Shown: piece after piece, positions 1 through 43,177 of the stretch
Position numbering within the stretch: position 1 is the stretch's first letter
Layout: each line of letters starts with the position of its first letter
Assembly (NCBI GenBank): GCA_938048755.1
Contig: CALIUG010000108.1
Span: 1 to 43,177 of the forward strand
Reading direction: 5' to 3'
DNA from: an uncultured Alphaproteobacteria bacterium
Lineage (GTDB): Bacteria; Pseudomonadota; Alphaproteobacteria; SP197
DNA: 43,177 bases
Program-made: the position numbers and the translations under genes
The notes under the pieces: generated by a model
Told to the model about the DNA's origin: nothing
What the model saw: the letters and a program-made list of their open reading frames with translations, nothing else
The model's database searches: none

Positions 1-733
1 TCATGATGCCGACGCGGTCGATCTCGCGCACGGCACCGGTGCCGACCATGCGCACACGCTGGCCCTTGCGCACGGTGCCGTCGAGCACGCGCATGAGAAT
101 GACCACGCCCAGATAGGGGTCATACCAGGAATCGACCAGCAGGGCCTTCAGCGGAGCATCCGGCCCCGAGCTCTTCGGTGCGGGAAGCTTGTCGACAATC
201 GCCTGGAGCACATCCCTGACGTTCTCGCCGGTCTTGGCCGATACGCCGATGGCGTCGGTGGCATCGATGCCGACGGATTCCTCGACATCCTCGCGCGCCT
301 TGTCGAGATCCGCGGCGGGCAGGTCGATCTTGTTGACCACAGGCAGGATTTCCAGATCGGCATCCACGGCCAGATAAGCATTGGCGACCGTCTGGGCCTC
401 GACACCCTGGGTCGAATCGACGATCAGCAGCGCACCTTCGCAAGCGCGCAGGCTGCGGCTGACCTCATAGGTGAAATCGACGTGGCCCGGCGTATCGATG
501 ATGTTGATGAGATAGGTCTGACCATCGTCGGCCTCATAGTTGAGACGCACGGTCTGTGCCTTGATCGTGATGCCGCGTTCACGCTCCAGATCCATGGCAT
601 CGAGCACCTGACCGCGCATCTCGCGCTGATCGAGGCCACCGCACAGCTCAATCAGACGGTCGGCCAGAGTCGACTTTCCGTGATCGATATGCGCGACAAT
701 CGCAACGTTGCGGATGTTTTCGAGAGCGGTCAT
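1..733 (-). CDS. lepA: Elongation factor 4 / LepA GTPase (C-terminus cut by window edge)
   Basis: Reverse-strand translation from ATG at 733: [60 protein letters not shown]...[18 protein letters not shown]...[10 protein letters not shown]; LepA-type GTPase motifs. No stop before position 1. Confidence 0.96.
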
Positions 734-796
734 GAATTGGGCGAGTCCTCAAGAGGAGCGCGGAACATAGGGATGTGGGAGAGCGAGTGCAACGGG

Positions 797-2341
797 CTAA
801 CGACGGCTATTACGCTGATCAAAGGGTTCGCGCACTTCATCGTCCAGCCAGCCGTCATAGAAGGCACGCACATGGCCCATGAGTTCACGGCCAAGCTTAA
901 GGCGATCTTCTTCGGCAGGGGTGAGAGGCCGCGCCATGCGTTCGCCCAGCGCCAACAGAATGGCGTCACGATCAACGCGTGTGAACCTGCCGTCGCGATA
1001 GACCGGTTCGCCCGCCACCAGGACGGTCTGAACACCCGACGATTTTGCCCGATGAATCACGGCATCCAGTACGGAGATGTCGCGATCCAGGCGCAGGAAC
1101 GGCTGGGCAATGGCATTCCAGTCCATGATCACGAGATCGGCCGCCTTGCCAGGAGCCAGCACGCCGATTTCATGGGCAAACGGCGTGGTATGGGCGCCGT
1201 CTTCGGTCGCCATGCGCAGGATCTGGCCCGATGCCGGGACATGGTCATCCATGCCGGGGAAGCGGTGCACGTGTTTGATGAGCCGCATTTCCTGGAGCAT
1301 ATCGCGATCGTCGTTGATGCCCGCCTCGTCAATGCCGATGGCGACCCGGATGCCTTTGCGCTCGAAGGCGTCGAGCGGAAAGATGCCGCTGCGCAGGCGC
1401 AGGTTCGAGCTTGCGTTGTGGCAGATATGGGTTCCCGTGGCGGCCAGAATCTCGATATCGTCCTCGGTCATCCAGACGCCGTGACCAAAGGTCATCTGCG
1501 GGCCAAGGAGCCCCCGGCGTTCGAGATGCTTCACGACCGAACCGCCGGTGCGCCGGCGGGCATATTCCTTCTGGTACGGCGTCTCGAGCAGGTGCATGTG
1601 CATGGGAACGTCGTAACGTTCGGCATGATCACGCAACGCGTCGAGGGCGTCGTCCGAGCACCAATGAAAGTTGTTGGGTGCGAGCTGGATTCGTGTCCGC
1701 TCGGAACTCTGATGACGATCAAACAGATGATCGAACACGCCGAGCTGCTCTTCGACCGGCAGCTCCATGGCCTGCAGGTGTGCCGCCGCGCGCGAACCCA
1801 GGTCGCCGGGCAAACTCTCGGCAAAGGTTCGGTTGTCGCCGTAAACCAGATGGTTCTGATCCCAGACGCCGTGCGAGAACGAGACCCGCATACCGATGTC
1901 GCGATAGGCATCGATCATGCGCTCGCTATCGGCAACGATCTGTTCGGGGCTTTCCGCAGACCAGCCTGAGAGGTGCTGCACGGTGGTGACACCCGAAGCA
2001 ATCAGCTCAAAGGCCGAATAGAGCGTATCGAGATAAGGGTCGACATCACGCTGCTGGATCATGGAGGCGAACCACAATTCCAGAGGCAGATCCTGGCAGC
2101 CATGCTGGACCGGAGTGAGGCCGACATGGTGATGGGCATTCACAAACCCCGGCGTGATCACGCAATCGGGCCCGCCAAGGATCTCATCGACATCATGACG
2201 CGCCTGCAGATCTTCGAACGTTCCGATCTCGACGACCTTGCCGTCGCGCTGCAACACGGCGCCATCTTCAATGACGTTTGCTTCCGTGCGGCTGACGGCA
2301 TGGGTGATGAGATAGCGGCTGCGGATCAGCGATGAGGGCAT
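797..2341 (-). CDS. Amidohydrolase family protein (TRZ/ATZ-like metal-dependent hydrolase)
   Basis: ORF 797..2344 (GTG 2344 or ATG 2341). Motifs VNAHHHVGL, MHMHLLE, FGHGVWM, GIDEAGINDD typical of the amidohydrolase superfamily. Confidence 0.85.
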   Translation of the reverse strand: MPSSLIRSRYLITHAVSRTEANVIEDGAVLQRDGKVVEIGTFEDLQARHDVDEILGGPDCVITPGFVNAHHHVGLTPVQHGCQDLPLELWFASMIQQRDVDPYLDTLYSAFELIASGVTTVQHLSGWSAESPEQIVADSERMIDAYRDIGMRVSFSHGVWDQNHLVYGDNRTFAESLPGDLGSRAAAHLQAMELPVEEQLGVFDHLFDRHQSSERTRIQLAPNNFHWCSDDALDALRDHAERYDVPMHMHLLETPYQKEYARRRTGGSVVKHLERRGLLGPQMTFGHGVWMTEDDIEILAATGTHICHNASSNLRLRSGIFPLDAFERKGIRVAIGIDEAGINDDRDMLQEMRLIKHVHRFPGMDDHVPASGQILRMATEDGAHTTPFAHEIGVLAPGKAADLVIMDWNAIAQPFLRLDRDISVLDAVIHRAKSSGVQTVLVAGEPVYRDGRFTRVDRDAILLALGERMARPLTPAEEDRLKLGRELMGHVRAFYDGWLDDEVREPFDQRNSRR

Positions 2342-2396
2342 CACGGTTCTCCTTGAGCTATGCGCCGCATCGGCCGGCGATCAGCAAGCGAGCGGA

Positions 2397-4799
2397 TCAC
2401 CCGCGTAATTCACCGCCGGTCTGCTTGGCAACGGCAGCAACGACCTTGTCGGAAAGGGCTTCGAGTTCCTCGTCGGTCAGGGTCGCCTTGACAGGCTGAA
2501 TCGTGACACCGATGGCGATGGACTTGCGCCCTACCCCAAGGCGTTCGCCCTCAAACACGTCAAACAGGCTGACCTCACGGATCAAGGCACGATCCGCACC
2601 CTTGGCCGCACGCAGCAGTTTCTCTGCAGGGACGTCGGAATCCACGACAAAGGCGAAGTCTCGCCGGACCGCCTGGTACGGCGAAACGTCGAGCCTGGCA
2701 CGTGCAATGGCGCGCGATTTCGGTTCCGGCACCGATTCGAGAGCAATCTCGAACGCGGCCACGGGACCGCTGGCATCGAGGGCAGACACCACCTGGGGGT
2801 GGAGTTCGCCGAACACGGCAAGAGATTTCGGACCAAGCCGCAGGACACCGGAACGGCCCGGGTGGAACCAGTCAGGCGCATCGGTCGTGGTCTGGAGATT
2901 CTCGACCGGAGCACCAATGGCTTCCAGGACGGCCATGGCATCTGCCTTGGCATCGAAGACATCGACCGCGCGCTCCTTCTGCGACCAGTGGCGCGCGCCG
3001 GAACGACCCACGCGCATGCCGGTAACGGTAGTGGTCTGCCCCTCCGGCTCCGTGCTGGCGTAGGCCGGGCCAATCTCGAAGAGACCGAAATCAGCCATGC
3101 CGCGGGCCTGATTGCGGGCCACGGCTTCCAGCAGCCCGGGCAACACCGAGGGGCGCATCATGTCCATGTCCGAGGAAATCGGATTGACCAGGGTAAGGCC
3201 CTGATTGCCGCCACCGAACATGCGGGCATGGTTCGAGGAAACGAAGGAATAGGTAACGGCTTCGTTGAGTCCGCGACTGGCCAGGGTGCGGCGCGACCAG
3301 CGCACACGCTTCTGCCTGATGCTGAGGACGGGACGGGCCACGGGTGCCTCGCGCGGCAGCGAGACCATCGGGACTTCATCGAAACCGTTGATGCGCAGGA
3401 CTTCCTCGATGACGTCGGCTTCACAACCCATGTCGTGACGCCAGGTCGGCACCGTAACGGACCAGAGATCATCGCCGGCATCGCTGACGCCGAAACCGAG
3501 GTCGCCCAGGATCGATTCCGCACGTGCCTTGTCGATGGCAATACCGCCCAATTCAAGGATGCGGGAGGGACGCACCGACATGGTTTTCTGTTCGGTCGGC
3601 ACCGTGCCTGCCGTGACGACCTCGCTCGGCTCACCGCCGCAGAGTTCGAGCACCAGCCGGGTCGCCATTTCCATGCCTTCGGGCGCAAAGGCATTGTCGA
3701 TACCACGTTCGAAGCGCTGGCGTGCGTCGGTTACCAGTTCCAGTTTGCGACCGGTTGCCGCCGTGCGAATGGGGTCGAAGAGTGCGATCTCCATGAATCC
3801 GTTGACCGTGTTCTCGTCGGCACCGGTGGACTCGCCACCGACCACGCCGCCCAGACCCAGCATGCCGGAATCATCAAAGATCACCGTCATGGCGTCATCG
3901 GTCTCATAGGACTTATCGTTCAGCGCATCGAAGGTCTCGCCGGCTTCGGCAATACGGGCGCCGATGGTGCCCTTGACCTTGTCAGCGTCATAGATGTGCG
4001 CCGGCCGGCCCAGATCCATGGTGAGCCAGTTGGTGATGTCGACCAGCGCCGAAATCGGGCGCAGACCCACAGCCTTCAGCTTCTGTTGCATCCAGGCCGG
4101 GCTGGCGCCGTTCGTGAGGCCCTTGAAGTAACGCCCGATGAACGCCGGGCAGGCATCACGGGTCGCCTCATCGAAACGCAGCTCGATATCGATGGGGCTC
4201 TTGCAGGTCCCGGGTACCGGCGAGGTATCAAGCGACTTGAGTGTGCCCATGCCGGCGGCAGCCAGGTCACGGGCGATGCCGCGCACGCTGAAGCAGTCGC
4301 CGCGATCCGGGGTGAGACCGATTTCGATGATCGGATCATCCAGGCCCGAGATCGCCGCAAAGGATGCGCCCACGGGCGTGTCTTCGGGCAGATCGATAAT
4401 GCCGTCATGCTCGTCGCTGAGACCCATTTCGCGCTCAGAACAGAGCATGCCACGGCTGGCGACGCCTCGGATTTCGCTTTCCTTGAGGTCGAGGCCGGTG
4501 CCGGGCACATGCGTTCCCGAAGGCGCGAAGACACCCTTCATGCCGGTGCGCGCATTGGGCGCGCCACACACGACCTGCACTTCACCACTGCCGGTCTCGA
4601 CGATGCAGACACGCAGCCGGTCGGCATTGGGGTGCTGTTCGGCCTTGACCACATAACCCACCGTGAACGGCGCAAGTTCGGCGGCCCGGTCCTCGACGCC
4701 TTCGACCTCCAGGCCGATACGGTTGAGGCAGGCCACGATCTCATCGAGCGTGGCTTCGGTTTCAAGATGGCGTTTGAGCCAGTCCAGAGTGATTTTCAT
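2397..4799 (-). CDS. pheT: Phenylalanine--tRNA ligase beta subunit
   Basis: 800 aa, [37 protein letters not shown]..., tRNA-binding, B5 and FDX-ACB-like regions; adjacent to pheS. Confidence 0.97.
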
Positions 4800-5878
4800 C
4801 GCGCCAGCCCTCCATAGAGCGTGGGCACATCGAGCGCGCGGAAGCCGTAGTGGCGCAGCCAGCGCAGGTCGGAATCAAAGAAACTGCGCAGGTCGGGAAT
4901 GCCGTATTTCAGCATCGCGACGCGATCAATTCCCATACCGAAGGCAAAACCCTGGTACTTGTCGGGATCGATACCGCCATTGCGCAGGACGTTGGGGTGC
5001 ACCATGCCGCTGCCCAGGATTTCCAGCCAGTCGTCGCCTTCACCGATCTTGAGTTCGCCATCCCTGAAGGAGCAGCCGATATCGATCTCCATCGAAGGGG
5101 CCGTGAACGGGAAGTAGCTGGGGCGGAACCGCATGGGCACGTTGTCGACCTGGAAAAAGGCTTCGACAAAATCGCGCAGGCAGCCTTTCAGATGGCCCAT
5201 GTGGGTTGTCTCGTCGATCACCAGGCCCTCGACCTGATGGAACATCGGCGTGTGAGTCATGTCGCTGTCGCTGCGATAGGTGCGGCCCGGCGCAATGATA
5301 CGGATGGGCGGCTGCGAAGACAGCATGTGGCGCACCTGCACAGGTGAGGTATGCGTGCGCAACACGGGTCGAGCCTCATCATCACTCTGAGCGGGCAGGT
5401 AGAAGGTGTCATGTTCCTGGCGTGCAGGATGTTCGTCAGGAATATTGAGCGCGCCGAAGTTGAGCCAGTCGCCCTCGATATCGGGCCCCTCGGCAACCGA
5501 AAAACCCATTTCACAGAAGATCGCGACGATTTCATCCATGACCTGGCTGACAGGATGCACGCTGCCCTGCATTTCCGGGCGTGGCGGCAGAGAGACATCA
5601 ACCCGCTCGACTTCCAGCCGGCGGTTGAGCTCGGCCCGTTCGAGATCGGACTTGCGCGCATCGATGGCGGCCTGGACGGCATCCTTGACGCGATTGAGCT
5701 CCTGACCGACCTCACGGCGCTGATCGGGGTCGAGTCCGCCGAGCTGTTTCATCAGTCCGGTGATCTGCCCCTTCTTGCCCAGGGCGGCAACGCGAATGTC
5801 ATCCAGGCTCTTGAGGTCGGATACGCCTTCGACCTGGGCCAGCACATCATCGCGGATGGTGTTGATCTGATCCTGCAT
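4796..5878 (-). CDS. pheS: Phenylalanine--tRNA ligase alpha subunit
   Basis: ORF 4796..5899; likely ATG start at 5878 ([19 protein letters not shown]). Contains [23 protein letters not shown] and [21 protein letters not shown]. Confidence 0.96.
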
Positions 5879-5965
5879 TTCAGGGTCCAAACATGACAAA
5901 GGGGCCTCATGGGCCCCTCGTCGGTCGTGTTATCGGTAAAGAGTCAGTGGCGTGACAGGTTGTTG

Positions 5966-6331
5966 TTACGCCGCCTTCTCGACCGCCGAGCGGGCATCAT
6001 CGCAGAGCTTCGCAAAGGACGAAGGCTCCTGCGCCGCGAGGTCGGCCAGGATCTTGCGATCGAGTTCGATACCCGCGAGCTTCATGCCGTGCATAAACTG
6101 GGAATAGGTCATGCCATGCATCCGAGCACCCGCATTGATGCGCTGGATCCAGAGACCACGGAAGGTACGCTTCTTGGCACGACGGTCGCGATAGGCGTAC
6201 TGCAACGCCTTTTCGACACGCTCGAGCGCAATCGTGTAGCAGCTGTTGGCACGGCCGCGGTAACCCTTGGCCAGCTTCAGCACCTTCTTGTGACGGGCGT
6301 GGGACGTAGTCCCGCGTTTTACTCGCGCCAT
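5966..6331 (-). CDS. rplT: 50S ribosomal protein L20
   Basis: [70 protein letters not shown]; 121 aa. Confidence 0.98.
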
Positions 6332-6367
6332 CGTTCAACTCACCTGTTGCGTCGTTTCGTTCCGCGT

Positions 6368-6565
6368 TCAGCCGTAAGGCAGCAAACGCTTGATCATCGG
6401 GACATCGACCGCATCCACCGTCGTCGTACCACGGGTTCCACGGATGAAACGTTTTGTGCGGCGGCGCATGAAATGGCGCTTGCCGGCATAGTTACGTTTC
6501 ACTTTGCCACTGCCGGTTAAAGAAAAGCGTTTCTTCACCGAGCTCTTGGTTTTCAGCTTCGGCAT
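6368..6565 (-). CDS. rpmI: 50S ribosomal protein L35
   Basis: [65 protein letters not shown]; start placed at the conserved MPKLKTKS. Confidence 0.97.
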
Positions 6566-6591
6566 GGGTCTTCCCAAACGTCATCTGTTAC

Positions 6592-6625
6592 AAAAATGCG
6601 CTCCGCAGCGCACAACGCCCGGAGC
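6592..6625 (-). terminator. Candidate intrinsic terminator/attenuator in the infC-rpmI intergenic leader
   Basis: On the minus strand: TGCGCT-GCGG-AGCGCA (6612..6597) followed immediately by TTTTT (6596..6592). An upstream GCTCCG (6625..6620) can alternatively pair with CGGAGC (6605..6600), disrupting that stem. Confidence 0.55.
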
Positions 6626-6698
6626 AAGGGGCGCGTTATATCGGCACCCCTGCCCCAATGCAAGAGGAGTCATGACCCAAAAATGGCCGCCAATCAGC

Positions 6699-7238
6699 CT
6701 ATTTTGGTGCCATCACCATGATCATCTGGCGGCCTTCCATTTTGGCCACCGATTCGATCTTGGCCAGGTCCTCGGCATCCTCACGAATGCGATCCAGAAG
6801 CTTGCGCCCGATCTCGGGGTGGGCAAGCTCACGACCGCGGAAACGAATGGTGAATTTCACCTTGTCGCCTTCGCCGATGAACTTGGTCATGGCCCGCATC
6901 TTGACCTCGTAATCGTGGTCATCGATGTTCGGACGCATCTTGATTTCCTTGACGTCAATCGTCTTCTGACGTTTGCGCGCCTCGTTCGCCTTCTTCTGCG
7001 CTTCGTACTTGAACTTGCCGTAGTCCAGCAGCTTGCAGACAGGCGGGTCGGCGTTTGGTGAAATCTCGACCAGATCCAGTCCTGAATCTTCGGCCGCACT
7101 CAATGCGGCCTGAATGGTGACAACACCAATCAGCGCTCCGTCAGCGCCGATCAGGCGCACTTGGGGGACTCTGATATCTTCATTGGCGCGAGGTCCCGAC
7201 TTTTCGGGTGGCGCCATGCCGTTTCTTGGACGTGCTAT
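6699..7238 (-). CDS. infC: Translation initiation factor IF-3, probably starting at an AUA codon (first ATG is at 7217)
   Basis: Translated [39 protein letters not shown]...[21 protein letters not shown]...[16 protein letters not shown]. The in-frame upstream extension I-A-R-P-R-N-G starts at ATA 7238..7236, with AGGAG at 7251..7247. Confidence 0.9.
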
Positions 7239-7273
7239 GTAATCAACTCCTCTAGGTTTTCAGCCGGGGCCAA

Positions 7274-9211
7274 TCAGGCCGGCGGCTGCGATTCGTTCGT
7301 AAGTGTATGAATGGCGTCGGCAAGTGCAAGGGATTGCTGATCCTTGCTGCCCAAACGACGGATGGAAACAGTGCGCTCTTCGGCCTCGCGTTTGCCGACG
7401 GCCAGGATCACGGGGATCTTGCCCACAGAGTGCTGACGCACCTTGTAGCTGATCTTGTCGGCTGCCGTATCGAGCAATCCGACCAGACCGGCGCCAGCCA
7501 GTTCCTCATGAACTTCAGCCGCGTAGTCATCGGCCTCGTTCGTCACAGTCGCAACGACGTATTGCGTCGGCGCCAGCCAGAGCGGGAAGTGACCGGCATA
7601 ATGTTCGATCAGAACGGCCAAAAACCGCTCAAATGAGCCAAGAATCGCGCGATGCAGCATCACGGGACGCTTGCGGTCACCGCTTTCGGCGACATAGGTC
7701 GCATCGAGTCGTTCCGGCAGAACGAAGTCGACCTGCAGGGTGCCGCATTGCCAATCTCGGCCAATGGCATCGCGCAGAACGAACTCGAGCTTGGGACCAT
7801 AAAAGGCGCCCTCTCCGGGATTGAGCTCCAGGTCGAGGTTCGCCGCCTCTGCCGCAGCCTTGAGAGCGTCCTCTGCCTGATCCCAGACCGCATCCTCGCC
7901 GGCGCGTACTTCGGGACGATCAGAAAACTTCACGACAAAGTCTTCAAAGCCCAGATCGCTGTAAATCGAGGACAACAGCTCACAAAAACGAATCGTCTCT
8001 GACGTGATCTGGTCTTCGGTGCAGAAGATATGGGCGTCGTCCTGGGTGAAGGCGCGCACGCGCATCAGACCATGGAGCGCACCCGACGGCTCATAACGCA
8101 GGCATGATCCAAACTCGGCCATGCGCAGCGGCAGGTCGCGGTAACTCTTGGTGCCCTGCCGGAAGATCTGCACGTGACAGGGACAGTTCATCGGCTTCAT
8201 AGCCCAGATGCGATCATCTTCTGTCTGGGCCGTGAACATGTGCTCACGGAACTTCTCCCAATGACCCGACGCCTCCCAGAGAGAGCGATCCACCATCTGG
8301 GGCGTGTTCACCTCCTGATAGTGTTCGGCCTCAAGGCGGCGGCGGACATAGTTCCGCACCGTACGATAGAGACGCCAGCCCTTGTCGTGCCAGAAGACCG
8401 AACCCACGGCTTCCTCCTGGAAATGGAACAGGTCCATTTCACGACCCAGCTTGCGGTGATCGCGCTTCTCTGCCTCTTCGAGGCGTGTGAGGTGATCCTT
8501 GAGCTGATCCTTGTTGAGCCAGGCCGTGCCGTAGACGCGCTGGAGCATCTCGTTGCGGCTGTCGCCACGCCAGTAAGCGCCAGCCAACTTCATGAGCTTG
8601 AACGCCTTGGGGAGCTTGCCTGTCGAGGGTAAATGCGGGCCGCGGCAGAGGTCGATCCAGTTGCCCTGACGATAAAGCGTGATCGTCTGGTCAGCAGCCA
8701 GATCGCGGATGATCTCGGATTTGTAATCTTCGCCAATCGATTCGAAGAACGCTGCAGCCTCGTCGCGATCCCAGACTTCGCGATCGATGGGTTCGTCACG
8801 GTCGATGATCTCGGCCATGCGTTTTTCCATCTTTTCGAGGTCTTCGGGCGTAAACGGCTCCGAGCGCGAAAAGTCGTAATAGAATCCGTCCTCGATCACC
8901 GGGCCGATCGTGACCTGAATGTCGGGGAAGAGTTCCTTGGCTGCCTGCGCCAGAACATGCGCGGCGTCGTGACACACCAGTTCCAGGGCATCGGGTGACT
9001 TCGACGTGACGATTTCCAGTGCGGCGTCATGGTCGATCGCGCGCTTGAGATCGCGAAGTTCGCCATCGACCTTGACCGCAAGCGCAGCCTTGGCAAGGCC
9101 GGCGCCAATCGAAGCCGCGATCTCGGCACCGGTGGTCGGCGCGTCATAGTCACGCACGGAACCATCGGGGAGAGTAATCGCCACACGGGCGGCTTGCGCT
9201 TGGGCGCTCAT
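7274..9211 (-). CDS. thrS: Threonine--tRNA ligase
   Basis: Start [35 protein letters not shown] and catalytic domains ([57 protein letters not shown]). Confidence 0.97.
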
Positions 9212-9284
9212 GATCTGTCCACTCCAGCAAAGGATTTGCTGCCCGTTTCGGGCAGCGCGCAACCTAGTAGCGCGCACCGTGAAG

Positions 9285-10211
9285 TCAAGAGAACGCTAAA
9301 CGTGCGGCATGTGCGACCTCATCAACGCTGAGATCGGCAAGGTTGTATCGCGACAAGACGGTGACGGATTGTCCACGCGGCGCTGTCAACGCGGGATCCG
9401 AACCAGACGAAAACAGCGTCAGCGACGTGCACCCTGCGGTCGCCGCCAGATGCATCGGGCCGGTGTCGTTGCCGATTGCCAGTTCGGCACGCCGCCCCAG
9501 GGCGGCAATCTGCTCAAAACTGGTCCGGCCGCATAGATTGACGGAGTCTCTTCTGACCGAAGCGATCGCATCGAGCACATCGGCTTCTGCAGGCCCGCCA
9601 ATCAACACCACGGCCAGATTCATGCCTTTCAGGCGATGGCAAAGTTCACCATAACGCTCGGCAGGCCAGCGTTTTTCCGGGCGATGCGGCGCGCTGCCAG
9701 GAACAATCAGAGCAAAACGATCCGGCAGATCAAAAGCACTGAGATCGGCATCGATCATGGAGAGATCAGGCGGTGGTACATCATCAATACCGGCCATGTG
9801 AAGCTGATCAGCCTGACGCTCGACCGTGTGCAGACGATCCCGATCCGGATTGGCATGGGGATGCGAGCAGCCTCTGGCGATGCCGGACCATTCCGGCCTG
9901 GGACGTTTGAACAGGCGAAGATAGCTGCTGGAACGATCAGAGGTCTGGAGGTCGTAGACCCTGTCGAAGGCAGTCTCGTTCAGTTCTTTGGAAAGGGAAC
10001 GAACCCTGGCGAACTGCCACCATTTCGGTTTGTCATCCAGCCAGATCTCGTCGAACCAGCCGCCGGCGCGTGCCAGATCTTCGTAAGGAACCGTCGTCAG
10101 GAGAACGATATGGGCATCGCGATGATGGTTCCGAATGGCCTGGAACGGGCCCGACGAAAGGACAAAATCGCCCAGAGCGCCAAGGCGAATCACAAGGATT
10201 CGCGTGCTCAT
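9285..10211 (-). CDS. Glycosyltransferase family 9 (heptosyltransferase-like)
   Basis: [40 protein letters not shown]...; C-terminal [21 protein letters not shown] motif of GT9 enzymes. Confidence 0.88.
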
Positions 10212-11362
10212 GGCCAGGGGATCAGTTCGCGATAAACATCGAGCGTCTGGGCGCACATCTTGGTGCGCGCAAAGAGCTCGACGGTCCGCGCGCGCGCTAC
10301 GGCGGCCAGACGGACGCGCGCTTCCTCGTCAAGATCAAGAGCGGCAGCCACGGCCTGGGCGAGCACGGAAGGGTCTTCGGGACGCACAAGCCAGCCGGTG
10401 ACGCCAGGCTCCACGGTTTCCTGGGCCCCGCCATGGTTGGTTGCCACAACCGGCACGCCCATGGCCTGTGCCTCGACGGCCACACGCCCGAAGCCTTCAG
10501 GCTCGATGGATGCAGAGACCACCACGTCGGCCAACCGGTAGGCGGCAGCCATATCCTGACATCCGTCGATCAGAACGACACGGCCGGTGAGACCACGGGC
10601 CTCGATATCCTTCTCGATTTCCTTGCGCAGACCTTCGCGCCCGCTGCCGACGCCGACGAGCAGACACAGGGAATCGCTGCGATCCATCTGGGCCATGGCC
10701 TGGACCATGATGTGTTGCCCCTTCCAGCGCGCAAGACGCCCCGGCAACATCACGATGGGCACGCCGTCGGGCAGGTTCCAGCGCGCGGCGAGGCTGGCCA
10801 CACGTTCGGAACTGACAGCAGCGGGGTCAAAGCCGACGACATCGATTCCCCTGTGAATGCGCCGAAGCCGGTCGTCACCCACGCCGTAATGTTCGCGCAC
10901 ATGGGCCGCGATGAAGTCGGAGATCGCGATGACGCGGTCCCCCTTGGCCATCACCGCGTTGTAACGTTTCTTGATTCCACCACCGAAGTTGTAGGGCGCA
11001 TGAAAGGTCGTGACGAAAGGACGGCCCGTACGCCGGGCAGCCTTCAGTGCCGACCAGGCCGGCGCACGCGAACGCGCGTGGATCAGGCTGACGTTTTCGG
11101 AACGGATCAGGTCGACGAGCCGGTTGGCATTGCGCTGAATGGTGATGGGTGATTTTGAAGCGACCGGCATCTGAATCAGCTTCGCCTTGGTCCGCAGCAG
11201 TTCAGGCGCGAGGTCGCCGCCCTCAGAGACCACAAGGGCCTCGCCGCCTGCCGCAATCACGGCGCGCGCAACATCGATGACGGCGCGTTCGGCACCACCG
11301 ACGTTCAGCTCCGGAATCACCTGCAGGATGACCGGGCCGCGCGCTTGCTGATCGGAATCCAT
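10208..11362 (-). CDS. Glycosyltransferase family 4
   Basis: Likely start MDSDQQARGPVILQVIPELNVGGAERAVIDVARAV at 11362; EGFGRVAVEAQAMGVPVVATNHGGAQETV is the GT4 donor-binding motif. Overlaps the GT9 start by 4 nt. Confidence 0.88.
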   Translation of the reverse strand: MDSDQQARGPVILQVIPELNVGGAERAVIDVARAVIAAGGEALVVSEGGDLAPELLRTKAKLIQMPVASKSPITIQRNANRLVDLIRSENVSLIHARSRAPAWSALKAARRTGRPFVTTFHAPYNFGGGIKKRYNAVMAKGDRVIAISDFIAAHVREHYGVGDDRLRRIHRGIDVVGFDPAAVSSERVASLAARWNLPDGVPIVMLPGRLARWKGQHIMVQAMAQMDRSDSLCLLVGVGSGREGLRKEIEKDIEARGLTGRVVLIDGCQDMAAAYRLADVVVSASIEPEGFGRVAVEAQAMGVPVVATNHGGAQETVEPGVTGWLVRPEDPSVLAQAVAAALDLDEEARVRLAAVARARTVELFARTKMCAQTLDVYRELIPWP

Positions 11363-11403
11363 GTTACAAAACCTGTCTTTCAACGAACCGTGGACCATAT
11401 CCC

Positions 11404-12165
11404 ATGTCCGACCACGACACGACACCACAATGGCTCGATCGCGACGGCGGTCACCGTCTCGCCTATCACAAGAGCGCAGGCAAGACACCGGGCATCGTTT
11501 TCCTGGGTGGTTATGCCTCCGACATGACCGGGACCAAGGCCCAGTTCCTGGACCAGTGGTGCCGTGAGAACGACCGGTCCTATCTGCGCTTCGACTATCT
11601 GGGCCACGGTCAATCCAGCGGCACGTTTGAGGAAGGCACCATCGGGCGATGGACCGAGGATGCCCTGGCCGCACTCGACCGGTTGACCCAGGGCCCTCAG
11701 ATTCTGATCGGGTCCAGCATGGGTGGCTGGATTATGCTGAACCTCGCCCTGCAACGACCGGACCGTATTGCCGGGCTGGTCGGCATCGCCGCCGCACCGG
11801 ACTTCAGCCAGAACATCTGGTGGGGCCTCTCAGCAGAGGATCAGGACCGCTTGATGACAGACGGCAAGCTGACCATCCAGGAGGGTGAGAGCAGCTATAC
11901 GGTGACCCGTGACTTTGTCGAGGACGGCCGCAAGCATCTGGTGATGCGGTCCCCGATCGGGCTTTCTTGTCCTGTCCGCCTCCTTCAGGGCATGCGCGAT
12001 GACGCCGTGCCATGGCCAACCGCCCACCAGATCGCCGAGAGGACAACGGCCGAAGATGTCGTCGTGACCCTGATCAAAGATGGCGACCACAGACTGTCGC
12101 GTGATGAAGATCTTGAGCGATTGGGAACAATACTGGATGAACTGCTAGCAGTTGTTTCCCGCTAG
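11404..12165 (+). CDS. Alpha/beta hydrolase fold protein
   Basis: FDYLGHGQSSG, LIGSSMGGWIMLNLALQRPDRIAGLVGIAAAPDF (nucleophile elbow GSSMGG), C-terminal DGDHRLSR. Confidence 0.85.
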   Translation: MSDHDTTPQWLDRDGGHRLAYHKSAGKTPGIVFLGGYASDMTGTKAQFLDQWCRENDRSYLRFDYLGHGQSSGTFEEGTIGRWTEDALAALDRLTQGPQILIGSSMGGWIMLNLALQRPDRIAGLVGIAAAPDFSQNIWWGLSAEDQDRLMTDGKLTIQEGESSYTVTRDFVEDGRKHLVMRSPIGLSCPVRLLQGMRDDAVPWPTAHQIAERTTAEDVVVTLIKDGDHRLSRDEDLERLGTILDELLAVVSR

Positions 12166-13043
12166 GCGCCCTTTGCCTTGAGGTCAGCCTTCATGCCTTC
12201 GCGATAGGACGGAAACGTCAGGCTGACACCCAGTTGTTCCTTGATGCGGTCGTTTCGCACGCGCTTGTTGTCGGCGTAGAAGCTGGCGGCCATGTCGGAG
12301 AGTTCGGCATCTTCGAAGGCGACCGGCTCCGGCGGGGGCACACCAAGCAGCTTGCAGGCGTGCTCCACGACCTTGGCGGGTTCTTCGGGCTTGTCGTCAC
12401 AGACGTTGTAGACGGCCCCGGGATGGGGCCGGGCCATGGAGGCGCGCAGGGTCGCCACGATGTCATCGACATGGATGCGCGAGAACACCTGGCCCGGCTT
12501 GACGATGCGTCGTGCACGACCCTTGCGGACCTGTTCGAGCACACCGCGGCCGGGGCCATAGATGCCGGCCAGCCGGAAGACATGGACCGGCAGGCCGAAC
12601 CGCTCGTGCATGACGAGCCAGGCTTCCTCAGCCGCGACCCGGCGCGCGCTGCGTTCCAGGTTGGGCGCCAGTGGCGTGGTTTCATCGACCCACGCACCGT
12701 CATGGTTGCCATAGACGCCCGTGGTCGAGAGGTAACCGACCCAGTCCAGACTTTCGATGGTGCCGATCTGTTCGCCGGCTGCCTGCAGCGGCGGACAGGC
12801 CACGTCCTTTGACGGCGGGATCGAATCAACAAGGTGCGTGGTGCCTTCCAGGGCCTGCAGAAGGGGCCTTTCGGCCGTAACGCCATCAAACACGACAGCC
12901 TGGATTCCCAGGGCCTTCAGGGCTTCGCATTTCTCAGGATCACGTGCGGTTCCGGCAACGGACCAGCCTTCATCCAGCAGCGTGCGGGCCAGTGTGCCGA
13001 CACTGAATCCAAGGCCAAAACAAAAGAGCTTCTTCACGGGCAA
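12162..13043 (-). CDS. NAD(P)-dependent SDR/epimerase-like protein
   Basis: [34 protein letters not shown]...[18 protein letters not shown]...[10 protein letters not shown]. Confidence 0.82.
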
Positions 13044-14167
13044 CCCTCATCCCATTCGCGCCGGACAGCATCGTCGGCTTCGGTTTCATAGTGGGCACGG
13101 CGCGCCTCTGCAAAGGCAGCCTGGTCACAATGACACCTGAGCGCCCACACCGCCATGGCACGCACCAGGGGTGAGGCATCGTCCAGACGGTCGATGATCG
13201 CCGAATGCGCACCTTCTTCGTTGCTGTTGCCCAGCGCGATCATCACATTGCGCACAAAGCGATCACGTCCAACACGTTTGATCGGGCTGCCACGGAAGAG
13301 TTCACGGAAGCCCGCGTCATCAAGCTGGGCAAGGTCAGCCAGGCGCGGTGCCGTCAGTTCGGCACGCGGCAGAAAGGCCGGTTCGCTCGCACGGCTGGCA
13401 AATTTGTTCCAGGGGCAGACCGCCAGGCAGTCGTCACAGCCGTAGATGCGGTTCCCCATGGGCGCGCGAAACTCGGCAGCGATATGACCCTTGTGTTCGA
13501 TGGTGAGGTAGGAGATGCAGCGTGTTGCATCCAGTCGATAAGGTTCAGGAAAGGCTGCCGTCGGGCAGATGTCCTGACAGGCCCTGCAGGAGCCGCAATG
13601 GTCCGGCTCAGGTTCATCGGGCTCAAGATCGAGCGTAGTGTAGATTTCGCCCAGGAAGAACCAGGAACCCAGCGAGCGCGAAACGAGGTTGGTGTGTTTG
13701 CCCTGCCATCCCACACGGGTGCGCGCCGCCAGTGGTTTCTCCATGACCGGTGCCGTATCAACAAACACCTTCACGTCGCCACCCTGGGTCTCGACCATCC
13801 AGCGCGCCAGCGCCTTCAACCGCTTCTTGACGACATCGTGGTAGTCACGGCCACGGGCATAAACCGAGATGACGCCCCGATCCCTGCGTTCCAGGTCATC
13901 AAGCGGGTCGTGGGTGGGAGCATAACTCATCGCAAGCGTGATGACCGAGCGTGCCTGGGGCCAAAGCTCCTGGGGATCGCTGCGCTGCTCACCGCGCCGC
14001 TCCATCCAGTCCATATCGCCGTGGTGCCCGGCAGTGACATAGCGCGACAGACGATCGGACCATTCCGGCGTTGCCACTGCCGAGGTCACACCGCAGGCAT
14101 CAAATCCCAGACGGCTCGCTTCTTCGCGAATGGCTCTTGTTGCAAGCGTGGCTTGAGTCACCGCCAC
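13034..14167 (-). CDS. queG: Epoxyqueuosine reductase
   Basis: Two 4Fe-4S motifs [37 protein letters not shown] and [15 protein letters not shown]-terminal LGFDACGV. Confidence 0.94.
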
Positions 14168-14175
14168 CGCAGGCC

Positions 14176-14844
14176 TCAGAAATCCAGATCGTCGTAATGG
14201 CTGACAGGGCGCAGGCCGGGGAGCCGATCATCCAGGATAGGCTGGAAGGACGGTCGCGACTTCACGCGCGCATACCAGTCACGCGCGGCTTCCTGGTGCG
14301 CCCAGGGAACATCACCGATGTAATCGATGCAGGAGAGCTGCGCGGCAGCTGCAATATCAGCCAGGCTGAACTGTTCGCCGGCAAGCCAGCTGCGCCGTTC
14401 CACCAGAAAGGCGATGTAGTCGAGATGCACACGGATGTTGGCGAGCCCGGCGCGAACCGTGGCGGAATCAGGTTCACCGTGGCCCAGAAACCGTCGCTGC
14501 ACCTTTTCGCCAAAGAGGTTCTGTGTTGCCTCAATGTGCATCTTCTCGTCGAACCAGGCGACCAGACGCCTGGTTTCGGCACGTTGTGCAGGGGACGCAC
14601 CGAGTAGGTCGGGCAAGGGCTGGACTTCCTGCAGATACTCGACAATAGCAGTGCTGTCGGCGATGGGCGTGCCATCGGCCTCGACCAGAACCGGGACCTT
14701 TCCTGCGGGATTGAGATGCAGGAATTCCTCACGCCGTTCCCAGACGTTCTCGGTCTTGAGGTCGAACGGCAGTCCCTTTTCCTTCAGGGCAATCCGGACC
14801 TTGCGGCAGAACGGAGAAAGCGGGACATGGTAGAGCTCACGCAT
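14176..14844 (-). CDS. Glutathione S-transferase family protein
   Basis: [35 protein letters not shown]...[31 protein letters not shown]-domain. Confidence 0.9.
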
Positions 14845-14891
14845 GCGCGGAAGCTAACGCGGATTCTTGCGTTTCGCCACGGCTTCCGTTG

Positions 14892-15560
14892 CTATTCGAG
14901 AACAACCTGCAGCGTGTCGCAGAAGCGCCCGGTCGGTACCGCGCGAAGATCGGCCGGATTGACCCGCAGTTCCAATTTCAGGCGATCTTCGCTGTCGGAA
15001 GCTGCAGCAAGGTGGAGAGGCGCATCAAACTGCAGTTCCGCAGGGGTTTCCGAGAAACCTGTGCCAACCGAAACCTGATAGGGAATGGACGCACCGCACG
15101 CGCCTTTGAGGCGGAACGCCCCGCCCTGCGCACTGAAGGCCTTGATCGAAAGATCGCGGGATACATCGGTGAGCAGGCTTTGATGCGCACGCACCGGCGG
15201 GCCGGGAAACGGCATGGAATGCTCAACCTCGGTCTTGGTCAGGGTCACGGCAAAGCCGATGCCCTGACCATCTGCAGGGACGCTGCTCCCCACGATGACG
15301 GACATGTCGAGGGCAAGCGATGAAGCACGGATGGCATCCTGGGTTTCCAGCACGGAGGCGAGCTGTTCCTGTGTCAGGCAACCGCGTTTGATGAGGACGG
15401 CGCCCAACCTGCCGCCACAGGCTGCCTGGGCTTCCAGAGCGTCCATCAGCTGATGTTCGTTGATCAATCCGCAATCCTGAAGAAGGCGCCCAAGCCTGAG
15501 GCCCGACGACACGGCATTTGTGTGGCCAGTCTGGTGTAACAACGACAATCTCCCAACCAT
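14892..15560 (-). CDS. Hypothetical protein: MshEN/GspE-N-like N-terminal region plus a C-terminal beta-rich domain resembling SCPU
   Basis: N-terminal LRLGRLLQDCGLINEHQLMDALEAQAACGGRLGAVLIKRGCLTQEQLASVLETQ (tandem L-x-x-G-LI/CLT repeats); C-terminal GACGASIPYQVSVGTG...PTGRFCDTLQVVLE. Confidence 0.6.
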   Translation of the reverse strand: MVGRLSLLHQTGHTNAVSSGLRLGRLLQDCGLINEHQLMDALEAQAACGGRLGAVLIKRGCLTQEQLASVLETQDAIRASSLALDMSVIVGSSVPADGQGIGFAVTLTKTEVEHSMPFPGPPVRAHQSLLTDVSRDLSIKAFSAQGGAFRLKGACGASIPYQVSVGTGFSETPAELQFDAPLHLAAASDSEDRLKLELRVNPADLRAVPTGRFCDTLQVVLE

Positions 15561-15653
15561 TCGGCCCCCACGACCGAATCCCAAGTTGCGTCCGACCTTG
15601 TTCACATGGCCGTGAACCCGGACAGCACAAGTGACGGCGCGCACACCCGACGG

Positions 15654-18600
15654 TCAGGCGCTTGCGCGGGAGCCTTCGTCCTGAAGGGGGTGATGGAGGC
15701 GCTCGATCATCTCACGGGGGCAGACCTGCCAGATGTCACCAACCCGCAGATCCCATTCACGCAGGATGCGTGAGGCATAAACCGATTGGGTTTCCCTGGC
15801 GTGTACCGCCACGAGGGACTTCACGACACCTTCCCAGTGGGAACTGGCCAATCGCTGCATCACCACGGTTTCATCGTTGATGTGCTGGGGCAGTGTCTGA
15901 TCAGGGTCATAGATGAACGCCATACCGCCGGTCATTCCCGCGCCGAAGTTGGCGCCAACCGGCCCCAGAATCACAGCCGTTCCGCCGGTCATGTATTCGC
16001 ATCCGTTGGAGCCACAACCCTCGATGACGGTATCGGCGCCGGAATTGCGCACGGCGAACCGCTCCCCGGCCTGACCAGCCGCAAAGAGCTGGCCGGCGGT
16101 GGCGCCATACAGCACCGTGTTGCCGATGATGGTGTTGTGCTGTGATGCACGCTCGCTGGAAGCCGGCGGACGCACCACGACGATACCACCCGAGAGGCCC
16201 TTGCCGACATAGTCGTTGGCATCGCCAAAGACCTCGAGCTTCAGGCCCTGCACCGCAAAGGCGCCGAGCGATTGCCCGGCGGAACCGCGCAGACGGACCG
16301 TGATATGGCCCGGCGCGAGTCCGTCCATGCCGAAGCGCTGCGTGATTTCCGAGGACAGCCTGGTGCCGACCGCCCGATGCGTGTTCCGCACGTTGTAGGC
16401 AAGCTGCATCTTCTCGCGCTCTTCCAGTGCCGCACGCGCATCGTGCAGCATCTGGGCATCAAGCGTGTCGGGAACCTCGTTGCGCCCCTCGATGGTGCAA
16501 TAGCGGGGTTGGTCGCCGGGATCGGCCTGAACCAGAAGCGGGTTGAGGTCGAGGTCATCAAGATCCTCACTGCCGCGGCTGACCTGTTTGAGAAGATCAG
16601 TGCGCCCGATGATCTCGTTGAGGCTGCGCACACCCAGGGATGCCAGAATTTCACGCACTTCTTCCGCGATGAAGGAAAAGAGGTTCACGACCTTTTCAGG
16701 TGAACCCTCGAACTTGGCGCGGAGCGAGTCTTTCTGGGTGCAGATCCCTACCGGGCAGGTGTTGGAATGGCACTGACGCACCATGATGCAGCCCATGGCC
16801 ACGAGCGATGCCGTGCCGACACCATATTCCTCGGCCCCCATCATGGCAGCCGTGACGACATCTCGGCCCGTGCGGATACCGCCATCGGTGCGCAGGGTGA
16901 CGGTGTGACGCAGACGGTTGAGCGTGAGCACCTGATTGGCCTCGGCCAGGCCCATCTCCCAGGGCGCGCCGGCGTACTTGATGCTGGTCTGGGGACTGGC
17001 GCCGGTACCGCCGACATGGCCGGAGATCAGGATGACATCGGCCTTGGCCTTGGCAACGCCTGCCGCAACCGTGCCTACACCGGCCTGGCTGACCAGCTTC
17101 ACCGTGACCCGGGCCGAGGCATTGATCTGCTTGAGGTCGTAGATGAGCTGCGCCAGATCCTCGATCGAATAGATGTCGTGATGCGGCGGCGGCGAAATCA
17201 GCATCACGCCCGGCGTGGCATGACGCAGCTTGGCGATCATCTCGGTCACCTTGAAGCCCGGCAGCTGCCCGCCTTCGCCCGGCTTGGCACCCTGCGCGAT
17301 CTTGATTTCGAGCTCGCGGCAGTTGGTCAGGTACTGGGCGGTGACACCGAAACGACCCGAGGCCACCTGCTTGATCGGTGAATTGGGATTGTCGCCATTG
17401 GGCCGGGGATGAAAGCGCTCCGGGTCTTCACCGCCTTCGCCGGAATCCGACAAGGCACCGATCCGGTTCATGGCGATGGTGAGCGTCTCATGAGCTTCCG
17501 GCGACAGGGCGCCCAGCGACATGCCCGGCGTGACGAAGCGTTTGCGGATTTCCGTGATCGATTCGACTTCATCGATCCCGATGGGCTCATGACGCGGATT
17601 GAAATCAAGCAGGTCGCGCAGATCAAACGGCGGGCGCTTGTCCATGCCCTCGGCATACCGCTTGTACATCTGGTAGCTATCGGTCGCGACGGCGGTCTGC
17701 AGCGCATGAATGAGGCCGGCTTCGAAGGCGTGGGCCTCGCCGCCATAGCGGTATCGATAGATGCCGCCGATGGGGAGCGACACGATGTCGTTTTCGTAGG
17801 CCTCACGATGCAGTTTCAGCGAACGGCGCTGTATACCGGTGAGGCCGATACCGGAAATACGTGATGGCATGCCGGGAAAGAACTCGGCGACCAGCGTGCG
17901 CGAAAGCCCGATGGTTTCGAAGTTATAGCCACCGCGATAGGACGAGATGACGGAGATGCCCATCTTGGACATGATCTTCAACAGACCGTCATCAATGGCC
18001 TTCTTGTAGCGGGCAACACATTCCTCAAGCGTATAGTCGGCCAACAGGCCGCGGCGGTGCCGCTCGGCAATGCCTTCTTCGGCGAGATACGCATTGACCG
18101 TGGTCGCACCGACGCCCACGAGCACCGCGAAATAGTGCACGTCCAGGCACTCGCTCGAGCGCACGTTGAGCGACGTGAACGTTCGCAGGGATTGGCGCAC
18201 CAGATGGCTGTGCACGGCGCCCGCCACGAGAATCATCGGCATGGCAACACGGTCTCTGCCGGTCGCCTCATCGGTCAAGATGATGTGCTCGCAGCCACCG
18301 CGCACCGCATCTTCGGATTCCTGACGGATGCGTTGGATGGCATCCGACAGGGCATTCTCGTCATCGCGACCGGCGTCGAACGTGCAGTCGATGACGGTCG
18401 CGCTGTCTTTCATGTAGCGGCGCATGGCCTGGAACTGCGCGTTGGTCAGGACCGGGGATTGCAGTTGCAGAATCCGCGTCTGGCTCTCGTCCTGATCAAG
18501 AATGTTGGAGAGATTGCCCAGACGCGTGTCGAGCGTCATGACACGGCGCTCGCGCAGCGAATCGATCGGCGGATTCGTGACCTGGCTGAAGTTCTGACGG

Positions 18601-20180
18601 AAGAAATGGTGCAGGCCGCGGTACTGATCCGACAACACCGCCAGCGGCGTATCGTCGCCCATGGAGCCAATGGGTTCCTTGGCTGTTTCGACCATGGGCT
18701 GAAGGATCAGTTCGAGATCCTCGATCGAGTAGCTGGCCGCACGCTGGCGCGTCTTGAGCTCGCCCAGATCAAACAGGTGCTCGGTGCCGTCTTGGGCTTC
18801 GACCAGGGAATCAAGATGGGTGATGTTGCCAACCCACTGACTGTAGGGCTGCTGAGCGGCAAGATGCTCCTTCAGCTCTTCATCCTTGTAGAGCCGACCT
18901 TCTGCCAGATCGACGGCAATCATCTGACCTGGTCCCAGGCGCCCGCAATGGACCAGATCCTGTTCGGCAATCGGCACCATGCCGGTCTCGGAACCGACAA
19001 ACAGAAGACCATCGCGCGTCTGGGAGTAACGCATGGGCCGCAGACCGTTGCGATCCATGCCGGCCAGCACCCAGCGACCATCCGAAGCGGCAATGGCAGC
19101 CGGTCCGTCCCAGGGTTCCATAACTGTATTGCAATAGAGGTAGAGGTCGCGGACCTCTTCGGAGAGATCCGCATTGTCGGCCCAGGCTTCGGGAATCATC
19201 ATGGTCTTGACGAGCGGCACGGATCGCTCGGCATGGACCAGAAGCTCAAAGACCGAATCCAGAGCCGCCGAATCAGAACTGCCGGATTGAATGACGGGCT
19301 TGATGACGTCGAGATGTTCGGCAAAGGCGTCGTGGCCGATGCGCGCCTCATGGCTCTTCATCCAGTTGGTGTTGCCGCGCACCGTGTTGATCTCACCGTT
19401 ATGGGCGATCATGCGGAACGGCTGGGCCAGCTTCCAGGTCGGGAAGGTATTGGTCGAATAGCGCTGATGGAAGATGGCGAAGCTGGAGACGAATCGCTCG
19501 TCAAGCAGGTCCGGATAGAAGGCCGAGAGCTGTTCGGCCAGGAACATGCCCTTGTAGACAATCGAGCGGCAGGACAGCGAGCAGATGTAGAAATCGGCGA
19601 CCTGAGCTTCGCGCACGCCCATCTCGATCTTGCGGCGGATGATGTAGAGATCGCGTTCAAACTGGTGATCGTCGATGCCATCCTCGTTGGCGATCATGAT
19701 CTGTTCGATCTCGGGCCGCGTGGCGTTGGCCTTCTCCCCGATGATCGCGCTGTTGATCGGCACCTGGCGCCAGCCGAAGATGCGGTAGCCGAAGTTCAGA
19801 ATCTCCGATTCGACGATGGCGCGACAGACTTCCGCAGCACCCAGGTCGGTCTTGGGCAGGAACACCATGCCCACAGCCAGGCGTCCCTCGCCCGTCTCGT
19901 GTCCGGTGCGTTCGACATGTTCCTTGAAGAATCCCTGCGGAATCTGGACCTGAATGCCGGCACCGTCTCCGGTCTTGCCGTCCGCATCCACCGCTCCGCG
20001 ATGCCAGACCGCCTTGAGCGCATCAACGCCGGCCACCACCACATCCCGCCGAGGCTTGCCATCCAGAGAAGCCACGAAACCGACACCACAGGCATCGTGT
20101 TCGAAGGCCGGATCATACATGCCGTCCGCGTCAAGCCGGCGAGCTTCGGAGAACTGTAACGCCATCGGATCATTGGTCAT
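15654..20180 (-). CDS. gltB: Glutamate synthase (NADPH) large subunit
   Basis: 1508 aa; CGVGFVASLDGKP amidotransferase N-terminus, HNGEINTVRGN, SGHVGGTGASPQTSIKYAGAPWEMGL, GxGSNGCEYMTGG C-terminal helix. Confidence 0.98.
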   Translation of the reverse strand: MTNDPMALQFSEARRLDADGMYDPAFEHDACGVGFVASLDGKPRRDVVVAGVDALKAVWHRGAVDADGKTGDGAGIQVQIPQGFFKEHVERTGHETGEGRLAVGMVFLPKTDLGAAEVCRAIVESEILNFGYRIFGWRQVPINSAIIGEKANATRPEIEQIMIANEDGIDDHQFERDLYIIRRKIEMGVREAQVADFYICSLSCRSIVYKGMFLAEQLSAFYPDLLDERFVSSFAIFHQRYSTNTFPTWKLAQPFRMIAHNGEINTVRGNTNWMKSHEARIGHDAFAEHLDVIKPVIQSGSSDSAALDSVFELLVHAERSVPLVKTMMIPEAWADNADLSEEVRDLYLYCNTVMEPWDGPAAIAASDGRWVLAGMDRNGLRPMRYSQTRDGLLFVGSETGMVPIAEQDLVHCGRLGPGQMIAVDLAEGRLYKDEELKEHLAAQQPYSQWVGNITHLDSLVEAQDGTEHLFDLGELKTRQRAASYSIEDLELILQPMVETAKEPIGSMGDDTPLAVLSDQYRGLHHFFRQNFSQVTNPPIDSLRERRVMTLDTRLGNLSNILDQDESQTRILQLQSPVLTNAQFQAMRRYMKDSATVIDCTFDAGRDDENALSDAIQRIRQESEDAVRGGCEHIILTDEATGRDRVAMPMILVAGAVHSHLVRQSLRTFTSLNVRSSECLDVHYFAVLVGVGATTVNAYLAEEGIAERHRRGLLADYTLEECVARYKKAIDDGLLKIMSKMGISVISSYRGGYNFETIGLSRTLVAEFFPGMPSRISGIGLTGIQRRSLKLHREAYENDIVSLPIGGIYRYRYGGEAHAFEAGLIHALQTAVATDSYQMYKRYAEGMDKRPPFDLRDLLDFNPRHEPIGIDEVESITEIRKRFVTPGMSLGALSPEAHETLTIAMNRIGALSDSGEGGEDPERFHPRPNGDNPNSPIKQVASGRFGVTAQYLTNCRELEIKIAQGAKPGEGGQLPGFKVTEMIAKLRHATPGVMLISPPPHHDIYSIEDLAQLIYDLKQINASARVTVKLVSQAGVGTVAAGVAKAKADVILISGHVGGTGASPQTSIKYAGAPWEMGLAEANQVLTLNRLRHTVTLRTDGGIRTGRDVVTAAMMGAEEYGVGTASLVAMGCIMVRQCHSNTCPVGICTQKDSLRAKFEGSPEKVVNLFSFIAEEVREILASLGVRSLNEIIGRTDLLKQVSRGSEDLDDLDLNPLLVQADPGDQPRYCTIEGRNEVPDTLDAQMLHDARAALEEREKMQLAYNVRNTHRAVGTRLSSEITQRFGMDGLAPGHITVRLRGSAGQSLGAFAVQGLKLEVFGDANDYVGKGLSGGIVVVRPPASSERASQHNTIIGNTVLYGATAGQLFAAGQAGERFAVRNSGADTVIEGCGSNGCEYMTGGTAVILGPVGANFGAGMTGGMAFIYDPDQTLPQHINDETVVMQRLASSHWEGVVKSLVAVHARETQSVYASRILREWDLRVGDIWQVCPREMIERLHHPLQDEGSRASA

Positions 20181-20189
20181 GGCGTACTC

Positions 20190-21629
20190 CTAGCTCGCTG
20201 CTTTCAGGGAAAGGGCTGCCTTGGCCTGCAGTTCCTTGTGCATGGCTTCGGCGGCGTCACGTCCGTCATGGATGGCCCAGACAACAAGAGACGCGCCGCG
20301 CACAATGTCGCCGGCCGCATAGACACCATCAAGATTCGTGGCACCGGTCAGCATAGTGGTCTTCACCGTGCCCCAACGGGTCATCGTGAGATCAGGGGCT
20401 TCAAAGGTCTCGGCAATGGGTTCGGGATCAAAGCCCAGGGCCTTGAGAACCAGATCAGCCTCGATGCGATGTTCCGAGCCCGGCACGATTTGCGGGGTCA
20501 GACGGCCGCTGGAATCCGGCTCGCCCAAACGCATTTTGACCGCACGCACCGCCTCGACATGGTCGTCACCCAGGAACGCCTCGGGTGCGGAGAGAAACTC
20601 GAAGCGCACGCCTTCTTCCATGGCGTAGGAAACTTCGCGCTGACTGCCGGGCATGTTCGTGCGGTCGCGCCGGTAAAGGCAGGTGACGGCCTTGGCGCCC
20701 TGACGCACGGCCGTGCGCACACAATCCATGGCGGTATCACCGCCACCGATGACCACGATGTTCTTGCCTTCTGCGTTCAGGTCGCCTGAGTCAAAGGCAG
20801 GCACCGTATCGCCCAGGCTCTTGCGGTTGCTGGCAATTAGATAATCGAGGGCTGGCACAACACCGTCGAGGCCGACGCCGGGAGCCTTGATGTCGCGTCC
20901 CTCATAGACGCCCGTGGCAATCAGGACGGCATCGTGGCGCTCTCTGAGGTCGGCAAAGCTGATATCGCGCCCGATTTCTGTGGAGGTGTGAAAGACGACG
21001 CCGCTGGCAGCAAGGAGTTCGGTGCGACGCTCGACGACTTCCTTCTCAAGCTTGAATCCGGGGATGCCGTAGATCAGCAAACCGCCGATGCGGTCATGCC
21101 GGTCATAGACCTCTACCCTGTAGCCATGGCGGCGCAGCATGTCCGCGGCAGCCAGACCGGCAGGTCCGCCGCCGACAATCCCGATGGACTGTTCACGCTC
21201 GCGTACCGGGCGCGGGCCTGAGACCCATCCGTTCTGGAAGGCTGTTTCGGTGATGTAGCGTTCGACCGCACCGATGGTGACCGATTCGAATCCCTTTTCG
21301 ATCACGCAATTGCCTTCGCACAGCCGGTCCTGTGGGCAGATGCGCCCGCAAATTTCGGGAAACGTATTCGTTGCAGACGAGAGTTCGTAGGCTTCTTCCA
21401 GACGTCCCTCGGCCGTTAGCTTTAACCAATCGGGAATGTTGTTCTGCAGGGGACAATGCACCTGGCAAAACGGCACGCCGCATTGCGAGCAGCGTGATGC
21501 CTGCTCGCCCGCGCGCTGCTGCGAGAAGTCATCAAAGATCTCGTCGAAATCTTCGCGTCGGATCTCCGCCGCACGTTTGGGTGGGCGTGTCTGAGCGACG
21601 TCGACGAAGGTGAGCAGTTTGGCTGTCAT
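20190..21629 (-). CDS. gltD: Glutamate synthase small subunit
   Basis: 479 aa; CSQCGVPFCQVHCPLQNNIPDWLKL, GGGPAGLAAADMLRRHGY, VIGGGDTAMDCVRTAVRQGA. Confidence 0.97.
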   Translation of the reverse strand: MTAKLLTFVDVAQTRPPKRAAEIRREDFDEIFDDFSQQRAGEQASRCSQCGVPFCQVHCPLQNNIPDWLKLTAEGRLEEAYELSSATNTFPEICGRICPQDRLCEGNCVIEKGFESVTIGAVERYITETAFQNGWVSGPRPVREREQSIGIVGGGPAGLAAADMLRRHGYRVEVYDRHDRIGGLLIYGIPGFKLEKEVVERRTELLAASGVVFHTSTEIGRDISFADLRERHDAVLIATGVYEGRDIKAPGVGLDGVVPALDYLIASNRKSLGDTVPAFDSGDLNAEGKNIVVIGGGDTAMDCVRTAVRQGAKAVTCLYRRDRTNMPGSQREVSYAMEEGVRFEFLSAPEAFLGDDHVEAVRAVKMRLGEPDSSGRLTPQIVPGSEHRIEADLVLKALGFDPEPIAETFEAPDLTMTRWGTVKTTMLTGATNLDGVYAAGDIVRGASLVVWAIHDGRDAAEAMHKELQAKAALSLKAAS

Positions 21630-21670
21630 GGCATGTCCTCGGTCCCCAGGGAACGCCGGGGCGGGCGGTT

Positions 21671-21806
21671 TTAGGTGATTTCGTGGCGTGAGACGAGCAA
21701 AATCGACTAGTTAGGTCAATACTATTGCCTTACCTGTTGCAAACCAATCGCCTGACCTCGCTCAGAATGTGCTATTCTGGCAAATTCCCTGATCAAATTA
21801 GGTCAG
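21671..21806. promoter_or_regulatory. Divergent gltD/uppP intergenic region with repeated TTAGGTCA-like motifs and a CAGAAT-N5-ATTCTG dyad
   Basis: TTAGGTGA 21671-21678; TTAGGTCA 21711-21718; inverted CTGACCT 21752-21758; TTAGGTCAG 21798-21806; CAGAATgtgctATTCTG 21763-21779. Confidence 0.4.
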
Positions 21807-21886
21807 TAAATGTGGCCTTATTATTCGATCATTTCTGCGATTCACCGTGATAGTGTCCCTGGCATCGTTTCAGGAGTGCTTCCCTC

Positions 21887-22675
21887 GTGACCTTGCTGCA
21901 ACTTGCCGTTCTGGCAATCGTTCAGGGAATAACGGAATTCCTGCCCGTGAGTTCATCGGGTCATCTGATCCTCACGAGTCAGGTTCTGGGCTGGCAGGAT
22001 CAGGGACTGTCCATCGACATCGCCGTCCACGCCGGCACGCTTCTGGCCGTCATCGTCTATCTCTGGCGCGACATCCTCAGAATCCTGGGGGGACTGGCTG
22101 AAAGTGGTGCAGAGAGCACACGTCCGCTTGCCGGCATGATCATCGTCGCAACCATTCCGGTCGGCATCGCAGGATTTGTCCTGCATGAGGTTGGTCAGGA
22201 AAGCCTGCGAGACCCGGAAGTCATTGCATGGGCAACCCTGGGCTTTGGTATCCTGCTCTTAGTTGCCGACAGGTTCGGCATGACATTGCGCCGGATGGAA
22301 CACATGACCTGGTCCAGTGCCATCATGATCGGCGTGGCCCAGGTCCTGGCGCTGATTCCAGGCACCAGCCGTTCGGGCATCACCATGATGGCAGCCCGTT
22401 TCATGGGCTTTGAGCGGGAGGCCGCGGCCCGGTTCTCCCTTTTGCTCTCGATTCCCGTGATTGCCGCTGCCGCGCTTCTTGCCGGCAAGGATGTTTATGA
22501 CAGCGGAGACCTGGCGTTATCCCAGGCGACCTTGCTGGCTGCCGGCATGTCCTTTGTCGCAGCTATGTTCGCGATCTGGCTGATGATGGCATGGCTCAAG
22601 CGGGCAACCTTCACGCCGTTCGTGATCTATCGCCTGATTCTGGGCGTGGGCCTGCTCGCCTGGATTTATCTCTGA
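21887..22675 (+). CDS. uppP: Undecaprenyl-diphosphate phosphatase (BacA/UppP)
   Basis: GTG start; LLQLAVLAIVQGITEFLPVSSSGHLIL and ALIPGTSRSGITMMAARFMGFEREAAARFSLLLSIP. Confidence 0.96.
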   Translation: MTLLQLAVLAIVQGITEFLPVSSSGHLILTSQVLGWQDQGLSIDIAVHAGTLLAVIVYLWRDILRILGGLAESGAESTRPLAGMIIVATIPVGIAGFVLHEVGQESLRDPEVIAWATLGFGILLLVADRFGMTLRRMEHMTWSSAIMIGVAQVLALIPGTSRSGITMMAARFMGFEREAAARFSLLLSIPVIAAAALLAGKDVYDSGDLALSQATLLAAGMSFVAAMFAIWLMMAWLKRATFTPFVIYRLILGVGLLAWIYL

Positions 22676-22701
22676 TTCCTGGCGTTGGGGCCAATCAGGC
22701 T

Positions 22702-23652
22702 CTAGCCAAACTTCGGACGCCCACGCAAACCGCCATGTCGGTAAAAACCGAGGTAACGCGGCACCTCGACCTCGACCGTTGCCGGGTTGATCCCGAGGTC
22801 GGACAGACCAGGCATGGCGGGATCGACGACGTTGTCGACCTGCATCAGTCGGGCCTGATCGGGTGTTAGCAGCGGCGTGGGCAGGAACTGCAGGAATATG
22901 GCCTGGATGTGTGCAACCAGGAACGGCAAGGGCAGCAACATGACTTTGCGCTGGGTCTCGCGACGGACAATCTCCATCAGATTGCGGAACGTGTAGGTCG
23001 ACGGGCCGCCCAGTTCGTAGGTCAGCCGGGCCCTCGAATCATCGTCCAGGCACGCCACGATGGCGGCAGCGACATCATCGACATAAACCGGTTGGAACCG
23101 CGTCATGCCGCCGCCAAAGAGCGGCAGGACCGGTGAATAGACCGCCATGCGGCCGAACAGGTTGAAGAATCCATCTTCCTGGCCAAAGACAATGCTGGGG
23201 CGCACGATACGAACTGTCGGCACCAACTCGCGAAGAACATCTTCGGCTCCAGCCTTGGACCGTGAATAGGAAGCAGCGGACTGAAGCGAGGCGCCGATTG
23301 AGGAGACCTGCACGACCCTCGTGATTCCTGCTGCTGCTGCGGCCTCGCCAATGTTGCGCGCTGCTTCGACATGAACACGACGGAACGTGCGTTTGCCACG
23401 TTCGTACAAAATTCCAACGCAATTCACGACGGCGTTGGCCCTGGAAACCAGTTCCATGACCTGATCGCGATCTGTCACATCCGCACGAACCGGCACGATC
23501 TGACCGACATCACCCAACGGTTGCAGGAATTTCGCTGACTCCGGGTCACGCACGGCGACAATCACGCGCCAGCCATCATCCGCCAGCCGGCGCACGAGAT
23601 AACGTCCGATAAATCCCGAGCCGCCAAACACGACTATGTCACGACGCGCCAT
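22702..23652 (-). CDS. NAD(P)H-binding SDR protein, complex I NDUFA9-like
   Basis: RDIVVFGGSGFIGRYLVRRLADDGWRVIVAVRDPE...VQVSSIGASLQSAASYSRSKAGAEDVLRE...RPSIVFGQEDGFFNLFG; typical of the alphaproteobacterial NDUFA9 family. Confidence 0.88.
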   Translation of the reverse strand: MARRDIVVFGGSGFIGRYLVRRLADDGWRVIVAVRDPESAKFLQPLGDVGQIVPVRADVTDRDQVMELVSRANAVVNCVGILYERGKRTFRRVHVEAARNIGEAAAAAGITRVVQVSSIGASLQSAASYSRSKAGAEDVLRELVPTVRIVRPSIVFGQEDGFFNLFGRMAVYSPVLPLFGGGMTRFQPVYVDDVAAAIVACLDDDSRARLTYELGGPSTYTFRNLMEIVRRETQRKVMLLPLPFLVAHIQAIFLQFLPTPLLTPDQARLMQVDNVVDPAMPGLSDLGINPATVEVEVPRYLGFYRHGGLRGRPKFG

Positions 23653-23682
23653 GCCTGAACCTCCGCTGTGGCGGGCGCATCC

Positions 23683-23747
23683 TAGAGCGGATCAAGATTG
23701 CTTGGAACCACGTGAATGGTTCCAGGCAATCTTGTGAATCCGCTCTA
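23683..23747. repeat. Near-perfect 65-nt palindromic element
   Basis: TAGAGCGGAT-CAAGATTGC-T-TGGAACCA | CGTGAA | TGGTTCCA-G-GCAATCTTG-TGA-ATCCGCTCTA: 27 Watson-Crick pairs with one T/G position and a TGA bulge. Confidence 0.85.
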
Positions 23748-23761
23748 CCATTTTTGTAGCA

Positions 23762-23822
23762 AGAGCATCTTCACACATCCGAATCAGATCGCTGGCGATT
23801 CGATGCGGATCTGATCTGCTCT
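23762..23822. repeat. Second, degenerate palindromic element with related termini
   Basis: AGAGCA (23762-23767) / TGCTCT (23817-23822) as outer arms; inner ATCCG (23777-23781) / CGGAT (23806-23810) and CGAATC (23780-23785) / GATTCG (23797-23802); alternative ATCAGATC (23783-23790) / GATCTGAT (23808-23815). Confidence 0.55.
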
Positions 23823-23856
23823 GGCCGTCGACATTGCAGACACAAGCGCAGCGGTC

Positions 23857-23883
23857 TTGACAGCGGGCCTCGCCAACCATAAT
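23857..23883 (+). promoter_or_regulatory. Candidate sigma-70-type promoter for tRNA-Leu
   Basis: TTGACA (23857-23862), 15-nt spacer, CATAAT (23878-23883), about 11 nt before the tRNA 5' end. Confidence 0.5.
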
Positions 23884-23894
23884 TGAGAGCCCGT

Positions 23895-23981
23895 GCCCAG
23901 GTGGCGGAATTGGTAGACGCGCAGGCTTCAGGTGCCTGTGGGGGAAACCTCGTGGAAGTTCGAGTCTTCTCCTGGGCACCA
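23895..23981 (+). tRNA. tRNA-Leu, anticodon CAG, CCA encoded
   Basis: GCCCAGG ... CCTGGGC-A-CCA acceptor stem; anticodon stem-loop CAGGC-TTCAGGT-GCCTG; long variable arm GTGGGGGAAACCTCGT; T-arm GTTCGAGTC. Confidence 0.95.
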
Positions 23982-24112
23982 TCTCCCCAAATCAGAACGA
24001 CGCATGGCAGGCCGCGATGGTGCTGCCCTGTTGCCCGGAAAGCCGGACAACTTGCGCAACATTCACGCGAAGCCTAGATTCAGGCTTGAAAAATCAAGGG
24101 TTTAACGGGCGT

Positions 24113-24724
24113 ATGGCCAACCTTCTCTATCAGGGCGACCTGCCCGACGATCTGGACCTTGGCCCCGTTGTCGCGGTCGATTCCGAAACCATGGGGCTTG
24201 ACCCGCATCGCGATCGGCTTTGCCTGGTCCAGCTGTCGTCAGGCGATGGCAACGCGCATCTGGTACAGATTGCGAAGGGCCAGACCGAGGCGCCCAACCT
24301 CACGGCCCTGCTTGCAGACCCCGATGTCCTGAAACTGTTCCACTTTGCGCGCTTCGATCTGGCAGCGCTCTATCAGTACCTGGGCGTCACCGTCGCGCCG
24401 GTCTATTGCACCAAGATCGCCTCCAAGCTGGTGCGCACCTTCACGGATCGCCATGGCCTGAAGGACCTGTGCAAGGAACTGTTGAGCGTCGACATTTCCA
24501 AGCAGCAGCAGAGCAGTGACTGGGGCGCGCCGGAACTCACCAACGATCAATTGAACTATGCAGCGTCGGATGTGCTGCACCTGCATCGTTTAAGGGAAGA
24601 GTTCGACCGTCGTCTGGAACGGGAAGGACGCAGCGAATTGGCTGCGTCCCTGTTCTCGTTTCTGCCGACCAGAGCCAAACTGGACCTGATGGGGTGGAGT
24701 GATCCCGACATCTTCCATCACTGA
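24113..24724 (+). CDS. Ribonuclease D-like 3'-5' exonuclease
   Basis: VVAVDSETMGLDPHRDRLCLVQLS (DEDD exonuclease motif I), FHFARFDLAAL, NYAASDVLHLHRL. Start at ATG 24113. Confidence 0.9.
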   Translation: MANLLYQGDLPDDLDLGPVVAVDSETMGLDPHRDRLCLVQLSSGDGNAHLVQIAKGQTEAPNLTALLADPDVLKLFHFARFDLAALYQYLGVTVAPVYCTKIASKLVRTFTDRHGLKDLCKELLSVDISKQQQSSDWGAPELTNDQLNYAASDVLHLHRLREEFDRRLEREGRSELAASLFSFLPTRAKLDLMGWSDPDIFHH

Positions 24725-24772
24725 CACGGATCGCAAGGCCCCCTTGCCGATCTCACAAACAGCGGTGCTGAC

Positions 24773-25453
24773 GTGACAAGCGACGACACCATGAGCATGG
24801 AAAACACCGGCGCGAGACCGGCGAGTCAGCGCGCTCGTCCGCGAAGCGGGCCGGTTGGCGAAACAAAACGCTATACCCGTTTTGTCGGCCTGATGCGGTT
24901 TCTGCTTCCCGTCAGTGCCATCATCCTGGCCACCACGGTCGTGGTCTGGCCATATTTCAATGTCACAGATTCGGGCACGGTGGTTGACATCGCCACACTC
25001 AACCTGCCGGCAGAAGATCGCCCAACCATGGCGAATGCGCGTTTTCTGGGAACCGACAACAAAGGCCAGCCCTTTACCGTGACCGCGGTGACGGCATGGC
25101 AGGAACAGGGTTACGATGAACTGGTCTACATGGAAGACCTGCAGGGCGACATGATGCTCGATAGCGGCATGTGGGCGACCATCTATTCGGATCGCGGAAT
25201 CTATGACCAGGTGGGCCAATTGCTGGTGGTTGAATCCAATGTCAGCGTCTTCACCGACGAGGGCTACGAGCTTCACAGCGATTATGCCCTGATCGATCTG
25301 GATCAAGGCATTGCAGAGGGCCATATGCCTGTGAGCGGCCAGGGTCCGGCCGGACTGATCGATGCACAGGGTTTTCGCATTACCGATAACGGCGACAAAC
25401 TTTTCTTCGAGGGTCGCGTCTATCTCACCCTCTTTCCGGAGTCCCAGCCTTGA
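24773..25453 (+). CDS. lptC: LPS export ABC transporter periplasmic protein LptC
   Basis: Single N-terminal TM (FLLPVSAIILATTVVVWPYF), LptC-like beta region; immediately upstream of lptA and lptB. Confidence 0.88.
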   Translation: MTSDDTMSMENTGARPASQRARPRSGPVGETKRYTRFVGLMRFLLPVSAIILATTVVVWPYFNVTDSGTVVDIATLNLPAEDRPTMANARFLGTDNKGQPFTVTAVTAWQEQGYDELVYMEDLQGDMMLDSGMWATIYSDRGIYDQVGQLLVVESNVSVFTDEGYELHSDYALIDLDQGIAEGHMPVSGQGPAGLIDAQGFRITDNGDKLFFEGRVYLTLFPESQP

Positions 25454-25968
25454 CCAGATTTCAACAGCTTCTGAGCGCGCTCGGGATCAGCCTCATCCTT
25501 GCTGCACCCGCTTTCGCCCAGGTCATCGATACGTCACGCCATGATACCAGCCTACCGATCGCGATTGCCGCCGACAGCATGGAGGTCGAACAGAGTGCTC
25601 AGCGCGCGACCTTTGTCGGCGCGGTCGATGTCCAGCAGGGAGACATGACGCTGACTTCCGACCGTCTGGTTGTGCACTACCGCGACAAACAGGCCGCAGA
25701 AGACAACACGATCTATCTGATCGAAGTTGCTGGAAATGTGATCTTTCGCACGCCGAACGAAACTGCACAGGGCGATACAGGCGAGTATGATGTCGATACC
25801 GGAGTCATACGCCTGGTCGGCAACGTTGTGCTGACCAGCGGCAACAACGCAATCAGGGGCAATGCCGCCACGATGAATCTCGAAACCGGCCAGAGCGAAG
25901 TTACCAGCGGGGTGACCGACGGCCGCGTAGAGGGTATTTTCTTCCCCGAACAGTCTGAAAGTCCCTGA
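25450..25968 (+). CDS. lptA: LptA/OstA-like LPS transport protein
   Basis: Signal peptide then PIAIAADSMEVEQSAQRATFVGAVDVQQGDMTLTSDRLVVHYRD, the OstA-like repeat; between lptC and lptB. Confidence 0.92.
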   Translation: MTRFQQLLSALGISLILAAPAFAQVIDTSRHDTSLPIAIAADSMEVEQSAQRATFVGAVDVQQGDMTLTSDRLVVHYRDKQAAEDNTIYLIEVAGNVIFRTPNETAQGDTGEYDVDTGVIRLVGNVVLTSGNNAIRGNAATMNLETGQSEVTSGVTDGRVEGIFFPEQSESP

Positions 25969-25977
25969 TCCGCAGTC

Positions 25978-26739
25978 ATGGAATCCGCCTCAGGTCGCCC
26001 AACTCTGGTCGCCGACAATGCCGGTCTGGCCGCCCACAACCTTAGCAAGAGCTACGGGCAGCGCCCGGTGTTGCGCGATGTTTCGGTTTCCGTTCAACGC
26101 GGTGAAGCAGTCGGGCTTCTGGGCCCCAACGGTGCCGGCAAGACAACCTGCTTCTACCTGATCACGGGCCTGATTGCCCCGGATGCCGGCGGCATTTCAC
26201 TCGATGGCAACGACGTCACCGAGCTTCCGATGTACCGGCGCGCCAGATTGGGTGTCGGCTACCTGCCCCAGGAAGCATCGATTTTCCGCGGCATGTCTGT
26301 TGAAGCCAACATCCGGGCCGTGCTTGAGGTGATCGAGAAAGATCGCGATGCACGCGAAGCCATGCTCGACGAACTACTCGCCGAGTTTTCGATCTCCCAT
26401 CTGCGCCGGACCCCTGCCCTGGCCCTCTCAGGCGGCGAGCGTCGGCGTGTCGAGATTGCGCGTGCGCTGGCATCACGGCCCAGCTTCATGCTGCTCGACG
26501 AGCCTCTTGCCGGTATCGACCCGATTGCCGTGGGTGATATCCGCGATCTCGTCGCACATCTGAAAGATCGGGGAATCGGTGTTCTGATCACCGACCACAA
26601 CGTGCGTGAAACGCTCGACATCATCGACCGTGCCTACATCCTGCACGAAGGTCGTGTGCTGATGGAGGGTGCGCCCGACGAAATCGTGGCGCATGAGGGT
26701 GTTCGACGCGTCTATCTCGGCGACCGTTTCAAACTCTAG
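25978..26739 (+). CDS. lptB: LPS export ABC transporter ATP-binding protein LptB
   Basis: [69 protein letters not shown]. Confidence 0.97.
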
Positions 26740-26750
26740 GGGCCGACATC

Positions 26751-28205
26751 ATGTCACTAGCCCCGCGACTCGATCTGCGTCAGTCACAATCTCTGGTGAT
26801 GACGCCGCAGTTGCAGCAGGCGATAAAGCTCCTGCAACTCTCGAACATCGAACTCACCGCCTATGTCGAGGAAGAGCTGGAGCGCAATCCATTGCTGGAA
26901 CGCGCTCAGGTCGAGGACAGCGATCGCCAACCTGAGGAACGCGCGGACCAGCCGGTTCAGCAGACCAACAGCGATGCCAGCGACCGGCGTGACGATGCCG
27001 AAAGCGTTGATGTGGACGCGGCCGGATCGATGCCCTGGAGTTCGGGCAACGGAAGCGGCAAGGGCGGATCCGGGGGGCTTGATCTGGACGGGGTCGAGCA
27101 CACCGTCGCGCGCGAGGCCTCTCTCTACGAACACCTGGCGCAACAGATACAAGTCGAGATTGACGATGGTCCCGAACAAATGGTCGCCGCTCATCTATTG
27201 GGTTCGATCGATGACGCCGGTTACCTGAAGATCGACGCGGAGGCCGCCGTCGAACAACTGGGATGCACGCCCGAGCTCTACGAGAGAACACTCTCAAAAC
27301 TGCAGCGACTCGACCCGCCCGGCGTCTTTGCTCGCGACCTCAAGGAGTGCCTGGGACTGCAGTTGGCCGAGCTCAACCGTCTTGATCCCGTGAGCACCAT
27401 GATCCTCGAGAATCTGGAGGTGGTGGCCAAACGTGACTTTGCCAAGCTGCGCAAGCTGTGTGCCTGTTCCGATCAGGACATCCTCGACGTGCTCAACGAA
27501 CTCAAGGCGCTGGACCCGAAACCAGGTCACAAGTTCTATTCCGGTCATGTGCAGACCGTCGTACCCGATGTGGTGGTGCGCCCCAGCCAGGCCGGCGGCT
27601 GGATGGTCGAACTCAATACCGAGACGCTGCCGAAAGTCCTGGCGAACGAGCGATACTATGCAGAAGTGCAGCGCAACGCCCGAAGCGAAGACGACAAGGT
27701 CTTTGTCTCTGAACAGTGGAATTCCGCCAACTGGCTGATCAAGGCGCTGGATCAACGGGCGCGGACCATTCTGCGTGTTGCACGCGAGATCGTCCGGCAG
27801 CAGGACATGTTTCTGGTTCGCGGTGTCGAGCACCTCAAGCCGCTTGTCCTGCGCGACATTGCCGATGCACTGGAATTGCACGAAAGCACGGTGAGCAGGG
27901 TCACCAGCAACAAGTTCGTCATGACGCCGCGCGGCGTCTTCGAGCTCAAGTATTTCTTCACCGCTTCGCTGGGAAGTACCGGCGATGGCCCGTCGCATTC
28001 CGCCGAGGCCATACGGCACAGAATTCGAAGCCTGATTGACGCAGAAACGCTCAAGAATGTGCTGTCGGATGACGACATCGTGGAAGCGCTGCGCGCTGAC
28101 GGAATCGTCATTGCACGCCGCACGGTCGCCAAGTACCGCGAAGCCATACGAATTCCCTCATCGGTCCAGCGCCGTCGTGAGTTAAGGCTGGCCCCAACCG
28201 GTTGA
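26751..28205 (+). CDS. rpoN: RNA polymerase sigma-54 factor
   Basis: LDLRQSQSLVMTPQLQQAIKLLQLSNIEL...; RpoN box ARRTVAKYRE near the C-terminus. Confidence 0.98.
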   Translation: MSLAPRLDLRQSQSLVMTPQLQQAIKLLQLSNIELTAYVEEELERNPLLERAQVEDSDRQPEERADQPVQQTNSDASDRRDDAESVDVDAAGSMPWSSGNGSGKGGSGGLDLDGVEHTVAREASLYEHLAQQIQVEIDDGPEQMVAAHLLGSIDDAGYLKIDAEAAVEQLGCTPELYERTLSKLQRLDPPGVFARDLKECLGLQLAELNRLDPVSTMILENLEVVAKRDFAKLRKLCACSDQDILDVLNELKALDPKPGHKFYSGHVQTVVPDVVVRPSQAGGWMVELNTETLPKVLANERYYAEVQRNARSEDDKVFVSEQWNSANWLIKALDQRARTILRVAREIVRQQDMFLVRGVEHLKPLVLRDIADALELHESTVSRVTSNKFVMTPRGVFELKYFFTASLGSTGDGPSHSAEAIRHRIRSLIDAETLKNVLSDDDIVEALRADGIVIARRTVAKYREAIRIPSSVQRRRELRLAPTG

Positions 28206-28373
28206 GGGTTTTCCCTGACGGGGAAAGTCATCCTGTCAGGCGGGTTGTTTCCGGCAGACACTGACGATATATGTGCGCCCCGTTTTGACGGGCGGCGCCT
28301 GGGATCAGGCTTCGCGGTGGTCGAGCCAAAAGACTTCGAACGCCTCAAGACGCGCAACAACGCAGAGTTTCCG

Positions 28374-28670
28374 ATGAAGATTGCCATTACAGGGCATCAG
28401 GTTGACGTGGGCGACGCCCTCAAAACCCATGCCACACAGCATCTCGAAGCAGGCGTCAGCAAGTACTTTGCCGATCCGATTGAGGCGCATGTGACATTTT
28501 CCCGCGAAGGCGCGGACTTTCTGACGCATATCTCGGTGCATGTCGGACATGACATCCATGCAGAAGGGCGTGGCCTGGATTCGGACCCGTATGTGAGCTT
28601 CAACAAGGCCGCCGAACACGCCGAGAAACAACTGCGTCGCAACAAACGCAAGCTTCGCGATCACCACTGA
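28374..28670 (+). CDS. hpf: Ribosome hibernation promoting factor (short form)
   Basis: MKIAITGHQVDVGDALKTHATQHLEAGVSKYFADPIEAHVTFSREG; 98 aa, downstream of rpoN. Confidence 0.92.
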   Translation: MKIAITGHQVDVGDALKTHATQHLEAGVSKYFADPIEAHVTFSREGADFLTHISVHVGHDIHAEGRGLDSDPYVSFNKAAEHAEKQLRRNKRKLRDHH

Positions 28671-28716
28671 AGGCACGATTCGGCTGCGCCTGGCGCAGTC
28701 GGAACGGGATTTGGAT

Positions 28717-29181
28717 ATGGAAATTACCGATCTTGTGACCCCCGGCAGCGTCGTTCCGCACCTGAAAGCCGCCAGCAAGAAGCAGGCGCTGCAGGATCTG
28801 GCGCGCCATGCATGCAGCATTGCCGGCATCGATGAGCGCAGCATCTTCGATGCACTGCTGGAGCGTGAGCGCCTTGGAAGTACCGGCGTGGGTCTGGGCA
28901 TTGCCATCCCCCACGCCAAGCTGGCCGGATTGAAGGATCTGCACGGGATTTTTGCCCGGGCCGATTCGCCCATCGATTTCGATGCCATCGATGAACAGCC
29001 AGTCGATCTGGTATTCCTGCTTCTTGCGCCGGAAAACGCCGGTGCCGACCACCTCAAGGCCCTGGCAAGGGTTTCACGCCTGCTGCGCAATCATGACGTC
29101 TGCGAGAAACTTCGCGGAGCCGAGAGCGCCGAGGCAATCTATGCGCTTCTGACCGAGGCCGAAGCAAACCAGGCCGCCTGA
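28717..29181 (+). CDS. ptsN: PTS IIA-like nitrogen regulatory protein PtsN
   Basis: GLGIAIPHAKLAGLKDL (phospho-His motif), EIIA-Ntr-like; rpoN neighbourhood. Confidence 0.95.
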   Translation: MEITDLVTPGSVVPHLKAASKKQALQDLARHACSIAGIDERSIFDALLERERLGSTGVGLGIAIPHAKLAGLKDLHGIFARADSPIDFDAIDEQPVDLVFLLLAPENAGADHLKALARVSRLLRNHDVCEKLRGAESAEAIYALLTEAEANQAA

Positions 29182-29189
29182 ACCGTCAA

Positions 29190-29630
29190 ATGCTGATCCA
29201 TGGAACCTGCGTCGATCTTGATGGCGCGGGGGTATTGCTGTGCGGTCCGTCGGGCTCGGGCAAGAGCGACCTGGCCCTGCGCCTGATCAAGCATCACGGT
29301 GCAAGACTGGTCGCCGACGACCAGGTTCGTCTGGAAAGCACTTTTGACGGGCTCGCGGCTTCGGCGCCCGCGTCGCTTGCAGGTCTTCTTGAAGTGCGCG
29401 GTGTGGGGATCGTGCCCATCGCTTTTGAGCCCGGCACCTTGCTCACGCTTGTTGTAGACCTTTGCGAACGCGCGGCCGTTCCGCGCATGCCCGAACCCGA
29501 AACCCGGTCTCTGGCAGGATGTGCTATCCCTCTCCTGAGGCTGTATCCTCATGACGCGTCGGCACCAACCAAGCTTATCCTGATGATTTCCCGGCTTCTG
29601 GCTGAATCGGAGAACCGTGATGACACCTGA
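29190..29630 (+). CDS. hprK: HPr kinase/phosphorylase (short alphaproteobacterial form)
   Basis: VLLCGPSGSGKSDLALRLIKHHGARLVADDQVRLE, EVRGVGIVPI. Confidence 0.93.
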   Translation: MLIHGTCVDLDGAGVLLCGPSGSGKSDLALRLIKHHGARLVADDQVRLESTFDGLAASAPASLAGLLEVRGVGIVPIAFEPGTLLTLVVDLCERAAVPRMPEPETRSLAGCAIPLLRLYPHDASAPTKLILMISRLLAESENRDDT

Positions 29631-30489
29631 TCCAAGCCAACGCGCACTGGTCCTCGTCACAGGCCTGTCCGGTGCCGGCCGCAGTACGGCATTGAATGCC
29701 CTTGAAGACGAGGGATTCGAAGCCATCGACAACCTTCCGCTTCGCCTGCTCAAGCCCCTGATTGACGGTGGGGCAGAAACAAACCAGCCCCTGGCCGTCG
29801 CTGTCGACGTCCGTTCACCCAGTTTCAGCGTTGATGACTTTCTTGCCGCCACCGACACGCTTCGCAGTGATGAAGGGCTTTCCGTCTCTCTGGTCTTTCT
29901 GGACTGTGAAGCCGACACGCTGCAGCGCCGCTTCACCGAAACCCGCCGACCGCATCCGCTTGCGCGCGAAGGCACGCTTGTCGAGAGTATCAAGGCAGAA
30001 AGAGGCCTGATGCTGGCCATTCGGGCACGAGCCGACCTGGTGATCGATACAACGCACATGACCGGAGCCGAACTGCGTCGTGACCTGGCCGGGCACCTGG
30101 CACCGGCCGACAGCCCGCGCCTGTCTGTCTTTGTGACGTCTTTCTCCTATCGGATGGGCCTGCCACGCAATGCCGACCTGGTGTTCGACGTAAGGTTTCT
30201 CTCCAATCCTCACTATGTCGAGTCGCTCCGCAGCCTGACCGGGCGTGACGAGGATGTGGCGGCGCACATCATCAAGGATGCGCGGTTCCAGACATTTTTT
30301 GATCGTCTGGGTGAATTGGTTCTGGATCTCCTTCCTGCCTATGCCGACGAGGGCAAGCGCTATCTGACGATTGCCATCGGCTGTACGGGGGGTCGCCATC
30401 GCTCGGTTTTTGTTGCCGAACGACTTGCTGCTCTGTTAAGCGAAGGGGGACGACGCGTGAGCCTGCAACACCGCGAGCTCGCGTCATGA
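29617..30489 (+). CDS. rapZ: RNase adapter / nucleotide-binding protein RapZ
   Basis: VTGLSGAGRSTALNALEDEGFEAIDNLPLRLL, FSYRMGLPRNADLVFDVRFLSNPHYVESLRSLTGRD, IGCTGGRHRSVFVAERLA. Confidence 0.96.
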   Translation: MMTPDPSQRALVLVTGLSGAGRSTALNALEDEGFEAIDNLPLRLLKPLIDGGAETNQPLAVAVDVRSPSFSVDDFLAATDTLRSDEGLSVSLVFLDCEADTLQRRFTETRRPHPLAREGTLVESIKAERGLMLAIRARADLVIDTTHMTGAELRRDLAGHLAPADSPRLSVFVTSFSYRMGLPRNADLVFDVRFLSNPHYVESLRSLTGRDEDVAAHIIKDARFQTFFDRLGELVLDLLPAYADEGKRYLTIAIGCTGGRHRSVFVAERLAALLSEGGRRVSLQHRELAS

Positions 30490-30535
30490 AGGGTAGGTTT
30501 CTACCCATTGAACAAAGCAGCAAGCGCATCGAGAC

Positions 30536-30940
30536 ATGATTGGATTGGTACTGGTAACCCACGGCCGGCTGGCCGAGGAATTTGTCGCTGCGACAGAACA
30601 TGTCGTGGGAGAACAATCGGCTATGCGCACAGTCTGTATCGGTCCCGACGATGATATGGAGCGGCGTCGCGACGACATTCTCGATGCAGTGAAGCATGTC
30701 GAAAGCGGCAGCGGCGTCATCGTTCTGACCGACATGTTCGGCGGCACACCGTCGAATCTGGCCATCTCGATGATGGACAGCGGCAACATCGAAGTGATTG
30801 CCGGCATCAACCTTCCCATGCTGATCAAACTGGCTTCGGTCCGGCAGAGCGAAACCCTGGCCGACGCGGTTGCCGCTGCGCAGGAAGCAGGACGGAAATA
30901 TATCAACGTCGCCAGTTCCCTGCTGAAGCCCAAGGTCTGA
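30536..30940 (+). CDS. PTS EIIA-Man family protein
   Basis: MIGLVLVTHGRLAEEFVAATEHVVGE, VIVLTDMFGGTPSNLAIS. Confidence 0.93.
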   Translation: MIGLVLVTHGRLAEEFVAATEHVVGEQSAMRTVCIGPDDDMERRRDDILDAVKHVESGSGVIVLTDMFGGTPSNLAISMMDSGNIEVIAGINLPMLIKLASVRQSETLADAVAAAQEAGRKYINVASSLLKPKV

Positions 30941-30946
30941 AATCGC

Positions 30947-31237
30947 ATGTCTTCATCCGGCGAATCGGCTCAGAAGCACAGCCGCCGGCTCGTGATCGTG
31001 AACGAGCGCGGTCTGCATGCGCGCGCAGCCGCCAAGTTCGTCTCGGTTCTGAACGACTTCGATGCCGAGGTATCGGTCGAGAAGGATGATGTGCGCGTCT
31101 CCGGCCGCTCGATCATGGGGCTCATGATGCTTGCCGCAGCGCCCGGCACGACCATCGAGGTCGAGGCGCAGGGTTTCGATGCCGCTGCGGCACTGGACGC
31201 GCTCGGTGTGCTGGTGGAGAACCGGTTCGATGAGTGA
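30947..31237 (+). CDS. HPr/NPr family phosphocarrier
   Basis: VNERGLHARAAAKFVSVL (His-15 site), VSGRSIMGLMMLAA (Ser-46-like site). Confidence 0.95.
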   Translation: MSSSGESAQKHSRRLVIVNERGLHARAAAKFVSVLNDFDAEVSVEKDDVRVSGRSIMGLMMLAAAPGTTIEVEAQGFDAAAALDALGVLVENRFDE

Positions 31238-32999
31238 CGGTGGCGATCTCTCCCCGACCTTCGAACTGAAGGGAATTGGCGTAGCCCGCGGCATTGCCAT
31301 CGGGCCAGCCTATGTCAGCGAAAGCGGCATGCTGGATGTTCCGACCTATACCCTGAAGGTCAAGGAGATCGATGCGGAAATTGCCCGCTTCGAGAGCGCA
31401 GTCGACAATGCACTGGTCCAGATCGACAAACTGGCCAAGAAGGCATCGGGACTGCCCGACAGCGCCGCCGAGGAACTGGGATATCTGCTGCAGGCACACG
31501 GCCAGATGTTGCAGGGTTCCCGCCTGGTGCGCGGCGTTGAAAAACGCATCCGTGGTGAGAAACTCAACGCTGAAGCGGCCGTTTCCCAGGAAGTCGGCGA
31601 GATTTCACATGCATTCTCGCAGATGGAAGACAGCTATCTTTCGGAACGCAGCAAGGATGTGCGCGATGTCGGACAACGTCTGCTCCGCTGTCTGATGCAG
31701 ACGCCTTACCGCGCGCTGGCCGATTTACCATCAGGCACCGTGGTCGTTGCCGACGAACTGACACCGGCTGACACCGCGCTGCTGGATCCCCATCTTGTCG
31801 CGGGTTTCGTGACGGCTGTCGGCGGTGCGCAGGACCACACGGGTATTCTTGCCCGGTCACTGGCGCTTCCTGCCGTCGTGGGCACTGCGGAACTTCTGAG
31901 CCACGTGAAGAACGGCGACATCATCGTGGTGGACGGCGCAACGGGCCAGATCGTCGTCAATCCCGATGCGGCAACCCTGAAACGTTACCAGGACCGGAAG
32001 GTCGAACTGAAGCGTCAGGCCCGCAAGCTGGAGCGTCTGCGCAACGTTCCCGCGACAACGCGTGACGAGGTCCAGATTTCCCTCCAGGCCAACATTGATC
32101 TACCAAGCGAGATCGACGGTGCTCTGGAACACGGCGCAGAAGGCATCGGTCTCTATCGCACGGAGTATGTCTTTCTCAATCGCGACGACGTACCCACCGA
32201 AGACGAGCAGTATGTGGAGTTGCGCAACATCGTGGAGGGCATGAAGGGCCTTCCGGTGACCGTTCGCACCCTGGATGTGGGCAACGACAAACTCCCGTAT
32301 TCCCTGGGTGAACATCTGGGCGTCAGCGCCAATCCGGCCATGGGCCTGCGTGCCATCCGCCTGTCGCTCAAGGTCCAGAGTCTGCTCGAGAATCAGCTTT
32401 CGGCGATTTTGCGTGCCGGGGCCCATGGTCCCGTCCGGATCCTGATACCGATGATTTCGACATCTTCCGAGATGCGACAGGTGCGCCAGATCATGAAGAA
32501 GGTCGCCACACGCCTGCGGCGCAAGAAGATCAAGATTGCCGACCCCCTGCCACCAGTGGGCGCCATGATCGAAATTCCAGGCGCGGCCCTCTCAGCTGAC
32601 GGACTGGCACGCGACTGCGAGTTCTTTTCGATCGGGACCAACGATCTGACGATGTACACGCTGGCGATCGATCGTGGCGACGAGCAGGTTGCGCACCTCT
32701 ACAGCCCCCTGCATCCGGCCGTTCTGCGCTTGATCCAGTTCACGACCGCAGCGGCCTTGCGTGCGCGCATTCCTGTCAATGTATGCGGTGAAATGGCGGG
32801 CGACGAGCGGATGACCGCCGTTCTTCTGGGTCTGGGCATCCGCGATCTCTCCATGGCCTCAGCGGCCGTACCCAGGGTCAAGCAGCGCATTAGGGGTCTT
32901 GACCTGAACGAAGCCACCCGCCGGGCACAGACCATCATGGAACAGACCGATTCAGGTATGGTTGCGGCTCTGCTGGATGATTTCAACGCCCTGGCATAG
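31230..32999 (+). CDS. Phosphoenolpyruvate--protein phosphotransferase (Enzyme I), no N-terminal GAF domain
   Basis: Start [46 protein letters not shown] active-site His; [31 protein letters not shown]. 589 aa. Confidence 0.94.
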
Positions 33000-33109
33000 C
33001 TGTCCTGCATGTGCGCTGCTGGACGCCGTGGACGGTATTTGATAAGCGGTGCCCAAGGTCCCGACAGGACGACGAATTTCCCCGAATTGCATGTGAGAAT
33101 GGACGCCAA

Positions 33110-34414
33110 ATGAGCGATTTCAACGATTACAAGGTTGCCGACATGAGCCTGGCCGATTGGGGCCGCAAGGAAATCGAGATTGCCGAGGTCGAGATGCCCG
33201 GTCTCATGTCCATCCGCGAAGGCTATGGCGGCAGCAAGCCGCTCGAAGGTGCGCGCATCACCGGCTGTCTGCACATGACCATTCAGACCGCCGTGCTGAT
33301 CGAAACGCTCGTCGAACTGGGCGCCGAAATCCGCTGGTCTTCCTGCAACATCTTCTCGACCCAGGATCAGGCAGCCGCGGCGATCGCCGCCGCAGGCATT
33401 CCGGTTTTCGCCTGGAAGGGCGAGACCGAAGAGGAATATGAGTGGTGCATTGAGCAGACCATCAAGGGCCCCGACGGTTGGGTGCCCAACATGCTGCTGG
33501 ATGACGGCGGCGATCTGACCGCGATCATGCATGACAAATACCCCGAACTGCTCGAGGACGTGCACGGCGTCAGCGAGGAAACGACAACCGGCGTGGCCCG
33601 CCTGTATCAGATGGCCAAGCGTGGCGAACTGAAGGTTCCCGCCTTCAACGTCAACGACTCCGTCACCAAGTCGAAATTCGACAACGTCTATGGCTGCCGC
33701 GAGAGCCTGACCGACGGCATTCGCCGGGCGACCGATGTCATGATGGCCGGCAAGGTTGCCGTGGTCGCCGGTTATGGCGGCGTTGGCAAGGGTTCAGCCC
33801 AGTCGCTGCAGGGTGCCGGCGCACGCGTCATGGTGACCGAAATCGATCCCATCTGCGCCTTGCAGGCCGCGATGGACGGTTATGAGGTCGTCACCATGGA
33901 CGATGCTGCCCCCAAGGCTGATATCTTCGTGACGGCGACGGGCAACACCGACGTCATCACGGTTGACCACATGCGGGCCATGAAGGACCGCGCCATCGTC
34001 TGCAACATCGGCCATTTCGATAACGAAATTCAGGTCGAGGCGACAAAGAACTTCAAGTGGAACAACATCAAGCCCCAGGTCGACGAGATCGAGTTCCCCG
34101 ACGGCAAGAAGATCATCCTTCTGGCCGAAGGCCGCCTGGTGAACCTGGGTTGCGCCACCGGCCATCCCAGCTTCGTGATGAGCGCCAGCTTCTCCAACCA
34201 GGTGCTGGCCCAGATCGAACTGTGGGCCCACAAGGACAAGGGCACCTACAAGCGTGACGAGGTCTATGTGCTGCCCAAGCATCTGGACGAGCAGGTTGCC
34301 ATGCTGCATCTCGAAAAGGTCGGGGCGAAACTCACCAAGCTGACCGATCACCAGGCAAGCTACATCGGTGTCGATCAGGCCGGACCGTTCAAGCCGGAAG
34401 AGTACCGCTACTAA
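33110..34414 (+). CDS. ahcY: Adenosylhomocysteinase
   Basis: Start [82 protein letters not shown]-terminal KPEEYRY. Confidence 0.98.
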
Positions 34415-34437
34415 ACGCTGTGGCAGATACAGCCATC

Positions 34438-34473
34438 AAGGGCCGGAACCGCAGGGTTTCGGCCCTTTTCTTT
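34438..34473 (+). terminator. Rho-independent terminator downstream of ahcY
   Basis: AAGGGCCGGAACC-GCAG-GGTTTCGGCCCTT followed by TTCTTT; 13-bp stem with one G-U pair. Confidence 0.9.
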
Positions 34474-34476
34474 GCC

Positions 34477-35175
34477 CTATCTGCAAGCCCGCAGCCGGCC
34501 CATGTCGAAATGGAAATGGTCCGCGTGGAGGTCGTTGTATTCCGGACCCAGAACCGTGTTGAAGAGGCCGCACGCGCGTTTGTGCACGGCATGAAGGAAT
34601 CTGGATTCCTCGGTCTCTCCTTCCCAATCGGCAAGTACAGAAACACTGCGACCGTCGAGGAGAACGAAGCCGGAGATGTCGATGGCGTTGGCTGTGGCAT
34701 GCTGGCTTCGCCTGCCGGCCGTTGCACCATTGATGTTTCGGCAGGCATAGCTGCCCAGGTGATTGATGCGTGCCAGACCGCTGCCCAGATGCTCGAGGGC
34801 AAGGCGGTCCACTTCCGTTTCGTACCAATAGAGCGCCGCTGCCATGCCGCAACTGAGATCAAAGCCGCTGCTGTAGGGAACACTGGACTGATCAAACCGC
34901 ACGCCATCGTTCAGACCACATCCATTCTGCATCGGACGGGCCGGTAACGCGGTATAGATCAGATTCGAGCGGTCCAGAGCGGCAAAACAGGCATCACTGT
35001 CGGCGCTCAGGGCATTGAGCTGGTAACGCGCCATGCTTCCTGGTGGAAGTTCAAGATTCACCTCTACCCACGGCGACCAGCCAGCCGGGATGCGAATCCA
35101 GGACTGCTGCAGGCCAACAGCCGTCAATCCGACCACAATCGTGACAATCGCCAATCCGCGCGCCCATCCAGCCAA
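34477..35175 (-). CDS. Extensin-like family protein
   Basis: N-terminal TM; CGLNDGVRF, LGSYACRNINGATAGRRSQHATANAIDISGFVLLDG, HADHFHFDMGR; extensin-like C-terminal/peptidase M15-like pattern. Confidence 0.85.
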   Translation of the reverse strand: MAGWARGLAIVTIVVGLTAVGLQQSWIRIPAGWSPWVEVNLELPPGSMARYQLNALSADSDACFAALDRSNLIYTALPARPMQNGCGLNDGVRFDQSSVPYSSGFDLSCGMAAALYWYETEVDRLALEHLGSGLARINHLGSYACRNINGATAGRRSQHATANAIDISGFVLLDGRSVSVLADWEGETEESRFLHAVHKRACGLFNTVLGPEYNDLHADHFHFDMGRLRACR

Positions 35176-35255
35176 GGTTCTTTTCCATCATCGATCTGTC
35201 CTGATGCGCGCATGAGACCCTATGAATCAGGCAGAACTCTGGCAGATCGGAACAC

Positions 35256-36272
35256 CTAGTCCGCGGGCACGCCGCGTGTGGTCGAGTATTCGAAGTGCAG
35301 AGGTTTGTCCGGGTAGACCAGATTGTAGATGTCGTGGGCGGCCATGGCGGTTTCCGAGAACCCGGAGAGGATCAGCTTCAGTTTGCCTGGATAGGTCACG
35401 ATGTCGCCAACGCCATAGATTCCCGGCGTACTGGTGGCCGAGGTCGCGGGATCGACCGTGATGAGGTTCTTTTCGAGGTTGAGACCCCATTCGGCGATCG
35501 GACCAAGCTCCATCCGCAGACCATAGAACGGCAGGAGAAGATCGGCCTCGAGCCTGCGCTCGTTGCCATCCAGATCGGCGACGACAACGGACTCCAGGTT
35601 CCCGTTTTCCCCTTCGAGACCGTGAAGCTGATAGGGCACGACAAGTTCCACTTCGCCGGCTTCAACAAGCGCCTCCATCCTGTTCACGCTGTCAGGGGCG
35701 GCGCGAAACCGGTTGCGGCGGTGGACCACCATGATCTTGTCGGCGATGCCGTGAAGCCCCAGAACCCAATCAAGCGCAGAATCACCGCCCCCGGCGATCA
35801 CGACACGCTTGCCCCGATGTTCTTCGCGGCGCGTGACCAGATAGGACACACCGCCTGATTCCTCATAAGCCTCGATGCCCGTCAGAGGCGGCCTGTTGGG
35901 ACCGAAGGCACCGCAGCCGGCAGCCACGACAATGGCCTTGCTGTTGATCGTTGTGCCGGTCGATGTGCGTACCGTGAACGCGCCTGCTTCACCCTCAACT
36001 GCAATGACCTGCTGATCCAGGTGAAACACGGGATCGAAGGGGTCTGCCTGTTCCTTGAGCCGTGTGATCAGGGTTTCGGCCTCGATCTCGGGATAGCCAG
36101 GGATGTCATAGATGGGTTTTTCCGGGTAGAGCGCGGTGCACTGGCCGCCGATAGCGTCAAGCGTGTCAACGACATGGCAGCGCATGTTGAGCATACCGGC
36201 CTCAAAGATCTGAAACAGACCCACGGGTCCTGCTCCAATGACCACAATATCGGTCTCGTGCGTTTCGCTCAT
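35256..36272 (-). CDS. Thioredoxin-reductase-like ferredoxin--NADP(+) reductase
   Basis: DIVVIGAGPVGLFQIFEAGMLNMRCHVVDTLDAIGGQCTALYPEKPIYDIPGYPEI; GGGDSALDW; GVGDIVTYPGKLKLI. Confidence 0.92.
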   Translation of the reverse strand: MSETHETDIVVIGAGPVGLFQIFEAGMLNMRCHVVDTLDAIGGQCTALYPEKPIYDIPGYPEIEAETLITRLKEQADPFDPVFHLDQQVIAVEGEAGAFTVRTSTGTTINSKAIVVAAGCGAFGPNRPPLTGIEAYEESGGVSYLVTRREEHRGKRVVIAGGGDSALDWVLGLHGIADKIMVVHRRNRFRAAPDSVNRMEALVEAGEVELVVPYQLHGLEGENGNLESVVVADLDGNERRLEADLLLPFYGLRMELGPIAEWGLNLEKNLITVDPATSATSTPGIYGVGDIVTYPGKLKLILSGFSETAMAAHDIYNLVYPDKPLHFEYSTTRGVPAD

Positions 36273-36350
36273 GAGTTATCCCAGTCTCTGCCTTGCTGAT
36301 GTTGCCGGCGGCGCTTTCCAAGCTGCGCCTCTGACGCTAAGCCTTACCCG

Positions 36351-36821
36351 ATGGACCCGGCCCTAAACAACCTAACGTGTACTCTGGACTCGGTCGAGGC
36401 GACGCGAGCTCTGGGCGCAACAATTGCGGGAGTCGCGCAACAGGGCGATACGATCGCCCTGCGAGGAGATCTCGGTGCAGGAAAGACGAGCCTGGCCCAG
36501 GGCTTTGTGTGCGCCAGACTTGGCGATGTGGAGGTCACCAGCCCGACCTTCACCCTGGTTCAGACCTATGGCGAAGGAGACCAGGAGATCTGGCACGTCG
36601 ATCTCTACCGGATAGAGGAAGAAGCAGAGCTGGAAGAACTGGGTCTGGAGGAGGCTTTGGGCGTCGCGCTGGTGTTGTTTGAGTGGCCCGAGCGCATGGA
36701 AGAAGACCTGCCGGACGATCGCCTGGATATCCGGCTAGAGCATGACAGGTGCGGAGGACGCCATGCCGTTCTCACGCCGCGGGGAACCTGGGTTGACCGG
36801 CGACTGGATCTGACTTCATGA
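36351..36821 (+). CDS. tsaE: tRNA threonylcarbamoyladenosine biosynthesis ATPase TsaE
   Basis: ALRGDLGAGKTSLAQGFV, VTSPTFTLVQTYGEG, IWHVDLYRIEEEAELEELGLEE, VLFEWPERM. Confidence 0.96.
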   Translation: MDPALNNLTCTLDSVEATRALGATIAGVAQQGDTIALRGDLGAGKTSLAQGFVCARLGDVEVTSPTFTLVQTYGEGDQEIWHVDLYRIEEEAELEELGLEEALGVALVLFEWPERMEEDLPDDRLDIRLEHDRCGGRHAVLTPRGTWVDRRLDLTS

Positions 36822-37804
36822 CCGGCAAGCGCGAGCAAAAGATCACAGACTTCCTGGACAAGGCCGGCTGGTCCGACGCTGACAGAAAGCCGCTTGCCGG
36901 AGATGCATCGTTTCGTCGTTATGACCGACTCAAGGGGCCGCATGGCGATGCGGTACTGATGGATGCGCCGCCGCCGGAAGAAGACATCCGACCGTTCGTG
37001 CAAGTCGCACACATTCTGACGGATGCCGGACTGGCCGCACCTGAGATTCTGGCCGAAGATTCAGAAGCGGGCCTTCTGCTGCTCGAAGATCTGGGTGATG
37101 CCATCTACACCCGCGTTCTGGCCAACGGCGAAGACGAACAGAAGCTCTATCTGCCCGCCATCGATGCTCTGGTCGCGCTGCATCAGGCGGGCACGCCCGG
37201 CGACCTGCCCGCCTATGACGACGATCTGCTCCTGTTCGAGGCGTCGCTGCTGACCGACTGGTTCATGCCCCTGGCAGGCCTGGAACTCTCTGATCAGGGC
37301 CGGGATGACTACGTGAACCTGTGGCGAAATCTCCTACCGCTTGCACGGCAGGTGCCCGATGGCATCGTTTTGCGCGATTATCATGCCGACAATCTGCTTT
37401 GGCTTCCCGAACGCCATGGAATTCAGCGCGTCGGCCAACTGGATTTTCAGGATGCCGTGATCGGACCGGTCACCTATGACCTGGTCTCGCTGCTGGAAGA
37501 TGCCAGACGTGATGTCGCCCCCGATACGGTTGCGTCAGCCATCGACCACTATCTGGAACAGTTCCCCGGCATTGATCGCGACACTTTCCTGGCGTCCTAT
37601 GCCGTCATGGGCGCGCAACGCAATCTGAAGATCCTGGGCATTTTCTGCCGGCTTCTCACACGTGATGGCAAGGCGGGATATCAGGACTACATGCCACGGG
37701 TATGGGGGCATGTTGCCACAGACCTTCAACACCCTGCCCTGGCGCAACTTGAAGTCTGGCTGGACCGATGGATTCCAGCCAGCTTCCGGACAAGAGCGGC
37801 ATGA
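36818..37804 (+). CDS. amgK: Aminoglycoside-phosphotransferase-fold sugar kinase, probably N-acetylmuramate/N-acetylglucosamine kinase AmgK
   Basis: LAGDASFRRYDRL, VLRDYHADNLLWLPERHGIQRVGQLDFQDAVIGPVTYDLVSLLEDARRDV; directly upstream of the murU-like gene. Confidence 0.88.
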   Translation: MTGKREQKITDFLDKAGWSDADRKPLAGDASFRRYDRLKGPHGDAVLMDAPPPEEDIRPFVQVAHILTDAGLAAPEILAEDSEAGLLLLEDLGDAIYTRVLANGEDEQKLYLPAIDALVALHQAGTPGDLPAYDDDLLLFEASLLTDWFMPLAGLELSDQGRDDYVNLWRNLLPLARQVPDGIVLRDYHADNLLWLPERHGIQRVGQLDFQDAVIGPVTYDLVSLLEDARRDVAPDTVASAIDHYLEQFPGIDRDTFLASYAVMGAQRNLKILGIFCRLLTRDGKAGYQDYMPRVWGHVATDLQHPALAQLEVWLDRWIPASFRTRAA

Positions 37805-38508
37805 AGGAACTGCACTACGGCATGGTGCTGGCTGCAGGACGTGGCGAACGCATGCGCCCGATCTCCGGTACAATTCCAAAGCCGCTGATCGAGATTGGTG
37901 GGCGTTCCATGCTCGACCGCATGCTTGACCGCTTGGAGCGACTGGACAGCGTGGTGGTGAACGCATGGCATCTTCCCGAAAAGATTGCTGCTGCTGTTTC
38001 TGCCCGCCAGAAGCCGGATGTCATTTTGTTGCGTGAGGAAGTACTGCTCGACACGGGAGGCGGCGTAGCGAATGCGCTGCCGCATCTGGGTTCGGATGTC
38101 TTTGCGGTGGCCAATGGCGACGTGCTTCTGCACGAACCCCGCAAGCCAGCACTCTCGGCACTCGCTGAGGCGTGGGATGATAGTGCCATGGATGCTCTCC
38201 TGCTGCTGGTCGCGCGCGAAAGCGCCGGCGGTTTTCGGGGTGCTGGTGATTTCTTCATCGATACTGCCGGACGTCTTGAACGGCGCGGCGATGCCACCAG
38301 CGCACCCTATGTCTATGCCAGTCTCCAGCTGGTCCATCCTCGCCTGCTGGCCGATGCACCCGAGAGTGCCTTTTCGTTCAACCTGCTGTGGGACCGTGCG
38401 CTGGCTCAGGGCCGCCTGTTTGGCGTGGTCCATGACGGGGGTTGGTACACCGTCGACACACCAGCCAACATCGAAGCCGCCGAAGCGTGGCTGACCGAGA
38501 ATCCATGA
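37801..38508 (+). CDS. murU: Nucleotidyltransferase, probably N-acetylmuramate-1-phosphate uridylyltransferase MurU
   Basis: MVLAAGRGERMRPISGTIPKPLIEIGGRSMLDRMLDRL; 4-nt overlap with the amgK stop. Confidence 0.88.
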   Translation: MKELHYGMVLAAGRGERMRPISGTIPKPLIEIGGRSMLDRMLDRLERLDSVVVNAWHLPEKIAAAVSARQKPDVILLREEVLLDTGGGVANALPHLGSDVFAVANGDVLLHEPRKPALSALAEAWDDSAMDALLLLVARESAGGFRGAGDFFIDTAGRLERRGDATSAPYVYASLQLVHPRLLADAPESAFSFNLLWDRALAQGRLFGVVHDGGWYTVDTPANIEAAEAWLTENP

Positions 38509-41500
38509 GCGGCGTCTTCACCATTCCGGCCGGAACATCCTTTGTTGATGCGCTTGCTGCCGGTCTGATCGAGCGATTCGGTGACCCGCCTGAGGCACTG
38601 GCCAACACCCTGATTCTGCTTCCGACGCGCCGGTCGGTGCGCAGCTTGCGCGATGCCTTTCTGCGGCAGTCCGGCGGGCGGGCCATGATTCTGCCGGTGA
38701 TGCGTCCCATCGGTGATGTCGATGAAGACGAGATGACTCTGGCGCTGAGCGCGGATTTCGAAGGAGAGGCCGACCTTCCACCGACCATCGGCGGCCTGAG
38801 ACGTCAGCTTCTGCTGGCCCGACGCATCCGCGACGACCCTGCATACGGTGTGACCGGGGACGAGCAGGCGGCCCAGCTTGCTGCGGCGCTGGCGAGCTTC
38901 ATCGATGAAGTCGATACCGCCGAAGCGGACCTGGGACGCCTGGAAACCCTCGTTGACGATGCGGGGTTGTCGGAGCACTGGCAGACAACCCTGCGCTTCC
39001 TTAACGGCGTCCTGGATGCCTGGCACCAGACACTCGCGCGCGAAGACCGCATCGATCCTGCTGCCCGCAGGCGTCGGTTGCTCGACAACCTGGAACAGCG
39101 ATGGCGTGACGACCCACCCCTGGGGCCGGTGATTGCGGCAGGCTCGACCGGCACCATACCTGCGACAGCACGTCTGTTGGCGCGTGTGCGTGAACTTCCC
39201 CAGGGCATGGTGATCCTGCCAGGACTCGATCAGGACCTTGAAGACGACGCCTGGGAATCGATTGCACCAAGCCACCCCCAGCACGCCCTGAAAACCCTGC
39301 TTGAGCACTTCGAGATAGATCGCGCGGCCGTGCAGCCGTGGCCTGTACCGGGATGGGCGCACTTGCCCGTGGGGTCGCCAGATCGCCATCGGCTGTTCTC
39401 GGACGTCATGCGGCCGGCACAAGCAACAGCGTCATGGTCGCAATTGGACGATCCGCCCGAATCCGCGCTCGAGGGCCTGGCCTTCACGGCGTGTGCCAAT
39501 CCACGTGAGGAAGCCCAGGTTGCCGCGCTGCGTATGCGTTTCGAACTGGAAACGCCGGAACGCACCGTCGCGCTGGTGACGCGCGACCGCGATCTGGCGC
39601 GCAGGGTTGCCGCGGATCTGCGTCGCTGGTCCATCGACGTCGACGATTCGGCTGGCCAGGTCCTGGCTACAACATCGGCCGGCGTCTTCTTCCGGCTTGT
39701 AGCAACGGCCCTGGGAACCAACTGGGCCCCTGTTCCCTTGCTTGCTCTTCTGAAGCATCCGTTTACGCGGCTGGGACGTGAAGCAGGCGACGTCCGCTCC
39801 CTTGTGAGACGGCTGGAACTGCTTGCCTTGCGAGGGCCCAGGCCGGCCCCCGGAATTGAAGGCCTGCGCCATGCGCTGGGCAGCCGGCACATCGATCATG
39901 AGCTCGATGCCCTGTTGTCGGATCTGGGAGCCGCCACGGCAGAGCTGGATGCGCTGATGCGTGCGCCCAAGGCGCCCTTGGCACAGTTGGTCGAGCATCA
40001 TGTTCAGACACTCGAGAATCTTGCCCGAACCAGGCCGGATGACGCCAGCCCGGTCTGGGAGAACGAAGACGGAGAAGCGCTGCACGACTTTGTCACCGAG
40101 TTGATCGGCGACGCCGAGGCACTGGGTTTTGTCGAAACCGGCGCCTATCCGGCCTTGCTCGATACCCTGCTGGCTGGCCATGTGGTCCGACCCAGATATG
40201 GCAGCCATCCCAGGGCGTTCATCTGGGGCCCGCTGGAAGCGCGCATGCAGCATGCAGATTGCGTCATTCTGGGTGGTCTGGTTGAGGGCAACTGGCCGCC
40301 GGAACCGCCGAGCGACCCATGGATGAGCCGGCCCATGCGCGCGAAGTTCGGGCTGGCCACGCCGGAACAGCGCATTGGACTTGCCGCGCACGACTTTGTT
40401 CAGGCCGCCATGGCCCGTTCCGTGTTGCTGCTCTATCCCGAACGTGCTGCTGGTGCGCCAACGGTACCAGCGCGCTGGCTTGTGCGTCTGCAGGCCTTTC
40501 TTGATGCCCGTAACCTGGGCAGCCAACCACGCATCGAAGCGCGTAGGTGGCAACACTGGCAAAGCACGATGGACCGGCCGTCAAACATTGAGCCTGCCGT
40601 CGCGCCTGAGCCAAGGCCACCGCTGGATGTGCGCCCGGACGGGCTGTCGGTTACCCAGGTAGAGGTGTGGCAGCGCGACCCCTATGCGATCTACGCCCGC
40701 CGCATTCTCAAGCTTTCTCCACTGGACGACCTGGACGAAGATGCCGATGCGGCCAACCGCGGCAGCTTCATCCATGATGCACTGGAGCGCTTTGTTGTCG
40801 CGCATCCGGTCACCCTGCCGCACGACGCCCTCGAGCAGCTGCTTGCCATGGGTCGGGACGTTCTGGGAACGATGATCGAACGCCCTTCGGTCGCCACGTT
40901 CTGGTGGCGGCGGTTCGAGCGTATCGCTGCCTGGTTCGTTGAGGAGGAACACAAGCGACGCAAGGGTCTGAGCGCAGTCCACGCCGAGACCACCGCTCAG
41001 CTTTCCCTCCCCCATGGCCCCCGCGGCAGTTTCACGCTTAGCGCCAAGGCGGATCGGTTGGAAGTGGATCACGATGGCCGTGTTGCCGTGATCGACTACA
41101 AGACCGGCGCGGTGCCCCCTGGAAAGGCGGTCGAGGCTGGTGCGGCACCCCAACTGCCGCTGGAAGCCGCCATGGTTGCCGCAGGAATGTACCCCGGCAT
41201 TCCCGAGACCGATGTCACGGGCCTGGAATACTGGGAGCTCAAGGGCGGGGAGCCGGCCGCCGCAGTCAAACGTATCAAGGCGGACCCTTCCGAGGTTGCC
41301 GGACGGGCGCTGGAAGGTCTGGGAAGGCTGGTTACCGCATTTTCCAATGAAAACACGCCCTATCGCGACCACCCCGGTGGCCAGCCGATCGGCCGGTTCG
41401 ATGCGTTTGTGGATGTTGCCCGCACGAATGAATGGCGCCTGGGCTGGAAGACCATGCTGGATGATGTCGCCCCAAGCGACGTACCGAACGGCGTTACGCG

Positions 41501-43177
41501 CCGGATCCGCACGCAGAACGACAAACAACAGGCGATGTCGAATCCCGAGCAGACAGTCTGGGTCGCGGCATCGGCAGGCACGGGAAAAACCAAGGTCCTG
41601 ACCGATCGCGTTCTGCGGCTGATGCTCTCGGGAAGTGAACTATCAAGAATCCTGTGCCTGACGTTCACCCGTGCGGCATCGGCTGAAATGGCCAATCGCA
41701 TCCGTCAGGAACTTGCCGGCTGGGTGTCCATGACCAACGACGACCTGGTCGCCGATCTGACCGCGCTTCAGGGACGCGCGCCCAACGCGGACGAGATGAT
41801 GCGCGCAAGACAGTTATTTGCCGAAGTCCTGGATGCGCCAGGTGGCCTGCAGATCGCCACCATTCACAGCTTCTGCCAGTCCATTCTGGGCCGGTTTCCC
41901 CTTGAGGCCGGCATTGCGCCCCATTTCAGTCTGATTGAGGAGCGTGGGCGAAGCGAACTCCTGAACGAAGCTCGCGACCGTGTCATTGGCCGGATCGCCG
42001 CCGGCAGAGCGCCCGAACTGGAAGAGCCGCTGAACCGCCTGATCGTCCTTGCAGGAGAGTCGCGCGCCAGTGAACTGCTCGATGAAATCTGTGCGGCATC
42101 GGGGCGCCTTGACCTGATGCTTGAACGTTTCGAAACCCTGGATCTCGCCCTGCAGGAACTTGCCGCAGGCCTGCAACTCGATCCGGACCAATCGCCGCAG
42201 AAATTGGTGCGTGCCGCCTGCCTGGATCACGCGTTTGATCGCGACGGACTGACGCAGGCCAGCACCTGTCTGGCAGAAGGCAGCAAGACCGATACCGCGA
42301 AGGCCGAATCCATCAGCCGGTTCCTTGCTGCCGACGAGGCAAGCCGCGTTGCACTGTTTGATGCCTATTGTTCAGCCTTTCTCAAAGCCGACAAGCGACC
42401 GGGCACACAGGCCCTGGCAACCAAGGCCGTGCGCGAGGCGCATCCCGACGTCTTGGATATCCTCAATCGGGAACAGGCGCGGCTGGATGCGCTCCATGAA
42501 ACGCTGCGACGGCATGCGACGTATCAGCGCACACACACGATCCTGACCCTGGGCAATGCGCTGGTGCAGGAGTTCCGACGCCTGAAGAACGACCGGGCGG
42601 TGCTCGACTACGACGACCTCATCGAAAAGACGCGAAGCCTGCTGGCCATGCCCGACATCGCTCCCTGGGTCCTGTTCAAGCTGGATGGCGGCCTGGACCA
42701 TGTCCTGGTTGATGAAGCACAGGACACCAACCCCAATCAGTGGGCTGTCGTCATCACGTTGATCCGCGAGTTTTTCGAAGGTGAAGGCGCCCGTGACCTC
42801 CATCGCACCGTCTTTGTTGTCGGAGACGAGAAACAGTCGATCTACAGCTTTCAGGGAGCCGATCTGGAAGCACTTCAACAGGTCCGCTCGGGGCTCGAGT
42901 TTCTTGTTCAGCCAACGGAATGGTATTCGGACAGCCTGGACCTTTCCTATCGATCCGTTCCTGCCGTGCTGGAAACAGTCGACGCGGTTTTTGCTCCCCA
43001 GGAGGCCGCAGCCGGAGTCGCTTTTGGCGGCCAACGTATCGAACATCAATCGTTCCGGTCCGAAGATGGCGGGCTCGTCGAGCTTTGGCCCCTCTTGCGC
43101 GAGGAACCAGGCGAACCCGAAGATCCCTGGACAGCGTGTCTCAGCGATGCCCAGCCCCAGGATCGGCACAATCGGTT
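38505..43177 (+). CDS. Double-strand break repair helicase-nuclease: AddB and AddA in one continuous reading frame (3' end outside window)
   Basis: ATG 38505 (MSGVFTIPAGTSFVDALAAGLIERF...) runs through the AddB nuclease (GSFIHDALERF, VAVIDYKTG, QLPLEAA) into AddA (NDKQQAMSNPEQTVWVAASAGTGKTKVLTDRVLRLML, LVDEAQDTNPNQW, VVGDEKQSIYSFQGAD). Both domains read in the frame with codon starts at positions divisible by 3. The supplied ORF track lists no + ORF starting here, as expected if there is no stop before the window end. Confidence 0.88.
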   Translation, partial: MSGVFTIPAGTSFVDALAAGLIERFGDPPEALANTLILLPTRRSVRSLRDAFLRQSGGRAMILPVMRPIGDVDEDEMTLALSADFEGEADLPPTIGGLRRQLLLARRIRDDPAYGVTGDEQAAQLAAALASFIDEVDTAEADLGRLETLVDDAGLSEHWQTTLRFLNGVLDAWHQTLAREDRIDPAARRRRLLDNLEQRWRDDPPLGPVIAAGSTGTIPATARLLARVRELPQGMVILPGLDQDLEDDAWESIAPSHPQHALKTLLEHFEIDRAAVQPWPVPGWAHLPVGSPDRHRLFSDVMRPAQATASWSQLDDPPESALEGLAFTACANPREEAQVAALRMRFELETPERTVALVTRDRDLARRVAADLRRWSIDVDDSAGQVLATTSAGVFFRLVATALGTNWAPVPLLALLKHPFTRLGREAGDVRSLVRRLELLALRGPRPAPGIEGLRHALGSRHIDHELDALLSDLGAATAELDALMRAPKAPLAQLVEHHVQTLENLARTRPDDASPVWENEDGEALHDFVTELIGDAEALGFVETGAYPALLDTLLAGHVVRPRYGSHPRAFIWGPLEARMQHADCVILGGLVEGNWPPEPPSDPWMSRPMRAKFGLATPEQRIGLAAHDFVQAAMARSVLLLYPERAAGAPTVPARWLVRLQAFLDARNLGSQPRIEARRWQHWQSTMDRPSNIEPAVAPEPRPPLDVRPDGLSVTQVEVWQRDPYAIYARRILKLSPLDDLDEDADAANRGSFIHDALERFVVAHPVTLPHDALEQLLAMGRDVLGTMIERPSVATFWWRRFERIAAWFVEEEHKRRKGLSAVHAETTAQLSLPHGPRGSFTLSAKADRLEVDHDGRVAVIDYKTGAVPPGKAVEAGAAPQLPLEAAMVAAGMYPGIPETDVTGLEYWELKGGEPAAAVKRIKADPSEVAGRALEGLGRLVTAFSNENTPYRDHPGGQPIGRFDAFVDVARTNEWRLGWKTMLDDVAPSDVPNGVTRRIRTQNDKQQAMSNPEQTVWVAASAGTGKTKVLTDRVLRLMLSGSELSRILCLTFTRAASAEMANRIRQELAGWVSMTNDDLVADLTALQGRAPNADEMMRARQLFAEVLDAPGGLQIATIHSFCQSILGRFPLEAGIAPHFSLIEERGRSELLNEARDRVIGRIAAGRAPELEEPLNRLIVLAGESRASELLDEICAASGRLDLMLERFETLDLALQELAAGLQLDPDQSPQKLVRAACLDHAFDRDGLTQASTCLAEGSKTDTAKAESISRFLAADEASRVALFDAYCSAFLKADKRPGTQALATKAVREAHPDVLDILNREQARLDALHETLRRHATYQRTHTILTLGNALVQEFRRLKNDRAVLDYDDLIEKTRSLLAMPDIAPWVLFKLDGGLDHVLVDEAQDTNPNQWAVVITLIREFFEGEGARDLHRTVFVVGDEKQSIYSFQGADLEALQQVRSGLEFLVQPTEWYSDSLDLSYRSVPAVLETVDAVFAPQEAAAGVAFGGQRIEHQSFRSEDGGLVELWPLLREEPGEPEDPWTACLSDAQPQDRHNR

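Follow-up and report, generated by a model that had tools for sequence, protein, structure and literature searches.

AddAB is a helicase-nuclease that processes broken DNA ends for repair. The AddB subunit of the Bacillus enzyme carries an Fe-S cluster as well as a Walker A box. In alphaproteobacteria addB and addA are normally adjacent, separate genes, as the original prediction for this locus had assumed and as two sets of outgroup genomes bear out. At the locus described here, from an uncultured alphaproteobacterium, the two are read as one, and the same arrangement is found in every relative sampled from its order in which the genes are present.

A single reading frame for AddB and AddA

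The stretch of DNA analysed, referred to below as the window, is 43,177 nucleotides long and constitutes a complete contig (C108, positions 1-43177) of a 4.16 Mb draft genome in 301 contigs (G000, 92.7% completeness); the fused open reading frame is thus cut by a contig end. The ORF list and translation give a frame of 1557 codons that begins at the addB ATG at 38505, overlapping the stop of a murU-like gene (which ends at 38508), and that is free of stops to 43175, the end of the last full codon, as had been claimed. A second reading of 41400-41600 gave the same junction as before. The genes upstream (36351-38508, Table 1) make up the usual alphaproteobacterial neighbourhood.

Residues 4-978 of the predicted protein match TIGR02786 (AddB_alphas) with 949.7 bits against a cut-off of 486.5, and Pfam places a PD-(D/E)XK nuclease domain (PDDEXK_1) at residues 714-953, with a UvrD helicase domain beginning at residue 1005. 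Residues 1006-1549 correspond to positions 1-546 of TIGR02784 (AddA_alphas; 575 bits). The original prediction had proposed extending the frame into the next contig; the remainder of AddA lies at the beginning of contig C270 of the same genome (C270:16-1764, TIGR02784 positions 555-1138, 550 bits). Taken alone, each of the two halves stays below the family cut-off of 860.75, while the complete relative G003 reaches 1143.9 on the same chain as AddB. The ends of C108 and C270 have the sequence CGGTT in common, and a putative join at this point carries the frame on in register (...HNR-LAAGIAEK...) to a stop. The joined gene would encode 1557 + 605 = 2162 amino acids, which agrees with the forecast of more than 1550 residues at the window edge and probably more than 2000 in all.

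The SF1 helicase motifs of AddA are divided between the contigs, with motifs I, II, III and a IV-like motif on C108 and motifs V and VI on C270, where the RecB-type nuclease motif DYKT of AddA also lies, at residue 535; AddB has its own DYKT at residue 864. The complete relatives have the same motif set with small variations. In two of the order's genomes (G013 and G011) the AddA nuclease motif was missed by a simple pattern and may have a variant spelling. The AddB part was correctly described as having neither a Walker A box nor a regular cysteine set for an Fe-S cluster. We considered this as a possible trait of the fusion and rejected it, since four outgroup AddBs have the same absence at those positions.

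Table 1. Features of the fused addBA gene and its upstream neighbours (window positions unless another contig is named)
Feature	Position	Strand	Basis or remark
tsaE-like gene, upstream	36351-36821	+	ORF list; name from sequence resemblance only
amgK-like phosphotransferase gene, upstream	36818-37804	+	ORF list; PF01636
murU-like nucleotidyltransferase gene, upstream	ends 38508	+	ORF list; PF12804/PF00483
AddB part of fused ORF, residues 1-980	38505-41444	+	TIGR02786, PDDEXK_1
AddB nuclease motif DYKT, residues 864-867	41094-41105	+	invariant in fused family
Linker WKTMLDDVAPSDVPNGVTRRIRTQNDK, 27 residues	41445-41525	+	after NEWRLG, before invariant Gln
Internal ATG, proposed AddA start, not conserved	41454-41456	+	Shine-Dalgarno energy -4.2
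Invariant Gln where AddA homology begins, probable Q motif	41526-41528	+	alignment column Q208, invariant in fused family
AddA part, N-terminal half, residues 1008-1557, runs off contig	41526-43175	+	TIGR02784 positions 1-546; rest at G000:C270:16-1764
Internal ATG after invariant Gln, poor start candidate	41535-41537	+	Shine-Dalgarno energy -0.1
AddA Walker A AGTGKT, residues 1024-1029	41574-41591	+	motif search
AddA motif II VDEAQD, residues 1402-1407	42708-42725	+	motif search

Conservation of the fusion across the order

Our sample of the order comprised 16 genomes of one family and five genera. The junction lies in one uninterrupted frame in all 12 genomes that have addBA, at 42-91% identity to the window, and the fused gene is kept in all five genera; fusion is the rule across the order's addBA carriers. 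A stop at the junction in close relatives, which had been named beforehand as contrary evidence, occurs in none of the 12. A gene-length open frame is present in eight. Six of these (G003, G005, G008, G014, G012 and G015) have a recognisable AddB N-terminus and encode complete proteins of 2147-2172 amino acids, the fusions of matching length that were to be looked for in related genomes; in the other two, G013 and G011, the start is harder to place and the length from the aligned N-terminus is 2127 and 2120 amino acids, respectively. The copies in G009 and G010, like that in the window's genome, are truncated by contig ends. The closest relative, G002 (91% identical), is open at the junction, but its frame changes twice further on, within the N-terminal half of AddA (L046, about 8842-9474), which could be either assembly error or early decay.

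Separate genes outside the order and probable origin of the fusion

The first outgroup set covered 19 genomes of 19 families (22 loci). In none of them do addB and addA share a frame, and the start of addA overlaps the stop of addB by four bases (ATGA, GTGA or TTGA) in 14 of them; for one, G029, no addA start was found near the addB stop. The second set took in outgroups with suspiciously long open frames, chosen among the matches listed, and the frames again differed in 24 of the 24 loci in which both genes were detected (some of these being repeats). The long frames themselves (in G043, G101, G246, G145, G750 and others) were tried as further fusions and rejected, AddB and AddA being in different frames in each.

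When the class was surveyed, 337 of 385 genomes matched, and among the matches listed a stop-free match to the whole junction came only from this order. A draw of 399 genomes from the phylum, overlapping in part with the class draw, gave no further fusion among the matches listed. Both surveys rest on the best-listed matches, so that a fused gene whose linker differs greatly might escape them. Eight genomes of three small orders that are near in the AddA tree likewise gave no stop-free junction match. Six genomes outside the order give a match over the entire junction in which addB and addA are still divided by stops, a single one in G121, G127, G231, G297 and G305 and three in G183. These same-frame alphaproteobacterial loci (L070, L071, L072, L073 with the three stops, L074 and L075) are places where losing the stop alone could produce a fusion.

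A single state change is enough to account for the fused sequences on the AddA tree, the branch that unites them having modest support (82/40). The most economical history has the genes fusing once, on the order's stem, through a frame change combined with loss of the addB stop. Because the outgroup genes are mostly out of frame with each other, a frame change was probably needed besides stop loss, and plain stop loss is the less likely origin.

The best explanation of these data, and in our judgement very probably the right one, is that addB and addA were joined as a single gene in the stem lineage of this alphaproteobacterial order and that the gene now specifies a single-chain AddBA with the ordinary work of AddAB. 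The covalent fusion originally proposed is supported as the best reading by the frame kept in 12 genomes and by the separate genes of the outgroups.

The linker and its candidate internal starts

The linker is probably derived from the former AddB tail and the AddA N-terminus. Measured from the end of AddB homology to the invariant Gln, it has 27-33 residues, and in the 12 genomes its length differs by whole codons only. Between the members of two close pairs (G000-G002 and G012-G015) it has 10.8 synonymous versus 9.2 nonsynonymous substitutions, a pattern that departs from equal rates per site (Fisher p = 0.002, with rounded counts and these two pairs) and is that of a translated sequence. 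Synonymous change in the linker reaches saturation in more distant pairs, where no other part of the protein varies as much, as expected for a flexible tether. The Gln that follows the linker is the probable SF1 Q motif, an assignment we infer, given a one-residue offset from UvrD in the alignments.

The strongest competing explanation is that AddA is also, or even mainly, made separately from a start in the linker, to yield a classical heterodimer besides some fusion protein. The ATG at 41454 put forward as such a start does have a Shine-Dalgarno energy of -4.2, and better candidates are found elsewhere, namely an ATG in G012 and G015 (-6.0 and -6.5 kcal/mol) and a GTG in G013 (-7.4), so that an extra separate AddA is possible in those three. 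However, no internal start is conserved in position among the fused genes compared. An ATG at the position of 41454 is shared only by the window and G002; G014 and G010 have one nearby and the others have none. The second start suggested, the ATG at 41535, is more widespread among the fused genes and is a poor candidate, since it lies downstream of the invariant Gln and has almost no Shine-Dalgarno energy (-0.1). The sole candidate in G011 is likewise the ATG after the Gln, and G008 offers only a weak GTG. The median energy of 16 outgroup addA starts is -7.35 kcal/mol; the internal ATGs of the fused genes, taken generally, have a median of about -3.4. Separate synthesis, moreover, would not require the full frame through the linker that is kept in 12 genomes, and on balance we regard it as unlikely.

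Loss of addBA and the presence of RecBCD

Four species of the window's own genus (G001, G004, G006 and G007) are without addBA. In G007, the one genome on which the family models were run, recC, recB and recD exceed the NCBIfam cut-offs; the recC, recB and recD of G004 are about 86% identical to these, and G001 and G006 have frames of recC-recB-recD kind at matching places. The recC-recB-recD genes are situated at a locus other than the addBA site (L050:5301-13887, L052:5113-13699, L051 and L053). At the former addBA site of G007 (L065:3632-4777) the murU-like gene (3632-4375) is followed directly by a thioredoxin gene (4457-4777), and a thioredoxin gene is also found downstream of addBA in the genome of the window (L049 1831-2232). 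Replacement between AddAB and RecBCD has been described among bacteria (PMC1193525). 

Two genes past addBA (L049:2337-3956 on C270 of the window's genome; also L046 and L039) lies a gene that encodes a glutamine-synthetase catalytic domain (PF00120) and, in the same frame, gives a weak match to a helix-turn-helix family (PF13560, 20.6 bits against a cut-off of 27). The neighbour in G007 (L065:4756-6126) has the catalytic domain only.

The four species without addBA, with RecBCD confirmed in one of them, and the two frame changes of G002 could be taken to mean that the gene is decaying and that fusion was a step towards its loss. Against this, the gene is present in all five genera with its motifs intact, and the comparison of the window's genome with G002 (dN/dS 0.05/0.80 in AddB and 0.04/1.21 in AddA) indicates strong purifying selection on both parts; decay thus seems very improbable. 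The weakest explanation, that assembly or sequencing removed the stop between two ordinary genes of a 301-contig draft in which the gene is divided between two contigs, has next to no chance of being correct, since a junction that stays open in 12 genomes, spread over five genera and at 42-91% identity, excludes chance or a local miscall, the 11 relatives include a genome of two contigs and 100% completeness (G008), and a single base call would not join genes that in the outgroups are mostly out of frame.

Predicted action of the single chain

If fusion on the order's stem is accepted, the product would be one chain of about 2,160 residues consisting of AddB, a linker of about 27-33 residues and AddA, which would fold as a tethered AddAB helicase-nuclease. 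It would presumably be active, and neither cleaved nor split by internal initiation. With the helicase motifs and both nuclease motifs intact, its action is expected to be that of alphaproteobacterial AddAB, in which AddA supplies the one active motor and there are two nucleases, and the tethered enzyme would, like the two-subunit form, resect DNA ends so that RecA-dependent repair can follow. The main effect of the tether may be to fix a 1:1 ratio that was earlier favoured by translational coupling at the ATGA overlap. A bolder version, for which we see a small but real chance, is that the tether alters the working of the enzyme and not just its stoichiometry, through a non-dissociating motor with two nucleases and an altered assembly or Chi-type regulation, and that this was selected across the order.

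AddBA is built from known parts. What appears to be new is their union in a single chain that has become fixed in an order, and a search of the open-licence literature yielded no report of an AddB-AddA fusion. The order would then have seen two evolutionary steps, fusion of a coupled pair and later, in part of one genus, its loss with RecBCD instead. As a natural single-chain form of a much-studied two-subunit repair machine, AddBA would make it possible to test within one polypeptide what each nuclease does, as well as stoichiometry and dissociation, and it may aid structural and single-molecule work.

Comparison with known systems

Judged by its sequence, AddBA belongs to the alphaproteobacterial AddAB enzymes as a fused variant and not as a classical heterodimer, its two parts being read in one frame in 12 genomes where the class has two separate subunits. 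Both parts match the alphaproteobacterial families TIGR02786 and TIGR02784 over their full length, gene order and neighbourhood are alike (a murU-like gene before, thioredoxin after), and the two enzymes share an AddB without Walker A box or Fe-S cysteines. They differ in that AddBA is one chain with a linker, whereas alphaproteobacterial AddAB is encoded by two genes, mostly in different frames with the four-base overlap. In the solved Bacillus AddAB (e.g., 3U4Q/3U44 chain A) the subunits are separate in place of the single chain, and AddA aligns with the AddA part of AddBA; no solved relative of the AddB part was found by sequence search. RecBCD has the same role as AddBA and occurs in members of the genus that have no fused gene; it is composed of three subunits and encoded at a different locus.
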